A stretch of DNA of 64,000 bases from positions 806,001 to 870,000 of the forward strand of contig NZ_JACBZX010000001.1 of the NCBI RefSeq assembly GCF_013408565.1, given 5' to 3'. Of the stretch, positions 1-64,000 are shown piece after piece. The stretch's first letter is position 1. Each line of letters begins with the position of its first letter. Under the pieces are notes generated by a model. It was not told the DNA's origin. It saw nothing but the letters and a program-made list of their open reading frames with translations, and searched no databases. This DNA comes from Janibacter alkaliphilus (GTDB taxonomy: Bacteria; Actinomycetota; Actinomycetes; Actinomycetales; Dermatophilaceae). The position numbers were made by a program, and so were the translations under genes.

Positions 1-1
1 G

Positions 2-88
2 TCCCGGCGTCGTGCGGTCCACGATGCCGCTCCCGCGGCGCTCGCGTGCGTCGAGGACGCCCACGATCTTGACATCGACCGAAGTCAC
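2..88 (-). CDS. possible 5' end of a leftward gene, cut by the window edge
   Basis: Reading leftward from a GTG at 88 gives 29 codons without a stop (VTSVDVKIVGVLDARER and onward). Codon composition is plausible for this genome. A TACAnnTGTA dyad lies directly at the putative start, as expected for a regulated and possibly leaderless gene. Too little is present to name a family. It could equally be a chance open frame in GC-rich DNA. Confidence 0.25.
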   Translation of the reverse strand, partial: MTSVDVKIVGVLDARERRGSGIVDRTTPG

Positions 89-99
89 TACAAATGTAG
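88..99. promoter_or_regulatory. BlaI/CopY-type dyad (CTACA-AA-TGTAG)
   Basis: A perfect inverted repeat of 5-bp arms contains TACAnnTGTA, the core recognised by BlaI/MecI/CopY repressors. A TTGACA hexamer (69-74) lies 13 bp upstream on the plus strand. The site could control the leftward edge gene or the rightward MFS gene at 281. No BlaI-like gene is in view, so the assignment is inference from motif shape. Confidence 0.35.
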
Positions 100-280
100 A
101 AGACTGCCGCGCGACCGTCAAGACACGCCACCGCCGGCCCCTGACCCGACCCCGCGGCGTCGAGCAGGTGCACCCCCGACCGCCGTGAGAGACTGGACGG
201 TCGGCCCGAGCGGGCCGTTCCCGTCGCGTCATCCCCCCTTCTCCCGCCAGATCACCTCCGACAGAACGAGGATCCTCGCC

Positions 281-1468
281 GTGCCCTCCCCTGCCCGCAC
301 CCCGTCGCCCAGCCTGGCGGTGGTCCCGCTGATCCTCGGCGGCTTCGGCATCGGCACCACCGAGTTCGTCACGATGGGCCTGCTGCCGGAGATCGCCGAG
401 GGCATCGACGTGACCATCCCGCAGGCGGGGCACACCGTCTCCGCCTACGCGCTCGGGGTCGTCGTCGGGGCGCCGGCGATCGCCCTGCTCGGTGCCCGGC
501 TGCCGCGGCGGGCGGTGCTGGTGACGCTCATGCTCGTCTTCGCGCTCGGCAACGCGGCCAGCGCCCTCGCGCCGAGCTACGGCTGGCTGGTCGCCGACCG
601 CTTCGTCTCCGGGCTCCCGCACGGCGCCTTCTTCGGCGTCGCCTCGATCGTCGCCCACGACCTCGCCCGGCCCGGGCTCGGTGGGCGGGCGGTCGCCCGG
701 GTGATGCTCGGCATCCCCTTCGCCAACGTCCTCGGGGTGCCGGTGGCCACGGCGATCGGTCAGCAGGCCGGCTGGCGGGCGGCCTACGCGGCGATCGCCG
801 TCATCGGGGTGCTCACCGCGATCGGGGTGGCCCTGCTCGTGCCGCACCAGCCGGCCGACCGCGAGGCCAGCCCACGCCGCGAGCTGGGGGCGCTGGCCGA
901 CGCGCAGGTGTGGCTGACGCTGGCCGTGGGCGCGATCGGCTTCGGCGGGACCTTCGCGATGTACTCCTACATCTCGCCGATCCTGCAGAACCAGACCGGG
1001 CTGCCGTCCGACGCGGTGCCGATCTACCTGCTCATCTACGGCGTCGGCGGGGTCGTCGGCACGCTGCTGGGCGGGCGGCTCGTGGACGTCTCGGTGATGC
1101 GGGCGCTGCTCGGCTCGTGCCTGGCCTGCGGGCTGCTGCTGGCCGGCTTCGCGGTCGCGGCGGACAGCGCGATCCCGGCGGCGATCGGGATCTTCCTGCT
1201 GTGCGCGGCGATCTCGGTCTTCGTCCTCGCGCTGCAGCTGCGGCTGATGAGCGTCGCCGGCTCGGCCCGCACCCTCGGCGCCGCCGGCAACCACGCCGCG
1301 CTGAACATCGCCAACGCCCTCGGCGCGTGGCTCGGCGGTCTGGTGCTCGCCGCCGGCTGGGGCTGGCAGGCCCCCTCGCTCGTCGGCGCGGCGCTCTCGG
1401 CCGCCGGGCTGGTGCTGCTGCTCGCCTCGGTCGCCCTGGACCGGCGCCGTGCCAGGGTGGCGGCATGA
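281..1468 (+). CDS. MFS efflux transporter (DHA1/AraJ type)
   Basis: Cytoplasmic-membrane drug or sugar efflux permease of 395 residues, predicted to have 12 transmembrane helices. The first helix carries GFGIGTTEFVTMGLLPEIA, typical of the AraJ/CmlA branch of DHA1 exporters, which move small hydrophobic compounds out using the proton gradient. An in-frame reading extends 32 codons upstream, but the GTG at 281 has a GAGGA ribosome-binding site 8 bases before it and places the first helix at the usual distance. The last codon overlaps the downstream acetyltransferase start by ATGA, so the two are probably translated together. The exported substrate cannot be inferred. Confidence 0.85.
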   Translation: MPSPARTPSPSLAVVPLILGGFGIGTTEFVTMGLLPEIAEGIDVTIPQAGHTVSAYALGVVVGAPAIALLGARLPRRAVLVTLMLVFALGNAASALAPSYGWLVADRFVSGLPHGAFFGVASIVAHDLARPGLGGRAVARVMLGIPFANVLGVPVATAIGQQAGWRAAYAAIAVIGVLTAIGVALLVPHQPADREASPRRELGALADAQVWLTLAVGAIGFGGTFAMYSYISPILQNQTGLPSDAVPIYLLIYGVGGVVGTLLGGRLVDVSVMRALLGSCLACGLLLAGFAVAADSAIPAAIGIFLLCAAISVFVLALQLRLMSVAGSARTLGAAGNHAALNIANALGAWLGGLVLAAGWGWQAPSLVGAALSAAGLVLLLASVALDRRRARVAA

Positions 1469-1980
1469 GCACCGTGCGCCCGGCCACCCCCGACGACCTG
1501 CCGGAGATCCTCCGGCTCATCACCGAGCTCGCCGTCTACGAGCGCGAGCCGGACGCGGTCGAGGGTGGGGTGCCCGAGCTGGCCGCGATCCTCTTCCCGG
1601 ACGAGGGGTCACCGACCGCCTTCTGCCACGTCGCCGAGGTCGAGGTCGGTGCGGGCGAAGGGGGCAGCACAAGGGTGGTCGGCATCGCCCTCTGGTACCT
1701 CACCTTCTCCACCTGGCAGGTCCGCAACGGCATCTGGCTCGAGGACCTCTACGTCGAGGAGGCCCACCGCGGCAGCGGGCTCGGGGTGGCGCTGCTGCGG
1801 ACGCTCGCGGACACCTGCGTCCAGCGCGGCTACGGCCGGCTGGAGTGGTGCGTGCTGCGCTGGAACGAGCCGTCGATCCGCTTCTACGAGTCGGTGGGCG
1901 CGCGGCCGCAGAGTGAGTGGGAGACGTACCGGTTGACCGGGGATGCGCTGGCCGCCTTCGCCGGGACCGCCACCGGGTGA
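1465..1980 (+). CDS. GNAT acetyltransferase, diamine/polyamine (SSAT-like)
   Basis: 171-residue cytoplasmic N-acetyltransferase. The segment FSTWQVRNGIWLEDLYVEE (81-99) matches the conserved strand of spermidine/spermine N1-acetyltransferase-like enzymes. It is followed by the acetyl-CoA pyrophosphate loop R102-G-S-G-L-G107. The start codon overlaps the MFS stop (ATGA). Acetylation plus export of the same amine or antibiotic would make a simple two-gene detoxification unit, which is an inference from the pairing. An unrelated GNAT amine substrate is possible. Confidence 0.8.
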   Translation: MSTVRPATPDDLPEILRLITELAVYEREPDAVEGGVPELAAILFPDEGSPTAFCHVAEVEVGAGEGGSTRVVGIALWYLTFSTWQVRNGIWLEDLYVEEAHRGSGLGVALLRTLADTCVQRGYGRLEWCVLRWNEPSIRFYESVGARPQSEWETYRLTGDALAAFAGTATG

Positions 1981-2056
1981 GATCGGGCCCGGCCTGACCT
2001 CCCGGCCACGGGCACCTGACGGCATGATGGGCACACCGTCGACGAGGAGGGTCCCC

Positions 2057-4774
2057 ATGGCCAGGTACGTGTACAAGTTCAGCGAGGGCGACCGGGACCA
2101 GCGTGACCTGCTCGGCGGGAAGGGCGCCAACCTCGCCGAGATGGTCAAGCTCGGCCTGCCGGTGCCGCCCGGCTTCACCATCACCACCGACGCCTGCCGG
2201 GCCTACCTCACCGAGGGCAAGGTGCCGCCGGAGGTGAGGGTCGAGGTGACCCGGCGGCTGCGTGACATCGAGGACGAGATCGGCCGCACCCTCGGCGACA
2301 GCGAGGAGCCGCTGCTGCTGTCGGTCCGCTCCGGGGCGAAGTTCTCGATGCCCGGGATGATGGAGACCGTGCTCAACGTCGGCCTCAACGACGACACCGT
2401 GCACTCCCTCGCCGAGTTCGCTGACGACGAGCGTTTCGCCTGGGACTCCTACCGGCGGCTGATCCAGATGTTCGGCAAGACCGTGCTCGACATCGACGGC
2501 GAGCGCTTCTCCGAGGCCCTGGAGGCCCGCAAGGCCGCGGCCGGGGTGCGCAGCGACGTCGAGCTCGACGCCGAGCAGCTCAAGGCCCTGGTCAAGGAGT
2601 ACAAGGAGCTCGTCGAGACCGAGACCGGCTCCCCCTTCCCGCAGACCCCGCGCAAGCAGGTGGACATGGCCATCGAGGCCGTCTTCCGCAGCTGGAACAC
2701 CGAGCGGGCCGTGCTCTACCGCCGCCGTGAACGCATCCCGGACGAGCTCGGCACCGCGGTCAACGTGCAGGCGATGGTCTTCGGCAACCTCGGCGAGACC
2801 TCCGGGACCGGGGTGTGCTTCACCCGCGACCCCTCCTCCGGCCACTCCGGCGTCTACGGCGACTACCTGCCCAACGCGCAGGGCGAGGACGTCGTCGCCG
2901 GCATCCGCAACACCCTGGCGCTGGCCGACCTCAAGGACCGCGACCGCGGCGCCTACCGCGAGCTGCGCACCGCGATGCGCCGGCTGGAGACCCACTACCG
3001 CGACCTGTGCGACATCGAGTTCACCATCGAGCACGGCAAGCTGTGGATGCTGCAGACCCGGGTCGGCAAGCGCACCGCGGCGGCCGCCTTCCGGGTGGCC
3101 ACCCAGCTCGTCGACGAGCAGCTCATCACCATGGACGAGGCCCTGGAGCGGGTCAGCGGCGAGCAGCTCGGCCAGCTGCTCTTCCCCCAGTTCGACAAGG
3201 ACGCCGCCCGCCAGCGGCTGGCCACCGGGATGGGCGCCTCCCCCGGCGCCGCGGTCGGCGAGGTGGTCTTCGACAACGCCTCCGCCCAGGCCCGCAAGGA
3301 GGCCGGCGCCGACGTCGTGCTCGTCCGCCGGGAGACCTCGCCGGAGGACCTTCCCGGCATGGTCGCCGCCGTCGGCGTGCTCACCGCCCGCGGCGGCAAG
3401 ACCAGCCACGCCGCCGTCGTCGCCCGCGGCATGGGCATGTGCGCCGTCGTCGGCGCCGAGGACCTCCAGATCGACGTCGCCGCCAAGACCATCACCGTCG
3501 GCGAAACCACCCTCGGCGAGGGCGACACGATCTCCATCGACGGCAAGACCGGCGAGATCTACGTCGGCGCCGTCGACGTCATCGACTCCCCGGTGATGAC
3601 CTACATCGCCGAAGGGGTGGAGGCCGCCCGGGCCAAGGCCGAGGACGACGACACCCGTGACCTCGTCGACGCGGTGCACCGCATGCTGGAGCACGCCGAC
3701 GAGCGGCGCCGGCTGCGGGTGCGCACCAACGCCGACACCGGTGAGGACGCCCAGCGCGCCCGGGACCGCGGCGCCGAGGGGATCGGCCTGTGCCGCACCG
3801 AGCACCAGTTCCTCGGCGAGCGCCGCGAGTACATCGAGCGGGTCATCCTCGCCGAGTCCGACGAGGCCCGGGAGACCGCGATGGCCGAGCTGCTGCCGCT
3901 GCAGCGGGCCGACTTCGTCGAGCTGCTCGAGGTGATGGACGGGCTGCCGACGACGATCCGGCTCATCGACCCGCCGCTGCACGAGTTCCTGCCCGACCTC
4001 ACCGAGCTGTCGGTGCGGGTGGCCCTGGCGCAGGAGCGCGGCGAGAGCGGCCCGGAGGTCGAGCGCGACATCACCCTGCTGGAGGCGGTGCGGCACACCC
4101 ACGAGCAGAACCCGATGCTCGGCCTGCGCGGGGTGCGCCTCGGGCTGAAGTACCCCGGCCTCTTCGCGCTGCAGATCCGGGCGATCGCCGAGGCGGTCGT
4201 CGAGCTGCGCGGCCAGGGCAAGGACCCGCAGCCGGAGATCATGGTGCCGCTCGTCGGATCCCGCCGGGAGATGCACCTGGTGCGCGAGCAGGCGAAGGAG
4301 ATCCTCGCCGAGGTCGCCGAGTCCTCCGGGCAGCGGCTCGACCTGCCGATCGGCTGCATGATCGAGCTGCCGCGGGCGGCGCTGACCGCAGACCGGATCG
4401 CGCACGAGGCCGACTTCTTCTCCTTCGGCACCAACGACCTCACCCAGACCACCTGGGGCTTCTCCCGCGACGACGTCGAGACCGAGTTCTTCGCGGCGTA
4501 CCTGGAGAACGGGGTGCTGACGATCTCCCCCTTCGAGACGCTCGACGCGCTCGGCGTCGGCGAGCTCGTCCGGCAGGGGGTCGAGGGCGGCCGGGCCACC
4601 GCGACCGGGCTGAAGACCGGGGTCTGCGGCGAGCACGGCGGCGACCCCGAGTCGATCCACTTCTTCCACGACGTCGGCCTCGACTACGTCAGCTGCTCCC
4701 CCTTCCGGGTGCCGGTGGCGCGGCTGGAGGCCGGGCGCGCGGCGGTGACCACGGACGACGTCGGGACCCGCTGA
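2057..4774 (+). CDS. ppdK: pyruvate, phosphate dikinase
   Basis: Interconverts pyruvate, ATP and phosphate with phosphoenolpyruvate, AMP and pyrophosphate in the cytoplasm. The 905-residue protein shows the full order: N-terminal ATP-grasp domain (LLGGKGANLAEM near the start), phosphohistidine swivel with GGKTSHAAVVARGMG (His451 is the phosphate carrier, Thr449 the usual regulatory position), and a C-terminal PEP/pyruvate TIM barrel with GVCGEHGGDPESI (Cys857). The ATG at 2057 follows a strong GAGGAGG site (2044-2050); the extra 38 upstream in-frame codons are not conserved-looking. It is about 30 residues longer than the 874-residue clostridial enzyme. It appears to be a single-gene unit ending at a hairpin/repeat region. 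No PPDK regulatory kinase gene is adjacent. Confidence 0.95.
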   Translation: MARYVYKFSEGDRDQRDLLGGKGANLAEMVKLGLPVPPGFTITTDACRAYLTEGKVPPEVRVEVTRRLRDIEDEIGRTLGDSEEPLLLSVRSGAKFSMPGMMETVLNVGLNDDTVHSLAEFADDERFAWDSYRRLIQMFGKTVLDIDGERFSEALEARKAAAGVRSDVELDAEQLKALVKEYKELVETETGSPFPQTPRKQVDMAIEAVFRSWNTERAVLYRRRERIPDELGTAVNVQAMVFGNLGETSGTGVCFTRDPSSGHSGVYGDYLPNAQGEDVVAGIRNTLALADLKDRDRGAYRELRTAMRRLETHYRDLCDIEFTIEHGKLWMLQTRVGKRTAAAAFRVATQLVDEQLITMDEALERVSGEQLGQLLFPQFDKDAARQRLATGMGASPGAAVGEVVFDNASAQARKEAGADVVLVRRETSPEDLPGMVAAVGVLTARGGKTSHAAVVARGMGMCAVVGAEDLQIDVAAKTITVGETTLGEGDTISIDGKTGEIYVGAVDVIDSPVMTYIAEGVEAARAKAEDDDTRDLVDAVHRMLEHADERRRLRVRTNADTGEDAQRARDRGAEGIGLCRTEHQFLGERREYIERVILAESDEARETAMAELLPLQRADFVELLEVMDGLPTTIRLIDPPLHEFLPDLTELSVRVALAQERGESGPEVERDITLLEAVRHTHEQNPMLGLRGVRLGLKYPGLFALQIRAIAEAVVELRGQGKDPQPEIMVPLVGSRREMHLVREQAKEILAEVAESSGQRLDLPIGCMIELPRAALTADRIAHEADFFSFGTNDLTQTTWGFSRDDVETEFFAAYLENGVLTISPFETLDALGVGELVRQGVEGGRATATGLKTGVCGEHGGDPESIHFFHDVGLDYVSCSPFRVPVARLEAGRAAVTTDDVGTR

Positions 4775-4801
4775 CCCCCTCTCCCCTCGCCGGCCACCGA
4801 C

Positions 4802-4886
4802 GGAACTGCTGCTGGCTGCAGTTTCGTGACCCAGCAGCACCTCGATCTGCTGCTGGCTCATCGAACTGGTGCTGGCAGCAGTTTCG
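4802..4886. repeat. pair of 25-bp direct repeats enclosing a 9-bp inverted repeat
   Basis: Two copies of an imperfectly palindromic 25-mer lie at 4802-4826 and 4862-4886. Both follow the pattern GAACTG-TGCTGGC-GCAGTTTCG with two or three differences. Their AACTG/CAGTT ends resemble the ends of the 32-bp-period family just downstream. Between them CCAGCAGCA (4831-4839) and TGCTGCTGG (4849-4857) form a perfect inverted repeat. The stretch is non-coding, just after ppdK. Confidence 0.6.
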
Positions 4887-4898
4887 CTGGACCAGCCG

Positions 4899-4919
4899 CT
4901 GCCGCTGCCACAGCGGCAG
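4899..4919 (+). terminator. hairpin downstream of ppdK
   Basis: CTGCCGCTG and CAGCGGCAG are perfect 9-bp arms around a three-base loop, about 125 bases after the ppdK stop. There is no T-run, but actinobacterial terminators often lack one. It could stop ppdK transcription or be another element of the repeat-rich junction. Confidence 0.4.
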
Positions 4920-4943
4920 TCGACTCCGCCCGCCCTCCCCCGC

Positions 4944-5135
4944 AACTGCCCGGGCAATTCACGTCCCGACGTGTGAGCTGCCCGGGCAGTTGCGGCCTGG
5001 GCGTGCGAATTGCCCGGGCAGTTGCGGCCTGGGCGTGTGATTTGCCCGGGCAGTTGCGGCCTGGGCGTGTGATTTGCCCGGGCAGTTGCGGCCTGGGCGT
5101 GTGAATTGCCCGGGCAGCTGCGGAGGTCGGGGTCG
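4944..5135. repeat. family A palindromic array: six 32-bp units
   Basis: The motif AACTGCCCGGGCAGTT, with small variations, starts at 4944, 4976, 5008, 5040, 5072 and 5104, exactly every 32 bases. In units 2 to 5 the intervening 16 bases are also conserved (GCGGCCTGGGCGTGTG type); unit 1 has a diverged spacer. Each core is a GC-rich self-complementary sequence. The array fills the gap between the convergent ppdK and cyclopropane-synthase genes. Together with the preceding hairpin it accounts for most of the 363-bp gene-free stretch 4775-5137. The spacers are repeats, so this is not a CRISPR array. Confidence 0.85.
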
Positions 5136-5137
5136 GC

Positions 5138-6376
5138 TCAGGGGCGGCGCAGGGTGAGGTGGGCGACGTCGAGGTAGCCGCTGGCGAAGCCGGCCTGGCA
5201 GTAGGCGAGGTAGAACTCCCACATCCGGCGGAACTCCTCGTCGAAGCCGTGCGCGGCGATCTCCGGCCAGCGGGCGAGGAAGGTCTCCCGCCAGCGCCGC
5301 AGCGTCTCGGCGTAGTGCGGGCCGAAGGTCGCCGTCTCGCGCACCCGCAGCGTGGTGTGCCCGGCGGCGACGTCGCGGATCGCCTGCCAGGAGGGGATGA
5401 GCCCGCCGGGGAAGATGTGCTTCTGGATCCAGCCGAAGGAGTTGCGGGTGGCCTGGTAGCGCTCGTGCGCCATGAGGATGGCCTGGATGACGACCGTCCC
5501 GCCCTCGGCGAGCCGCTGGTCGAGGGTGGCGAAGTAGGTCGGCCAGTACTCCTCCCCGACGGCCTCGATCATCTCCACCGAGACGATCGCGTTGTAGCGC
5601 CCGGTCGCCTCGCGATAGTCCTCGATCCGCACGTCGACGCGCTCGCTGAGCCCGGCGGCGTCGATCCGCTCCCGGGCCAGGCTGGCCTGCTCCTGGGAGA
5701 GGGTCACGCTGGTGACCTGCGCGCCGCGCTCGGCGGCGGCGATCGCCAGGGTCCCCCAGCCGGTGCCGATCTCCAGCACCTGGCTGCCCTCGCCGACCGA
5801 GGCGAGGTCGAGGACCCGCTCCACCTTGTGCCGCTGGGCGCTCTCCAGGCTCTGCCCGGACCAGTCGGACCCCTCGTCGAAGAGGGCGCTGGAGTACATC
5901 AGGCTCGGGTCGAGGAAGCGCTCGAAGAGCTCGTTGGACAGGTCGTAGTGCGCCTCGATGTTGCGCCGCGAGCCGAGCAGGGTGTTGCGCTGGCTGGCCG
6001 GGATGGCCCGCTCGACGAGGATCCGGGCCTTGCGCAGCAGCGGCGGGACCGCGGTGGTCATCCGCTCGGCGAAGGGGTGCAGCACGTCGGCCAGGTCGTG
6101 GCCGGGGGCCGGGCGCCACTCGCCGGCCATGTAGGACTCGCCGATCCCGATCTTCGGGTGGTGGGCCAGCCGCTCGAAGGCGGCCACTGGCTCGAGGATC
6201 TCGATGGTCGGCAGGCTCGGGTCGTCGGTGCCGAGCGCGCGGCCGTCCGGGAGGGTGACCCGGACCGGGACGCGGGCCAGCACCCGGCGCAGCACCGCCT
6301 CGGCGAGATAGCGGCGCAGGCACCAGCGCTGCAGGTGGGGTCGGCGCAGGCAGAGCGGTTCGCTGATGGTCGTCAT
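5138..6376 (-). CDS. cyclopropane-fatty-acyl-phospholipid synthase-family methyltransferase
   Basis: 412-residue SAM-dependent enzyme that methylates unsaturated acyl chains of membrane phospholipids. Visible are the CFA-family block HYDLSNELFERFLDP (143-157) and the SAM loop VLEIGTGWGTLAI (200-212). The VEMIEAVGEEYW substrate/bicarbonate region follows. The ATG at 6376 overlaps the DUF1365 stop by ATGA, so this is the last gene of a tightly coupled three-gene operon with an FAD oxidoreductase and DUF1365. In other bacteria the same trio makes modified lipids such as furan or branched fatty acids. Whether the product here is a cyclopropane, a methyl branch or a furan precursor is open. Confidence 0.85.
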   Translation of the reverse strand: MTTISEPLCLRRPHLQRWCLRRYLAEAVLRRVLARVPVRVTLPDGRALGTDDPSLPTIEILEPVAAFERLAHHPKIGIGESYMAGEWRPAPGHDLADVLHPFAERMTTAVPPLLRKARILVERAIPASQRNTLLGSRRNIEAHYDLSNELFERFLDPSLMYSSALFDEGSDWSGQSLESAQRHKVERVLDLASVGEGSQVLEIGTGWGTLAIAAAERGAQVTSVTLSQEQASLARERIDAAGLSERVDVRIEDYREATGRYNAIVSVEMIEAVGEEYWPTYFATLDQRLAEGGTVVIQAILMAHERYQATRNSFGWIQKHIFPGGLIPSWQAIRDVAAGHTTLRVRETATFGPHYAETLRRWRETFLARWPEIAAHGFDEEFRRMWEFYLAYCQAGFASGYLDVAHLTLRRP

Positions 6377-7545
6377 CGCACGGAGTCCTCGGGGTGGTGG
6401 GGTCGTGGGCGGACGGGCAGGCGGCGCAGCCACAGCCACACCCCGTGCGCGCGGATGAGCGCCGAGGTGCGGTAGGAGCCGCCGGGCTGGCGGACCAGCG
6501 TGGCCAGCACCCGGCGCGGGGTGACCGCGTGGGGCCGGCCGGTGACGGTGGCCGTGAAGAGGGGTTCGGTGCTCGGGGCGGAGCGGATGGCCCCGCCCGC
6601 GGGGTCGCGGTCGAGGTCCTCCGGGGTGCCGACCGGGTCACCGGAGGTGGGGGCCGGGTCGCCGGAGGTGGCGGCCGGGTCGTCGTAGGTGGGGGCCGGG
6701 TCGCCGTAGGTGGGGGCCGGGTCGCCGGTGTGCAGCGCGATCGAGACGGTGACCCGCTCCGGGGTCAGCGACGTGCGGATCTCGTAGCGACCCTCGACGT
6801 CGTTGAAGGGCGAGACGTAGAACTCCTTGTCCTGGCTCGAGCGCCCCTGCGCGTCGGGCCGCAGCAGGTAGGCGTGCCGCTCGCCGTAGGTGTTGTGCAC
6901 CTCGGCGACCACCGCGACCACCTGCCGGCCACCCCCTTCGCCGTCCTCGTCCCCCTCCCCTGCAGACCCACCTACCACGCAGTAAGTGCTGTGATCACGA
7001 CACTTACTGCGTGGTAGCTCGGTGCTCTGCGGGGGCTGTGGGTGCTGAAGGGGGTTGTGCGGGGGTGCGGGGTCGCGGAGGACCCACCAGACGCTGAGCG
7101 GGTTGAAGGCGTAGCCGGCCACCCGGGGCTGGGCGAGCAGCAGCACCTGGTCCTCGGGGGCGAGCTCGACCCCGCGCCGGTGCAGCCAGCGCTCCAGGTC
7201 ACCGCGCAGCCCGCCGCCGAGCCGGCCGGCGTCGAGGTGGTCGGCCGCACGCAGCCGCAGCGCCCGCCCGAGCACCGCGCCGAGTCGCCCGGGCACGGTC
7301 TGCGGCTCGCGCCGCCCCGCCGGCACCTCCACCAGCCAGGCGTGGTGCCGGTTGCGGAAGCGGTGCCGCAGCGGCCGGGCGCGGTCGTGCACGACGTGCC
7401 CGACGACGAGCGCGGGCAGCGCTGGCGGGGTCGCGACGAGGGTCGACGCCGCTGCGACGTCTGCCTCCGCCGACGCACCGGCCCCGGTGGACGCACCCTC
7501 CCCCACCGGTGCACCAGCCTCCGCGGGTACCGCGCCCGCGCTCAC
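6373..7545 (-). CDS. DUF1365 family protein, enlarged by repeat insertions
   Basis: DUF1365 proteins always travel with a CFA-like methylase and an FAD amine-oxidase-like protein and are thought to act in lipid modification; the reaction is unknown. Family blocks present are VVGHVVHDRARPLRHRFRNR, YAFNPLSVWWV, EVHNTYGERHAYLL and KEFYVSPFNDVEGRYEI. At 390 residues it is much longer than the usual 240-280. Two insertions explain this: a linker after NPLSVWW holding a 46-bp family B palindrome read in frame (about residues 177-192), and a GDPAPTY-type heptad repeat (about 276-304). The GTG start at 7545 overlaps the upstream stop by GTGA, which fixes it. The frame stays open through both insertions, so the gene is probably functional. 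Confidence 0.85.
   Translation of the reverse strand: MSAGAVPAEAGAPVGEGASTGAGASAEADVAAASTLVATPPALPALVVGHVVHDRARPLRHRFRNRHHAWLVEVPAGRREPQTVPGRLGAVLGRALRLRAADHLDAGRLGGGLRGDLERWLHRRGVELAPEDQVLLLAQPRVAGYAFNPLSVWWVLRDPAPPHNPLQHPQPPQSTELPRSKCRDHSTYCVVGGSAGEGDEDGEGGGRQVVAVVAEVHNTYGERHAYLLRPDAQGRSSQDKEFYVSPFNDVEGRYEIRTSLTPERVTVSIALHTGDPAPTYGDPAPTYDDPAATSGDPAPTSGDPVGTPEDLDRDPAGGAIRSAPSTEPLFTATVTGRPHAVTPRRVLATLVRQPGGSYRTSALIRAHGVWLWLRRLPVRPRPHHPEDSVR
6635..6718 (-). repeat. 21-bp minisatellite, four units, inside the DUF1365 gene
   Basis: Units begin at 6635, 6656, 6677 and 6698 with pattern GGGTC-CCG-AGGTGGGGGCC, followed by a partial unit. Because 21 is a multiple of three, the array encodes heptapeptides of the GDPAPTY/GDPAPTS type without breaking the frame. 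The copy number is likely variable between strains. Confidence 0.85.
6972..7017 (-). repeat. family B palindromic element, copy 1 (in frame inside a gene)
   Basis: Perfect 17-bp arms CTACCACGCAGTAAGTG (6972-6988) and its complement (7001-7017) flank a 12-base centre containing GTGATCAC. It lies wholly within the DUF1365 coding sequence and is read there as LPRSKCRDHSTYCVV, with no stop codon. Other copies are at 30092 and 37675. Confidence 0.9.
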
Positions 7546-8843
7546 CAGGTCGCCCCGAAGTGTCGCGCCGCCGCCACCCCGGAGCGGCAGCCGTCCTCGT
7601 GGAAGCCCCACCCGTGGTGCGCCCCGGCGTAGGCGGTGCGCTCGTCGGCGAGCTCGGGCAGCCGGCGCTGCGCGCGCAGCGCGGGCCCGTCGTAGACCGG
7701 GTGGGTGTAGTCCATCCGCGCGAGCACCCGCGACGCGTCGATGAGGTGCTCGCCGTTGAGGGTGACGAGGAAGGGGGTCTTCTCCTCGATCGCGTGCAGC
7801 TGGTTCATCCAGTAGGTCACCACCGGCGGGGTGTCGTCGCCGGGCGGCGGCACCCGGTAGTTCCAGCTCGCCCGGGCCGCGGTCGCGCTCGGCAGGATCG
7901 AGGTGTCGGTGTGCAGCACCGCCCGGTTCGGGGTGTAGCGGAAGGCGCCGAGCACCTCCTTCTCGGCGGCGCTCGGGTCGGCGAGCATCGCCAGCGCCTC
8001 GTCCGCGTGGGTGGCCACGACCACCCGGTCGTGGGCGTGCGTGCGGCCGTCGGCGAGGGTGAGGCTGACCCCGCCGCCCGCGGGACGGGTCAGCGACGCC
8101 ACCGGCGAACCGGTGACGACGCGGGCCCCGGCGCCCTCGAGAGCGCCGCGTACGGCGTCGACGTAGGTCCGCGAGCCGCCATCGACGGTGTACCACTGCG
8201 GGGAGCCGGTGACGGTGAGCATCCCGTGGTTCTCGAGGAAGGCGAAGAGGCTGCGCGCCGGGTAGTCCCGGGCGGTGCGCGCCCCGGCGGACCAGACGCA
8301 GGCGACCAGCGGCATCGCGTACCAGCGGACGAGGTCGTCGCCGAAGCGGTGGCGCTCCAGCCAGGCACCGAAGGGGGTGTCGTCGTCCTCGGCGGCCTCG
8401 GCGAGGTGGGCGGTGGCCAGCCGGTGGAAGCGCCGGATCCCGGTGAGCATCCGCAGGAAGCGGGGGTCGGCCGCCCGGCGCGGCTGGGCGAAGACCCCCT
8501 TCAGCCCGGCGCCGCCGGCCCACTCCAGCCCCTCGTCGGCGACGGTCATGCTCATCGACATGATCGTCCTGCGCCGGGGGACGTCGAGCTCGGCGAAGAG
8601 TCGCAGCAGGTGCGGGTAGGTGCGCTCGTTGTGCACGATGAAGCCGGAGTCGATGCGGCGCGGCACCCCGCCGGTGCCGGTGACGTCGTGGGTATGGGCG
8701 TGCCCGCCCAGCCGGGCCTGGCCCTCGTAGAGGGTGACCTCGTCCTGCTCGCGCAGCAGGTAGGCCGCGGTCAGCCCGGAGACGCCCGCGCCGATCACCG
8801 CGGTCCGCCGGCGCGATGTCGGTGAGGGGGAGCTGTCGGTCAC
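7542..8843 (-). CDS. FAD-dependent amine oxidase-like oxidoreductase
   Basis: 433-residue flavoprotein with an N-terminal dinucleotide fold, AVIGAGVSGLTAAYLL (15-30), then the flavin amine-oxidase/desaturase fold (DSGFIVHNERTYPHLLRLF, VATHADEALAML). In the DUF1365-CFA neighbourhood such proteins oxidise or desaturate acyl chains before or after methylation. The GTG start at 8843 has an AGGA box eight bases upstream. It is the first gene of the operon; its stop overlaps the DUF1365 GTG. A dyad and a GATACT hexamer just upstream suggest a controlled promoter. The exact substrate is not deducible. Confidence 0.82.
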   Translation of the reverse strand: MTDSSPSPTSRRRTAVIGAGVSGLTAAYLLREQDEVTLYEGQARLGGHAHTHDVTGTGGVPRRIDSGFIVHNERTYPHLLRLFAELDVPRRRTIMSMSMTVADEGLEWAGGAGLKGVFAQPRRAADPRFLRMLTGIRRFHRLATAHLAEAAEDDDTPFGAWLERHRFGDDLVRWYAMPLVACVWSAGARTARDYPARSLFAFLENHGMLTVTGSPQWYTVDGGSRTYVDAVRGALEGAGARVVTGSPVASLTRPAGGGVSLTLADGRTHAHDRVVVATHADEALAMLADPSAAEKEVLGAFRYTPNRAVLHTDTSILPSATAARASWNYRVPPPGDDTPPVVTYWMNQLHAIEEKTPFLVTLNGEHLIDASRVLARMDYTHPVYDGPALRAQRRLPELADERTAYAGAHHGWGFHEDGCRSGVAAARHFGATW

Positions 8844-8866
8844 GCCACGTCCTGTCGTCGTCCTGG

Positions 8867-8915
8867 TGCCCAGGCGGTGCCACCTGGGCAGACAGTATCG
8901 ACCGGAGCGCTCCGG
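8867..8915 (-). promoter_or_regulatory. candidate promoter and operator of the lipid-modification operon
   Basis: On the minus strand a GATACT hexamer (8899-8894) could be the -10 box. Just downstream, covering the likely start point, is the inverted repeat TGCCCAGG-N8-CCTGGGCA (8867-8890). Just upstream is the 14-bp palindrome CCGGAGCGCTCCGG (8902-8915). The arrangement suggests two protein-binding sites flanking the promoter; no adjacent regulator gene is obvious. Confidence 0.4.
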
Positions 8916-9025
8916 CCGGTACCTGAGGGCTTCGGCGCCCTCGCCCGTGCGGATGGGAGGACTCGGCGCCGGGTGCCTCCGGGCACCGACAGACCTCGCT
9001 CAGGACCCGCCGGTTCGACTCGAGC

Positions 9026-10438
9026 TCAGGCCATCCGCCAGGTTGCCCGGGGGTCCTTCGCGGTGCGCCCGTCCCACGTGACCAGCCCTTCGTCCTGGAG
9101 CTGCCTCAGAGCCCGCGTCGCTGTCATCCTCGTGACGTCCGCCAGGTCACTGATCTCCCCGGTACCCATCGGCCGCTGTCCCTGCCTCATCACGTCGAGG
9201 ATCGCCCGGGCGCTCGGGGTGAGACGCGCGAGCACCTCGGACGGCAGCGCGTCGCTCGCCCAGAGGACGAGCCGGACGGCGGCGGAGGACTGGGTGTAGA
9301 CGGGATCGACCAACCCGCGCCCGCGCATCTCCTCGAAGATCCGTCGGATGCCCTCGCCGAGCTCGCGGGTGATCCCCAGGTCGGAGCACACGCGGGCGAT
9401 CCGCGGGTTGCGGGCGTACCGGTCGATCTCGAGCGGCCGGTCCGGGTTGACGATGCCAGGGAACCTTCCCGGAGAATGGATCTCGATGCGGTTCGGGAAG
9501 ATCTCGACCCGGATGTGATCGCCCATCATGCTGTAGGAGCGGTGGATGACGGCGTTGACGAGGCCCTCGAGCCAGGCGTCCCTCGGGATCCGAGGTCGTG
9601 GCTCGAAGCGACCAGCATCGGTCAGCTGACGCCACTTGGGCATGAGGTCCTCGATGGTCGCCGCAGCGCGATGGATCTGTGCCGGGATGGAGCCCTCGAA
9701 CCGCAGGTCGGCGCCGTCCTCGAGCGACATGCTCCGCCCGGTGCCTCGCTCCGTGTCCCCGTACCGAAGGACCCGGATGAGCGCGTTGGGGAAGGTCGTC
9801 TGGGGGCGGTCGTCGAAGAGCAGGCAGGCCGCGGTCGTCACGCTGCCCTGACGATCCACCAGGTCTCGGGCCCTGAGCATCGACTCGACGGTGGGGGCCC
9901 CGAGCACGCTCCGATATGCCTCGAGCTGGGATCCGTCCAGATCGGCGACCTCCATGCGGACGGGTGCAGCCTCGTACATCACCGCACCCCGGTCGTAGGC
10001 GAGCTCCTGGCTCTGCGCCGCGGAGAGCTTCTTCGACTCGTCGCCCACCCGCAGGTAGACCGTCCCGTTGGTCAGGCGGTGCATGCTCTCCGAGGGATCG
10101 ACCCGCAGGATGAGCAGCGTCCGAGCGACCCCGTCGGAGCCGGGCACCTCCCGCTCGTCGACAGAGCACCGGACAGGAGGCTCGGTGTGGTCCAGCGACG
10201 CCTGACGAAGGTCGTTGACCTTCCCCTCCGGGACGCCGTCCGGCTGCCCACCGTGCAGTCCGACGACGATGACCCCGCCCTCGGAGTTGGCCATCGCGAC
10301 GAGCGGCACCGCGAGGTCCTTGGCTGACACTCGCCCGGACTTCCGCTCGAGGTACTGCCCTTCGACGAGATCGGTCAGCGCAGCCACCAGGGCCTCACCG
10401 GACAGCTCAAGGGTTCGGTCCACCTCGCTCGCCTGCAT
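9026..10438 (-). CDS. Schlafen AlbA_2-domain regulator with C-terminal winged helix
   Basis: 470-residue protein in three parts. The N-terminal AlbA_2 (Schlafen-like nucleic-acid-binding) domain is at about 28-65 with YLERKSGRVSAKDL and MANSEGGVIVVGLHG. A central segment follows, then the HATPase_c_4-like part with LEGLVNAVIHRSYSMMGDHI and GITRELGEGIRRIFEEM. A C-terminal winged-helix tail (TGEISDLADVTRMTATRALRQL) ends the protein. Such proteins are putative transcriptional regulators or stress/defence-linked factors. Two starts are possible, ATG 10438 or TTG 10444. I prefer the ATG, because a TACAGT hexamer six bases upstream would give a leaderless transcript. A TAACATTGTTA palindrome just upstream may be an autoregulatory site. 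Monocistronic. Confidence 0.75.
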   Translation of the reverse strand: MQASEVDRTLELSGEALVAALTDLVEGQYLERKSGRVSAKDLAVPLVAMANSEGGVIVVGLHGGQPDGVPEGKVNDLRQASLDHTEPPVRCSVDEREVPGSDGVARTLLILRVDPSESMHRLTNGTVYLRVGDESKKLSAAQSQELAYDRGAVMYEAAPVRMEVADLDGSQLEAYRSVLGAPTVESMLRARDLVDRQGSVTTAACLLFDDRPQTTFPNALIRVLRYGDTERGTGRSMSLEDGADLRFEGSIPAQIHRAAATIEDLMPKWRQLTDAGRFEPRPRIPRDAWLEGLVNAVIHRSYSMMGDHIRVEIFPNRIEIHSPGRFPGIVNPDRPLEIDRYARNPRIARVCSDLGITRELGEGIRRIFEEMRGRGLVDPVYTQSSAAVRLVLWASDALPSEVLARLTPSARAILDVMRQGQRPMGTGEISDLADVTRMTATRALRQLQDEGLVTWDGRTAKDPRATWRMA

Positions 10439-10448
10439 GAACAAACTG

Positions 10449-10459
10449 TAACATTGTTA
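10449..10459 (-). promoter_or_regulatory. 11-bp palindrome TAACATTGTTA at the AlbA_2 gene promoter
   Basis: Perfect dyad TAACA-T-TGTTA, AT-rich in a very GC-rich background, overlapping the TACAGT hexamer and lying about 11 bases before the start codon. Its position fits autorepression by the winged-helix protein it precedes. Confidence 0.35.
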
Positions 10460-10552
10460 GTGTTCTTGAGTGTCGCCGCTGCGATCCCTCCCACCGGGCG
10501 ACAGCGCGACGACGCCCGGCGACCCTGCCGCATGCCGCGTCGACAGCTCGGC

Positions 10553-11086
10553 TCAGGCGGGCTGGTAGGACCCGACCGGGGCGTGGCTGGTGATGGCCAG
10601 CCGGTTCCACGCGTTGATCGTCGCGATGGCGACGACGAGCCCGGCGTAGGCACCCTCGTCGAAGACCTCACGGGCCTCGGCCTCGACCTCCGCGCTCGGG
10701 TGCCCGTCGGCGACCGTCGTCACCGCCTCGGTGAGCGCCAGCGCCGCCCGCTCGGCCCGGGTGTAGATCGGCGCCTCGCGCCAGGCGTCGAGCAGGACGA
10801 GCCGCTGCGGCGTCTCGCCACCGGCGAGCAGGTCCTTGCTGTGCATGTCGACGCAGTAGCCGCAGCCGTTGATCTGCGAGGCGCGCAGCTTGACGAGCTC
10901 GAAGATCGTGTCGTCGCCGACCCCGTCGCGGGCTGCCTGCTCGAGTCGCACCATGGCCCGGTAGGCCGCCGGCTGCGGACCGTAGATGTCGACCGGCGCG
11001 GGGATGCCGCTGGTGTCCGGGGTCGTGTAGCGGGTCGTCTGGTCGGGGTTGGTCTGGTCAGGGGCGGTCTGGGTGGTGTCCGTCAT
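10553..11086 (-). CDS. AhpD-like carboxymuconolactone decarboxylase-family peroxidase
   Basis: 177-residue protein with the AhpD/CMD redox motif N-G-C75-G-Y-C78-V-D-M-H82. The vicinal cysteines and histidine reduce hydroperoxides or act as a thiol relay. The first 25 residues are a low-complexity Gln/Thr/Asp tail. It is transcribed divergently from an Rrf2 regulator across a shared 27-bp operator, so its expression is probably controlled by that protein in response to redox or NO-type stress. The electron donor and true substrate are unknown. Confidence 0.85.
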   Translation of the reverse strand: MTDTTQTAPDQTNPDQTTRYTTPDTSGIPAPVDIYGPQPAAYRAMVRLEQAARDGVGDDTIFELVKLRASQINGCGYCVDMHSKDLLAGGETPQRLVLLDAWREAPIYTRAERAALALTEAVTTVADGHPSAEVEAEAREVFDEGAYAGLVVAIATINAWNRLAITSHAPVGSYQPA

Positions 11087-11130
11087 CGGGAGCTCCTTCG
11101 TCGGTGCGGGGCCGACCGGTCGGCCAGTCC

Positions 11131-11157
11131 TAATCTGGATATTACATATCTAGATTA
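11131..11157. promoter_or_regulatory. 27-bp dyad operator between ahpD-like and Rrf2 genes
   Basis: Arms TAATCTGGATAT and ATATCTAGATTA, separated by TAC, are complementary at 11 of 12 positions. The site is the only AT-rich tract in the 106-bp divergent gap and includes TAATAT and TAGATT hexamers usable as -10 boxes in both directions. Rrf2 dimers bind dyads of this size, so self-control and control of the ahpD-like gene are likely. Confidence 0.7.
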
Positions 11158-11192
11158 ATCAGATGGGCTCGATCCGTGGCAGCATCGGCGGC

Positions 11193-11669
11193 ATGCGGAT
11201 GAGCCAGGGTGTCGAGTGGGCGCTGCACTGCTGCCTCGACCTCGCCTGGGCCGAGGGCGCGGCCGTGCCCGGCACCCGCCTCGCCGAGCTGCACGAGCTG
11301 CCGCCGGCCTACCTCACCAAGCAGCTCCAGGCCCTGACGAAGGCGGGCATCGTCCGCTCCACCCCGGGCCCGCGCGGCGGGTACCGGCTCACCCGCGACC
11401 CCGCCGAGGTCACCGTGCTCGAGGTGGTCACGGCGGTCGAGGGCGGCGACGAGCTCTTCCGCTGCACCGACCTGCTCGGTCAGGGGCCGCTGCAGGCCGG
11501 TCCTCGCGCGGCCCGTGGCACCTGCGCGATCCACCTGACGATGTCCCGCGCCGAGCATGCTTGGCGGCGCGAGCTCGCCGGCACGACCATCGCCGACCTG
11601 TCCGGCACCGTCGCCGCCACCACCCCGGACGCTCCGGGCCGGGTGCGGGAGTGGCTCACCTCCCGTTGA
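11193..11669 (+). CDS. Rrf2-family transcriptional regulator
   Basis: 158-residue winged-helix regulator. The DNA-binding part reads RLAELHELPPAYLTKQLQALTKAGIVRSTPGPRGGYRL, typical of Rrf2/NsrR/IscR. Classic iron-sulfur members use three cysteines in the dimerisation segment. Here only Cys91 and Cys111 are in that segment (Cys13 and Cys14 lie in helix 1), so the protein may use a thiol switch or an unusual cluster. ATG 11193 is chosen over the earlier in-frame ATG at 11163 because homologues begin with MRMSxGVEWA. Divergent from the ahpD-like gene. Confidence 0.85.
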   Translation: MRMSQGVEWALHCCLDLAWAEGAAVPGTRLAELHELPPAYLTKQLQALTKAGIVRSTPGPRGGYRLTRDPAEVTVLEVVTAVEGGDELFRCTDLLGQGPLQAGPRAARGTCAIHLTMSRAEHAWRRELAGTTIADLSGTVAATTPDAPGRVREWLTSR

Positions 11670-11695
11670 CCGTCAGGCCTCCTAGGCTGAGGCGC

Positions 11696-13915
11696 ATGAC
11701 CGCGACCCCTGCCGATCGACCCACGGGCGACCGACCGCAGCGTGACCAGGACCAGCGTGACCAGGACCAGCGCGACTTCCGCAACCTCTACCGCCACGGC
11801 TTCGCCCGGGTGGCCGCGTGCACGGTGCCGGTGGCGATGGGCGACCCGCGGGTCAACGCCGCCCGCACCCTGGAGCAGGTCCGCGTCTGCCACGACGAGG
11901 GCGTCGCGCTCGCCCTCTTCCCCGAGCTGGGCCTCAGCGGCTACGCCATCGGCGACCTGCTGCTGCAGGACGTGCTGCTGCGCGACACCGTCACCGCCCT
12001 CGCCGAGGTCGCCGCCGCCAGCGCCGAGCTGCTGCCGGTGATCGTCGTCGGCGCCCCGCTGGCGAAGGGGAACCGGCTCTACAACTGCGCCGTGACCATC
12101 CACCGCGGCCGGGTGCTCGGCATCGCGCCGAAGTCCTACCTGCCCAACTACCGCGAGTTCTACGAGAAGCGGCACTTCGCCGCCGGCGACGACCAGTGGG
12201 GCGAGACCCTCACCGTCCCCGGCCTGCCCGGGCCCGGCGGCGAGCCGGGCGAGCCGATCCCCTTCGGCCCGGACATCCTCGTCGACGTCGTCGACGTGCC
12301 CGGCCTGAGCATCCACGCCGAGGTCTGCGAGGACCTGTGGGTGCCGGTGCCGCCGAGCCACGAGGCCGCTCTCGCCGGCGCGACCGTGCTGCTCAACCTG
12401 AGCGCCTCGCCGATCACCGTCGCCCGCGCCGAGGACCGGCACCTGCTGGCCCGCTCCGCCTCGGCCCGCTGCGACGCCGCCTACGTCTACGCCGCGGCGA
12501 TGCGCGGCGAGTCGACCACCGACCTCTCCTGGGACGGCCTGACCGTCGTCTACGAGGCCGGCGACCTGCTCGGGCAGTCCGCGCGCTTCCCCGAGGAGGC
12601 GCAGCGCACGGTCGTCGACGTCGACGTCGACCGGCTGCGTCAGGAGCGGCTGCGGCAGGGCTCCTTCGACGACAACCGCCGCGGCCAGGGCATCGGCACC
12701 GGCGAGGGCCCCGACTACCGGCACGTCGAGATCACCCTCGACCCGCCCGGCGGCGACCTCGGGCTGCGCCGCCGGCTCGACCGGTTCCCCTTCGTCCCCG
12801 ACGACGAGTCGCGCCTGGCCCAGGACTGCTTCGAGGCCTACAACATCCAGGTCAGCGGGCTCGAGCAGCGGCTGCGGGCGATCGGCGGCGACGACTGGCA
12901 GCCGAAAGTCGTCATCGGGGTCAGCGGCGGCCTCGACTCCACCCACGCGCTGCTCGTCGCGGCCGCGGCGATGGACCGGCTCGACCGCCCCCGCACCGAC
13001 ATCCACGCGCTGACCATGCCCGGCTTCGGCACCAGCGACCGTACGAAGACGAACGCGGTCGCTCTCATGGAGGCTCTCGGGATCACCTGGGAGGAGCTGG
13101 ACATCCGCCCGGCCGCCACCCAGATGCTCGCCGACCTCGGCCACCCCTTCGGCCTCGACCCGGACGCCGAGCACGACGCCGAGGTCTACGACGTGACCTT
13201 CGAGAACGTGCAGGCCGGGCTGCGCACCGACTACCTCTTCCGGGTCGCCAACCACCGCGGCGGCATCGTCCTGGGCACCGGCGACCTCTCCGAGCTGGCG
13301 CTGGGCTGGTGCACCTACGGGGTCGGCGACCAGATGAGCCACTACGGGGTCAACGCCGGCGTCCCGAAGACGCTCATGCAGCACCTCGTGCGCTGGGTGG
13401 CCACCACCGACCAGGTCGAGACCACCCGCGGTGGTGCCGGCGGCGAGGGCGGCGACGGGCACGACGTGCGCGAGACCCTGCTGTCCATCCTCGGCACCGA
13501 GATCTCCCCCGAGCTCGTGCCGAGCACCACCGAGCAGCCGCAGTCGACACAGGCGACGATCGGGCCGTACGCGCTGCAGGACTTCACGCTCTACCACGTG
13601 CTGCGCCGCGGCTACGCCCCGAGCAAGATCGCCTTCCTCGCCGAGGCCGCGTGGTCCGACGCCGCCCGCGGCGCCTGGCCGAGCAGCGTCCCGGAGAGCG
13701 ACCGCGGCGCGTACGACCTCGCCGAGATCCGGCACTGGCTGACCGTCTTCGTGCGCCGCTTCTTCGCCAACCAGTTCAAGCGCTCCGCGCTGCCCGACGG
13801 GCCGAAGGTGGTGCCCGGCGGCACCCTCTCCCCGCGCGGCGACTGGCGGATGCCCAGCGACGCCTCGGCCGCGCGCTGGCTCGCCGAGATCGAGGCGAAC
13901 GTCCCGACCCCCTGA
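11696..13915 (+). CDS. nadE: glutamine-dependent NAD(+) synthetase
   Basis: Last step of NAD synthesis: amidates deamido-NAD using ammonia cut from glutamine. The 739-residue protein joins an N-terminal nitrilase-fold glutaminase (Glu77 in FPELGLSGY, Lys146 in [18 protein letters not shown], Cys211 in AEVCEDLW) to a C-terminal synthetase with the PP-loop SGGLDS (410-415). This is the actinobacterial two-domain type, usually about 680 residues. The extra length is mostly an N-terminal tail with the repeated RDQDQ unit and a Gly-rich loop after [14 protein letters not shown]. The conserved core begins at [16 protein letters not shown], so a shorter in vivo start cannot be excluded. Confidence 0.95.
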
Positions 13916-13993
13916 GGGGGACCGCTCCCCATCGCTGACGGGCGAGCGCCGGACTAGCGTCCAGCACGCACGGACCGGACGAAGGAGAGCGAC

Positions 13994-15028
13994 ATGACCG
14001 AGGTCAGCCAGGGCGCGGACGTCGAGCGGCTGCTGGTGATCAGCGGCCAGCTGGGCGCGCTGGCGCGCCGCTCCGACGACGTGCTGCAGACCGGCAACGC
14101 GCTCATGGTCACCCTGCAGGGCTCCTGGGCGGGGCGCGACCGCGAGCACTACGCGCAGGGCTGGTCGGCCGCCGGCTCCCGCCTGGCCCAGGCCTCCTCG
14201 CTGCTGGCCGAGTCGGCGCGCCGGCTGCAGCAGCAGGCCGATGCGCAGCACGCGGCGAGCCAGGCGGGCGGGGCGCCTCGCGGTGCGGCGCTGGGCCTCG
14301 CGGTCGGGTCGCTCGCCGGCGCGGCGGCCGGCGCGGAGGTCGGCTCGGAGGCCGACGCGGGGCAGATCCAGCACGACAACAACGACGCCCGGGACAGCGA
14401 CAGCTGGATCATCGAGATGCTCGACAAGCACGGCTTCTTCGACCTCATCATCGACCAGGCGGCCGAGGACGTCACGCTCCCGCCCGGCGCCGACCCGGAC
14501 GACCCGGAGATCCGGGAGATGCTCGCCACCCGGTCGGGTCGGGAGACCCTCGACTGGATGGCCCGCAACGGCATCAGCATCCAGCACGACCCCGGCGCCG
14601 AGGGCGCCCGGTACGACCCGAACGACAACGTCATGATCATCGGCGAGGGCGGCAGCGAGTCGATCATCCACGAAGCCGAGCACGCGCGGCACGACGCCGA
14701 GGACCTCACCCCGTCGGTCACCGAGGTCGACCGCGAGGAGTACGTCGACACCATGCTCGACCTCGAGGTGGACTGCGAGGTCGAGCGGGTCGAGTACATC
14801 CAGGAGATGCGCGAGATCGACCCCTCCTACGCGAGCGGCAACCGCTCCGTCGAGACCTACGAGCAGGCCTACGACGCGGCCGTGGCGGACGGTTCGTCGC
14901 CGGAGGAGGCCGAGGCCGCCGGGCACGAGGCCATCAAGCAGCTCTACCTCGACGGCGAGTACGTGCGGAGCAGCGACGAGCAGCGCTACGACGAGAGCTA
15001 CGGCGAGTTCTGGGACCGCTGGAACTGA
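13994..15028 (+). CDS. WXG100-like protein with C-terminal HEXXH metallopeptidase domain
   Basis: 344 residues. The first 90 form a helical hairpin with the WxG turn (W45-A-G47 in LQGSWAGRDREHYAQGW), as in WXG100/ESX substrates. A Gly/Ala-rich linker (about 95-120) follows. The acidic C-terminal half carries H226-E-A-E-H230, the zinc-binding motif of metallopeptidases, with further acidic residues downstream. There is no signal peptide. The design resembles type VII-secreted polymorphic toxins or effectors, but no ESX gene and no obvious immunity gene is adjacent; the next gene is an MFS carrier. A strong GAAGGAG site precedes the ATG. Protease function is inferred only from the motif. Confidence 0.7.
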   Translation: MTEVSQGADVERLLVISGQLGALARRSDDVLQTGNALMVTLQGSWAGRDREHYAQGWSAAGSRLAQASSLLAESARRLQQQADAQHAASQAGGAPRGAALGLAVGSLAGAAAGAEVGSEADAGQIQHDNNDARDSDSWIIEMLDKHGFFDLIIDQAAEDVTLPPGADPDDPEIREMLATRSGRETLDWMARNGISIQHDPGAEGARYDPNDNVMIIGEGGSESIIHEAEHARHDAEDLTPSVTEVDREEYVDTMLDLEVDCEVERVEYIQEMREIDPSYASGNRSVETYEQAYDAAVADGSSPEEAEAAGHEAIKQLYLDGEYVRSSDEQRYDESYGEFWDRWN

Positions 15029-15050
15029 ACCGGTGGTGCAGGATGACGCG

Positions 15051-16346
15051 GTGAGCACACCCACCTCGACGCGCACCCGCAGCGGTGTGCACCCGGCGTG
15101 GATCGTCGCCGGGGTGACCCTGGCGGCGCTCGTCGCGGCCGCCGCCTTCCGCTCCAGCACCGGCGTGCTCATGGAGCCGATCGAGTCCGAGATGGGCTGG
15201 AGCCGGACCACCACCTCCGGGGCGGTCAGCCTCAACCTCGTCGTCTACGGGCTGGTCGCCCCCTTCGCCGCCGCGATGATGGAGCGCTTCGGCATCCGTC
15301 GGGTGGTCACCGCGGCGCTGGTGCTCGTCGGGCTGGCCAGCGCGGCGACGACGGTGATGACCTCGCCGTGGCAGCTGTGGCTGCTGTGGGGCGGGGTCAT
15401 CGGCATCGGCACCGGCTGCATGGCGCTGGTCTTCGGCGCGATCGTCGCCAACCGCTGGTTCGTCGCCCGCCGCGGGCTGATCACCGGTGTCTTCTCGGCG
15501 GCCAACGCCACCGGCCAGCTGGTCTTCCTGCCGGCCATCGCCTGGACCGCCACCCACCAGGGCTGGCGCTGGGCGGCGATGATCGTCGCCGGGCTGTCCC
15601 TGCTGGTCGCGGTGCTCGTCGCGCTCTTCCTCGTCGACCGGCCCAGCGACCGCGGCCTGGCCCCCTACGGCGTGGCCGAGGGCTACGCCGTCGAGCCGGC
15701 CGAGGACACCACCGCCGACCGCACCAACCCGGCGGTGCTGGCCGTCCGGGTGCTGCTGCAGTCCTCCCGGCGGTGGACCTTCTGGGCGCTGCTGCTCACC
15801 TTCGCCGTCTGCGGCTGGTCGACCAACGGACTCATCCAGACCCACTTCGTCCCGGCGGCGCACGACCACGGCATGCCGGCGACCACCGCGGCCGGGCTGC
15901 TGGCGCTGGTCGGGGTCTTCGACGTGGCCGGGACGATCGCGTCCGGGTGGCTCACCGACCGCATCGACGCGCGGATCCTGCTGGTCGTCTACTACGCCTT
16001 CCGCGGGCTCAGCCTGCTGGCCATCGACGCCGTGCTGGCGCCGCACGTCGAGCCGGGGATGTGGATCTTCATCGTCTTCTACGGGCTGGACTGGGTGGCC
16101 ACGGTGCCGCCGACGGTCGCGCTGTGCCGGCAGCACTTCGGGATCGAGCGCTCCGGCATCGTCTTCGGCTGGGTCTTCGCCTCGCACATGGTCGGCGCCG
16201 GGATCGGCGCCTCGATCGCCGGCTGGGTGCGCACCAGCACCGGCAGCTACTCGGCGGCCTGGCTGTCGGCCGCGATCCTGTGCTTCGTCGCCGCGGCGAT
16301 GTGCCTGACCATCCCGCGGCGCGGCCCGCAGGAGGCGGCCGCATGA
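15051..16346 (+). CDS. MFS transporter, monocarboxylate/oxalate-formate antiporter-like
   Basis: 431-residue, 12-helix permease. The short MEPIESEMGWSRTTTSGAVSLN segment after helix 1 and the RRGLITGVFSAANATGQLVFLP block are typical of the monocarboxylate (MCT) and OFA branches of MFS. A GTG at 15033 is also in frame, but 15051 has an AGGA box at proper spacing and gives the usual short N-terminus. Its stop overlaps the next acetyltransferase start (ATGA). The substrate is probably a small carboxylate, by family resemblance only. Confidence 0.82.
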   Translation: MSTPTSTRTRSGVHPAWIVAGVTLAALVAAAAFRSSTGVLMEPIESEMGWSRTTTSGAVSLNLVVYGLVAPFAAAMMERFGIRRVVTAALVLVGLASAATTVMTSPWQLWLLWGGVIGIGTGCMALVFGAIVANRWFVARRGLITGVFSAANATGQLVFLPAIAWTATHQGWRWAAMIVAGLSLLVAVLVALFLVDRPSDRGLAPYGVAEGYAVEPAEDTTADRTNPAVLAVRVLLQSSRRWTFWALLLTFAVCGWSTNGLIQTHFVPAAHDHGMPATTAAGLLALVGVFDVAGTIASGWLTDRIDARILLVVYYAFRGLSLLAIDAVLAPHVEPGMWIFIVFYGLDWVATVPPTVALCRQHFGIERSGIVFGWVFASHMVGAGIGASIAGWVRTSTGSYSAAWLSAAILCFVAAAMCLTIPRRGPQEAAA

Positions 16347-16816
16347 TCACGATGCGCCGGGCCGACCTCGACGCCCCCGAGCTGATCGCCTTCCTGGGGG
16401 ATCATCTCGCGGCGATGGCGCCGACCGCGCCGCCGGAGAGTCGGCACGCCCTCGACCTCGACGGGCTGCGGGCCCCGGGGGTGCGGGTGTGGAGCGCCCA
16501 TCTCGGGGCGGAGGCCGCGGCGCCGCTGGTCGGCACGGTCGCGCTGGCGGCCCTGGCCGAACCGGGCCACGAGGAGCTGAAGAGCATGCGCACCGACCCG
16601 GACCACCGGGGTCGTGGGATCGCCGGGGCGATGCTCGCGCACGTGCTGGCCGACGCCCGCGAGCGCGGGGTGGTGCGGGTCAGCCTGGAGACCGGCAGCA
16701 TGGACTTCTTCGCGCCTGCACGGCGCTTCTACGCCGGCGCCGGGTTCGTGCCGTGCCCGCCCTTCGGCACCTACCGGGAGGATCCGAACAGCGTCTTCAT
16801 GACGCGGGAGCTCTGA
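16343..16816 (+). CDS. GNAT-family N-acetyltransferase
   Basis: 157 residues with the acyl-CoA loop DHRGRGIAGAMLAHVLADARERG and the C-terminal strand ARRFYAGAGFVPCPPFGTY, typical of YafP/ElaA-type GNATs. The start overlaps the MFS stop by four bases, repeating the transporter-GNAT pairing seen at 281-1980. The acceptor substrate is unknown. Confidence 0.82.
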   Translation: MITMRRADLDAPELIAFLGDHLAAMAPTAPPESRHALDLDGLRAPGVRVWSAHLGAEAAAPLVGTVALAALAEPGHEELKSMRTDPDHRGRGIAGAMLAHVLADARERGVVRVSLETGSMDFFAPARRFYAGAGFVPCPPFGTYREDPNSVFMTREL

Positions 16817-16824
16817 GGCGCGCG

Positions 16825-16845
16825 CCCCGGGCAGAGCCCTCGGGG
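16825..16845. terminator. GC-rich hairpin between convergent genes
   Basis: CCCCG (16825-16829) pairs with CGGGG (16841-16845) and the stem continues inward past a bulged T. It lies in the 56-bp gap between the GNAT gene and the leftward small membrane protein gene, so it could serve both. Confidence 0.4.
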
Positions 16846-16872
16846 CAGCGCTGGACGCTCAGGCGTCGCAGC

Positions 16873-17163
16873 TCAGGCGATGCCGATGGTCTCGCGGTCC
16901 TCGCCGGAGTCGATCGGCTTGTTCGTGTACTGGCCCATGCCCATCTTGCTCATGATCTTGTAGACCACCAGCGCGACGACGACGAGCACCCCGCAGATGA
17001 TCCAGAAGATCATGCCGCCGCCGAGCGCGGCCACGGTGCCGAAGAGCGAGGCGATGAAGGCGATGATGCAGCCGGTCCACATCGCGGTGTGGGTGGCGTG
17101 GCCGAGGTCCTCAGCGGCGTGCGGGCCGGTGGGCGGGCCGGAGAGGCGCGGGTGCGAAGCCAT
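16873..17163 (-). CDS. small membrane protein, DUF6704/HGxxPAAW type
   Basis: 96 residues with two transmembrane helices (about 27-49 and 52-70) and a conserved-looking GHATHTAMWTG entry segment, as in actinobacterial HGxxPAAW/DUF6704 proteins. The cytoplasmic tail ends in DSGEDRETIGIA. The function is unknown. It follows the acyl-CoA synthetase convergently on one side and the GNAT on the other, and is probably a unit of its own. Confidence 0.75.
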   Translation of the reverse strand: MASHPRLSGPPTGPHAAEDLGHATHTAMWTGCIIAFIASLFGTVAALGGGMIFWIICGVLVVVALVVYKIMSKMGMGQYTNKPIDSGEDRETIGIA

Positions 17164-17188
17164 GCCGTCATCATCCCACGACCCGGGG

Positions 17189-18787
17189 TCAGCCGGACGA
17201 CCGGTCGCCCGTCTGCCGGTCCGCGACCAGCGCCCGCCGACGGATCTTGCCGTTGCCGGTGCGCGGCAGCGCCTCGACCAGGACCACCTCGCGGGGCTGC
17301 TTGTACGGCGCGAGCCGGGCCCGGGCGTGCTCCAGGACGGTGCCGGGGTCGAGAGATCCCGGCGCCTGCGGCACGACGAAGGCGGTGATGAGGCTGACCC
17401 CGTCGTCGCCGATCGGCACGGCGGCGACGGCGACCTCGGCGAGACCGGGGACGTCGGCCAGCGCCTGCTCGACCTCGGCGGGCGCGACCCGGTAGCCCAT
17501 CGCCGTCATGACGTCGTCGGCGCGGCCGTGGTGGTGCAGGTAGCCGTCATCGTCGAAGGCGGCCAGGTCGCCGCTGACGAACCAGTTGCCGCGCAGCGCC
17601 TCGGCGCTCTCCTGGGGCCGCTGCCAGTAGCCGAGCATCAGCCCGGGATCGGTGCGGTCGACGGCGAGGCGCCCGACCGACCCCTGCGGCAGCTCGACCT
17701 CCCGACCCTGCTCGAGGGCCTCGGCGTCGAGGACGGCGACCCGTCGGCCCGGCTGGGGTCGGCCCGGGCTGCCGGGACGCACCGGCGTCTCGGGTCCGGC
17801 GGAGACGAAGGTGGAGATCTCGCTCATCCCGAAGGCCTCGTAGAGCGATCGGCCGGTGGCGTCGGTCCAGGCCTCCAGCACCGCGGGCGGCAGCGCCTCG
17901 CCGGCGACCAGGCCGTGCCGGAGGGTAGGCAGGCTGGTCCAGACCGCCGGGCCGCACTCGCGCAGCAGGTGCCGGTAGACGCCGGGGACGGCGGCGAAGA
18001 GCGTCGCCCCGGCCGCCGCGATCAGCCGCGGCCAGACCAGCCGGTCCCGCGGCCCGTCGTAGACGACCGCCGTGGCGCCGAGCGCCCACGGGTCGGTGAG
18101 CCCGACGCCGAGGGTGTAGGTCCAGCTGAGCGCGCCGGCGTGCAGCACGACGTCCTGCGGCCCGAGCCCGTACCAGCCCCGGTGCATCGGACGACGCCCC
18201 CAGGCGGAGCGGTGGGCGTGCAGCACCCCCTTTGGCCGGCCGGTGGTGCCGGAGGTGTAGGTGAGGAAGGCGGGCTCGTCGGGGTCGGTGGCCACGTGGT
18301 CCGGCAGGTCGTCATGTGTCGGCAGTGCGCCGTCGACGGCGTCGGCCGGGAGCACCGGCACCTGCTCCGGGACGGCGAGCGGCAGCGCCGGGTCGTGCAC
18401 CACCGCCGCCGCACCCGAGTCGGCGAGGACGAAGGCGGCCTCGTCGGCGGTGAGCTGGTCGGAGACCGGGACGGCGACCAGCCCGGCAGACATCGCCCCG
18501 AAGAAGGCGATCGGGAAGGCGGCCCGGTTGCCCGTCCGCAGCAGCACCCGGTCACCGCGCTGCAGCCCGAACCCGGTCAGCCGAGCGGCGCAGGCGCGCA
18601 CCGCGGTGTCGACCTGTGCGTAGGTCCAGCGGTCGGCGTCGAGGTGACCGTCGCGGTCGACCCCGTGCGCGACGAGGAGCGCGACGTGGTCTGGCCGGCG
18701 GGCCGCGGGATCGCCGACGCACCACCGGGCCATGGAGAAGGGGGTCGGTGCGGGCTCGGTGCCGGTCCGTGCTGAGGCTTCTCCCAC
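17189..18787 (-). CDS. AMP-dependent acyl-CoA synthetase/ligase
   Basis: 532-residue ANL-superfamily enzyme that activates a carboxylic acid as an acyl-adenylate and then thioester. The AMP-binding P-loop YTSGTTGRPKG is at 177-187, the YEAFGMSE motif is present, the hinge is GRADDVMTAMGYRV, and the catalytic lysine is K514 in GNGKIRR. The sequence is closest in style to benzoate/acyl-CoA ligases with short N-terminal domains. Start is GTG 18787. The cytoplasmic enzyme is a single-gene unit, and its acid substrate is not predictable. Confidence 0.87.
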   Translation of the reverse strand: MGEASARTGTEPAPTPFSMARWCVGDPAARRPDHVALLVAHGVDRDGHLDADRWTYAQVDTAVRACAARLTGFGLQRGDRVLLRTGNRAAFPIAFFGAMSAGLVAVPVSDQLTADEAAFVLADSGAAAVVHDPALPLAVPEQVPVLPADAVDGALPTHDDLPDHVATDPDEPAFLTYTSGTTGRPKGVLHAHRSAWGRRPMHRGWYGLGPQDVVLHAGALSWTYTLGVGLTDPWALGATAVVYDGPRDRLVWPRLIAAAGATLFAAVPGVYRHLLRECGPAVWTSLPTLRHGLVAGEALPPAVLEAWTDATGRSLYEAFGMSEISTFVSAGPETPVRPGSPGRPQPGRRVAVLDAEALEQGREVELPQGSVGRLAVDRTDPGLMLGYWQRPQESAEALRGNWFVSGDLAAFDDDGYLHHHGRADDVMTAMGYRVAPAEVEQALADVPGLAEVAVAAVPIGDDGVSLITAFVVPQAPGSLDPGTVLEHARARLAPYKQPREVVLVEALPRTGNGKIRRRALVADRQTGDRSSG

Positions 18788-18877
18788 GTCGGCAGGCTAG
18801 GCGGTCGGGTCACGCGGTCGGGCCGGACGGTCGGGCTCGGTGGTCAGGTCACGACCGGCGCGACCTAGGGTGGGCGC

Positions 18878-19381
18878 ATGGCCCGCGTCCGCACCGTCAG
18901 CGACTCCGTCGACATCCCCGGGGTCACCCCGCAGCAGGTGTACGAGCAGATCAGCGACCCGACCCGGATGGGTCGGTGGAGCCCGGAGAACACCGGCGCG
19001 GTCGTTGAGCGCGGCGAGGGCAACCTCATCGTGGGCGACGTCTTCGTCGGCAGCAACGCGCGCGGCGGGCGCCGCTGGCACACCCGCTGCGAGGTGAGCG
19101 CGGCCGAGCCGGGCGCGCGGTTCGCCTTCGACGTCGTCGCCTGGGGGCTGGGCTCGCCGCGGCTGCGGCTGCCGGTCGCCGGCTGGGAGTACCGGATGGA
19201 GCCGGTGGGCGACGGCACCCGGGTGACCGAGACGTGGACCGACCACCGGGGATGGCCGGACGTGGTTGCCGGGGTGTTCGACCGCGCGGCGACCGGCGGG
19301 CGCACCTTCGCGCAGTGGCAGGAGGGCAACATCTCCCGCACCCTGGCCCGGCTGCGCGACGACCTCGCCACCGCCACCTGA
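18878..19381 (+). CDS. SRPBCC (START/PYP-like) family protein
   Basis: 167-residue predicted helix-grip protein. The opening VSDSVDIPGVTPQQVYEQISDPTRMGRWSPEN is the standard SRPBCC polyketide-cyclase/dehydratase pattern, and the closing segment ends in a long C-terminal helix (FAQWQEGNISRTLARLRDDLA). Such proteins bind hydrophobic ligands. It is followed by a family A palindromic array and is convergent with the next SDR gene. Confidence 0.8.
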   Translation: MARVRTVSDSVDIPGVTPQQVYEQISDPTRMGRWSPENTGAVVERGEGNLIVGDVFVGSNARGGRRWHTRCEVSAAEPGARFAFDVVAWGLGSPRLRLPVAGWEYRMEPVGDGTRVTETWTDHRGWPDVVAGVFDRAATGGRTFAQWQEGNISRTLARLRDDLATAT

Positions 19382-19417
19382 CCTGCCACTCCCCTTCGCC
19401 CCTTGCCCCCCTCCCTT

Positions 19418-19502
19418 CGTCAACTGCCCGGGCAGTTGACGCAGAAGGGGTGAAAACTGCCCGGGCAGTTGCGGGCGGTGGGGCGAAACTGCCCGGGCAG
19501 TT
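19418..19502. repeat. family A palindromic array: three units
   Basis: Exact copies of AACTGCCCGGGCAGTT start at 19422, 19455 and 19487, that is at 33- and 32-base spacing. The first is extended to a 24-bp perfect palindrome (19418-19441). The array fills the gap between the convergent SRPBCC and SDR genes, the same setting as the array at 4944-5135. Confidence 0.85.
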
Positions 19503-19519
19503 GCGCAGAAGGGGGAGGG

Positions 19520-20407
19520 TCAGGCGGCGCGGCGGGCGGCGGCGCGCTCGCCCTGGCGCTTGCGCACCCGGGCGACCGGACCGGGGAGCGGCTCGCCGCC
19601 CTTGTCCACCCGACCGCCGACGAAGAGCATCACCCGGTCGTAGACCGGGCGGGCGAAACGCTTGCCGTAGAAGGCGAAGCGGGCCTCGCCGTCCGGCAGC
19701 ACGAGGTGCTTCCCGGCGCGGATCTGGGCATAGGCGCTGCTGGCGACCTGGGCCGCGGTGCGCGGGGCGTCGGTGATCAGCGAGGTCGCGGTCTGCTCCA
19801 TCTCCACGTCCTTGCCGTGCAGCGACTCGTGCAGGTTGGTCCGGAAGAAGGAGGGGCAGATCGCCGAGACGGTGATCCCGGCCGGGGCGAGCTCGGCGCG
19901 GGTGGTCTCGGCGAGGGCGACGACGCCCGCCTTCACCGCGTTGTAGGCGGACATCGCCGGCGGGTGCACCAGACCGGCCGCCGAGGCGGTGACGACGATC
20001 CGGCCCGACCCGGCCTGCTTCATCATCGGCACGAAGCTGTGGAAGCCGCGCACCACGCCGAGCAGGTTGATGTCGACGATCCGCTGCCAGTCCTCCAGCG
20101 AGGTCACCTCGATCCGACCGCCGACGGCGATGCCGGCGTTGAGCACGAGCAGGTCGAGGCCGCCCCACCGGGTCTCGACGTCGACCCGTGCCTCGTCCCA
20201 CTGCTCGTCGACGCGCACGTCGAGGCGGCGGTACTCGACGCCCTCGGGCAGGCCGGCCGGGGTCTGCTCGTGGACGTCGGCGACGAGCACCCGGGCACCG
20301 TCGGCGGCGAGCAGCCGGACGAGCTCGAGCCCCAGCCCGGAGGCGCCCCCGGTGACGAGGCAGCGGGCGCCGGCCATCGAAGCCAGGTCGCGGTTCAGCA
20401 GGTTCAT
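19520..20407 (-). CDS. short-chain dehydrogenase/reductase
   Basis: 295-residue NAD(P)-dependent SDR. The cofactor motif is TGGASGLG (19-26), NAG is at 90-92, and the catalytic residues are Ser142, Tyr155 and Lys159 (YNAVK). A basic C-terminal extension (RVRKRQGERAAARRAA) follows the fold, resembling SadH-like enzymes of lipid or alcohol oxidation. The start overlaps the TetR stop by ATGA, making it the last gene of a four-gene operon with diiron oxygenase, ferredoxin-NADP reductase and TetR. It probably oxidises or reduces the oxygenase product (inference). Confidence 0.87.
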   Translation of the reverse strand: MNLLNRDLASMAGARCLVTGGASGLGLELVRLLAADGARVLVADVHEQTPAGLPEGVEYRRLDVRVDEQWDEARVDVETRWGGLDLLVLNAGIAVGGRIEVTSLEDWQRIVDINLLGVVRGFHSFVPMMKQAGSGRIVVTASAAGLVHPPAMSAYNAVKAGVVALAETTRAELAPAGITVSAICPSFFRTNLHESLHGKDVEMEQTATSLITDAPRTAAQVASSAYAQIRAGKHLVLPDGEARFAFYGKRFARPVYDRVMLFVGGRVDKGGEPLPGPVARVRKRQGERAAARRAA

Positions 20408-21246
20408 GCGGTGTCCCTTTCGTCGGGTCCGTCGCCGGCGGGAGGCCGGGGCGGGGTGGTCTGGTCGGTGGTCTGGTCGAGCTCGGCGTCAGCCGCGTCG
20501 TCAGAGGTCTCGTCGGTCTCGTCGCCCGCCATGCCGGCCAGCTCGGCGAGCCGGGTGTCGCGCTCCAGCGGGATGCCGAGCACCTGCGCGTGGCCGGCCA
20601 TGATGAACCACACCGACTCGCTGGCCAGGTGCACCAGCAGCTCGCGCGGCGGCGGGGTGGTCTGGGCGACCCAGCGGCGCACGGTGCCGACGACGGCCTC
20701 GACGAGCCCGTGCACGAGGGGGTCGACGGTGGCTCGTTCGGCCGGGCTGACCTGCACCCCGTAGTCGTCGAGCGCGCCGTGCACGATGTGCGTGACCACC
20801 TGGGCGATCTCGGAGATGCCGCGCTGCACCGGCCCGTCGGACAGCCGCGCGCCGGAGTCGATGATCCGCAGCAGCGACGGGTGCGCCTCAGCCCAGCCGA
20901 CGTAGACGCCGATGGCGTCCCGGATGAGCGTGATCAGCGTCTTGGCGGTGTCCAGCTCGAGCAGGATCTCGCGGGCGAGGCGGTGCGCCACCTCGACCTG
21001 CATCGCCACCTCGAGCTCGCGGCGGTCGGCGAAGTAGCGGTAGACCGCCGGCCGTCGCAGCCCGGCCCGCACCGCGATCTGGTCCAGGGTCACCGTCGCC
21101 CCGGGGGCGTGGTCCTCGGCGACCTCCAGGGCTGCGTCGAGGATCAGCCGTCGTCGGGTGCGGTTGTGCTCGGCCCAGCGCGCTCGCCGGCCGTCCCGGG
21201 TGACCTCGCCCTGGGCGAGCGGGGCGTCGTCGGAGGTGGTGCTCAC
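20404..21246 (-). CDS. TetR-family transcriptional regulator
   Basis: 280 residues. The N-terminal helix-turn-helix reads VTLDQIAVRAGLRRPAVYRYFADRRELEVAM. The ligand-binding domain follows, then an acidic unstructured tail (DETDETSDDAADAELDQTTDQTT). The GTG start at 21246 overlaps the ferredoxin reductase stop (GTGA), and the longer frame upstream is shadow coding. Being inside the operon, it likely represses the operon itself and perhaps the neighbouring hydrolase/monooxygenase operon, whose promoter region carries a similar GAGTAAC-containing site. Confidence 0.87.
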   Translation of the reverse strand: MSTTSDDAPLAQGEVTRDGRRARWAEHNRTRRRLILDAALEVAEDHAPGATVTLDQIAVRAGLRRPAVYRYFADRRELEVAMQVEVAHRLAREILLELDTAKTLITLIRDAIGVYVGWAEAHPSLLRIIDSGARLSDGPVQRGISEIAQVVTHIVHGALDDYGVQVSPAERATVDPLVHGLVEAVVGTVRRWVAQTTPPPRELLVHLASESVWFIMAGHAQVLGIPLERDTRLAELAGMAGDETDETSDDAADAELDQTTDQTTPPRPPAGDGPDERDTA

Positions 21247-22856
21247 CGGGCCAGCTCCAGCAGCTCGTCGCGCGCGACCACCTTCGCCCGGTCGGCGCCA
21301 CGCGCCTCGCCACGGCGCCGCTCCTCGGCGTCGATGCGTCGCCAGCCGCCCTCGTCGACGACCTGGACCCCGCGCTCGGCGAGCAGCGCGTCGACCGCGC
21401 TCCGGCCGCGGCGCGGCGGCGGGACGAGGCCGGCGTCGAGGTCGTCGACGAGGCTGGTCACGCTCTCCTGGGCGCACGCCTTGTTCGTGCCGATGAAGCC
21501 GCGCGGCCCGCGCTTGATCCACCCGGCGACGTAGCGGCCCGGGCGCACCCGGCCCTGCTCGTGCGGCACCGTGCCGGCCGCCTCGTCGAAGGGCAGGCCG
21601 GGCACCGGAACTCCCCGGTAGCCGACGCTGCGCAGCACCAGCCCGGCCGGGACGTGCTCGACCGTCTCCGTCGGCTCAGCACGCACCGCCCCGCTCTCGT
21701 CGGTGACCAGGCGGGTGCGGGCGACGTCGACACCGGTGACCCGGCCGTCGCCGGTGATCCGCACCGGGGCGGCGGTGAAGCGCAGCACGATCCGGCGGGG
21801 GTGGCCCTGCTCCGGGGTCGCGGCGATCTCGGCGAGCAGCCGCGAGGCCGGGTCGTCCCCGGCCAGGCTGCCCTTCGGCGCCTCGACGACGATTTCGACG
21901 TCGGGCAGGGTGCGCAGCCCGACCAGCTCGGGCACGGTGAAGGCGGCCTGCGCCGGGCCGCGACGGCCCAGGACGAGCACCTCGCGCACCGCACCAGCCG
22001 CGAGGGCGTCGAGCGCCGGTGCGGCGATGTCGGTGGCCGACAGCGCGGCCGGGTCGGCGGTGAGCACCCGGGCGACGTCGAGGGCGACGTTGCCGTTGCC
22101 GATGACGACGACCCGTTCGTGGTCCAGCCGCGGACCGTCCTGGGCGTCCGGGTGGCCGTTGTACCAGGCGACGACCTCGGTGGCCGAGGTCGAACCCGGC
22201 AGGTCCTCGCCGGGGATGCCCAGGCTGCGGTCGGCCGAGGCACCGACGGTGTAGATCACCGCGTCGTAGCTCGCGCCGAGCTCCTCGTCGGTGACGTCGC
22301 GCCCGACCTCGACGCCCAGCCGGTAGGTCACCCGCGGCTCGGACTCGATCTTGCGGAAGAGGATCTCCACGAGCTTGGTCCGCTGGTGGTCCGGTGCCAC
22401 CCCGGCCCGCACCAGGCCGTACGGCGTCGGGACGCGGTCGTAGATGTCCACCGCGCTCACCTCGGGGTGGCGCAGCAGCTCGTCGGTGGTGAAGAGCCCG
22501 GCCGGTCCGGCGCCGACGACGGCGACCCGCAGTCGCCGGTCGCGGTCGCGCAGCCGGCGCTGCTGCGGCACGAGGGCCATCGGCTGCCGTTCGTCGTGCG
22601 GGTTCTCCTCGTAGTAGGCGGCGTTCATCGCGACGAAGGCCTCCTCCCCCTTCGTCAGGGCGGTGACGGGCTTGATCGCGTCCACCGGGCAGGCGGTGAC
22701 GCAGGCGCCGCAGCCGACGCAGGTGCGCGGGTCGACGTACAGCATCTCGGTGGTGCCGAAGCCGGGCTCGCCCGGCGCCGGGTGGATGCAGTTGACCGGG
22801 CAGGCGACGACGCAGGAGGCGTCGACGCAGCACGACTGGGTGATGACGTGGGGCAT
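21243..22856 (-). CDS. ferredoxin-NADP reductase fused to an N-terminal seven-iron ferredoxin (FprB type)
   Basis: 537 residues. The N-terminal 55 form a 3Fe-4S/4Fe-4S ferredoxin (cysteines in CVDASCVVACPVNC and TCVGCGACVTACPVD). This is fused to an adrenodoxin-reductase-like flavoprotein with the FAD loop VAVVGAGPAGLFTTDELL and the NADP loop VVVIGNGNVALDVARVL. It passes electrons from NADPH through FAD to ferredoxin. It lies 64 bp after the diiron oxygenase stop in the same operon, so it is the likely electron supply for that oxygenase. Mycobacterial FprB has the same two-part build. Confidence 0.92.
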   Translation of the reverse strand: MPHVITQSCCVDASCVVACPVNCIHPAPGEPGFGTTEMLYVDPRTCVGCGACVTACPVDAIKPVTALTKGEEAFVAMNAAYYEENPHDERQPMALVPQQRRLRDRDRRLRVAVVGAGPAGLFTTDELLRHPEVSAVDIYDRVPTPYGLVRAGVAPDHQRTKLVEILFRKIESEPRVTYRLGVEVGRDVTDEELGASYDAVIYTVGASADRSLGIPGEDLPGSTSATEVVAWYNGHPDAQDGPRLDHERVVVIGNGNVALDVARVLTADPAALSATDIAAPALDALAAGAVREVLVLGRRGPAQAAFTVPELVGLRTLPDVEIVVEAPKGSLAGDDPASRLLAEIAATPEQGHPRRIVLRFTAAPVRITGDGRVTGVDVARTRLVTDESGAVRAEPTETVEHVPAGLVLRSVGYRGVPVPGLPFDEAAGTVPHEQGRVRPGRYVAGWIKRGPRGFIGTNKACAQESVTSLVDDLDAGLVPPPRRGRSAVDALLAERGVQVVDEGGWRRIDAEERRRGEARGADRAKVVARDELLELAR

Positions 22857-22920
22857 GGCACTCCCGGGGAGGGATGGTCCGCGGGCGCGGACGGGCGGGG
22901 CGAAGGGGGTGGGTCGGGCC

Positions 22921-23910
22921 TCAGGCGGCGGCCGAGGCGGGCTCGCTGCGGTAGCGCGAGGGGCGCCCGTCGATACCCATGCGCCGCCACAGCCGGCGGG
23001 CCGGCCGGTTCATGATGCCGATGTCCTCGCAGAGGGCGCGCACGTCGGCGAAGAGGTCCCGCAGGAACTTCCGCGAGCTGTCCGAGCCCCAGAACATCTC
23101 GGCGTAGACCTCGTCCGGCAGCCCCATGTCGCGGCGGGCGCGGGCCGAGGGCTTCATGATCTCGTCGCACAGCCAGCGCATGATCAGCGGCGTGAGCACC
23201 GAGAGGAAGGCGCGCTGCCCGCGACCCATGCCCTGCGTGGTGTTGCGCAGGTAGTGGTGCGCGAAGCCGATGTGGCGGGCCTCCTCGGCGACGTGGATCT
23301 GCATGATCCGCTGCACCAGCGGGTGCATGGCGTGCTCGGAGCGCAGCAGCGACTTCTGCAGGTGGTCGATCGGCTCCTCGCCGGCGAGCACCCCGACGAA
23401 GAAGGCCACCGGCAGCACCCGGGCGAACTGCGGCAGCAGCATGCCCACCGCGCGGAAGACCACCGAGCCGCCGGCCACGGGCATCCCGGAGCGGTTGACG
23501 AACTCCTGGAACATCTGGGTGTGGTGGCACTCCTCCGTCGCCTCGTGCGTGGAGTAGCGGAAGGAGCGGTCGTTGTTCGGCAGGCCGAAGGCGTAGTTCA
23601 TCAGGCCGCTGATGAGGATCTGCTCGAACTGCAGACCGACCTTCATGATGTTCGCCTGCCGGTAGAGACCCACCCGGGCCTGCTCCTGCGGCGAGAGCGC
23701 CTGGTACCAGGGGTGACCGCCGACGATGTCGTGCGCCGGGAGGACGAAGCGCGGGTCGTGCGGGTCGATCTCGTAGGCGTCCCAGTCGATGTCGACGAAG
23801 GCGTCGAAGTGCTGCTCTACCGAGGCCTCGGACAGCTCGAGCAGCGAGGCCTGGTAGCTGTCGTCGTCGGCGGGCACCCGGTAGTTCGGGATCTGCTGCG
23901 TGCTGGTCAT
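22921..23910 (-). CDS. diiron oxygenase, AurF/ferritin-like family
   Basis: 329-residue helical-bundle non-haem diiron protein. Candidate metal ligands are Glu96, Glu127-x-x-His130, Glu179, His206 and Glu210-x-x-His213, the spacing of AurF-type N-oxygenases. Family members hydroxylate amines or C-H bonds using O2 and two electrons. The ATG at 23910 follows GAGGTGAGCAGG; an in-frame extension upstream is not coding-like. It is the first gene of the operon, followed by its probable reductase. Whether this is an amine oxygenase or a lipid or hydrocarbon hydroxylase cannot be told. Confidence 0.85.
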   Translation of the reverse strand: MTSTQQIPNYRVPADDDSYQASLLELSEASVEQHFDAFVDIDWDAYEIDPHDPRFVLPAHDIVGGHPWYQALSPQEQARVGLYRQANIMKVGLQFEQILISGLMNYAFGLPNNDRSFRYSTHEATEECHHTQMFQEFVNRSGMPVAGGSVVFRAVGMLLPQFARVLPVAFFVGVLAGEEPIDHLQKSLLRSEHAMHPLVQRIMQIHVAEEARHIGFAHHYLRNTTQGMGRGQRAFLSVLTPLIMRWLCDEIMKPSARARRDMGLPDEVYAEMFWGSDSSRKFLRDLFADVRALCEDIGIMNRPARRLWRRMGIDGRPSRYRSEPASAAA

Positions 23911-23949
23911 CCTGCTCACCTCGTTGAGAGCGGTTGGCGTCGCCGCCAA

Positions 23950-23964
23950 GTTACTCTCGCGTAG
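23950..23964 (-). promoter_or_regulatory. candidate TetR operator, site 1
   Basis: On the minus strand the 15-mer CTACGCGAGAGTAAC lies 40 bases before the diiron oxygenase start and downstream of a TATTTA hexamer. It matches the site at 28427-28441 at 11 of 15 positions, including the identical GAGTAAC end. Two similar sites at the heads of two adjacent oxidation operons suggest one shared regulator. Confidence 0.35.
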
Positions 23965-24020
23965 CCAGCGCTGTAAATACCCGGGACACCATGTATCACC
24001 TAATGGTGGGTGGTGGCTCA

Positions 24021-24080
24021 GGTGGGCGAGCCCCGGCTCGCGTGGGCGAGCCCGGTCAGAGGTGGCGAGCCCGGGCCCGG
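24021..24080. repeat. 20-bp degenerate tandem repeat, three units
   Basis: Units start at 24021, 24041 and 24061 and share GTGGGCGAGCCCGG with small changes. The repeat is non-coding, between the aldo/keto reductase gene and the diiron oxygenase promoter. Confidence 0.7.
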
Positions 24081-24122
24081 GTGGGCCGATGACCTCGAAG
24101 GGGGCGGGCCCCCCCCCTTCGG

Positions 24123-24953
24123 TCACATCTCCTCGTGCAGGTCCGGGTCCCCGTCGAAGAGCCTGCCGTCCTCGCGGGCGAGCCCGCCGATGGCGGAGAC
24201 CTCGGCAGAGGTGAGCGCGACCTGCGCGGCCGCGAGGTTCTCCTGCTGGCGCTGCGGGCTGGTGGACTTCGGCAGCGGGAGCGAGCCGACCGCCAGGTGC
24301 CAGGCGAGGATGACCTGGCCGGGGGTGGCGCCGTGGGCCTGCGCGGCGGCGACCACCGGGGCGGCGTCGAAGGGGGCCTCGCGCTTGCCCATCGGCGACC
24401 AGGCCTGGGTGAGGATGCCCCGCTCGGCGTCGGCGGCGCGCTGGGCGTCCTGCGGGAAGAGCGGGTGCAGCTCGATCTGGTTGATCGCCGGGGTGACGCC
24501 GGTGGCCTCGACGAGGGCGTCGAGGTGGGCGGCGGTGAAGTTGCTGACCCCGATGTGCCGGACGAGCCCGGCCTGCTGGGCGTCGATGAGGCCTTCCCAG
24601 GCGGTGACGAAGAGGCCCTGGGACGGGTTGGGCCAGTGGATGAGCACCGCGTCGAGCTCGTCGAGCCCCATGATCTCGAGCGAGGTCTCGATGCTGCGGC
24701 GCGCGTTGCCGTGGTCGCGGCCGGGGATCTTCGTCTGGATGAAGAGCTCGTCGCGCGGGACGCCGCTGGCGCGCACGGCCTCGGCCACCTCGCGCTCGTT
24801 GCGGTAGTTCACCGCGGTGTCGAGCAGCCGGTAGCCGACCTCGATGGCCGAGCGGATCGCGGCGACGCCGTCGTCGCCGCGCAGTGGGTAGGTGCCGAAG
24901 CCAATCGCGGGCAGGGTGGTGCCGTCGGCGAGGGAGCGGGTGGTCTGCGTCAT
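24123..24953 (-). CDS. aldo/keto reductase
   Basis: 276-residue NADPH-dependent carbonyl reductase of the AKR5-like (2,5-diketo-gluconate reductase) group. The catalytic tetrad is Asp45, Tyr50, Lys75 and His106 (DTAVNYRNE, QTKIPG, LIHWPNP). The cofactor end reads SLPLPKSTSPQRQQENL. The ATG at 24953 is used because the family begins about 12 residues before GFGTYPLRG; 33 upstream codons are not conserved-looking. It sits 79 bp after the SDR in the hydrolase-monooxygenase operon and may reduce aldehydes or ketones made there. Confidence 0.9.
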   Translation of the reverse strand: MTQTTRSLADGTTLPAIGFGTYPLRGDDGVAAIRSAIEVGYRLLDTAVNYRNEREVAEAVRASGVPRDELFIQTKIPGRDHGNARRSIETSLEIMGLDELDAVLIHWPNPSQGLFVTAWEGLIDAQQAGLVRHIGVSNFTAAHLDALVEATGVTPAINQIELHPLFPQDAQRAADAERGILTQAWSPMGKREAPFDAAPVVAAAQAHGATPGQVILAWHLAVGSLPLPKSTSPQRQQENLAAAQVALTSAEVSAIGGLAREDGRLFDGDPDLHEEM

Positions 24954-25032
24954 ACCTCCACCGTAGGTCGCGCGACCGGGGGCGCGCGTGGCGGGGAGGT
25001 CGCCGCGCGCACGTGAAGCAGCGGGCGGACCT

Positions 25033-25902
25033 TCAGCGTCGGGTCGCGCCACCCATGAGCCGCTGCATCACCGGCCAGTACCGCCCGGGTAGCACCCGGG
25101 CGAGGATGTCGAGCGCCTTGGCGTCCTTGCCGATGAGCAGCCGCGGACGTCGCGCGATCGCCGCCTCGAGGATCTCCTCGGCCGCCTGGTCCGCCGGGTA
25201 GGAGAGCATCTTGGCGAAGGCGCGCTGGTGCCGCGCCGCCTCCTCCGGGTCGACGTCGGCGGCCACCCGGGCGTTGCGGGCGATCCCGGTGCGGATCCCG
25301 CCGGGATGCACGCTGGTCACCCCCACCGGCGCACCCAGCGAGGCGAGCTCGCTGCGCAGCGACTCGGAGAAGCCGCGCAGCCCGAACTTGCTCGTCGAGT
25401 ACGCCGACTGCCCCGCCGGACCGACGAGCCCGAAGAGGCTCGAGGTGTTGACGACGTGACCGCGCCGGTTGTCGAGCATGAAGGGGAGCACCGCCCGGGT
25501 GATCCGGATCGGCGCCAGCAGGTTGATCTCCAGCAACCCGTCGAAGTCGTCCGGCGAGGTCTGCTCGAAGGTGCCGCCGAGCGCCACCCCGGCGTTGTTG
25601 ACCAGCAGCGTGATCTCCGGGTGAGTCTCGACCACCTCGGCGACCACCGCGTCGGTGGCCGTGCGGTCGGCGAGGTCCACCGGGTAGGTGGTCACGCTCG
25701 CCGCCGGAGCCTGGGCGTCGATCTCGGCGGCCACCCGGGCCAGCCCCTCGGCGTCCCGGTCCAGCAGCACGACGTCACCGCCGCGGCGGCACCACCCCTT
25801 CGCCAGGTGCTCGCCCATCCCGCCGGCGGCGCCGGTGATCAGCGCCAGGGCACCGGTCGGTTCCAGCGCGGGGAGCTCCCCGCGCCGGTGCCTGCCGCTC
25901 AC
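25033..25902 (-). CDS. short-chain dehydrogenase/reductase
   Basis: 289 residues with TGAAGGMG cofactor motif (23-30), NNAG, and the catalytic NTSS...YSTSK set. A C-terminal membrane-associating segment (ILARVLPGRYWPVMQRLMG) resembles SadH/acyl-alcohol dehydrogenases of the mycobacterial mymA operon. The GTG start at 25902 overlaps the monooxygenase stop by GTGA, so the two are co-translated. It probably oxidises an alcohol to the ketone used by the monooxygenase, or the reverse (inference). Confidence 0.88.
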   Translation of the reverse strand: MSGRHRRGELPALEPTGALALITGAAGGMGEHLAKGWCRRGGDVVLLDRDAEGLARVAAEIDAQAPAASVTTYPVDLADRTATDAVVAEVVETHPEITLLVNNAGVALGGTFEQTSPDDFDGLLEINLLAPIRITRAVLPFMLDNRRGHVVNTSSLFGLVGPAGQSAYSTSKFGLRGFSESLRSELASLGAPVGVTSVHPGGIRTGIARNARVAADVDPEEAARHQRAFAKMLSYPADQAAEEILEAAIARRPRLLIGKDAKALDILARVLPGRYWPVMQRLMGGATRR

Positions 25903-27518
25903 GCAGGGACCTGCTCGGCGAGGTCGCCGGCCGAGCCGTCCACGTTGCTCGAGCTGCCGGGCAGCGCCAGCTCCGCCGGGGCGTGCGCGGTGGCCGGCAG
26001 GCGGACCCCGTCGGCGCCCTCGGGGAGGAAGAACATGTCCTCGGTGACGTCCGCCGCGCGGAAGATCCGCACGTCCCGCACGTAGCTCTGCGGCATCGTC
26101 CACGGGGCACGGTCACCCGCCTTCGGGAAGGCACCGATGGCCCGCTGCACGTACCCCGCGGACAGGTCGAGGATCGGCTTGGCGGTCATCCCCTCCGGCG
26201 CCACCGGCATCGCCACCCCGTAGCCGTTGTCGCGCATGTGCCGCACCAGCCGCGCGACGTAGGTGCTCACCAGGTCGGCCCGCAGCGTCCACGAGGCGTT
26301 GACGTAGCCGACGGTCATCGACACGTTCGGGACGCCGCCGACCATCAGCCCGCGGTAGGCGAAGGTCGTGGCCAGCGGGGTGTGCTCGCCGTCGACGTCG
26401 AAGTCGATGCCGCCGAGCGCCTTGAGCCGCAGCCCGGTCGCGGTGACGACGACGTCGGCCTCGATCACCCGGCCGTCGGTGAGTCGGACCCCTTCGGGGA
26501 CGAAGCGGTCGATGTGCCCGGTGGCCATCTCGACGGCCCCGCTGCGGATGACCTCGAAGAGGTCGCCGCTGCGCACGGCGCACAGGCGCTGGTCCCACAC
26601 GTCGTACGGCGGGGTGAAGTGCTCGTCGATGGTCTCCTGCGGCAGCCGGCGACGCAGGTCGCCCATGACGATCTGCTTGGCGGCGGCCGGGCGCACCCGG
26701 GAGAGCTGGTAGAGGAAGCCCTGCATGATGAGGTTCTTCGCGCGGGCGATGGTGTGCACGACCTTCGCCGGCAGCACCCGGCGCAGGCCCTGGACCATCG
26801 CGTCGCGCTCCGGGACCGCGAAGACGTAGCTCGGGGTGCGCTGCAGCATCGTCACCTGCTCGGTGGTCTCGGCCAGCGCCGGGACGAGGCTGACCGCGGT
26901 CGCGCCGGAGCCGATGACGACGACCCGCTTGCCGTCGGTCTGCAGATCCTCCGGCCAGAACTGCGGGTGCACGATGTCGCCGCGGAAGTCCTCGCGCCCG
27001 GCGAAGCCCGCGTCGTGCGGCGCGTCGTAGTCGTAGTAGCCGCTGCCCAGGTGCAGGTAGCTCGTGGTCACCTGCCGACGGACCGGGCCGTCGTCGCCGG
27101 TCGTCTCGATCTCGACGGTCCAGCGCTGCTCCGGGGTGGACCAAGAGGCGGCGACCACCTGGCAGCCGTGGTGGGTGCGGCGGTCGATCCCGTACTGCCG
27201 GGAGGTCTCCCGGAGGTAGTCGAGGATCGAGGCCCCGTCGGCGATCGCCTGCTCCCCGGTCCACGGGCGGAAGGGGAAGGAGAGGGTGTACATGTCCGAG
27301 TCGGAGCGCACGCCCGGGTAGCGGAAGAGGTCCCAGGTGCCGCCGGTGGCCTCGCGACCCTCGAGGAGGGCGAGCTCGATGCCCGGGTTGTGCTCGAGGA
27401 TGCGGACCGCGGCACCGATGCCGGACAGGCCGGCGCCGACGACGAGCACGTCGACGTGCTCGGGCAGGTGCGCGGCGCCCTGGGCGGATCCGGTGGTCGA
27501 AGGGGTGGTCTGGGTCAT
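25899..27518 (-). CDS. flavin-containing (Baeyer-Villiger-type) monooxygenase
   Basis: 539-residue class B flavoprotein monooxygenase. The FAD motif is VVGAGLSGIGAAVRI (27-40), the class fingerprint is F178-R-G-D-I-V-H184-P-Q-F-W188-P, and the NADP motif is VVVIGSGATAVSL. It inserts oxygen into ketones (esters or lactones) or oxidises heteroatoms using NADPH and O2. It lies between an alpha/beta hydrolase (4-bp gap) and an SDR (4-bp overlap). The set alcohol dehydrogenase, BVMO and esterase is the standard ketone-degradation or MymA-type layout. Confidence 0.92.
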   Translation of the reverse strand: MTQTTPSTTGSAQGAAHLPEHVDVLVVGAGLSGIGAAVRILEHNPGIELALLEGREATGGTWDLFRYPGVRSDSDMYTLSFPFRPWTGEQAIADGASILDYLRETSRQYGIDRRTHHGCQVVAASWSTPEQRWTVEIETTGDDGPVRRQVTTSYLHLGSGYYDYDAPHDAGFAGREDFRGDIVHPQFWPEDLQTDGKRVVVIGSGATAVSLVPALAETTEQVTMLQRTPSYVFAVPERDAMVQGLRRVLPAKVVHTIARAKNLIMQGFLYQLSRVRPAAAKQIVMGDLRRRLPQETIDEHFTPPYDVWDQRLCAVRSGDLFEVIRSGAVEMATGHIDRFVPEGVRLTDGRVIEADVVVTATGLRLKALGGIDFDVDGEHTPLATTFAYRGLMVGGVPNVSMTVGYVNASWTLRADLVSTYVARLVRHMRDNGYGVAMPVAPEGMTAKPILDLSAGYVQRAIGAFPKAGDRAPWTMPQSYVRDVRIFRAADVTEDMFFLPEGADGVRLPATAHAPAELALPGSSSNVDGSAGDLAEQVPA

Positions 27519-27522
27519 CAGG

Positions 27523-28422
27523 TCAGCCTGCCGTCTCGGTGGTCGGGGTGGGCGTGCTCGGGGTGCTCTGGCCGGACGTCCCGGCGGCGGGCGCAGCCGG
27601 GCTCGTGCCGCCGACCGAGGTCTCGTCGCGGGCGAAGGTCTCCTCGGCCACCTCGACGATGAGCTCGGGGTGGTCGATCTGCGGGCAGTGCCCGCTGTCC
27701 ACGAGCGGGACGTGGGTGACCCCGGGCAGGCGCTTGCGGGCGGTCTCCGCCTCGCTCGGCAGCAGCAGCCGGTCGTGGTCGCCCCAGGCGATCGTCATGG
27801 GCACGCGGGGCCGGCCGCGGAAGCGAAGCGGGATGGCGCGCACGAAGTGCGGCCAGAAGCCCGGGGAGCGGCGCAGGTTGAGGGTGTCGCCGACCGCGTC
27901 CTCGGTGGTGATCTTCTCCGGGTAGCGGTAGAGGGCGCCCATGACGAGCTTGCGGCGGGCGGGGGTGCCGTTGAGCCAGCGGTGCAGCGCGGTCGGCAGG
28001 TGGCTGCCGATCTTCATGAAGAGCAGCTGCGGCCCGGTGACGAGCACGAGGTGGTGCGGCGGGAAGAAGCCGGCCGGGGAGAGCGCGGTGGCGGTGCGCA
28101 CGGTGCCGCGGGAGGCCAGCAGCAGGGCGAGGTAGCCGCCGAGCGAGTTGCCGACGACGTGCGGGCGGCGGATGCCGAGGTCGCGGAAGAGGCGCTCGAG
28201 CTGCTCGGCGGTGCTGCGCATCGACCACCCGTCCGGACGCTCCGGGGCGGGGCTGCGGCCGAAGCCGGGGAGGTCGACGACGACGACGTCGTGGCCCCGT
28301 TCGTGCAGCAGGCGGGGGACCTCGCCCCAGGCCTCGCGGCGGTGGCCGATGCCGTGGATCAGGACGACCGGCTCACCGGGCCCCTGCAGACGGTCGTGCG
28401 CGATGGTGCTCCTCATGCCCAC
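27523..28422 (-). CDS. alpha/beta hydrolase
   Basis: 299-residue serine hydrolase. The oxyanion loop is LIHGIGHRREAW, the nucleophile is Ser93 in GNSLGG, the acid is in AWGDHDRLL and the His in DSGHCPQIDHPE. A Thr/Ser/Pro-rich tail (GQSTPSTPTPTTETAG) follows. It is the first gene of the operon, upstream of the monooxygenase, so it may cleave the ester made by it. GTG 28422 or ATG 28416 are possible starts. No Shine-Dalgarno is visible, so the message may be leaderless. Confidence 0.85.
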   Translation of the reverse strand: MGMRSTIAHDRLQGPGEPVVLIHGIGHRREAWGEVPRLLHERGHDVVVVDLPGFGRSPAPERPDGWSMRSTAEQLERLFRDLGIRRPHVVGNSLGGYLALLLASRGTVRTATALSPAGFFPPHHLVLVTGPQLLFMKIGSHLPTALHRWLNGTPARRKLVMGALYRYPEKITTEDAVGDTLNLRRSPGFWPHFVRAIPLRFRGRPRVPMTIAWGDHDRLLLPSEAETARKRLPGVTHVPLVDSGHCPQIDHPELIVEVAEETFARDETSVGGTSPAAPAAGTSGQSTPSTPTPTTETAG

Positions 28423-28426
28423 CCAT

Positions 28427-28441
28427 GTTACTCACGAGTCA
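28427..28441 (-). promoter_or_regulatory. candidate TetR operator, site 2
   Basis: The minus-strand 15-mer TGACTCGTGAGTAAC is a near palindrome (ACTC-GTGAGT core) only five bases before the hydrolase start codon. It shares GAGTAAC and 11 of 15 bases with the site before the diiron oxygenase gene. It also lies in the divergent gap upstream of the secreted CHRD-like gene. Confidence 0.4.
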
Positions 28442-28540
28442 GGAAGATGCGACCCATCCGGTGCCGCGACTCCTCCGAAGCCCTGTCACCACCTGCTGGC
28501 AACGCTGCTGGCGGGTCGACCCGAGCATCGGAGGATTCTC

Positions 28541-29308
28541 ATGCGCACGATCGCACGCCGCACGCTCTCCGCCACCGCACTCATGGCTGGCGCCGGACTG
28601 GCCCTCACCCCGGGGGCTTCGGCCTCGACGGTGGACGAGGGTGTCATGACCGCCGACCTCACCCAGCTCAACGACTCCGGCGCCTCGGGCACCGCGTGGG
28701 TCTGGGCAGAGGGCGACGAGGTCAAGGTCAAGATCGAGACCCAGGGGCTGCTCGCCGACTCGCCGCACGCCCAGCACCTGCACGTCGGTGGCGACAGCGA
28801 GTGCCCGCCGGCCGACGAGGAGGGCGAGGGCCCCAACGGTGAGCTCCGCACCAGCGACGCCGCCGAGTACTACGGGGACATCGTCGCCAGCCTCACCACC
28901 GAGGGCGACTTCTCGCCGGACAGCGGGCTGGCCGTCGATCGCTTCCCGGTGGGTGACAGCTACACCTACGAGCGCACCATCACCGACGCCGACGTCGCTC
29001 AGGGGATCCGCGACGGCGAGGCGGTCATCGTCGTGCACGGCGTGGACCACAACGGGAACGGCAGCTACGACGGGCCTGCCTCGGACCTCGACCCGGAGCT
29101 GCCCGGCGAGGCCACCAACCCGGCCATGTGCGGCGAGGTCACCGACCAGATGGGCGCGATGCCCGAGGGCGGCGTCGACACCGGCATGGGCGGCACCCAG
29201 GACGGGAGCGACGGCATGGTCGCCGCTGCCGGCGCCACCGCGGTCCTGGCCGGGGCCGGCGGCCTGATGATGCTCGGCCGTCGCCGCGCCACCCAGGCGA
29301 GCCGCTGA
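28541..29308 (+). CDS. secreted CHRD-domain-like protein, possible sortase substrate
   Basis: 255 residues. There is a signal peptide (MRTIARRTLSATALMAGAG, cleavage near ASA at about 28). The beta-rich body is CHRD-like (HAQHLHVGGDSECPP, VVHGVDHNGNGSYDG). It closes with a single hydrophobic helix and RRR tail (AGGLMMLGRRRATQASR), as in surface-anchored proteins. No canonical LPXTG precedes the helix. A sortase gene follows two bases later, so anchoring by that enzyme through a non-standard signal is plausible. A GGAGG site precedes the ATG. The likely location is the cell envelope, role unknown. Confidence 0.75.
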   Translation: MRTIARRTLSATALMAGAGLALTPGASASTVDEGVMTADLTQLNDSGASGTAWVWAEGDEVKVKIETQGLLADSPHAQHLHVGGDSECPPADEEGEGPNGELRTSDAAEYYGDIVASLTTEGDFSPDSGLAVDRFPVGDSYTYERTITDADVAQGIRDGEAVIVVHGVDHNGNGSYDGPASDLDPELPGEATNPAMCGEVTDQMGAMPEGGVDTGMGGTQDGSDGMVAAAGATAVLAGAGGLMMLGRRRATQASR

Positions 29309-29310
29309 GC

Positions 29311-30054
29311 ATGAGCACACCGACGGGCCGCGGCCGGCGCACCATCGCGCTGGCCGCGGCCTGCGTCGCCGCGCTGGTGCTCGGCGCGGTCGCCCTCACC
29401 CTGGGCCTGCGTGGCGGGGACCCGCCACCGGAGGCTGGGGCGTCTGCGAGCTCCGAACGCTCGGCAAGCACCTCAGATATGAGCCCGGGCACGAGTGCCG
29501 GGGAGGAGCAGGATGGCCCGGGCGCCGAGCAGCCGACCCGCGCCGACACTCCGCCGCCCTCCGCCGAGGTGTCCTCGGGACCAGCGTCGACAGTGGTCCT
29601 GCCACGCTCCCGGCCCACCCGTCTGGAGGTTCCGGGTATCGGGGTCGACCAGCGCGTCTTCGACGTCGGGCAGCAGGCGAATGGCGAGCTCGAGGTCCCC
29701 GAGGGGGACCAGGTGGACGACGTCGGCTGGTATCGGCAGTCCCCCACGCCCGGCCAGCTCGGCCCCGCGGTGCTCCTGGGACACGTCGATGGCGAGAGCG
29801 GCCCGTCGGTCTTCTACCGCCTCGGCGAGCTGACCGACGGGGATGAGGTCACGGTCCGCCGCGAGGACGGTCGCGACGCCACCTTCGAGGTCTACGACGT
29901 GCAGCGCTACCCCAAGGACGAGTTCCCCACCGAGGCGGTGTACGGCAACACCGAGGAGCCCGAGCTGCGGTTGATCACGTGCAGCGGGGACTTCGACTCC
30001 GAGACCGGGCACTACCTGGACAACACGGTCGTCTCGGCGCGCTTGGTCGGCTGA
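29311..30054 (+). CDS. sortase (class F-like)
   Basis: 247-residue membrane-anchored transpeptidase. There is one N-terminal helix (about 10-33), an extracellular Ser/Pro/Glu-rich stalk (38-97), then the sortase barrel with catalytic His158 (LLGHVDG), Cys224 (LITCSG) and Arg244 near the C-terminus. The short form with Cys close to the end fits actinobacterial class F enzymes. It starts two bases after the CHRD-like gene, forming an enzyme-substrate pair. A family B palindrome follows downstream. Confidence 0.87.
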   Translation: MSTPTGRGRRTIALAAACVAALVLGAVALTLGLRGGDPPPEAGASASSERSASTSDMSPGTSAGEEQDGPGAEQPTRADTPPPSAEVSSGPASTVVLPRSRPTRLEVPGIGVDQRVFDVGQQANGELEVPEGDQVDDVGWYRQSPTPGQLGPAVLLGHVDGESGPSVFYRLGELTDGDEVTVRREDGRDATFEVYDVQRYPKDEFPTEAVYGNTEEPELRLITCSGDFDSETGHYLDNTVVSARLVG

Positions 30055-30091
30055 CGCTCTCTCCCCTTCCGCACCTCCCCTACGACACGAG

Positions 30092-30137
30092 CTACCACGC
30101 AGTAAGTGCTGTGATCGCGACACGTACTGCGTGGTAG
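30092..30137. repeat. family B palindromic element, copy 2
   Basis: 46-bp palindrome with left arm CTACCACGCAGTAAGTG identical to copy 1 and right arm differing by one base. The centre CTGTGATCGCGA has the same orientation as copy 1. It lies between the convergent sortase and cupin genes, where it could terminate both. Confidence 0.9.
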
Positions 30138-30195
30138 CCGGGTCGTCAGGTGGGCGCGTCGAGGCAACGCCCGGGGTGGGTCGGTCCTCGGTGGG

Positions 30196-30624
30196 TCAGT
30201 CCTCGGTGGGGTCGGCGTCCTGGTCGGCCTTGGTCGGGTGCACCCGGCCGTGGACGTGCTCCGGCGGCCCGTAGAGGCTGTAGACCTTGAGGTCGACGTC
30301 GCCGATGTTCGTGACGTTGTGCCACGACCCGGCCGGCACCATTATGATGTCGTCGTCGCCGACCTCGCGGTCGAAGGAGAGGTCGTCCTCGGCCGGGCCC
30401 ATCTGCACCCGGCCGCGACCCTCCTCGACACGGATGAACTGGTCGTGGTCCTCATGCACCTCGAGCCCGATGTCGTCCCCGGGCTTGATCGCCATGACGG
30501 TCAGCTGGAGGTTCTTCCCGGTCCAGATGGTGGTCCGGTAGTTGGTGTTCTCGAGGGTCTTGGCCTCGATGTCGACGACGAAGGGGTTCGGCCCGGCGTC
30601 GACGGGTTCGGACGAGACGGTCAT
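30196..30624 (-). CDS. cupin-domain protein
   Basis: 142-residue single-domain cupin. Motif 1 is GLEVHEDHDQFIRVEEGRGRV (metal-type HxDxDQ variant of the usual HxH) and motif 2 is MVPAGSWHNVTNIG. Such proteins bind a metal and act as isomerases, dioxygenases or sensors; the target is unknown. It lies downstream of the ahpF gene on the same strand with a 116-bp gap, so a link to peroxide stress is possible but weak. Confidence 0.82.
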   Translation of the reverse strand: MTVSSEPVDAGPNPFVVDIEAKTLENTNYRTTIWTGKNLQLTVMAIKPGDDIGLEVHEDHDQFIRVEEGRGRVQMGPAEDDLSFDREVGDDDIIMVPAGSWHNVTNIGDVDLKVYSLYGPPEHVHGRVHPTKADQDADPTED

Positions 30625-30740
30625 GGTGTCCTCCTCGGATCTCGGGTGATGCTTCAGTGTGTCGCTGTCGGCGGCGCCCGGCCAGGGCCGGTGCGCCCGT
30701 GCAGGTCAGGCGCCCCGGGCTCAGGCCCGGCTGGCGACGC

Positions 30741-32420
30741 TCAGGCTCGGGCCAGGTCCGGCACGTCGATCTGATCGCCGGCCTCGACCGGGCCGTCGGC
30801 CACCTTCGTCGCGGCGATGGTGGCCTCGTCGCCGGCCGGAGCGGCGCTGCGGATGAGGTGGTCGAAGGCGCCGAGGGCGGCGGTGGACCCGGCACCCAGG
30901 GCCACGACGATCTGCTTGTACGGGGTGACGGTCGCGTCGCCCGCGGCGAAGACGCCGGGGACGCTCGTGGCGCCCTGCTCGTCGATGACGATCTCGCCGC
31001 GCTCGGTGAGCTCGACCGGCCCGTCGGCCAGCCACTCGGTGCTCGGCAGCAGGCCGATCTGGACGAAGACACCGTCCAGCTCGGTGGTCTCGGCCGGGCC
31101 ACCGTCGCGCGGCTCGTGCACGAGGCCGGTCACGGTGGAACCGTCGCCGGCCACCTCGGTGGTGCGTCGCCCGAGGCGCACGTCGACGTTCGGCAGGCTG
31201 CGCAGGGTGCGCTGCAGCACCTCGTCGGCACGCAGCTCGTCGAGGTACTCGACGACGGTGACGTGGCCGACGACGCCGGCGAGGTCGATGGCCGCCTCCA
31301 CGCCGGAGTTGCCGCCGCCGACGACCGCGACCCGCTTGCCCTTGAAGAGGGGCCCGTCGCAGTGCGGGCAGAAGGTGACGCCCTTGTTGCGGTACTCCTC
31401 CTCGCCGGGCACGCCCATGGTGCGCCACCGGGCGCCGGTGGCCAGGACGAGCGAGCGGCCGCGCAGGGTGGCCCCGGAGGCGAGGTCGACGCGCACCAGG
31501 CCGTCGTCACCGGCCGGGGTGAGCCCGGCGGCCCGCTGGCCCTTGACGACGTCGATGTCGTAGTCGTGGACGTGCCGCTCCAGGTCGGCGGCCAGGGTGG
31601 GGCCGTCGGTGCCGGGCACGGAGACGAGGTTCTCGATGGACATCGTGTCGTTGACCTGGCCGCCGAGGCGGTCGGCGACCAGCCCGGTGCGGATCCCCTT
31701 GCGGGCGGCGTAGATCGCCGCGGAGACCCCGGCCGGGCCGCCACCGAGGACGAGCACCTCGTAGGGCTCGCGCTCGGAGATCGCGGCGGCCGCCTGCTCG
31801 GCGCCGGTGCCGCCGGTGAGCTCGTCGAGCTTCGCGACGATCTCGGCCAGCTCCATCCGGCCGGAGCCGAAGGGCTCGCCGTCCAGCGTCATCGTCGGCA
31901 CGGCCATGACCTGCTGCCGGTCGATCTCGTCCTGGAAGAGCGAGCCCTCGACGGCGGTGTGCCGGATCCGCGGGTTGAGCACGCTGAGCGCGTTCATCGC
32001 CTGCACCACGGTCGGGCAGTTCTGGCAGCTCAGCGACATGTACGTGACGATCTCGTGCTCGCCCTCGATCGCCCGGGCGGCGGCCATGGTCGCCTCGTCC
32101 TCCTTGACCGGGTGTCCGCCGACCTGCAGCAGCGCCAGCACCAGCGAGGTGAACTCGTGGCCCAGCGGGATGCCCGCGAAGGAGACGGCGACGTCGCTGC
32201 CGGTGCGGGCGACGGCGAAGGAGGGGGCCCGCTCGGCGCGCTCGTCACCCTCGGCCTCCCGGTGGGTGACCTGGGCGGACATGCCGGCGATCTCGGTGAG
32301 CAGCTCGCGCAGCTCGGTGGACTTCGGACGCTCGTCGTAGGTGGCGACGAGCTCGATCGGCTCGACGACCTTCTCCAGGTAGGCGGCGAGCTGGGTGGCG
32401 AGGGTGGTGTCGAGAGCCAT
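30741..32420 (-). CDS. ahpF: alkyl hydroperoxide reductase subunit F
   Basis: 559-residue flavoprotein that reduces AhpC with NAD(P)H. The N-terminal double-thioredoxin domain has C132-Q-N-C135. The C-terminal thioredoxin-reductase-like part has the FAD loop VLVLGGGPAGVSAAIYAARKG, the redox centre C351-P-H-C354, and the NADH loop VAVVGGGNSGVEAAIDLAG. The start MALDTTLATQLAAYLEKVVEP matches the family N-terminus. It is transcribed after ahpC, with a 167-bp spacer that holds a large stem-loop. Together the two form the main peroxide scavenging pair. Confidence 0.95.
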   Translation of the reverse strand: MALDTTLATQLAAYLEKVVEPIELVATYDERPKSTELRELLTEIAGMSAQVTHREAEGDERAERAPSFAVARTGSDVAVSFAGIPLGHEFTSLVLALLQVGGHPVKEDEATMAAARAIEGEHEIVTYMSLSCQNCPTVVQAMNALSVLNPRIRHTAVEGSLFQDEIDRQQVMAVPTMTLDGEPFGSGRMELAEIVAKLDELTGGTGAEQAAAAISEREPYEVLVLGGGPAGVSAAIYAARKGIRTGLVADRLGGQVNDTMSIENLVSVPGTDGPTLAADLERHVHDYDIDVVKGQRAAGLTPAGDDGLVRVDLASGATLRGRSLVLATGARWRTMGVPGEEEYRNKGVTFCPHCDGPLFKGKRVAVVGGGNSGVEAAIDLAGVVGHVTVVEYLDELRADEVLQRTLRSLPNVDVRLGRRTTEVAGDGSTVTGLVHEPRDGGPAETTELDGVFVQIGLLPSTEWLADGPVELTERGEIVIDEQGATSVPGVFAAGDATVTPYKQIVVALGAGSTAALGAFDHLIRSAAPAGDEATIAATKVADGPVEAGDQIDVPDLARA

Positions 32421-32493
32421 GACGATCAGTCCTTCACGGGCGGTGGGTGGCGCGGCGAGGTGTCGCCCCTGGCAGCGCGGGGCGGCAAGGGGA

Positions 32494-32543
32494 CCGGCCC
32501 CCGTCGTCGACCGGGGCAGGGGGATGGTGACGACGGGGGCCGG
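32494..32543 (-). promoter_or_regulatory. 15-bp stem-loop between ahpC and ahpF
   Basis: CCGGCCCCCGTCGTC (32494-32508) is perfectly complementary to the segment 32529-32543, with a 20-base loop. No T-run follows. Placed in the ahpC-ahpF spacer, it could act as a partial terminator or 3' stabiliser that keeps ahpC message far above ahpF message. Confidence 0.6.
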
Positions 32544-32587
32544 CCGGTGGGGTCCGTCGCGGCGTGGCGACGGAGGGTGCGGGTGGC

Positions 32588-33151
32588 TCAGATCTTGCCG
32601 ACGAGGTCCAGGCTCGGGGCGAGCGTGTCCTCGCCCTCCTCCCACTTCGCCGGGCAGACCTCGCCCGGGTTGTTGCGCACGTACTGGGCGGCCTTGACCT
32701 TGCGGACGAGCTCGCTGGCGTTGCGGCCGATGCCCTCGGCGGTGACCTCGGCGAACTGGACGATGCCGTCCGGGTCGACGAGGAAGGTGCCGCGGTTGGC
32801 CAGGCCCTCGTCCTCGCGGAGGATCTCGAAGCCGCGGGAGATCCGGCCGGTCGGGTCGCCGAGCATCGGGTAGCCGATCTTGCCGATGGTCTCGGAGGTC
32901 TCGTGCCACGCCTTGTGGGTGAAGTGGGTGTCGGTGGAGACGCCGAAGACCTCGACGCCCAGGCCCTTGAGCTCCTCGTAGTGGTCGGCCAGGTCGCCGA
33001 GCTCGGTCGGGCAGACGAAGGTGAAGTCGGCCGGGTAGAAGAAGAAGATCGCCCACTTGCCGGCGATGTCGTCCTGCGAGAATTCCTTGAACTCGCCGCC
33101 GACGTAGCCGGTGGCCGAGAAGGGCTGGATCTGGGTGTTGATCAGGGACAT
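32588..33151 (-). CDS. ahpC: alkyl hydroperoxide reductase subunit C (peroxiredoxin)
   Basis: 187-residue typical 2-Cys peroxiredoxin. The peroxidatic Cys47 is in [13 protein letters not shown], the resolving Cys166 in GEVCPAKW. It reduces H2O2 and organic peroxides and is recycled by AhpF encoded downstream. It is the AhpF-dependent enterobacterial-type AhpC rather than the mycobacterial AhpD-dependent type, which fits the adjacent ahpF. A good promoter and palindrome lie about 110 bp upstream of the ATG. Confidence 0.96.
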
Positions 33152-33261
33152 GCGCGTGCTCCTGTCGCATCGAGGTCGGTCGTCGTTCCGGTCGACGTGC
33201 ACGGCGTCGGCGAGATGCCGGGCTGGTGCGCACGGAGCGCCGCACCGGTGGGGCGCTTCCT

Positions 33262-33302
33262 TGGAACGGTTCCAGATTAGTCGGTGGAGGTGGGCGATGC
33301 AA
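33262..33302 (-). promoter_or_regulatory. ahpC promoter with overlapping palindrome
   Basis: On the minus strand TTGCAT (33302-33297), a 17-base spacer and TAATCT (33279-33274) form a convincing housekeeping-sigma promoter. The 13-bp palindrome TGGAAC-C-GTTCCA (33262-33274) overlaps the end of the -10 box and the start point, the classic place for a repressor. The regulator is not in the window. Confidence 0.55.
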
Positions 33303-33392
33303 GCCGGCGCGTGTCGACGCCGGATCCACCAACGTCGTTGCTGCTCAACCCCCTTCGTCATCACACGGGACCGGTCCGGACAGGCCGCAGGC

Positions 33393-34925
33393 TCAGGCCT
33401 CGTGGGTGACCCGCCCCCCGACGAGGGTGCTGACCACCCGCGCGCCGCGCAGGCGCGCAGCGGCGTCGGCCGAGGCCGCCGGGTCGAGCACGTCGACGTC
33501 GAGGAAGGGGTCCTCGGCCAGCAGCGCCAGGTCGCCGCGCTCGCCGACCCGCAGCCAGCCGCCGTCGGTGGAGGCGGCCAGGGCATGGTTCGGCGAGAGC
33601 GCCTGGTCGGGCATCCATGGCGGCCGCTCGTCGCCGCTGCGGTGCACCGCCGCGGCCATCGTCTCCCAGGGGTCGAGCCGGGCGACCGGGGCGTCCGAGC
33701 CCATCCGCAGCTCCACCCCGGCGTCGCGCATCGAGGCGAAGGCGAAGCAGCGGTCCAGCCGGTCCGGCCAGAGCGCCTCCATGATGTCCCGGTCGTCGAG
33801 CAGGTGCGCCGGCTGCACGCTGGCGGCGACCCCGAGCGCGGCCATCCGCGGCAGGTCCTCCATCCGCACCAGCTGGGCGTGCTCGATGGTGCCGCTGGCG
33901 CCGGAGGCGGCGTAGGCGTGCAGCGCCTCGCTGAGCGCCGCGTCGCCGATGGCGTGCACCGCCGCGGACAGCCCGCCGCCGGCCGCGCGGCGCAGCAGCG
34001 AGGTGAGCTGCTCCAGCGGCACGTTGACCTTGCCGAAGGGCTTGGGCAGCACGTCGTCGGTGACGAAGGGCTCGCAGCAGAAGGCGGTCCGGGTGTTCAA
34101 GGAGCCGTCGCTGATGATCTTCAGCGGGCCCATCGTCACCAGCCCGGACTCGTCGAGGACGTCGCCGCTGGCCAGGCCGTCGTCGAGCACCTCGTCGAGG
34201 GTCGGCGGGTAGGTCGCCGGGCGGATCCGCAGCTGGTCGAAGCCGGCCGCCACCCAGCGCGGCCACTCCCGCCACGGCCGGCCGCCGTACTCGAGGTCGA
34301 CGAAGCCGACCACACCGCGGCTGGCCGCACGGCGCAGCACGACGTCGGTGCTGTCCCGGATCGCCCGCTGGTTCTGCGGCAGCTCGCCGAGCCGGGACCA
34401 CATGCCGAACCACTCGTCCTCGTCGACGTGCCCGGGGCGCACCGGCTCGCCGAGCGCGCGGTAGGCGGCGGTGCTCAGCCAGCCGCCGTGGCAGTCGCCG
34501 CTGATGAGCACCACCGGCCGGTCGCCGCAGACCGCGTCCAGCTCGGCGGTCGACGGCAGCCGGGACCAGCCGGCCAGCCGCCAGCCGTACCCCTCCAGCA
34601 GGGTGCCCTCGTCCTCCGGGTCGAAGGGAGCGGTCGCCAGGTGGGTGGCGATGCGGGAGACGACCTCCTCCGGCCCCTCGGTGCCGGTGACGTCGACCCG
34701 TCGCTCGACCGCGGCCCACTGGCCCATGTGCACGTGCTGGTCCCACAGGCCCGGCACCACCCAGGTGCCGCTCGCGTCGAGGACCTCGGCCCCCTTCGTC
34801 CGCAGCCGCTCGCCGCGCTCGACGACGTAGCCGTCCCGCAGCCGCAGGTCCACCGGACCGAGGCCGAGCGCGCCGGCCGGGCGGGCACCGCGGACGAGCA
34901 GGTGCGCGGGGATCTCGACGGTCAT
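33393..34925 (-). CDS. amidohydrolase, YtcJ-like (Amidohydro_3)
   Basis: 510-residue metal-dependent hydrolase with a composite urease-like barrel. The metal-binding motif is H64-V-H66 in [12 protein letters not shown]. Further segments are [38 protein letters not shown] and [13 protein letters not shown], all as in YtcJ/ExeA-type enzymes. The chosen ATG at 34925 fits the short conserved N-terminal beta-sandwich. It is a leftward single gene upstream of ahpC, and the natural amide or ester substrate is unknown. Confidence 0.87.
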
Positions 34926-34993
34926 GAGCCGCACGATAGCCACGGGTCGGGGCGGGTCCGTGCAGCGGTTGGCTCACCTGGTTCACTGGCCGC

Positions 34994-35572
34994 ATGAGCG
35001 AGGTCCTCGTCGTCGCCGCGCACGCCACCGAGGTGGCGCACGTCCCGGACGACGTCCCGGTGCTCATCACCGGGATGGGCAAGACGCTGGCCGCGGTCCG
35101 GCTGACCCGGGCGCTTGCCGAGCACCCCCGTCGTGACGACCTCGTCGTCGTCAACCTCGGCACCGCCGGGTCGCTGCGGCCGGGCGTGCGCGGGGTGCAC
35201 GAGATCGGCACCGTGCTCAACCACGACCTGTCCGCGGAGCCGATCCGCCAGCTCGGCATCGACCCCCGCGAGCGGCTGGTGCTCGACGCCAGTCGGCCGA
35301 CGGTGCTGGCCAGCGGCGACCTCTTCGTCACCGACGAGGTGGTCCGGGACCGGCTCGCCGAGCAGGCGCAGCTGGTGGACATGGAGGGCTACGCGGTGGC
35401 GCTGGCCTGCGAGGAGATGGGTGTGCCGGTGCACCTGGTCAAGGACGTCAGCGACGACGCCGACGAGGACGCGCACGACTGGTCCTACGCGGTCGACGCG
35501 TGCGCCCACCGGCTGGCCGGGTGGTTGCGCGAGCACCTGGACGACCTGCGCAGCGAGGGTGATCCCCGATGA
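34994..35572 (+). CDS. nucleoside phosphorylase/nucleosidase-family protein
   Basis: 192 residues, PNP/UDP-phosphorylase (MTA/SAH nucleosidase-like) fold. LITGMGKTLAAVRLTRAL gives the nucleobase/phosphate region, NLGTAGSLRPGVRGVHEIGTV the central Gly-rich strand, and LVDMEGYAVALACEEMGVPVHLVKDVSDDAD the ribose-binding Met-Glu and base-binding Asp. It is shorter than MtnN (about 230). The next epimerase-like gene starts inside its stop (ATGA), so both may salvage or detoxify the same nucleoside-type compound. Confidence 0.82.
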   Translation: MSEVLVVAAHATEVAHVPDDVPVLITGMGKTLAAVRLTRALAEHPRRDDLVVVNLGTAGSLRPGVRGVHEIGTVLNHDLSAEPIRQLGIDPRERLVLDASRPTVLASGDLFVTDEVVRDRLAEQAQLVDMEGYAVALACEEMGVPVHLVKDVSDDADEDAHDWSYAVDACAHRLAGWLREHLDDLRSEGDPR

Positions 35573-36402
35573 GCGCGACGGGCGACGCCGGCCGCGCGCT
35601 GCTGCTCGGCTGCGGCGAGCTGGGCGCACGGATCGGTCTGGGGCTGGACGCTGCCAGCCGCGACGTCGTCGGCGTGCGCCGGCACGCCGACCGGGTGCCC
35701 GACCCGATCCGCGGGCTCTCCCTCGACCTGACCGACGAGGCCCGGGCGCTGCCCGACCTGCCCACCGACGTGCTGGTCGTCTGCCTCACCGCGGACGCCC
35801 GGGACGCCGACGGCTACCGACGGACCTATCTCACCGGCATGCGCCGCGGGCTGGAGGCGGTGGCACGCGCCGGGCGGCCGCGCCGGGCGCTGCTGGTCTC
35901 CTCGACGAGCGTGTGCGGGGACGTCGAGGGCGACGTCGACGAACGCACCCCCGCACGGCCCGAGCGGGAGACCGCGCGGGTGCTGCACGAGGCCGAGCAG
36001 CTCTTCGCCGAGCTGCTGCCGCACGGCACGGTGCTGCGGCCCTCCGGTCTCTACGGCAACCGCACCCCGCGGGTGGTCGACCAGGTCCGCCGCGGCGAGA
36101 ACCCCGACCCGGGGCGGATGACGAACCGGGCGCACCGCGAGGACGCCGCGGGCGCCGCGGTGCACCTGCTCACCCGGGACGAGGAGCCCGAGCCGCTGTA
36201 CCTGGTGACCGACGACCGGCCGTGCCCGGCGGGTGAGCTGCGCGCCTTCGTCGCCGAGCGGCTGGGGCTGGCGTGGGAGGCGGCCGAGGTCGAGCCGCAC
36301 GGCAAGCGGCTGCGCAACGACCGGCTGCGGGCCACCGGCTGGGTGCCGCGCTACCCCACCTTCGTCGAGGGGTACGGCCCGCTCGTTGACGCCGCACGCT
36401 GA
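35569..36402 (+). CDS. NAD(P)-dependent epimerase/dehydratase-like (YeeZ type)
   Basis: 277-residue extended-SDR protein. The nucleotide loop is LLLGCGELGARIGLGL. The SSTSVCGDVEGDVDE strand and the PSGLYGNRTPRV segment replace the classical YxxxK region, as in YeeZ-like proteins. These are related to epimerases but their reaction is unknown. It is translationally coupled to the upstream nucleosidase. Confidence 0.8.
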   Translation: MSATGDAGRALLLGCGELGARIGLGLDAASRDVVGVRRHADRVPDPIRGLSLDLTDEARALPDLPTDVLVVCLTADARDADGYRRTYLTGMRRGLEAVARAGRPRRALLVSSTSVCGDVEGDVDERTPARPERETARVLHEAEQLFAELLPHGTVLRPSGLYGNRTPRVVDQVRRGENPDPGRMTNRAHREDAAGAAVHLLTRDEEPEPLYLVTDDRPCPAGELRAFVAERLGLAWEAAEVEPHGKRLRNDRLRATGWVPRYPTFVEGYGPLVDAAR

Positions 36403-36456
36403 CTCCTCGCGCCGGTCACGACAGCGCACGCGCGTCCCCCTGGCGTCGACAATCCT

Positions 36457-36506
36457 AGGAATGTCGCGCCGGCCCGGCGGCGCGCGCGGTCCAGGGCGAC
36501 ATTCCT
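36457..36506. repeat. 11-bp inverted repeat between convergent genes
   Basis: AGGAATGTCGC (36457-36467) and GCGACATTCCT (36496-36506) are perfectly complementary across 28 GC-rich bases. The element lies in the 148-bp gap between the epimerase-like gene and the leftward membrane protein gene. It is likely a bidirectional terminator, similar in setting to the family A and B palindromes. Confidence 0.5.
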
Positions 36507-36550
36507 GCGGCGCGACCGCGTCCCCTGGGCCACCGGTGCCGTCGACCTGT

Positions 36551-37030
36551 CTAGCGACGGCCGCGCGGAGCGAGCCCGTCGAGCGGGTCCCCGTGGTCGT
36601 CCTCGTCGCGCGGGTCCGGCTCGGCCGGGGCTCCGGGGCGGTACCCGGATGGCCTGGCCCTCGGGGCGGACGGGGACGGCGAAGGGGGTACCTCGCCCCC
36701 TGACACGGTGGACGCCGCGCCCGCCGGTGACTGGACGAGAACGACGTGCAGCTCGTGCACCTTCGCGGCGAGGATGACCAGCGCCACGCAGACGAAGGCG
36801 GCAGCCACCATCATCAGGATCACGGCGAGCGTGATCGAACCCCAGGCCTCGTCGAGGTCGAGGGGGCGCGTCGAGTAGAAGGGGTTCCTCGCCTGGATAC
36901 CGGCGGCTATGCCGACGACGCACGACAGCGCCCACGCGACGATGCCGCAGACGAGGTAGGGCACCGGATCGGCGCGGGCCATCCCCCTCCCGGAGGTCGC
37001 CGCTTCGCTGGGCTGGGGATCCGGGGCCAT
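36551..37030 (-). CDS. hypothetical membrane protein, two helices
   Basis: 159 residues. Helix 1 (VPYLVCGIVAWALSCVVGIAAG) and helix 2 (ITLAVILMMVAAAFVCVALVILA) are linked by a short extracytoplasmic loop. A proline-, serine- and acid-rich cytoplasmic tail ends the protein. I do not recognise a family. An upstream extension exists, but the ATG at 37030 is the better start, with coding-like sequence throughout. Confidence 0.65.
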   Translation of the reverse strand: MAPDPQPSEAATSGRGMARADPVPYLVCGIVAWALSCVVGIAAGIQARNPFYSTRPLDLDEAWGSITLAVILMMVAAAFVCVALVILAAKVHELHVVLVQSPAGAASTVSGGEVPPSPSPSAPRARPSGYRPGAPAEPDPRDEDDHGDPLDGLAPRGRR

Positions 37031-37101
37031 GCCGCCATGCTGCCCGCTCGGCACCCGTCGCGGGCGGGAAGAACGCGCCTGGCCACGACGTTGGAGCGGC
37101 C

Positions 37102-37614
37102 ATGATGACCCAGGTCTACGGTTTCGAGCGGTACGAGCGGGCCCGGCGCTACTACGAGGACACCCAGTACCTCGAGGCGGCGCGCGAGCTCGAGGAGCTC
37201 TTCACCGAGATCGCCGCGGCGCGTGGCGCGGAGAGCCCGGTCCCCGGCGAGGGGTCGCCAGAGGACATGAGCCACGGGTCCCCGGCGCAGGCCGGCCAGG
37301 GGGCGTCAGGCGCGGCTGCCGGTGGGCCGGACGCCGCCAGCGACCCGGTCGGCCACGGTCTGGCCGAGGTGCGCCTGCTGCTGGCCCGGTCCTACTTCCG
37401 CTCGGCGCAGCTCACGCGTGCCGAAGGGGCGGCCCGGCAGGTCATCGCCGAGGACCCGCAGGACGCCTACGCCCACCTGCTGCTGGGGCGCACCCTGCAG
37501 CGCGCCGGCCGCTCCGACGAGGCCGCCGGCCCGCTGCGCCTGGCCCAGCTGCTCGGTGGCTACGACACCGGCTCCGGCGGCTCGGCGATGGACGTCGACG
37601 ACGCCCCCTTCTGA
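37102..37614 (+). CDS. tetratricopeptide-repeat protein
   Basis: 170 residues. Two helix-turn-helix repeats are visible: YERARRYYEDTQYLEAARELEEL near the start, and AEVRLLLARSYFRSAQLTRAEGAARQVIAEDPQDAYAHLLLGRTLQRAGRSDEAAGPLRLA in the C-terminal half. They are separated by a 45-residue Gly/Ser/Pro linker. This is a scaffold-type protein. It starts 71 bp from the divergent membrane protein gene and ends at a family B palindrome. Confidence 0.8.
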   Translation: MMTQVYGFERYERARRYYEDTQYLEAARELEELFTEIAAARGAESPVPGEGSPEDMSHGSPAQAGQGASGAAAGGPDAASDPVGHGLAEVRLLLARSYFRSAQLTRAEGAARQVIAEDPQDAYAHLLLGRTLQRAGRSDEAAGPLRLAQLLGGYDTGSGGSAMDVDDAPF

Positions 37615-37674
37615 CCCCTTCGCACGCCTCGCCCGACCCCACCAGGCCCTCGAAGCACCGCCCTAGAGCGCGCG

Positions 37675-37720
37675 CTACCACGCAGTAAGTGTCGTGATCA
37701 CAGCACTTACTGCGTGGTAG
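37675..37720. repeat. family B palindromic element, copy 3 (inverted orientation)
   Basis: 46-bp palindrome with 17-bp arms identical to copy 1. The 12-base centre is the reverse complement of that in copy 1, so this copy is inserted the other way round. It lies between the convergent TPR and fumarase genes. Confidence 0.9.
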
Positions 37721-37783
37721 CCGGGTTCTTAGGCGCGCGTCTGGGGCAGCACGAAGGGGGAGGGGCGGTGAGGAAGGGGGTGG

Positions 37784-39184
37784 TCAGCCGGCGCTGGGGT
37801 GGGTCATGTCGGCCGGGACCACCCACGCGTCGAAGTCGTCGCCGTCGACACCGGAGGCCACGGCCGCCTCGCGCAGCGAGGTGCCCTCCTTGTGCGCCTT
37901 CTTTGCGATGGCCGCGGCCTGGTCGTAGCCGATGTGCCGGTTCAGCGCGGTGACGAGCATGAGGTTGGACTCGAGGTTCGCCTCGATCCGCTCGCTGATC
38001 GGCTCCAGCCCGCTGGCGCAGTGCTCGTCGAAGGAGACGCAGGCGTCGCCGAGCAGCCGCGCCGACTCCAGCACCGCGTGCGCCATGACCGGCTTGTAGA
38101 CGTTGAGCTGGAAGTTGCCCTGGCTGCCGGCGAAGCCGACCGTCGCGTCGTTGCCGAAGACCCGGGTGGCGACCATCGTCATCGCCTCGGCCTGGGTCGG
38201 GTTGACCTTGCCCGGCATGATCGAGGAGCCCGGCTCGTTCTCCGGGATCGCCAGCTCGCCGATGCCGTTGCGCGGGCCGGAGGCGTACCACCGCACGTCG
38301 TTGGCGATCTTCATCAGCGCGCCGCCGAGGGTGCGCAGCGCGGAGCTGACCTGCACCAGCGGGTCGTGCGCCGAGAGGTTGGCGAAGAGGTTGTCGGCCT
38401 GCTGGAAGTCGTGACCGGCCTCGGCGGAGATCTTCGCCGCGCACAGCCGCCCGAAGTCGGGGTGGGCGTTGAGCCCGGTACCGACGGCCGTGCCGCCGAT
38501 GGCCAGGTCGCGGGCGCGCTCGTCGGCGTGCCGGACCCCTTCGAGGGCGAAGTCGAGCTGGGCCACCCAGCCGCCGATGACCTGGCCGAGGGTGACCGGT
38601 GTGGCGTCCTGCAGGTGGGTGCGCCCGACCATGACGACGTCCGCGTACGTCTCGGCCTTGGCGGCGAGGGTGTCGCGCAGCTGCTGCACCCCCGGGTAGA
38701 GGGTCTCGGCGAGCTCGAGCACGACCGCGATGTGCATGGCCGTGGGGAAGGTGTCGTTGCTCGACTGGCCACGGTTGACGTGGTCGTTGGGGTGCACCGG
38801 GGTCTTGCTGCCCATCTCGCCGCCGGCGATCTCGATGCCGCGGTTGGAGATGACCTCGTTGGAGTTCATGTTCGACTGCGTGCCGGAGCCGGTCTGGAAG
38901 ACCACCAGCGGGAAGTGCTCGTCGAGGTCGCCAGCGATGACCTCGTCGCCGGCCCGGGCGATGAGGTCGGCGACGTCCTGCGGCAGCTCGCCGAGCTCGG
39001 CGTTGGCCTGCGCGGCGGACTTCTTGAGGATGCCGAGGGCGCGGATCATCGTGCGCCCCCAGACGAAGGTGTCCCGGCCGATGTCGAAGTTGCCGAGGCT
39101 GCGCTGCGTCTGCGCCCCCCAGTACCTGTCGGCGGGCACCTCGATGGTGCCCATGCTGTCCTTCTCGGCGCGCATCTGGCTCAT
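37784..39184 (-). CDS. fumC: class II fumarate hydratase
   Basis: 466-residue TCA-cycle enzyme, fumarate to malate, oxygen-stable and iron-free. Signature regions: [19 protein letters not shown] at the start, [17 protein letters not shown], the catalytic His in [15 protein letters not shown], and the flexible loop [11 protein letters not shown] with the catalytic Ser. Homotetrameric cytoplasmic enzyme. The gene is a single unit reading toward the family B palindrome. Confidence 0.96.
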
Positions 39185-39238
39185 GCCGCCAGCCTAGCCA
39201 CCGCGCTCACCCGCGGCCGGGCGAGGTCTGGCCCGCGC

Positions 39239-39865
39239 TCAGGCCAGCGGGCGGCGCCCGTCGGCCGAGGCGATGCCGAGCCAGGAGTGCCGGTTGCCGG
39301 ACCAGCACCAGCCCACCTTCGGCGCCCCGTCACGCTCCTTGCCGTCCCGCGGGGACCCGCCACCGATCCAGATGCCGGGGGTGCGCTTGTCCAGGGCGCC
39401 GGTCTTCTTCGGCTTGCGCGAGGCGATGGTCATGAAGCAGTGGTTCGGCTCGAGCATCTCCGGGCGCTGCAGCAGCCAGGAGATGCCCTCGCTGATCGTC
39501 AGCGGGGTGCGGCCGCGGGAGGCGATCTCCGGCAGCGCCTCGTCCGGGCTCCAGTCGCGCAGGTCGTCGCCACGGTCGATGCCGTCGAGGACGTAGAAGG
39601 GGGTCAGCGGCACCTCGACCCCGTCGATCGGGGTGAAGTCGCACAGGTCGCTCATGTCCGGCACGACGTAGCCGGGCTTGCCCTTGCGCTGCAGCAGCGT
39701 GGCCAGGGTGGACGGTCGGATCAGCGAGGGGTGCACGACGAGGGTGCCGCTGCCGGCGAGCGCCTCGCCCTCGGCGCGGTCGGCAAGCGTCTCCTCGTCC
39801 ACCCCGGCGAGGTCGGCCAGGCCGAGGTCGAGGAGGCGGTCGAGCTGGTCGACGAGGAAGGCCAC
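39239..39865 (-). CDS. DUF5701 family protein
   Basis: 208-residue actinobacterial protein of unknown function. Family-like blocks are AFLVDQLDRLLDLGLADLAG at the start and TLLQRKGKPGYVVPDMSDL, with KVGWCWSGNRHSWLGIASADGR at the end. The GTG start at 39865 lies five bases after the stop of the LOG-family gene, so the two probably form an operon. Confidence 0.75.
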   Translation of the reverse strand: MAFLVDQLDRLLDLGLADLAGVDEETLADRAEGEALAGSGTLVVHPSLIRPSTLATLLQRKGKPGYVVPDMSDLCDFTPIDGVEVPLTPFYVLDGIDRGDDLRDWSPDEALPEIASRGRTPLTISEGISWLLQRPEMLEPNHCFMTIASRKPKKTGALDKRTPGIWIGGGSPRDGKERDGAPKVGWCWSGNRHSWLGIASADGRRPLA

Positions 39866-39870
39866 GGCGC

Positions 39871-40449
39871 TCAGCTCCCCGGCCGCAGCAGCTGGCGGTC
39901 GGTGGCCCGGGCGGCGAGCTGCTCCAGCGCCGCGGGCAGCTCGTCGGCGACAACGAGGTCGTCGCGGGATGCGGTGCTGACGAAGCCGGCCGCGACCAGG
40001 TGGTCCAGCGCGGTCAGCAGCGGCTGCCAGAAGCCGCCGGCGTCGAGCAGCCCGACCGGCTTGCCGTGCAGCCCGATCTGCCGCCACGTCCACACCTCGA
40101 AGAGCTCCTCGAGGGTCCCGATGCCGCCGGGCAGCACGAGGAAGGCGTCGGAGAGGTCGGACATCATCGCCTTGCGCTCGTGCATGCTGCGCACGACGTG
40201 CACCTCGGTGAGGTCGCCGCGGCCCCACTCCCGCTGCACCATGAAGTCCGGGATCACCCCGATCACCTCGCCGCCGGCACGCATCGCCCCGTCGGCGAGC
40301 GCACCCATGAGCCCGGAACCGCCGCCGCCGTAGACGACGCCGACCTCGCGGCGGGCGAGCTCGGCGCCGACCTGCCCGGCCAGCTCCACCAGGGCAGGGT
40401 CGGTGCCCGGCGTGGAGCCGGTGAAGACGCAGAGCCGTCGCAGGTGCAT
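39871..40449 (-). CDS. LOG-family protein (TIGR00730, nucleoside 5'-monophosphate phosphoribohydrolase)
   Basis: 192 residues. The diagnostic PGGIGTLEE motif and the GLMGALADGAMRAGGEVIGVIP and MHERKAMM segments are all present. Relatives cleave cytokinin riboside or other nucleoside 5'-monophosphates, releasing the base from ribose 5-phosphate. ATG 40449 gives the usual MHLRRLCVFTGS start. Co-transcribed with the DUF5701 gene. Confidence 0.88.
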   Translation of the reverse strand: MHLRRLCVFTGSTPGTDPALVELAGQVGAELARREVGVVYGGGGSGLMGALADGAMRAGGEVIGVIPDFMVQREWGRGDLTEVHVVRSMHERKAMMSDLSDAFLVLPGGIGTLEELFEVWTWRQIGLHGKPVGLLDAGGFWQPLLTALDHLVAAGFVSTASRDDLVVADELPAALEQLAARATDRQLLRPGS

Positions 40450-40510
40450 CCCCCCACGGTATGTCCCGATCCGGCCCGCCGACGATCTCGGGTGGGTCAC
40501 ACTGCGGACC

Positions 40511-41848
40511 ATGTCGACGACGACCCAGGTGGCCCCGATGCGCACCGGCCGCCGGGGGGCGCTGCTGCTCCTGCTCACCCTGGCCAACGTCATCAACTTC
40601 TACGACCGGACCATCCCCGCCGTCGTGGTCGAGCCGATCAAGGCCGAGTTCGGTCTCTCCGACACCGCGATCGGCCTGCTCGGTGGCTCCTTCACGGTCG
40701 TCTACGCGATCGCCGGGATCTTCCTCGGGCGGCTGGCCGACCGGGTGCCGCGCCGCTACGTCATGGCCGGCGGCCTGCTCGTGTGGAGCCTCTTCACCCT
40801 CGGTGGCGGGCTGGCCCAGGCCTTCGTCGTGCTCTTCATCTTCCGTCTCGGCGTGGGCATCGGCGAGGCCAGCTACGGCCCGGCGGCGAACGCGGTGATC
40901 TGCGACGCCTACCCGCCGCACCGGCGCAGCCGGGCGATCAGCATCTTCTCCCTGGGCATCCCGGTCGGGCTGCTGCTGGCCTTCCTCACCGTCGGGGTGA
41001 TGGTCGAGGCCTTCGGGTCCTGGCGGGCCCCCTTCGTCATCGCGGCGGTGCCCGGCTTCCTGCTCGCCGCGGCGATGCTGTGGCTCCCGGAGCCGGAGCG
41101 CGGCGCCTCCGAGCCGAAGGGGGCGAGCGCCCCCGTGGTCACCGAGCGCCCGTACCGCTCGGTGCTGGCGATCCCCACGGTGCGTTGGCTGATGCTCGCC
41201 GGGGTCGGGCTGCAGATCCCGACCTACGCGGTGGCCACCTTCGTCGTGCCGCTGCTGCAGCGCTACTTCGGGCTGCCGATCGGGGTCGCCTCGATCGGCG
41301 CCGGCGCGATCCTCGGGCTCGCCGGCATCGTCGGTCTGCTGCTCGGCGGCCAGCTGGCCGACCGGGCCGAGGAGCGGGCGGCCGGTGGGCGCCTGCTCGT
41401 CGGGGCGGTCGGCTTCGCCGTCGCCGTGCCCGGGACGCTCGTCGCGCTGCTGCTCGGGTCGGGCTCGGCAGCCGCCTTCGTCGTCGTCTTCGCGCTCGGC
41501 TGGACCGGCAGCCAGCTCTTCGCCGCCACGGCGACCCCGGCGATCGCCGAGGTGACCACCCCGGACGTGCGGGCCACGGCGATCGCGCTGTACTTCGCCT
41601 CGTTCAACGTCGTCGGCGCCACCCTCGGGCCGATCATCGCCGGCGTGCTCTCCGACGTGCTGGCCACACCGCAGCCGGGGCTGGCGGCCGACGCGGTGGG
41701 CCTGCACCGCGCCTTCCTCGTCGTCGTCCCGCTGGGTCTGGTCATCGCCACGGTGGCCGCGTGGCGGGCGGCCCGGACGCTGCCGCAGGACCAGCGGCGG
41801 GTGGCCGGGGCCGGCGACGACGGCGGCGGACCGCTGGTGCGCCCCTGA
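40511..41848 (+). CDS. MFS transporter, Spinster-like
   Basis: 445-residue, 12-helix permease. LLTLANVINFYDRTIPAVVVEPIKAEFGLSDT at helix 1 and RFFG-type loops match the Spinster/hexuronate branch of MFS. In bacteria these carry organic acids or lipids; the substrate here is unknown. ATG 40511 is preferred to the longer frame because the first helix begins 20 residues later. Divergent from the LOG gene, 61 bp apart. Confidence 0.83.
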   Translation: MSTTTQVAPMRTGRRGALLLLLTLANVINFYDRTIPAVVVEPIKAEFGLSDTAIGLLGGSFTVVYAIAGIFLGRLADRVPRRYVMAGGLLVWSLFTLGGGLAQAFVVLFIFRLGVGIGEASYGPAANAVICDAYPPHRRSRAISIFSLGIPVGLLLAFLTVGVMVEAFGSWRAPFVIAAVPGFLLAAAMLWLPEPERGASEPKGASAPVVTERPYRSVLAIPTVRWLMLAGVGLQIPTYAVATFVVPLLQRYFGLPIGVASIGAGAILGLAGIVGLLLGGQLADRAEERAAGGRLLVGAVGFAVAVPGTLVALLLGSGSAAAFVVVFALGWTGSQLFAATATPAIAEVTTPDVRATAIALYFASFNVVGATLGPIIAGVLSDVLATPQPGLAADAVGLHRAFLVVVPLGLVIATVAAWRAARTLPQDQRRVAGAGDDGGGPLVRP

Positions 41849-41947
41849 GGCGTCCGGCCACCCGAGCGACTTCGGCCGAACCCTGGGCAGCCGACCGACC
41901 AGCCCTCTACAGTTGTCGAACCCTGGAGACCCGTGAAGGAGTGCACC

Positions 41948-43129
41948 GTGGCACGCCCCGACCTGACCGTCCTGGCCATCCCGGCCTTCATCGGCGCGAT
42001 GGGCGCCGAGTACGCCTGGCAGCGCCGGCACCCGACCGCGCCGGGCACCACCCGGGCGGGCGACTACGAGCTGAACGACACGGTGGCCAGCCTGGCGATG
42101 GGCGTGGGCAGCCTGGTGGCGCCGATGATCACCGGCCCGGTGCTGCGCCGGCTCACCCCCGGCGCCGGACGCTGGGGCAAGGCCCTGCTCGCGCTGGGTG
42201 CCGCGTCGGCGGTGGTGACCACGGTCGGTGACGTGCTGCGGCAGCGCAGCGATCACGGCGGACGGCTGCCGGAGGCCGGGACGCTGCCCTCGGACGAGCC
42301 GCCGCCGGTCACCGTGCGCTCCCGGGTGGACGCGCTCGGGCTGCTCACCGCGGGCTCGGCGGTGGCCGCGGTCGGCTCGACCGCGGTGGCCGCGGCGACG
42401 GTGTGGACCACCCAGACCTCGGCGACCCGGCTGAGCCGCTTCGCCCTCGTCGACCTCTCCCGCCGGCCCCGGCTGGCGGCGCTGACCGCCGTCGCCGGGT
42501 GGGACCTCATCTACTACTGGAACCACCGGCTGGCGCACGAGACCCGGTGGCTGTGGGCGGTGCACGTGGTGCACCACTCCTCGGAGCGGTACAACCTCTC
42601 GACCGCGCTGCGGCAGCCGGTCGCCGAGGGCTTCACGATGGCCGTGCCCTACGGGCTGCTGGCGCTGCTCGGGGTGCCGCCGCGGGCGATCGAGGACGCG
42701 CGGGCGATCAACCTCATCTACCAGTTCTGGATCCACACCGAGGCGATCCGCTCGATCGGCTGGCTGGAGAAGGTGCTCAACACCCCCAGCCACCACCGCG
42801 CGCACCACGGCAGCCAGCGGCAGTACCTGGACATCAACCACGGCTCGATCCTCATCGTCTGGGACAAGATCTTCGGCACCTTCGAGCCCGAGGACGAGCG
42901 GGTGCGCTACGGCCTGACCCGCAACATCGACAGCTACAACCTCGGCACCATCGCCACCCACGAGTGGCAGGACATCGCCGCCGACGTGGCCAGCGCCCCG
43001 ACCTGGTCGGACCGGGTCGGCTTCCTGCTGCACGGGCCGGGGTGGGCCTACCAGCGGCGCGAGGAGCTGGCGGCGAGCGCCGAGCCGCCGGTGCCGGCCG
43101 AGCGGGTCTCCGAGCCGGTCGCCGGGTGA
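41948..43129 (+). CDS. sterol desaturase/fatty acid hydroxylase-family protein
   Basis: 393-residue integral membrane diiron enzyme. The histidine boxes are H-R-L-A-H (about 196-200), H-V-V-H-H (about 208-212) and H-R-A-H-H (about 278-282), the set needed for iron binding. Several membrane helices precede and separate them. Family members hydroxylate or desaturate lipids. The GTG at 41948 has AAGGAG upstream. Together with the CFA operon and the acyl-chain genes it suggests a genome rich in lipid tailoring; its own substrate is unknown. Confidence 0.87.
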   Translation: MARPDLTVLAIPAFIGAMGAEYAWQRRHPTAPGTTRAGDYELNDTVASLAMGVGSLVAPMITGPVLRRLTPGAGRWGKALLALGAASAVVTTVGDVLRQRSDHGGRLPEAGTLPSDEPPPVTVRSRVDALGLLTAGSAVAAVGSTAVAAATVWTTQTSATRLSRFALVDLSRRPRLAALTAVAGWDLIYYWNHRLAHETRWLWAVHVVHHSSERYNLSTALRQPVAEGFTMAVPYGLLALLGVPPRAIEDARAINLIYQFWIHTEAIRSIGWLEKVLNTPSHHRAHHGSQRQYLDINHGSILIVWDKIFGTFEPEDERVRYGLTRNIDSYNLGTIATHEWQDIAADVASAPTWSDRVGFLLHGPGWAYQRREELAASAEPPVPAERVSEPVAG

Positions 43130-43241
43130 GGGTCTGCCCCCTTCGCGCCCTGCGGGGACGTCGAGGGGCGAGCCGGCGGGACGCCAGCGGCCGTCGAGAA
43201 CCTCTCGCTCACCGGAGAAGCCTTCCCCCGAGAGCGAGCCA

Positions 43242-43260
43242 TTATCGGGTAACCCGATAA
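43242..43260. promoter_or_regulatory. 19-bp palindromic operator upstream of the PIG-L gene
   Basis: TTATCGGGT-A-ACCCGATAA is a perfect dyad of 9-bp arms, AT-rich at its ends, 46 bases before the PIG-L start. It has the size of a TetR- or LacI-type operator. No adjacent regulator gene is present. Confidence 0.5.
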
Positions 43261-43306
43261 AGGGGTGACGGGTGGGACGAGAGGGGGTGGGGGATGATGG
43301 GCGCTC

Positions 43307-44116
43307 GTGAGCACCATCGTCTTCCTGCACGCGCACCCCGACGACGAGGCGACCGCGACCGCCGGGTCGCAGATCCTGGCCAGCCGGGCCGGGCACCGGG
43401 TGGTCGTCGTCTACGGCACCAACGGTGACCACGGCGAAGGGAGCGAGCACCTCCCCGAGGGCGTGACCCTCGTCGAGCACCGCCGCGGCGAGGCCGAGGC
43501 GAGCGCGGCGATCACCGGCACGGCGCGGGTCGCCTGGCTCGGCTACGCCGACTCCGGGATGACCGGCTGGGAGCAGAACCACGCGCCCGGCGCCTTCCAC
43601 GCCGCCGACCTCGACGAGGCCGCGGGGCGCCTCGCGGCGATCCTCGACGAGGAGGACGCGGACGTGCTCGTCGGCTACGACTGGCACGGCAACTACGGCC
43701 ACCCCGACCACGTCAAGGTCCACCACGTCGCCCACCGCGCCGCCGAGCTGGCCGCCCGGCGACCCCGGCTGCTGGAGTCGACGAGCAACCGCGACCACAT
43801 GCGGGTGCTCTTCGCCATGGCCAAGGAGATGGGCATGGCCGGCGACGGCGACGACCAGGACACCTGGGACATCGACGGCCCGGCCGACGACGGCAACCCC
43901 TTCGGCACCCCCGAGGCGGAGATCCACTGGCGCACCGACGTCAGCGCGGTCATCGACGACAAGCGCGCCGCGCTCTCCTGCCACGCCAGCCAGACCTCCG
44001 ACGCCGGGATGATGCTGGCGATGCCGCCGGAGGCCTTCGCCGCCGGCTTCGGACACGAGTTCTACATCGAGCCCGGCCTGGAGCCGGGGATGCGCGACGG
44101 GCTGCCCTTCGCCTGA
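43307..44116 (+). CDS. PIG-L (LmbE-like) family N-acetylglucosamine deacetylase
   Basis: 269-residue zinc-dependent deacetylase fold. The AHPDDE motif (9-14) supplies the catalytic Asp and two metal ligands, and GHPDHVKVHHV supplies the third histidine. Relatives include mycothiol MshB and Bca enzymes, and antibiotic tailoring deacetylases. This sequence lacks clear MshB specifics, so only the family is assigned. GTG start. Preceded by a conspicuous palindrome, so likely regulated. Confidence 0.87.
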   Translation: MSTIVFLHAHPDDEATATAGSQILASRAGHRVVVVYGTNGDHGEGSEHLPEGVTLVEHRRGEAEASAAITGTARVAWLGYADSGMTGWEQNHAPGAFHAADLDEAAGRLAAILDEEDADVLVGYDWHGNYGHPDHVKVHHVAHRAAELAARRPRLLESTSNRDHMRVLFAMAKEMGMAGDGDDQDTWDIDGPADDGNPFGTPEAEIHWRTDVSAVIDDKRAALSCHASQTSDAGMMLAMPPEAFAAGFGHEFYIEPGLEPGMRDGLPFA

Positions 44117-44146
44117 GCGGCTCGCGCCGCCCGCCTCACCCGACGC

Positions 44147-45574
44147 TTAGGCCTTCGTCAAACGCGAGCGCGATCGCTGAAGAAGTGACGACGGGTAGTG
44201 AACGCGCTTGATCGCATCGTCGCAAAGGCGCAACCTGGCGTGAAGACAACAAAGGCCGCGAACCACTTCCTTTAGTTCTCTTTGAAACTCGATGCCGCAT
44301 TCCCGAAAATACTCGCAAAGCTCGTACTCTTCGTGAGAGCCCAGCAGGTCAACCCCCTCGAGCAACGCGTTGCGGAATCTGTCCCGCGAAGACTCCAACG
44401 TCCCAACGTCAACGACACCGTCCCATCGGCCCCGCCCAGAACCTCCCGTACTGCAACTTTCGCCCCTGTGTTGACTCGCTGTCGAGGGCCAGGCCATAGC
44501 AAGAACGTCCAGGCACCCATTCGGCGCCTGCGTGAGGACATCGAGCCGAGTTGTGGGGTCGCCGAGCACCCTCTCGATCTGCCCCAGTTGGCCACGGAGA
44601 AGTTCGAGAGACTCGGGCCAGGGCAGTGGATCGCGCGGCCGCGTCCTTGTCCTGCGGCGCGATTCAGCAACCCCCCTGTGAGGCGTCCTCCCCGATGTGC
44701 GCAGCAGAGGAAGAGGCGGGCTGACGACCGGCCCACTCGACTCCCACGCCATGGCCCCTTGGGAAACTGAATGCACCACGTGCCTCAGATGCCCCGGCCC
44801 AGACGAGGCTATGTCGTCAGCCGAGTCCGCGGCGTACCTTGCGGCAAGGTCGACATGTACGCGAACTCGAGAAAGAACCTCCTCCGCCGTCGCGCCACGC
44901 TGAGTAATGTAGGCCGCCCTTCCTCGCCACTGCGTAGATCCTGAGTAGGCAAGCACGAGACCCAGCAATCCGACCACCGCAGCCAAAGTCACGTTCTCAT
45001 GCATGAAGGAACCCAACCTCGCCAGGTAACCAGTCAAGTGATCGACTACATCTGGGTGTCTCAGCCAAAGAGCGCCTGCCAGACAGTAAAGCAGTACCGC
45101 TAGTCCAACTGTGGTTCCCAGCACGACCCTAAATGCCCTACCCGCACGAAACCCGACCCTCAACAGAAACAGTGACCCCCGACCTAATAGGGATGGCCTG
45201 TGGCCACTGAGATCCTCAACTCGAGTCACGCTTTCGCCGCTACAAATGGTTGATCTCCACCTTCGCGGCGTAACGCGAAGCGCTGCGCAGCAGGCCACAT
45301 ATATCTGAGCGTTGCTCCTCAACAACTCCGTCGTGGTCGCCTGGCTATCGGCGATCGTGTACCAAACCCCTACAACCCACCTCAGGCTCGTGAAGAATCC
45401 GTAGAGTACCCTCAGAGCGAGAAGCCACACTGCCGACAGAAATGCCGCAGCAACTATGGCCGCCACAACCGTGGAAACCCATGAGCCCGCAGTAGGAAAA
45501 TCCTGAACCCCGATGACCTCTAAAGGGAAGAAAAGGCTCCCGACAATCTCCGGAGCCGGATCGTCTGCCGCCAT
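44147..45574 (-). CDS. hypothetical multi-helix membrane protein, atypical composition
   Basis: 475 residues. A broad hydrophobic N-terminus (two helices, about 28-75), further helices near 150-173 and 195-212, then a long soluble cytoplasmic part rich in Arg, Cys and Ser. I do not recognise a family. Base composition is clearly lower in GC than the neighbours and codons such as AGA, CTA and ATA-rich runs occur, so it was probably acquired horizontally. The flanking 168 bp (45575-45742) share the low GC and hold no gene that I can see. No mobility gene or direct repeat was found at its edges. Confidence 0.7.
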   Translation of the reverse strand: MAADDPAPEIVGSLFFPLEVIGVQDFPTAGSWVSTVVAAIVAAAFLSAVWLLALRVLYGFFTSLRWVVGVWYTIADSQATTTELLRSNAQIYVACCAALRVTPRRWRSTICSGESVTRVEDLSGHRPSLLGRGSLFLLRVGFRAGRAFRVVLGTTVGLAVLLYCLAGALWLRHPDVVDHLTGYLARLGSFMHENVTLAAVVGLLGLVLAYSGSTQWRGRAAYITQRGATAEEVLSRVRVHVDLAARYAADSADDIASSGPGHLRHVVHSVSQGAMAWESSGPVVSPPLPLLRTSGRTPHRGVAESRRRTRTRPRDPLPWPESLELLRGQLGQIERVLGDPTTRLDVLTQAPNGCLDVLAMAWPSTASQHRGESCSTGGSGRGRWDGVVDVGTLESSRDRFRNALLEGVDLLGSHEEYELCEYFRECGIEFQRELKEVVRGLCCLHARLRLCDDAIKRVHYPSSLLQRSRSRLTKA

Positions 45575-45742
45575 ACATGACCTCCCATGAATACAGAACC
45601 TGCTACCCGGCCCCCTGGTGTCTCCGAGGAGGACGTACAGCAGACAGTCAATCTCGCAAGGACGAATGAGAGTGGGCTCTCAGCAGTAGTTCCTCGCCAC
45701 TAAGACAGAGCTGCGGTCACTAGTAGAGCCTGACTATCCGCC

Positions 45743-46162
45743 TCACCCCGCCTGCTCGCCCGGTCCCTGGAGGTTGACCATCCACCGCACGCCGAAGCGG
45801 TCGGTGAACATGCCGAACTCGTCGCCCCACATCTGCGTCTCCAGCGGCACCTCGACCTGACCGCCCTCGGACAGCCCGGCGAAGTGCTCCCGCAGCCGCT
45901 CGTCGTCGCCGCTGAGGCTCATCGCGATGCTCGCGCCGTGGTCGACGGGCATGCCGGGCGCGCTGTCCGAGGCCATCAGCTCGTAACCGTCGTCGGTGCG
46001 CAGGTACGCGTGCATGACCTTGTCGGCGTGCTCGCCCGCGGTCGGGTCCATGTCGCCGAAGGTCATGATCTGCGGGGTGCCGCCGAGCACGGAGGCGTAG
46101 AACTCCAGCGCCTCCCGGCAGCGCTCGGGGAACTGGACGTAGGGGGTGAGGGTGGAGGTCAT
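45743..46162 (-). CDS. VOC-family (PhnB/glyoxalase-like) protein
   Basis: 139 residues of two beta-alpha-beta-beta-beta modules: TPYVQFPERCREALEFYASVLGG at the start, and WGDEFGMFTDRFGVRWMVNL at the end, as in PhnB-type 3-demethylubiquinone-methyltransferase-like proteins. The family includes fosfomycin and bleomycin binding proteins and isomerases. Start ATG 46162 has AAGGAG upstream. No function is assigned. Confidence 0.85.
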   Translation of the reverse strand: MTSTLTPYVQFPERCREALEFYASVLGGTPQIMTFGDMDPTAGEHADKVMHAYLRTDDGYELMASDSAPGMPVDHGASIAMSLSGDDERLREHFAGLSEGGQVEVPLETQMWGDEFGMFTDRFGVRWMVNLQGPGEQAG

Positions 46163-46281
46163 CGTCGACTCCTTCTCCGGCCGAACCCGATGCCCGACGG
46201 CTGCCACCAGCGTCCTCCTGGGCACCGACAGCGCGCCAGCCCCGCCCGACGACCCCTGCGCCAGGTGCCGGTGACCCTCGG

Positions 46282-46944
46282 TCAGGCGCCGGTGACCCGC
46301 ACCCGGTCGCCCTCGCGCACGAAGCGCACCTGCGCCAGCGAGTCGACGACGAGATCGGCCTCGGTGAGCGCGTCGGCGTCGCTGGTCGTCGTCACGGCCA
46401 GCACCGCGCACCCGGCCGCCCGCGCGGCGGCGATGCCGGTCGGGGCGTCCTCGCAGACCAGGCAGTCGGCCGGGTCGACCCCGAGCCGCTGCGCGGCGAG
46501 GACGAAGGGGGCCGGGTCCGGCTTGCCCCGCTCGACGTCCTCGATGGTGACGAAGGCGGCCGGCACCTCGATCCCCGCCGCCTGCAGCCGCACCGCGGCG
46601 AGCTCGCGGTGCGCCGAGGTGGCCACCGCGTGCCGGGCCGGCTGACCGGCCGGGGAGATCGCGGCCACCGCCTCCCGGGCCCCGGGCAGCGCCTCGACGT
46701 CGTCCGTGTCGGCGACCTCGAGCTCGCTGATCCGGGCCAGCGCCGCGTCGGCGTCGACGTGCGGGGCGAGCCGGGCGATGATCCCGGCGGCCGGCACCCC
46801 GTGCATGCCGTCCAGGCCGGTGAGGTCGACGCCGTACTCCTGCGCCCAGGCCACCCAGGACCGCTGCACGGAGCCGAGCGAGCTGACCAGGGTCCCGTCG
46901 TTGTCGAAGAGGACGGCGGCGAAGGTGCGATCGAGCAGGGCCAC
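46282..46944 (-). CDS. HAD-superfamily phosphatase (beta-phosphoglucomutase-like)
   Basis: 220 residues. Catalytic aspartates lie in LFDNDGTLVSS, motif II in VATSAHRELA, Lys in ERGKPDPAPF, and acidic motif IV in CLVCEDAPTGIAAARAAG. The helical cap is of the sugar-phosphatase type. It probably dephosphorylates a sugar phosphate such as glycerol- or deoxyglucose-phosphate. The GTG at 46944 gives the normal short N-terminus. Monocistronic and leftward. Confidence 0.87.
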   Translation of the reverse strand: MALLDRTFAAVLFDNDGTLVSSLGSVQRSWVAWAQEYGVDLTGLDGMHGVPAAGIIARLAPHVDADAALARISELEVADTDDVEALPGAREAVAAISPAGQPARHAVATSAHRELAAVRLQAAGIEVPAAFVTIEDVERGKPDPAPFVLAAQRLGVDPADCLVCEDAPTGIAAARAAGCAVLAVTTTSDADALTEADLVVDSLAQVRFVREGDRVRVTGA

Positions 46945-47082
46945 GTGTCCACTATCTCGCGGCCGCTGCAGCCGCCCGCACCCCGGTGCGAGGGTGGGCC
47001 CCGGACACCGCCGCACCACCCACCACCGATCACCGCACACCGATCACCACGCTCTGATCGCTGCACCCGGACAGGAGCCCGC

Positions 47083-48021
47083 ATGGGACCGAGCACCGCC
47101 TACGACATCGTCGTCAACGTCTTCGACACCACCCACGAGGTCGGCCCGGGGGCGCCGGACTGGCCGTCCGCCTCGTCCGGCTGGGCCTTCGGGATGCCGC
47201 CCGCGATCCGCCCCGAGCAGTGGCCGCTGGACCCGGACACCGGATACCCGCTGATGCACGGCTTCACCCTGCAGCTGCCCGAGGAGTACCGCTGCCACGG
47301 GCCGGAGATCGTCGGCGTCAGCTTCTTCGGCTCCCCGCCGGACCACGAGGAGGGGACGCGCAACCCGCGGGTGGCCGCGGCCCTCGCCGCCGACACCCCG
47401 CCGAGCGAGCCGGACCTGCTCCCCTTCTACGAGGCGCAGCAGCGACGGCACCCCCGCGCCCACTTCATGATCGACGTCCTCGACGCGCACTACGCCGTGA
47501 TCCTGCTGACCGCCGAGGAGCTGGCCGGGCCCCGGACCATGCCGCCGCCGCTCGTGGACAGCCCGGCGCTGGCCGAGGTCCCCGCGCCGAGGTGGCTGAC
47601 CGAGGGGTCCATCGCCTCGATCCACCACCCCCGCTTCGCCTCGCGGCCGTACACCCGTTACGCGAAGCCGGAGGAGGCGCTCAAGCGGATCCTGGGATTC
47701 GCCCACGCGCTGACCCTGGTGCCACGGCGCGAGGACCCGAACGCGGGCAGGCCGCCGGTCGAGCTCCCCGACGGGGGCGTCTCAGATGAGGGCTATGTCT
47801 GTCAGTGGCTGCACGACGAAGACGAGGTTCACAAGCAGCCGTGGGCCCGCGGCCACGACGCCAACCACATCGGCGGCACCTGTCAGCCGTGGCAGGACGT
47901 GCCGGACGGCCTCAGCCCGTACTACATCGAGTTCAACGAGTGGATCGGCAACTTCAACTTCGGCGGGGGCAACGGGCGGCTGGACCTGCTCAACCTCACC
48001 TTCGAATGGGACTGCGGCTGA
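47083..48021 (+). CDS. hypothetical protein, conserved-looking
   Basis: 312 soluble residues, Pro- and Trp-rich, no signal peptide. The closing segment (GGTCQPWQDVPDGLSPYYIEFNEWIGNFNFGGGNGRLDL) faintly recalls the YwqG/DUF1963 fold, but I am not certain of that. The ATG at 47083 has an AGGAG site. The next gene begins 45 bp downstream on the same strand. No function is proposed. Confidence 0.65.
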   Translation: MGPSTAYDIVVNVFDTTHEVGPGAPDWPSASSGWAFGMPPAIRPEQWPLDPDTGYPLMHGFTLQLPEEYRCHGPEIVGVSFFGSPPDHEEGTRNPRVAAALAADTPPSEPDLLPFYEAQQRRHPRAHFMIDVLDAHYAVILLTAEELAGPRTMPPPLVDSPALAEVPAPRWLTEGSIASIHHPRFASRPYTRYAKPEEALKRILGFAHALTLVPRREDPNAGRPPVELPDGGVSDEGYVCQWLHDEDEVHKQPWARGHDANHIGGTCQPWQDVPDGLSPYYIEFNEWIGNFNFGGGNGRLDLLNLTFEWDCG

Positions 48022-48066
48022 CCGGGGCTCGGGCGGCCCTCCGCAGGGCGCCTATCCTCGAGCACC

Positions 48067-49674
48067 GTGGAGCAGACGAACCGGGTCGACGAGCCGCCCG
48101 AGGACGTGGCGACCGGTCTCGACGACGAGGCGCCCGGGGTCGACCCCGACGACCTGGCGACGACGCTGCGGGTGCTCGACATGCTGCACGAGCTGCCGCC
48201 CGGGCACCCGGACATCCAGCGGGTCAAGCGGGCGACCGGCACGATGTACAACCGGGTGCGCAAGGCCCGCCGCCGAGAGGCGCGGCAGGCCGAGCGCGGG
48301 CCGAAGGTGGCCCACGACGACGCGATCCTCGCCCGCACCGCCACCGGTGCCCCCGGGCGCATCGACGACGAGACGAAGGGGGTCCTCCCGACCCCTCCGG
48401 AGACGAGCCGGCAGACCTTCGTCGGGGAGCTGCAGATCCCCCGCGGCTGCTACGTCTGCCACGAGCGCTACACCCTCGTCGACGCCTTCTACCACTGGCT
48501 CTGCCCGGCCTGCGCCCGTGACAACCAGGCCCGCCGCGACCAGGGTACCGACCTCACCGGCAGGCGCGCGCTGCTGACCGGCGGGCGGGCGAAGATCGGG
48601 ATGTATATCGCCCTTCGCCTGCTCCGGGACGGCGCCGACCTGACGATCACCACCCGCTTCCCGCGGGACGCCGCCCGGCGCTTCGCCGCGCTCGCGGACA
48701 GCGCCGACTGGCTGGACCGGCTGAGCATCGTCGGGATCGACCTGCGCGACCCGGGACAGGTGACCGCCCTCGCCGACGAGGTCGCGGCCGGCGGCCCGCT
48801 GGACATCCTCGTCAACAACGCCTGCCAGACCGTGCGACGCAGCCCCGGCTCCTACCGGCACCTGCTCGCCGGCGAGGACGAGCCGCTCACCGGTGACGCC
48901 GCCCGCGTCCGCACGCTCGAGGTCGGACGGAGCCGCCAGGCGCACCCGGCGGCGCTGGTCGCCGCGCTGCAGGACCCCGCCGCACCCGGCACCCCTCTGA
49001 TGGGGCGGGACGGTGGACGGGACACGAGCCGGGACGGGCGATCGGCGCCCGCGACCTCCGCCGAGGAGCGGACCGCACGCGCGCTCACCGCAAACGCCTC
49101 GGTGGCCGCCCACCGCGACGGCACCGCCGTCGATGCCGGCGGGCTGCTGCCCGACCACGCCACGAGCAACTCCTGGACCCAGCACGTCGAGCAGGTCGAG
49201 CCGCTGGAGATGCTCGAGGTGCAGCTGTGCAACCAGGTGGCGCCCTTCCTGCTCGTCTCCCGGCTGCGACCGACGATGCGGGCGGCGGTGCAGCGGCGCC
49301 GCGAGCAGGTCGGCGCGGCCGCCCGGGCCTACGTCGTCAACGTCTCGGCGATGGAGGGCCAGTTCTCCCGGCGGTACAAGGGCGCCGGGCACCCGCACAC
49401 CAACATGGCCAAGGCCGCGCTGAACATGCTGACCCGCACCTCGGCGGAGGAGATGTTCCGCAGCGACCGGATCCTCATGACCGCCGTGGACACCGGCTGG
49501 ATCACCGACGAGCGCCCGCACGAGCAGAAGCTCGACATCGCCGACCAGGGCTGGCGCGCCCCGCTGGACCTCGTCGACGGCGCCGCCCGGGTCTACGACC
49601 CGGTGGTGCGCGGCGAGGCCGGCGAGGATCTCTACGGGATCTTCCTCAAGGACTACCGCCCCTACCCCTGGTGA
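48067..49674 (+). CDS. SDR oxidoreductase with N-terminal zinc ribbon
   Basis: 535 residues. An N-terminal part with C128-x2-C131 and C146-x2-C149 forms a likely zinc ribbon (GCYVCHERY...LCPAC). A Rossmann SDR domain follows (TGGRAKIG at 171-178, VNNACQT), with a roughly 100-residue insertion. In the usual active-site block the lysine is present in NMAKAAL, but the position four residues earlier is Thr rather than Tyr (HTNMAK), so classical SDR chemistry is doubtful. Proteins of this build exist in bacteria and fungi without known function. GTG start at 48067. Confidence 0.75.
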   Translation: MEQTNRVDEPPEDVATGLDDEAPGVDPDDLATTLRVLDMLHELPPGHPDIQRVKRATGTMYNRVRKARRREARQAERGPKVAHDDAILARTATGAPGRIDDETKGVLPTPPETSRQTFVGELQIPRGCYVCHERYTLVDAFYHWLCPACARDNQARRDQGTDLTGRRALLTGGRAKIGMYIALRLLRDGADLTITTRFPRDAARRFAALADSADWLDRLSIVGIDLRDPGQVTALADEVAAGGPLDILVNNACQTVRRSPGSYRHLLAGEDEPLTGDAARVRTLEVGRSRQAHPAALVAALQDPAAPGTPLMGRDGGRDTSRDGRSAPATSAEERTARALTANASVAAHRDGTAVDAGGLLPDHATSNSWTQHVEQVEPLEMLEVQLCNQVAPFLLVSRLRPTMRAAVQRRREQVGAAARAYVVNVSAMEGQFSRRYKGAGHPHTNMAKAALNMLTRTSAEEMFRSDRILMTAVDTGWITDERPHEQKLDIADQGWRAPLDLVDGAARVYDPVVRGEAGEDLYGIFLKDYRPYPW

Positions 49675-49720
49675 CTCTTTGCGTAGTGGCCGACGCGCGC
49701 CGATCCCACGTTGACGAGGC

Positions 49721-51010
49721 TCAGCCGACGATCCCGGCCTCCGCCGCGAGGAAGAGCAGGGTGAAGCCGGCCAGGAAGACCAGCCCGGCGTAGCTCAGCC
49801 AGCGCAGCACCGGGGAGAGGTCCTCGCGGTCGCGCACCAGCGTGAAGTTCAGCCAGGCGAAGACCGGCGCGGTGAGGAAGGCGCTGATCATCGCGAAGCG
49901 CAGCATCGTCGCCAGCTGGGCGCTCATCAGGATGATGATGAGCAGGCCGACGAGGGCGATGCCGCTGGTCCAGACGATGAGCGCCGGGCGGGTCATCTCC
50001 GGGGCGCCGCGCAGCAGCCGCACCGACTCGGCGCTCGCCCGGGCGTAGCCGTCGACGACGGTGATCGTCGTGCCGTACATGCAGGCGAAGGCGATGAGCG
50101 CCACGATCGGCGCCACCCAGTCACCGATCGTGCTGCCGTACATGTCGATGAGCTGGGTGATGTAGGCCCCGCCCTGGGTGGCCACCTCGACGCCGGTCCC
50201 GTGCTGCACGAGCGCGCCCATGGCGAGGAAGAAGAGCGCGAGGATCGCCGAGGCGGCGTAGCCGACGTTGAAGTCGAAGAGGACGTCGCGGGGGCTGGTG
50301 CGCACCAGCCGCTGCTTGGCGCTGATCCACAGCGAGTTCAGCGCGGAGATCTCGATCGGCGCCGGCATCCACCCCATGAGCGCGATGAGGAAGGGCAGGC
50401 TGGCCCAGCTCCACGGGGACGGCGAGACGAAGCCGGGGTCGGCCTGGGCCCCCTTCGTGAAGGCCAGGACGGTGGTGACCACGGTGCCGACGGCCAGGGT
50501 GATCATGATGACCTTGGTCAGCGCGTCCAGCGCGCGGTAGCGGCCGGCGAGCAGGATCGCCCAGACCGACAGCATCACCGCGGTCGCCAGCCAGGGCACG
50601 CTGATCTGCCACGGCAGGACGTAAGCGAGGATCGAGGCGCAGAGCAGCCCGACGCCGGCCGTGGAGATGACCGAGGAGACCGCGCACAGCGCGAAGAAGA
50701 CCCACAGGTAGACCCCGCCCTTGCGGGCGTATCCCTCGACGAGGGAGTGGCCGGCCTCGACCGTGTACTGCGGGCCGAAGCGGAAGAAGGGGTACTTCAT
50801 GAGGTTGACGAGCAGCAGCAGCCCGACGAGCTGCCAGCCGTAGAGCGCGCCGGCCTGGGTGGAGGAGACCAGGTGGGAGCCGCCGATGGCGGCCGAGGCC
50901 ATGAGCAGGCCCGGGCCGAGCGCGGAGAGCCGCGTGCGCCAGCTGCTCGGGCTCTCGTCCTGGGGTGCGGGCTGGGGCGGGGGCTGCCTCGTCGTATCGC
51001 CGGTGACCAC
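49721..51010 (-). CDS. NRAMP-related membrane transporter lacking the metal-site motif
   Basis: 429 residues, about 11 helices, NRAMP/LeuT-like. The first helix reads GPGLLMASAAIGGSHLVSSTQAG, where canonical Mn/Fe carriers have DPGN, and the sixth has MGWMPAPIE in place of MPH. Both metal-contact sites are therefore changed, and the substrate may not be a transition metal. Several GTG starts are possible (51043, 51010, 51007); I use 51010. Confidence 0.78.
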   Translation of the reverse strand: MVTGDTTRQPPPQPAPQDESPSSWRTRLSALGPGLLMASAAIGGSHLVSSTQAGALYGWQLVGLLLLVNLMKYPFFRFGPQYTVEAGHSLVEGYARKGGVYLWVFFALCAVSSVISTAGVGLLCASILAYVLPWQISVPWLATAVMLSVWAILLAGRYRALDALTKVIMITLAVGTVVTTVLAFTKGAQADPGFVSPSPWSWASLPFLIALMGWMPAPIEISALNSLWISAKQRLVRTSPRDVLFDFNVGYAASAILALFFLAMGALVQHGTGVEVATQGGAYITQLIDMYGSTIGDWVAPIVALIAFACMYGTTITVVDGYARASAESVRLLRGAPEMTRPALIVWTSGIALVGLLIIILMSAQLATMLRFAMISAFLTAPVFAWLNFTLVRDREDLSPVLRWLSYAGLVFLAGFTLLFLAAEAGIVG

Positions 51011-51058
51011 GCGGGGACGGTACTCCCCCGGCCGGCGCACCACCCCCTGGGTCGGCGA

Positions 51059-51568
51059 TCAGTCCGGTCGGCCCACCGCCGCCGACGTCGCGTCGGTGAG
51101 CGCGACGAGGTCGCGCGGTGCGAGCTCGACGTCCAGGCCCCGGCGGCCGCCGCTGACCAGGACGCTGTCGTGCTGCAGCGCGCTGTCGTCGACCACAGTG
51201 GCCAGCGCCCGCTTCTGCCCCAGCGGGGAGATCCCGCCGACGACGTAGCCGGTGGTCCGCTCGGCCAGGGCCGGGTCGGCGAGGGTGGCCCGCTTCGAGC
51301 CGACCGCGGCGGCCAGCGCCTTGAGGTCGAGCTGGCCGGCGACCGGGACGATCGCGACGACGAGCCCGTGGGCTGCTGGCCGGTCGGTCTGGGCGAGAAG
51401 CGTCTTCAGCACCCTGGCCGGGTCGACGCCGAGCAGCTCGGCCGCCTCGAGACCGAAGGAGGTGGCCGCCGGGTCATGCTCGTAGGCGTGCAGGACGTGC
51501 CAGGTGCCGGTGCGCTCGAGTGCCTGGATCGCCGGGGTGCCCGCACCCGCCCCCTTCCGTCTCGCCAT
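51059..51568 (-). CDS. ybaK: Cys-tRNA(Pro)/Cys-tRNA(Cys) deacylase, YbaK/EbsC family
   Basis: 169-residue trans-editing enzyme that hydrolyses mischarged Cys-tRNA(Pro). The conserved lysine lies in ARVLKTLLAQ, and further family blocks are GSKRATLADP, TTGYVVGGISPLGQKRAL and VSGGRRGLDVELAP. ATG 51568 yields the usual length. It is divergent from fdhA with a 208-bp gap. In a genome that incorporates selenocysteine, editing of Cys misacylation has added relevance, but no direct link is shown. Confidence 0.9.
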   Translation of the reverse strand: MARRKGAGAGTPAIQALERTGTWHVLHAYEHDPAATSFGLEAAELLGVDPARVLKTLLAQTDRPAAHGLVVAIVPVAGQLDLKALAAAVGSKRATLADPALAERTTGYVVGGISPLGQKRALATVVDDSALQHDSVLVSGGRRGLDVELAPRDLVALTDATSAAVGRPD

Positions 51569-51642
51569 GCCGGGCACGCTACGCCGGTGACCTTGCCGCC
51601 GCAGACGCTCAGGTTCGTCCCAGGTGCTCAGCCTGCAGAGTG

Positions 51643-51662
51643 AGCGGATGCAGCTGCCTAGG
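51643..51662 (+). promoter_or_regulatory. shared 20-base element upstream of fdhA
   Basis: AGCGGATGCAGCTGCCTAGG lies 115 bases before the fdhA start. An identical 20-mer, then GGTTG after one variable base, occurs upstream of selD (60393-60412 on the minus strand) in the same orientation relative to the gene. It includes the palindrome GCAGCTGC. It may be a common control site for the selenocysteine genes or a dispersed repeat. Confidence 0.5.
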
Positions 51663-51776
51663 GGGTTGCGGGGTGTCGGGGGTGCCATAGTGGGGGCGAG
51701 CAGGACGTGGCTGGGCGCGAGGACGCGCGGGACGTCACGACGCGCAGGACGTCAGGACGAGGGACGGGAGGGCGGG

Positions 51777-54700
51777 ATGGCGAGGACGCCCCTGGGCTGG
51801 CCGGTGGTGCGCCAGCTGCTCTCCGGCGACTACCTCGGCCGCGGCGCCGCGGTGCAGAGCCGGCAGACCCGCGAGATGACCCCGCGCACCGCCGAGGCCG
51901 ACCGCGTCGTGCAGAGCGTCTGCCCCTACTGCGCCGTCGGCTGCGGTCAGCGGGTCTTCGTCAAGGACGAGCAGGTCACCCAGATCGAGGGCGACCCGGA
52001 CTCGCCGATCAGCCGGGGCCGGCTGTGCCCCAAGGGGTCCGCCAGCGAGCAGCTGGTCAACTCCCCCACCCGGCAGACCGAGGTGCTCTACCGCGCGCCC
52101 GGCGCCACCGACTTCCAGACCATCGAGCGGGACACCGCGATCGACATGATCGCCGACCGCTTCGTCGCCGCCCGCGCCGCCCACTGGCAGGACGTCGACG
52201 ACCAGGGCCGCGAGGTCCGCCGCACGATGGGCATCGCCTCGCTCGGGGGAGCCACCCTCGACAACGAGGAGAACTACCTCATCAAGAAGCTCTTCACCGC
52301 GGCCGGCGCCATCCAGATCGAGAACCAGGCCCGGATCTGACACAGCTCCACGGTCCCCAGTCTGGGGACCTCGTTCGGCCGCGGCGGCGCCACCCAGTCC
52401 CTGCAGGACATGGCCAACGCGGACTGCATCATCATCCAGGGCTCGAACATGGCCGAGTGCCACCCGGTGGGCTTCCAGTGGGTCGCCGAGGCCAAGGCCC
52501 GCGGGGCCCGGATCATCCACGTCGACCCGCGCTTCACCCGCACCTCGGCGATCGCCGACACCCACGTGCCGATCCGCGCCGGCACCGACGTCGTGCTGCT
52601 CGGCGCGCTCATCCACCACGTGCTGAGCACGCAGACCTACTTCCACGACTACGTGCGCGCCTACACCAACGCGACCACGCTGATCAGCGAGGACTACCAG
52701 GACACCGAGGACCTCGACGGCATCTTCTCCGGCTACGACGAGGAGACCGGCGGCTACGACCGCGCCTCGTGGGCCTACGACCTCGACGAGCACGGTGCCC
52801 CGCGGCGCGACGAGAGCATGACCCACCCGCGGTCCGTGCTGCAGATCCTCGCCCGGCACTACGCGCGCTACACCCCGGAGATGGTCGAGCAGACCTGCGG
52901 CATCCCGGTCGCCCAGTTCCACGAGATCGCCCGGGCCCTGGTCGAGAGCTCCGGCCGGGAGCGGACCACCTGCTTCGCCTACGCGGTGGGCTGGACCCAG
53001 CACAGCCTGGGTGCCCAGTTCATCCGCACCGCGGCCATCCTGCAGCTGCTCATGGGCAACGTCGGCCGCCCCGGCAGCGGGATCATGGCGCTGCGCGGGC
53101 ACGCCAGCATCCAGGGCTCGACCGACATCCCGACCCTCTTCAACCTGCTGCCCGGCTACCTGCCGATGCCGATGGCCGGCCAGCACCGCACCCTGGCCGA
53201 GTACCTCGCCGGGATCGCCTCGCCGCAGCAGAAGGGCTACTGGGCGGACGCGGACGCCTACACGGTGAGCCTGCTGAAGTCGTGGTGGGGTGAGGCGGCC
53301 ACCGCCGAGAACGACTTCGCCTACGACTACCTGCCCCGGCTGACCGGTGCGCACGGCACGTACCAGACGGTGATGTCGATGCTCGAGGACGAGGTCGACG
53401 GCTACTTCGTGCTCGGCCAGAACCCAGCCGTCGGCTCGGCGCACGGGCGGATGCAGCGGCTGGCGATGGCCCACCTGAAGTGGATGGTGGTCCGCGACTT
53501 CCAGCTCATCGAGACCGCCACCTTCTGGCGCGACGCCCCGGAGATCGCCACCGGCGAGCTGGTCACCGAGGACATCGGCACCGAGGTCTTCTTCCTGCCG
53601 GCGGCCACCCACGTCGAGAAGCGCGGCACCTTCACCCAGACCCAGCGGCTGCTGCAGTGGCGCCACCAGGCGGTCGCCCCGCCGGGCCAGGCGCAGAGCG
53701 AGCTCGACTTCTTCCACGACCTCGGGGTGCGCATCCGCCAGCGCCTGGCCGGGTCCACCGACCCCCGCGACCGCCCGCTGCTCGACCTCACCTGGGACTA
53801 CCCGCTCGACGAGCACGGCGAGGTCGACGCCGAGGCGGTGCTGCGCGAGATCAACGGCGAGCACCTCACCGGGGAGCAGGCCGGGCAGCCGCTCGACGGC
53901 TTCGCGCAGATGCGGGCCGACGGCTCGACGACCGGCGGGTGCTGGATCTACTCCGGGGTCTTCGCCGGCGGCGTGAACCGGGCGGCGAACCGGGCACCCC
54001 ACGGCGGCGACGAGGTCGCCTCGCAGTGGGGCTGGGCCTGGCCGATGAACCGCCGGATGCTCTACAACCGCGCCTCCGCCGACCCGGAGGGCAGGCCGTG
54101 GAGCGAGCGCAAGCGATACCTGTGGTGGGACGAAGAGACCGGCCGCTGGACCGGGCCGGACGTCCCCGACTTCCCGGTGGACCGGGCCCCCGGCGCCCGC
54201 CCGGAGGGCGAAGGGGGACCGGCCGCCCTGGCCGGGGTCGACCCCTTCGTCATGCAGCCGGACGGCAAGGGCTGGCTCTTCGCGCCGAAGGGGATGGTCG
54301 ACGGGCCGCTGCCGACGCACTACGAGGCGCAGGAGTCGCCGGTGGTCAACCCGCTCTACCCGCAGCAGCGCAACCCGGGCCGGCGCACCTTCCCGCGCAA
54401 GGACAACCTCTTCGCGCCGTCCGGGGAGGACCCGGGCAGCGGGGTCTACCCCTTCGTCTTCACCACCTACCGGCTCACGGAGCACCACACGGCCGGCGGG
54501 ATGAGCCGGTGGCTGCCGTATCTCTCCGAGCTGCAGCCGGCGATGTTCTGCGAGGTCTCCCCGGAGCTGGCGCAGCAGCGCGGGCTGAGCAACGGCGGCT
54601 GGGCGACGCTGGTCAGCCCGCGGGCGGCGATCGAGGCGCGGGTGCTGGTCACCGAGCGGATGACCCCGCTGCGGGTCGGCGGGCGCACCGTGCACCAGAT

Positions 54701-54971
54701 CGGGCTGCCCTACCACTGGGGGGTCGGTGGCGACGCGGTCGTCGAGGGCGACGCGGCCAACGACCTGCTCGGCGTCGTGCTCGACCCGAACGTGCAGATC
54801 CAGGAGTCGAAGGTGGGATCCTGCGACATCCGGGCCGGTCGCCGACCGCGTGGCGAGGAGCTGCTGCGGCTCGTCGCCGAGTACCAGTCGCTCGCCGGTG
54901 CGACCGTGGAGACCGACAACGAGCGGCTCGACCCGGGCGTGGGGTCGCCGACCGAGGAGGAGGACGTCTGA
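51777..54971 (+). CDS. fdhA: formate dehydrogenase catalytic subunit, selenoprotein (UGA read as Sec188)
   Basis: Oxidises formate to CO2 at a molybdo- or tungsto-bis-pterin centre. Translation of 51777-54971 gives 1064 residues if the in-frame TGA at 52338 is read as selenocysteine; both sides align with FdnG-type enzymes (ENQARI before, Sec-His and TSFGRGGATQSLQDM after). The 4Fe-4S motif is C49-x2-C52-x3-C56-x27-C84. A SECIS-like hairpin starts 12 bases after the TGA. The start follows a GGGAGGGCGGG site, and no twin-arginine signal is present, suggesting a cytoplasm-facing enzyme. Its stop overlaps the fdhB start (TGATG). Genes for Sec insertion lie about 5 kb downstream. Automated callers would split it into two ORFs. 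Confidence 0.95.
52338..52370 (+). promoter_or_regulatory. selenocysteine codon and bacterial SECIS hairpin
   Basis: UGA (52338-52340) is followed after 11 bases by the stem GGTCCCC (52352-52358), loop AGTCT, and GGGGACC (52364-52370). An additional A-T pair can close the loop to GTC. A short apical loop with an exposed G-U at this distance is what bacterial SelB recognises. Confidence 0.85.
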
Positions 54972-55951
54972 TGGGCTACCTGAGCCGCCAGCTGTCCGGG
55001 CGCACCGACGTCGCCGAGGACGCCGGCTGGACCGACCCGCCGCCGCGGAAGGGGTTCTTCACCGACACCTCGATCTGCATCGGCTGCAAGGCCTGCGAGG
55101 TCGCCTGCAAGGAGTGGAACGCGATCCCGCTGGACGGGCTGGGCATGACCGGGAACTCCTACGACAACACCGGCGACCTCGGCGCGAGCACCTGGCGGCA
55201 CGTCGCCTTCGTCGAGCAGGGTGCCGAGCGGGTCGCCCAGGCGCGAGAGTCCGGGCAGCGGCTCGTCGACCTCGGGATGCCGGGGGTCGGGGCGCCCGAG
55301 CCCGCGCCGGTCGGGACGACCGCGCACGGGGTGCCGCTGCCGAGCTTCCGCTGGCTGATGTCCTCGGACGTGTGCAAGCACTGCACCCACGCGGGCTGCC
55401 TCGACGTGTGCCCGACGGGGGCGCTCTTCCGCAGCGAGTTCGGCACGGTCGTCGTGCAGGCCGACGTGTGCAACGGCTGCGGCTACTGCGTCGGGGCGTG
55501 CCCCTTCGGGGTCATCGAGCGGCGGTCTCAGGACGAGGTGACCAGCACCCGACGGGACGGGCACGTGCCGAACGTCGGTGTCGCCCAGAAGTGCACGCTC
55601 TGCTACGACCGGCTCGGCGAGGACCAGACCCCGGCGTGCGCGCAGACCTGCCCGACGACGTCGATCCGCTTCGGGGACCACGCGGACATGGTCGCGGAGG
55701 CGCAGGAGCGGGTGTCCGCGTTGCACGCCCAGGGGATCACCGAGGCGCGGCTCTACGGCGCGAACGAGAACGACGGCGTGGGCGGCACCGGGTCGGTCTT
55801 CCTGCTGCTGGACGAGCCGGAGGTCTACGGGCTGCCGCCGGACCCGGTCGTGCCGACGGCGCACCTGCCGGAGATGTTCCGGATGGCCGGCACGGCCGCG
55901 CTCGGTCTGCTCGGGGTGGCCGCGGCCTCCTTCCTCGGAGGGCGGCGGTGA
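54971..55951 (+). CDS. fdhB: formate dehydrogenase iron-sulfur subunit
   Basis: 326 residues carrying four 4Fe-4S clusters through CIGCKACEVACKEWN, CKHCTHAGCLDVCPTGAL, CNGCGYCVGACPFGVI and CTLCYDR...ACAQTCPTTSI. A single C-terminal helix (AGTAALGLLGVAAASFLG) would tie it to the membrane. It passes electrons from the selenoprotein to the NrfD-type subunit. The start overlaps the catalytic gene by one base and its stop overlaps the next GTG, so stoichiometric translation is expected. Confidence 0.93.
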   Translation: MGYLSRQLSGRTDVAEDAGWTDPPPRKGFFTDTSICIGCKACEVACKEWNAIPLDGLGMTGNSYDNTGDLGASTWRHVAFVEQGAERVAQARESGQRLVDLGMPGVGAPEPAPVGTTAHGVPLPSFRWLMSSDVCKHCTHAGCLDVCPTGALFRSEFGTVVVQADVCNGCGYCVGACPFGVIERRSQDEVTSTRRDGHVPNVGVAQKCTLCYDRLGEDQTPACAQTCPTTSIRFGDHADMVAEAQERVSALHAQGITEARLYGANENDGVGGTGSVFLLLDEPEVYGLPPDPVVPTAHLPEMFRMAGTAALGLLGVAAASFLGGRR

Positions 55952-57108
55952 GCACCTCCCCCTTCGACAGCTACCGGCCGCCGGAGGGCGAAGGGCGCCG
56001 CCGGCGCCGTGGTGGTGAGCGTGGCGGTGACCGCAGCGCTGCTGGTGGTGCCGGGTCGGGCGGGCGGCGCGAGCGTGCCGGGGACTGGCTGACCGGTCGG
56101 GCCCGGGGGCGCGGCGAGCAGCCGGTGGTGCCCGAGCCGGAGTTCGCCTCGTACTACGGGCAGCCGGTGGTCAAGCCGGTGCCGTGGGGGCACGAGATCC
56201 CGGCCTACCTCTTCCTCGGCGGGCTGGCCGCCGGGTCGGGGATGCTCGCCGCGGGGGCGCACGCCACCGGGCTCGCGGTGCTGCGGCGGAACGCGCGGCT
56301 GACGTCGATGACCGCGGTCGCGCTCAGCGGGGCGGCGCTGGTGGCGGACCTGGGGCGGCCGGAGCGCTTCCTCAACATGATGCGCACGGTGAAGCTGACC
56401 TCGCCGATGTCGGTGGGCACGTGGATCTTCAGCGGGTTCAGCGGGTTCGCGTCGGTGGCGACGGCGGCCGAGGTGGACCGGATGCTCGGCGGGCGCGACG
56501 GTGGGCGGGGCCTGCCGGTGGTCGGGTCGCTGCTGCGCTGGGTCGAGCCGGTCGGCAGCCTCGGCGCGTTCTTCTTCGGTCCGCCGCTGGCGGCGTACAC
56601 CGCGGTGCTGCTCTCGGACACCGCGACCCCGGTGTGGTTCGAGTCGCGGCGAGGGCTGCCCTTCGTCTTCGTCTCCTCGGCGGCGATGGCCTCCGGCGGC
56701 ATGCAACTCGTGCTCACCCCGGCTGCCGAGACGGTGCCGGCGCAGCGGCTGGCGGTGCTCGGCGCGGTCGGGGACTACGTGGCGATGGAGCGGGTGGAGC
56801 GGCACCTGCACGGGCTGGGCATCGACGACGTGCTGCACGAGGGGGCTGCCGGGCAGAAGCTGCGGGCGGCCAAGGCGCTGACCGTCGGCGGCGGGGTGCT
56901 CTCGCTGCTGGCGCGACGCTCGCGGCTGGCCGCGGTGGCCTGCGGGCTGGCGCTCGCGGCCGGGTCGGCGCTGACCCGCTTCGCGGTCGTCGAGGCCGGT
57001 CAGGAGTCGGCGCGCGACCCGCGGCACACGGTGGCGACCCAGCAGGCGCGGCTGGAGGAGCGCCGGGCGCGCGGGGTCGTCGACGACAGCATCACGACTG
57101 CGGGCTGA
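55948..57108 (+). CDS. NrfD/PsrC-type membrane subunit of the formate dehydrogenase
   Basis: 386 residues. A 75-residue basic, disordered N-terminus precedes the membrane part, which opens with VPWGHEIPAYLFLGGLAAGSGML, typical of NrfD. About eight helices follow, plus the conserved DLGRPERFLNMMRTVKLTSPMSVGTW loop. NrfD subunits exchange electrons with menaquinone. Unlike the cytochrome b of E. coli FdnI, no haem-ligand pattern is evident. The GTG start overlaps fdhB by four bases. The end overlaps the convergent neighbour by 17 bp. Confidence 0.87.
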   Translation: MSTSPFDSYRPPEGEGRRRRRGGERGGDRSAAGGAGSGGRRERAGDWLTGRARGRGEQPVVPEPEFASYYGQPVVKPVPWGHEIPAYLFLGGLAAGSGMLAAGAHATGLAVLRRNARLTSMTAVALSGAALVADLGRPERFLNMMRTVKLTSPMSVGTWIFSGFSGFASVATAAEVDRMLGGRDGGRGLPVVGSLLRWVEPVGSLGAFFFGPPLAAYTAVLLSDTATPVWFESRRGLPFVFVSSAAMASGGMQLVLTPAAETVPAQRLAVLGAVGDYVAMERVERHLHGLGIDDVLHEGAAGQKLRAAKALTVGGGVLSLLARRSRLAAVACGLALAAGSALTRFAVVEAGQESARDPRHTVATQQARLEERRARGVVDDSITTAG

Positions 57109-57622
57109 CCGCCTCGGCCTGGCCTCGGGGCCAGAGCACCGCGGGTGTCTCGCCGAGAGTGAGCAGCACGATCAGCTCACCGTCCCCGGCCGGGGTGCTC
57201 AGCGCGATCCGCTCCCCTCCTGCGGGGTCGAGGACTCCCGTGGGGGCCGGACCGGCGGGCCAGGTCAGCTCCCGGCCGTCGTCGAGCCGCACCCGGACCG
57301 TGCGTTTGGTCCCTGCGACCGCGGTCGCAGGGACCAGCTCCTCAACGGGTCGTCGGGCGGCGCGCAACGTCCGGAACCCACCGGTCACCCACAGCGCGAA
57401 GGGGAGGACGATCGCGAGGACGACCGTGTTCCGGACCAGCTCGGTGACCCAGAACAGCTCATCGCTGAGGGCGAGCCCGATGAGCGTGGCCACCGCGACG
57501 CCGAGCACACCGGCCAGGACGCACGTAGCCACTGTCCGTCGTCGCAATCGCACCTGCTCCTGTCGCAGCCAGGCAAGGCGGCGCGGCACGTCGGTGATGG
57601 GTGCGCTCGTGCTGTCCTGCAC
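57092..57622 (-). CDS. hypothetical membrane protein, two helices
   Basis: 176 residues. Two helices (about 32-52 and 60-82) are followed by a beta-rich tail (RTVRVRLDDGRELTWPAGPAPTGVLDP...GELIVLLTLGETPAVLW). Not recognised. It overlaps the 3' end of the NrfD-type gene on the opposite strand by 17 bp. GTG start at 57622. Confidence 0.6.
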   Translation of the reverse strand: MQDSTSAPITDVPRRLAWLRQEQVRLRRRTVATCVLAGVLGVAVATLIGLALSDELFWVTELVRNTVVLAIVLPFALWVTGGFRTLRAARRPVEELVPATAVAGTKRTVRVRLDDGRELTWPAGPAPTGVLDPAGGERIALSTPAGDGELIVLLTLGETPAVLWPRGQAEAVSPQS

Positions 57623-57763
57623 CGCTGCTCCCTTCGCCGAGCTCGTCGATCATCGTGCTCCACGCTAGGCGACGCGCGCCTTCCTCGTGGCTACGTCGCT
57701 GCCCCGTCTCGTGGGTCACCGGCGAAGGACGGGTCCGATGCACGCCTGTCGGTACCCGTCCGT

Positions 57764-59251
57764 TTAGACCGCGTGCACCCGCGTGAGGAGCCGCCGTCCC
57801 GACGCGCGGTCGTCGCGGTGGGTGAGCTGTCCGCCGGGCAGGCTGAAGCCCACGGCCCCCAGGGTCCGCCCCAAGAGCATCATCGACATCTGCCACACCG
57901 GCACCTCGGCGTGCCCTTCATCCGGCGACCCCCACCGCTCCCAGCGAAGGGCGAGGTCCAGGACGTGGTGCCCGTCGTCCGTCAGCGCCAGGGCGAGCGC
58001 CGCCTCGCCGCCAGGACGCAGCACCCGCACCATCTCCCGGGCCGCGATCACGAGCATCTCCGGCGACAGCTGGTCCAGGCCGCCCCAGGAGACGATCGCG
58101 TCCACGGATCCGTCGCCAAGGGGCAGATCCAGCGCCGACCCCTCGCGCAGGTCGAGGTCGGGGTGCCGGCGGCGCCCTTCGCGGATCATCGCCGGGGCGA
58201 CGTCGACACCGGTGACCCGGCACCCCGAGTTCGCCACCAGCCGGGCCACCCGGCCTGTCCCGCAGCCGAGGTCGAGGACCTCATGGCCGGCTGGCCACTC
58301 CGCGACGGTCGTCTTCAGCCAGTCCCTCTCCCGGACGAGCAGGTCGCTGAGGTCGTGCGACATGGCAGCCGCCAGCTGGTCGTCGATGATGCTCGGCAAC
58401 CTCTCGACCGCCTCGAGCGCCGGCGGCAGCGCCGAGACATAGCCGGGATCGAGCGCTAGCGGCACGCCGAACGCGTGGACCGGGGCATCCGGTCCGGCCT
58501 CCTCGGCGAGCTCGTCGGGGTCGATGTCCGCGAGCGAGAGCAGGTCGAGGTGCACCCCGAGCAGGCGACCCTCGGCATCGCGGGTCAGCAGGATCGGCAC
58601 ATCACCGTCGCCCTGCAGGCTGAGCACCAGCAGCTCTTCGCCCTCACGGCCGGCGGTGACCGCGTAGGTGCCGTCCAGGCCCTCGCTGCCGTCGAGCTCG
58701 AGCGAGCGTCGCAGGTACCCACCGGTGCCGTGGTAGACCCGGCTCCACCAGCCGTCGTCGCCGAGCGGGATGGTCGTGGCCGCCTCCGCGTCGACGAGTC
58801 CCACGGTCGCCGAGTCCACCGGGAGGCTGCCGACGTCAGCGCCGAACCTGGGCCGCTGGTCATCGCGCAGGACGAAGGGCCGATCGCCCCATGGGGACCA
58901 CCGGGTCACCTCGGCAGGCTCGCCCTCGGCGAGGTGCAGGCTCACCGCTGCCCAGATCGTGACGATGCCCTCCTCGTCCAGGTCGTCGTCGGGACCCGGC
59001 TCCGGCAGCGGTTCGCCGTCGATACCCGTCCACCCGCGGTCCACGACGGGGGTCACGCTGATCCGGTGGACCCCGGCCGGGACGTCCAGGACGATCGGGG
59101 ACTCCGGCTCGGCGAAGGGGTCCAGCACCGCGAGACACCCGGTGGGCACCGCCAGCGTGCCGAGGTCCCGCTCGGGCAGGACCGTCAGACCCCAGCCCGG
59201 CGGACCCGAGCCCGGCCCTCGACCCGCGACGAAGTTCTCCGGCAGCGCCAT
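57764..59251 (-). CDS. DUF4241 domain fused to a class I SAM methyltransferase
   Basis: 495 residues. The N-terminal half has the DUF4241 pattern (GTLAVPTGCLAVLDPFAEPES, VLDVPAGVHRISVTPV, WSRVYHGTGGYLRRS). The C-terminal part is a Rossmann methyltransferase with HEVLDLGCGTGRVARLVA (near 325-340) and VSWGGLDQLSPEML. The fusion is continuous with no frame break. The chosen ATG is 59251; the upstream extension overlaps selD. I do not recognise a described protein with this architecture; substrate unknown. Lies between the formate dehydrogenase and selenium genes. Confidence 0.75.
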   Translation of the reverse strand: MALPENFVAGRGPGSGPPGWGLTVLPERDLGTLAVPTGCLAVLDPFAEPESPIVLDVPAGVHRISVTPVVDRGWTGIDGEPLPEPGPDDDLDEEGIVTIWAAVSLHLAEGEPAEVTRWSPWGDRPFVLRDDQRPRFGADVGSLPVDSATVGLVDAEAATTIPLGDDGWWSRVYHGTGGYLRRSLELDGSEGLDGTYAVTAGREGEELLVLSLQGDGDVPILLTRDAEGRLLGVHLDLLSLADIDPDELAEEAGPDAPVHAFGVPLALDPGYVSALPPALEAVERLPSIIDDQLAAAMSHDLSDLLVRERDWLKTTVAEWPAGHEVLDLGCGTGRVARLVANSGCRVTGVDVAPAMIREGRRRHPDLDLREGSALDLPLGDGSVDAIVSWGGLDQLSPEMLVIAAREMVRVLRPGGEAALALALTDDGHHVLDLALRWERWGSPDEGHAEVPVWQMSMMLLGRTLGAVGFSLPGGQLTHRDDRASGRRLLTRVHAV

Positions 59252-59279
59252 GGCGCTCACGCTAGCCCGTCGCCGCAGG

Positions 59280-60314
59280 TCAGCCCACCGTGACGGTGAC
59301 CCCGTCGCCGAGCGACCCCCCGGGCACGGTCTCGCCGACCACCGGGGCGCCCGGGATCTCACCGACGACGAGCAGGCCGCCGGAGGTCTGGGCGTCGGCG
59401 AGCAGGATCAGCTCGTCCTCGCCCACCCCGTCCACGGCGAGGTGCGGACGCACCCAGTCGAGGTTGCGCCGCGAGCCGCCGGGGACGTTGCCGGCGGCCA
59501 GCGCCTCGCGGGCGCCTTCGACGTAGGGCACCGCGGACGGGTCGATCCGGGCCGCCACCCCGGAGGCGCGGCACATCTTGTGCAGGTGGCCGAGCAGGCC
59601 GAAGCCGGTGACGTCGGTGGCGGCGCGCACCCCGGCCTCCAGCGCGGCCCGGGAGGCCTCCCGGTTCAGCGTCGTCATCACCGCGACCGCCTGGAGGCTC
59701 ACCTCGCCGGTGCTCTTGTGCCGGTTGTTGAGGATGCCCAGCCCGAGCGGCTTGGTGAGGCTGATCGACCGTCCCGGCTCGGCGGCGTCGTTGCGCAGCA
59801 GGCGATCCGGGTCGCCGGTTCCGGTGACCGCCATCCCGTAGATCGGCTCCGGGTTGTCGATGCTGTGCCCGCCGATGACCGGGCACCCGGCCTGGGCGCC
59901 GATGTCGAGGCCGCCGCGCAGCACCTCGCGGATCACCTCGCCGGGGATGACGTCGCGGGGCCAGCCGACGAGGTTGATCGCCATCACCGGGGTGCCGCCC
60001 ATGGCGTAGATGTCGGAGAGCGCGTTGGCGGCCGCGATCCGGCCCCAGTCGTAGGGGTCGTCGACGACCGGGGTGAAGAAGTCCGCGGTCGAGATGACCG
60101 CGGTGCCGCCGTCGAGGCGCACCGCTGCGGCGTCGTCGCCGTCGTCCAGCCCGACGAGCACCTCCCGCGCCGGGTCGGGCACGCCGGCCCGCAGGTCGGC
60201 GACGACCTCCTCCAGCTCGCCGGGCGGGATCTTGCAGGCGCACCCGCCGCCGTGGGCGTACTGGGTGAGTCGCTGGGTCAGGCCGGCCGGGAACGACGCG
60301 TGCTGCTCTGCCAT
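59280..60314 (-). CDS. selD: selenophosphate synthetase (selenide, water dikinase)
   Basis: 344 residues. Makes selenophosphate from selenide and ATP. The N-terminal catalytic segment reads YAHGGGC25-A-C27-K28, that is cysteine, not selenocysteine, at the active site. The ATP/metal part follows (LDDGDDAAAV, DFFTPVVDDPYDWGRIAAANALSDIYAMGG) with the GHSIDNPEP motif. ATG 60314 gives the normal start. It is leftward, downstream of tRNA-Sec on the same strand and divergent from selA-selB. It supplies selenium for the formate dehydrogenase upstream. Confidence 0.95.
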   Translation of the reverse strand: MAEQHASFPAGLTQRLTQYAHGGGCACKIPPGELEEVVADLRAGVPDPAREVLVGLDDGDDAAAVRLDGGTAVISTADFFTPVVDDPYDWGRIAAANALSDIYAMGGTPVMAINLVGWPRDVIPGEVIREVLRGGLDIGAQAGCPVIGGHSIDNPEPIYGMAVTGTGDPDRLLRNDAAEPGRSISLTKPLGLGILNNRHKSTGEVSLQAVAVMTTLNREASRAALEAGVRAATDVTGFGLLGHLHKMCRASGVAARIDPSAVPYVEGAREALAAGNVPGGSRRNLDWVRPHLAVDGVGEDELILLADAQTSGGLLVVGEIPGAPVVGETVPGGSLGDGVTVTVG

Positions 60315-60392
60315 GCCCCCGACCCTAGGCCCGCCCCCTCCCCCTGTCCCCGCCAGTTCCCTCCCCCGCCGCCCCCCGTTCTGTCCCAACCG

Positions 60393-60412
60393 CCTAGGCA
60401 GCTGCATCCGCT
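60393..60412 (-). promoter_or_regulatory. shared 20-base element upstream of selD
   Basis: The minus strand reads AGCGGATGCAGCTGCCTAGG, identical to 51643-51662 before fdhA, and lies 79 to 98 bases before the selD start. It overlaps one end of the 28-bp palindrome 60406-60433. Confidence 0.5.
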
Positions 60413-60433
60413 GCGCTTGCAAGCGCAGCGGAT
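60406..60433. repeat. 28-bp perfect palindrome upstream of selD
   Basis: The half-site ATCCGCTGCGCTTG is perfectly self-complementary with the following 14 bases. It sits between selD and tRNA-Sec, where it could be an operator or a processing/termination structure of the tRNA transcript. The rest of the gap 60315-60557 shows nothing else. Confidence 0.6.
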
Positions 60434-60557
60434 AGGGACAAGCTGAGCGGATGGGCGAAGGGTGGTGCGTCGAGAAGCCCGACAGTGATTCGGGTGGCGC
60501 GAACGGGGTGCGGGTGTCCGCGGGCGCGGTGGCGGCTGCAGACGAGAAGGGGGCTGG

Positions 60558-60650
60558 CGGAGGCGGACGGGAATCGAACCCGCCAGACCGAGATGCTCGG
60601 CCTCACCGGTGTTGAAGACCGGGGAGCCCACCAGGTGCCCAGACGCCTCC
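60558..60650 (-). tRNA. selC: tRNA-Sec (anticodon UCA)
   Basis: 93 bases, longer than ordinary tRNAs because of the long variable arm. The acceptor GGAGGCG pairs with CGCCTCC, with a G discriminator and no encoded CCA in place. The T arm is CGGG-TTCGATT-CCCG. The anticodon loop CTTCAAC has TCA at 60615-60613, reading UGA. It lies between selD and selA. Confidence 0.93.
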
Positions 60651-60744
60651 ACCGAGCACGGTAGACCACCGTGGCACCGCTCGCAGCCGCGCCCTTCGCC
60701 GCCTCACCTGCCCGCCGCCCACCACCGCGACTAGGGTCGGCCGC

Positions 60745-62073
60745 ATGAGCGACGACCCCCGCCGCCGGGTGCCGCGCACCGACGCGGTGCTGGCCGACCC
60801 GCAGGTCGCCGACGCCCTCGCCCGCCACGACCGGGCCACCGTCAAGGCGACCGTCACCGCCGCCCAGCAGCAGGCCCGGGAGGGCACGATCTCCCCCGAC
60901 GAGGTCGTCGCCGCCACCCTCGCCGCGCTGCCCACCCGCGCCAGCAGCCTCACCCCGGTGCTCAACGCCACCGGCGTCGTCGTGCACACCAACCTCGGGC
61001 GAGCACCCCTCTCCCCCAACGCGATCCAGGCCGTCACCGACGCCGCGGGCTACGTCGACGTCGAGATGGACCTCACCAGCGGAGTCCGGTCCCGACGGGG
61101 CGCGGCGACGCTGGACGCCCTTCGCGCCGCGGTGCCGGAGGCCGGCGACGCCCTCGTCGTCAACAACGGCGCCGCCGCGCTCGTGCTCGCCACCACCGCC
61201 CTCGCCGCCGGTCGCGAGGTGATCGTCAGCCGGGGCGAGATGGTCGAGATCGGCGACGGCTTCCGGCTGCCCGACCTCATCGCCAGCACCGGCGCCCGGC
61301 TGCGCGAGGTCGGCACCACCAACCGCACCCACCTGCGCGACTACGCCGAGGCGGTCACCGACGAGACCGGGTGCATCCTCAAGGTGCACCCGAGCAACTT
61401 CTGGCTCGGCGGCTTCACCAGCGACGTCAGCCTGACCCAGCTGCGCAAGGCGGGCCTCCGGGTGCCGGTGGTCATGGACCTCGGCAGCGGCCTGCTCGCC
61501 GCCGACCGCGCCCTGCCCGACGAGCCGGACGCCGCCAGCGCCCTGCGCGACGGCGCCGATCTCGTCACCGCCAGCGGCGACAAGCTGCTCGGCGGCCCCC
61601 AGGCCGGGATCGTCCTCGGCGACGCCGACCTGATCCACCGGCTGCGACGGCACCCGCTGGCCCGTGCGGTGCGCGTCGACAAGCTCACCCTGGCCGCTCT
61701 CGAAGCCACCCTCGCCGGCCCCGGCACCCCGGTCACCGACGCCCTGCACGCCCGCGCCGACGACCTGCTCCCCCGGACCCGTCGCCTCGCCGAGACCCTG
61801 GGCCGCGAGGTCGTCGCGGTGGACGGCCGGGTCGGCGGCGGTGGCGGCCCCGGGGTGCCGCTCCCGGGCTGGGCGGTGGAGATCCCGGTCGCGACCGTGC
61901 CCCGGCTGCGTCGGCCCGAGGGAGAAGGGGTGGCCGTCGTCGCCCGGGTGGACGACGGGCGGGGCCTGGTCGACCTGCGCTGCGTCCCGCCCGCGAGCGA
62001 CGACGACCTGGCCCGTGCGCTGCGCGCGGCCCTGGCCGCGCCCACCGCCGCGGACACCAAGCCCGACGCATGA
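60745..62073 (+). CDS. selA: L-seryl-tRNA(Sec) selenium transferase
   Basis: 442-residue pyridoxal-phosphate enzyme that converts Ser-tRNA(Sec) to Sec-tRNA(Sec). The PLP lysine is K280 in ASGDKLLGGPQAG. Further family blocks are LNATGVVVHTNLGRAPL (73-89), NNGAAALVLA and KVHPSNFWLGGFT. Length is as in E. coli (about 460). Its stop overlaps the selB ATG (ATGA), so the two are co-translated. Divergent from tRNA-Sec and selD. Confidence 0.96.
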   Translation: MSDDPRRRVPRTDAVLADPQVADALARHDRATVKATVTAAQQQAREGTISPDEVVAATLAALPTRASSLTPVLNATGVVVHTNLGRAPLSPNAIQAVTDAAGYVDVEMDLTSGVRSRRGAATLDALRAAVPEAGDALVVNNGAAALVLATTALAAGREVIVSRGEMVEIGDGFRLPDLIASTGARLREVGTTNRTHLRDYAEAVTDETGCILKVHPSNFWLGGFTSDVSLTQLRKAGLRVPVVMDLGSGLLAADRALPDEPDAASALRDGADLVTASGDKLLGGPQAGIVLGDADLIHRLRRHPLARAVRVDKLTLAALEATLAGPGTPVTDALHARADDLLPRTRRLAETLGREVVAVDGRVGGGGGPGVPLPGWAVEIPVATVPRLRRPEGEGVAVVARVDDGRGLVDLRCVPPASDDDLARALRAALAAPTAADTKPDA

Positions 62074-63977
62074 GGCGGGTGCTCGCCACGGCCGGGCACG
62101 TCGACCATGGCAAGTCCACGCTGGTGCGCGCCCTCACCGGGCGGGACCCGGATCGGCTCGCCGAGGAGCAGCGGCGCGGGCTGACCATCGACCTCGGCTT
62201 CGCGTGGACGACGCTGCCTTCCGGCGCCGAGGTTGCCTTCGTCGACGTCCCGGGTCACCGCCGCTTCGTCGGCACGATGGTCGCCGGACTCGGACCGGCC
62301 CCCGGTGTCGTGCTCGTCGTCGCCGCGGACCAGGGGTGGCAGGCGCAGACGAGCGAGCACCTCGACGCGGTGGTCGCGCTCGGCGTGGAGCACCTGCTGC
62401 TCGTCGTCACCCGCGCCGACCTCGCAGACCCGGACCCCACGCTGGCCGACTCGCGCACCCGCCTCGCCGAGCGCGGCCACCGGGACGTGCCGACCGTAGT
62501 GGTCGCGCCCCCGACCGGAGTGGGGATGGCCGAGCTGCGGACCGTGCTGGACGACCTCACGGCTCGCCTGCCGACGCCCGACGAGACGGCGCCGGTGCGG
62601 ATGTGGGTGGACCGGGCGTTCACCATCGGCGGGGCCGGGACCGTGGTCACCGGCACCCTCGATGCGGGCACGCTGACCGTCGGTGACCCGCTGCTCGCGC
62701 TGGGCGCCGACGGCCGGAGGCACGAGACGGCGATCCGCGGGCTGCACTCCCAGGACGAGCCCGCCGACCAGGTCCGGCCGGCCTCGCGCGCCGCCGTGAA
62801 CGTGCGCCACGTCGACGCCGACACCCTCGGCCGGGGCGCGGTGCTGCTGACCCCGGGCGCGTGGGAGCTGGCCACGGAGGTCGACGTCGCGCTCACGTCC
62901 CCGGACACCACGGATGCCCTGTCCGCCAAAGAGATCCTGACCGCCACCGAGGAACCGCTGGCCACCGCAACTGCCCGGGTAGTTGCGGCGCCTGCCGGCG
63001 AGATCCCCGAGCTGCCGACCCTGCACGTCGGCACCGCCGACCACGAGGCCCGGGTGCGCCCGCTGGGCGAGCGGCACGCGCGGGTGCGCACCGAGGCGGC
63101 TCTGCCGTGGCGGGTCGGCGACCGGCTGCTGCTGCGGGATCCGGGCACCCGGCGGGTGTGGGGGGCGACGGTGGTGGACGTGGCGCCGCTCCCCTTCGAG
63201 CGGCGCGGCGCGGCCCGAGCCAGGGGTGAGGCGCTGGCGGCGGCTCCGACGACGAGTGCCTTGCGCGCGCTGCGGCTGGCCGAGCACCGGGTGCAACGAT
63301 CTGCCGACCTGGCCCGGCTCGGCCTCGGGGGTTCAGTCGGCGACGACACGGCCCACGGAGCGACCGGCGGCGAGCACCACGCCGAGCATCGCGTCGGCGA
63401 CCTCGTCGTCGACGGCGGCGCCTGGTCGACCTGGGTGCGAGCGCTCACCCGGGCGGTCGATGCGCGGCGGACCACCGATCCCCTGAGCGGCGGTCTGGCT
63501 CGCGGCGAGGTGGCGGACGTGCTCGATCTGCCCGCGGGCACCGGTGGCGAGCTCGTCCCAGCACTGGCCGCGGCGGCCGGTCTGCGCCTGGCCAACGGAA
63601 GGGTGCAGCGGGCCGATGACCATGACCTCGGTGCGGCCGAGACCGGGGTGGCCGCGATCGAAGGGAGGCTGCGGGCAGACCCCTTCGCCGCGCCGGAGGC
63701 GGACGAGCTGCGCGACCTCGGGCTCGGGGCCAAGGAGCTGGCGGCGGCGGTGCGCACCGGCCGGCTGCTGCGGCTACCGGGTGAGGTCGTGCTGCTGCCG
63801 GACGCGCCGGCGCGGGCGATGCGGGTGCTCGCGGGGCTGGACCAGCCCTTCACCCTCAGCGCGGCGCGACAGGCGCTGGGCACGACCCGGCGGGTCGCGG
63901 TGCCGCTGCTGGAGCACCTCGACGGTCGGGGCTGGACGCGGCGGGTGGACACCGCGCACCGGGAGGTCGTGCGGTAG
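62070..63977 (+). CDS. selB: selenocysteine-specific elongation factor
   Basis: 635-residue GTPase that delivers Sec-tRNA(Sec) to UGA codons marked by a SECIS hairpin. The G1 motif is GHVDHGKST (9-17), the switch DVPGHRRF, the G4-like VTRADL. EF-Tu-like domains 2 and 3 follow, then C-terminal winged helices that bind SECIS RNA (ending near QALGTTRRVAVPLLEHLDGRGW). At 62965-62988 an imperfect family A palindrome is read in frame as TATARVVA (about residues 299-306), in a linker. It starts inside the selA stop. Complete within the window. Confidence 0.95.
   Translation: MRRVLATAGHVDHGKSTLVRALTGRDPDRLAEEQRRGLTIDLGFAWTTLPSGAEVAFVDVPGHRRFVGTMVAGLGPAPGVVLVVAADQGWQAQTSEHLDAVVALGVEHLLLVVTRADLADPDPTLADSRTRLAERGHRDVPTVVVAPPTGVGMAELRTVLDDLTARLPTPDETAPVRMWVDRAFTIGGAGTVVTGTLDAGTLTVGDPLLALGADGRRHETAIRGLHSQDEPADQVRPASRAAVNVRHVDADTLGRGAVLLTPGAWELATEVDVALTSPDTTDALSAKEILTATEEPLATATARVVAAPAGEIPELPTLHVGTADHEARVRPLGERHARVRTEAALPWRVGDRLLLRDPGTRRVWGATVVDVAPLPFERRGAARARGEALAAAPTTSALRALRLAEHRVQRSADLARLGLGGSVGDDTAHGATGGEHHAEHRVGDLVVDGGAWSTWVRALTRAVDARRTTDPLSGGLARGEVADVLDLPAGTGGELVPALAAAAGLRLANGRVQRADDHDLGAAETGVAAIEGRLRADPFAAPEADELRDLGLGAKELAAAVRTGRLLRLPGEVVLLPDAPARAMRVLAGLDQPFTLSAARQALGTTRRVAVPLLEHLDGRGWTRRVDTAHREVVR
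62965..62988 (+). repeat. family A palindrome inside selB
   Basis: The core AACTGCCCGGGTAGTT (62969-62984) differs from the intergenic consensus by one base and is extended to 24 bp by CCG/CGG ends. It is coding, in frame, without a stop codon. It is the only single copy of this family in the window. Confidence 0.7.
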
Positions 63978-64000
63978 CCGGTGGGCGACGACATGCGGCC

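Follow-up and report, generated by a model that had tools for sequence, protein, structure and literature searches.

In-frame insertion of a dispersed palindrome into a DUF1365 gene of Janibacter alkaliphilus, and a linked AbiEi–Vsr-like fusion gene

Comparison with related genes supports the insertion of a dispersed palindrome, in frame, into a linker of a conserved protein, DUF1365. The palindrome belongs to a family that also occurs in related genera and is linked to a gene encoding an AbiEi-like/Vsr-like fusion protein. On balance, we take the palindrome to be the non-autonomous mobile hairpin of a REPtron-like system with an AbiEi–Vsr/EDxHD nuclease in the family of Janibacter and Phycicoccus.

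The palindrome and the insert in the DUF1365 gene

The window, a stretch of 64,000 nucleotides, contains the palindromic core at 6972–7017, where the original prediction had placed it. The core comprises 46 bp, with arms of 17 bp and a 12-bp centre containing TGATCA. The prediction of two further near-identical copies also held: they lie at 30092–30137 (one arm mismatch) and 37675–37720, each between convergent genes (no strand is assigned to any of the three). When up to three mismatches are allowed, however, the genome of Janibacter alkaliphilus (3.32 Mb) contains not three copies but 44. Six arm matches were found in the window against a mean of 0.05 in shuffled sequences, and the reversed control pattern had no match in the 3.32-Mb genome. 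Gene calls by codon usage, with the window as training set, put one of the 44 copies within a gene, that for DUF1365; the other 43 are intergenic, 27 of them between tandem, 10 between convergent and 6 between divergent genes. The DUF1365 copy is among 19 copies with an identical core, counted on either strand.

CCCCTTC is found within 80 bp to the left of 25 of the 44 copies and GAAGGGG to the right of 18. The opposite arrangement is rare (GAAGGGG left of two copies, CCCCTTC right of one). Strong covariation of the immediate flanks was considered and rejected: own pairing clearly exceeded cross pairing at few positions (1, 2, 6, 17, 37) and was below it at some, e.g. position 3. An Rfam scan of window positions 5000–9000 gave nothing credible, the best match being a microRNA model with 24.8 bits (cut-off 86).

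Some further properties of the genome were noticed. A span of about 712 kb, from 2611417 round the contig ends to 756, is free of palindromes; 24 of 20000 simulations produced a largest gap of this size. Partial copies (CTGCGTGGTAG) adjoin the right flanks of full ones at 206578 and 1353235 of the contig, and the left arm occurs in short tandem duplications at 419893, 1605031 and 2091425. There is also a second intergenic repeat, consisting of TGCCCGGGCA palindromes partly arranged in 32-bp tandem arrays (window 4947–5116 and 19425–19499); all nine of its copies in the window are intergenic, as are 30 of 31 in other, partly overlapping stretches of the same genome.

The gene carrying the insert occupies 6373–7560 on the minus strand, with a start codon uncertain between 7506 and 7560, and its product matches DUF1365 (Pfam E 2.4e-51). 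As the original prediction stated, the palindrome lies in the open frame without introducing a stop and is translated from the minus strand as LPRSKCRDHSTYCVV. Genes for an FAD/amine oxidoreductase (7542–8843, minus strand) and a cyclopropane synthase-like methyltransferase (5138–6439, minus strand) adjoin on either side, and the three probably form one operon.

An alignment of homologues was made from 26 loci, of which 21 yielded usable genes and five were dropped. Between NPLSVWWVL and EVHNTYG, the linker already named in the original prediction, the protein has about 47 surplus residues (about 141 bp) that are missing in all 21 aligned relatives; the predicted addition of about 16 residues was thus too small, the difference being due to C-rich and G-rich arms around the core. 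At the junction a congener reads 'WCLAPDGSLRACIFEVHNTYG', while the J. alkaliphilus protein reads 'WVLR', the surplus residues and then 'RQVVAVVAEVHNTYG'. With the segment absent from all 21 relatives and the palindrome from all 15 congeners, these residues are not a shared property of related proteins. The inserted segment extends approximately from 6928 to 7074 on the minus strand (the alignment gives 47 codons and the motif 49, the ends being uncertain by a few codons) and is three times as long as the palindrome, the C-rich and G-rich arms pairing with each other outside the 46-bp core. Folded as DNA, it forms one long hairpin (−46.3 kcal/mol, z −6.8).

Elsewhere in the DUF1365 protein, about 50 residues encoded by a stretch containing 21-bp tandem repeats (window 6583–6726) make up a second expansion, which is also missing in all 21 aligned relatives and looks unrelated to the palindrome insert.

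Palindromes in genes of other genera and covariation of the family

A strict 40-base pattern of the palindrome had no match in our collection of genome contigs. A looser, degenerate pattern, applied to one genome per species with the own genome left out, retrieved 74 stretches from Phycicoccus, Marihabitans, Janibacter melonis and one MAG labelled Micrococcales. They contain 77 copies, 36 of them tandem, 31 convergent, four divergent, four at edges and two in genes, namely in prmC of Phycicoccus elongatus and in a GT4 glycosyltransferase gene of Marihabitans asiaticum. Both are in frame. The three in-gene copies share one frame (LPRSKCRDHSTYCVV, LRRSNCGPGDAYCDV, LPRSSGRDHDHYCAV), the other two frames containing stops. 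Another 37 copies from eight genomes, including some J. melonis copies already counted, revealed no gene insert.

For PrmC, 37 homologues taken from the 120 matches listed were aligned; the insert is present in three (98, 78 and 67% identical) and absent in 34. Comparison of P0073 with P0076 at the protein level gives an insert of 16 residues, or 48 bp. Relatives are too diverged for the recognition of a target-site duplication, the 48 bp (46 + 2) being a protein-level value only. The corresponding DNA stretch of prmC measures 207 bp in P. elongatus; it is shorter in two congeners (123 bp) and in five other genomes (111 bp). Among 36 glycosyltransferase homologues, also taken from 120 matches listed, palindrome-coded residues occur in three, perhaps as a remnant in one more, and not at all in the remaining 32.

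The open frames suggest that the inserts in DUF1365, prmC and the glycosyltransferase gene are tolerated, as does, for prmC, their sharing among homologues: since that insert is common to proteins of such different identity, inserts of this kind can last. A contrary reading takes the DUF1365 gene for a pseudogene in decay, whose insert would be uninformative on tolerance, and could invoke the second, repetitive expansion of the protein. We find it hardly credible in view of the open frame, the coding-like codon use, the conserved stretches beside both inserts and the shared insert in PrmC.

Comparison of 88 distinct cores provides strong evidence of compensatory change in the palindrome family. 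In the stem, 93.5% of the cells pair, and two-sided changes affect 200 cells as compared with 95.8 (SD 10) after shuffling and 12–34 with slid partners. CTAC pairs with GTAG in all 88 distinct rows (one row is gapped at an end base), both blocks being fixed in the degenerate search pattern. Core length is fixed at 46 bp; outside the pattern-fixed blocks, G17 is constant and G20 nearly so. The outer arms are lineage-specific yet paired, and are the same within a genome for most of the dispersed copies listed. Allowing three mismatches, the pattern CTAC-N4-CNGTA...TACNG-N4-GTAG of length 46 was found in 24 of 186 genomes of the bacterial family, the control in none. Of 16 genomes of the genus Janibacter, one has the palindrome, the 15 congeners lacking it.

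Copies between convergent genes outnumber those between divergent genes by 31:4 in the named relatives and by 16:2 in a further, partly overlapping set, which fits promoter avoidance or a subsidiary function near the ends of genes. These ratios, and the very stable folds, are what might be expected if selection at gene ends had spread the palindromes as bidirectional terminators or as RNA hairpins. We regard such an origin as very unlikely: the ratio in the own genome is 10:6 and not significant, the two of the three window copies that were scanned have no terminator-like match, a terminator is unexpected within prmC or DUF1365, and sequence is conserved as well as structure.

The linked AbiEi–Vsr gene

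The J. alkaliphilus genome has one copy of the linked gene (contig 2129508–2130497, 329 residues). It is situated between two palindromes, one 8 bp past the stop codon and the other 119 bp ahead of the called start. Its protein combines an AbiEi-like half with an endonuclease domain that resembles Vsr and I-Bth0305I and has the active-site residues of Vsr. The assignment of this domain comes from its predicted fold and its active-site residues, which match Vsr, the sequence alignment being weak by score (E 0.11); H256 and H261 align with H64 and H69 of Vsr. A reading of the C-terminal AVMVHS as a lost PD-(D/E)XK site was dropped because of the fold search and this fit of the two histidines. 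With A2 as query, no solved structure was matched by sequence at E ≤ 1.

The neighbours of the gene, which we take from their sequences to be rseP and ispG, are separated by 1339 bp as compared with 32–292 bp in all 15 congeners (distances by tblastn, with rseP matched in 25 of 27 relatives and not in two). L259, from another bacterial family, has an rseP–ispG gap of 1288 bp with no homologue of the linked protein in it. No other gene is called between rseP and ispG in J. alkaliphilus, and there is no AbiEii partner gene at this locus. In different lineages the gene occupies different loci. Homologues are enclosed by palindromes in P. elongatus and in the MAG, and one palindrome copy adjoins the homologue in J. 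melonis. At L140:4549–4594 in the MAG, the palindrome extends over the stop codon of the AbiEi-like gene, half of it coding for the last residues.

In the survey of 186 genomes, with at most 11 candidates scored per genome, a homologue was found in 58 at E ≤ 1e-20. A long palindrome lies within 450 bp of 18 of the 30 homologue loci listed, on both sides in six; the other 12 have none nearby. The centre is GTGATCAC-like at 15 of the 18 and a variant of it at L199, while L207 and L218 have other hairpins. Without the four discovery loci the values are 14 of 26 with a palindrome, five on both sides and 12 with a GTGATCAC-like centre. No long palindrome was found at 61 control loci (0/26, 0/27 and 0/8), only the set of eight being drawn wholly from palindrome-bearing genomes. 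Under an assumed chance of 5% per gene, 18 of 30 corresponds to p 2e-16. Protein and palindrome also co-occur across genomes (15/24 versus 43/162, p 0.0007, kinship among genomes not being corrected for).

Genome G120, probably Marihabitans asiaticum as judged from common unusual cores, has 24 near-identical palindromes and no AbiEi–Vsr homologue at E ≤ 1e-20 among the up to 11 candidates scored; its mobiliser may have been lost, or another one may be used. Palindrome pairs also surround the J. alkaliphilus gene at 2438361–2439368 and two genes in P. jejuensis L148. These were rejected as further units; by eye, the enclosed genes do not resemble one another.

To our knowledge, the dedicated mobilisers of REP-like palindromes are HUH transposases (RAYTs). 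The Y1 transposase domain (PF01797) has no match in the J. alkaliphilus genome, while five of 14 control genomes were positive, and the linked protein has another fold; a RAYT as mobiliser was rejected for the absence of PF01797. We infer instead that the linked protein mobilises the palindromes. The unit would be the fusion gene for AbiEi-like DNA-binding and a Vsr/EDxHD-type endonuclease with a cognate palindrome on either side, palindrome-only copies being scattered through the genome, nearly all intergenic. The site of fixed length (46 bp) would be recognised by the AbiEi part of a probably dimeric protein, the Vsr-like domain would nick or cut at the palindrome or at the target, and repair or hairpin copying would leave a new copy. 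An insertion into a gene would survive only in a linker, read in the one open frame and with a total length divisible by three, as in DUF1365 here and in prmC and the glycosyltransferase gene of relatives. A long palindromic site would be in keeping, by analogy, with the homing endonuclease I-Bth0305I, described as binding nearly 60 bp as a dimer (PMC3943268).

Mobilisation is the likeliest reading, with G120 and the 12 homologue loci lacking a nearby palindrome standing against it. The main rival is binding without movement: the AbiEi-like protein would bind the palindromes, which selection would keep for autoregulation at the protein's own gene, for the organisation of the chromosome or for regulation at other loci. 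AbiEi antitoxins are known to bind their own promoter at inverted repeats, and the fixed length, constant G17 and near-constant G20 are what protein contacts would give. We consider this rival unlikely, as copies occur in protein genes, at unrelated loci and between convergent genes, the distribution is patchy within the genus, and binding needs no nuclease-like domain with conserved active-site positions. Less probable still are MITE-like remnants of insertion sequences, or palindromes moved by another recombinase, with the AbiEi–Vsr gene as a passenger or preferred target. G120 would be explained thereby, and in-frame fusions of MITEs are on record (PMC2229807); against this stand the palindromes near 18 of 30 homologue loci, six of these with both sides occupied and 15 with GTGATCAC-like centres whose arms differ between lineages, and the lack of a Y1 transposase, the only transposase family searched, in the own genome.

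Comparison with known systems

The arrangement resembles a REPtron in that a candidate mobiliser gene is flanked by cognate palindromes, as RAYT genes are by REPs, in its dispersed, mostly intergenic copies with compensatory changes, and in the single copy of the gene in the J. alkaliphilus genome (RAYT features as outlined in PMC2817692). It differs in the protein, AbiEi plus a Vsr/EDxHD-like endonuclease here and a Y1 HUH transposase in RAYTs, and in the position of GTAG, which here is part of a symmetric stem opposite CTAC and in REPs is a one-sided tag outside the stem. Fixed length and an actinobacterial host are further differences. CGTC REPs are described as apparently without a dedicated mobiliser (PMC3733652).

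The palindromes flanking an AbiEi-like/Vsr-like fusion gene are new here: titles and abstracts contained no report of such proteins tied to dispersed palindromes, nor of protein-embedded palindromes in actinobacteria, subscription papers and bioRxiv being mostly beyond this search. We are evenly poised on whether they represent a new class, in which hairpins mobilised by an AbiEi–Vsr/EDxHD fusion of RAYT-independent origin also seed in-frame peptides in host proteins, a toxin–antitoxin regulator and a homing-type endonuclease domain having been combined to serve as REP mobiliser. If so, a second, unrelated nuclease travels with its own palindromes, the lifestyle has arisen twice, and the mobiliser is testable.

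Rickettsia, cited as precedent in the original prediction, proved too narrow a comparison, since REPs are described within genes of several species (PMC3733652); its statement that no case was known in this kind of actinobacterium agrees with our search. Rickettsia palindromic elements, with which we compared the family by description, share with it intergenic sites together with in-frame sites in genes, conserved enzymes being hit, and a hairpin of similar size (105–146 bp according to PMC2229807, about 141 bp here). They belong to another phylum; the present family has three gene inserts among the copies examined and a linked candidate mobiliser. From the protein-embedded palindromes of these actinobacteria, one of which is common to proteins with as little as 67% identity, it would seem that inserts of this kind are no quirk of reduced intracellular genomes.

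Compared with Vsr and the EDxHD homing endonuclease I-Bth0305I, the domain described here is fused to an AbiEi-like half, its gene is flanked by palindromes, and an intron was not noticed at the J. alkaliphilus locus. From AbiE type IV toxin–antitoxin systems the J. alkaliphilus gene differs in having no partner gene at its locus and in carrying an extra endonuclease-like domain. If the linked protein is a mobiliser, AbiEi-like proteins, annotated as antitoxin or hypothetical, may have a role beyond toxin control.
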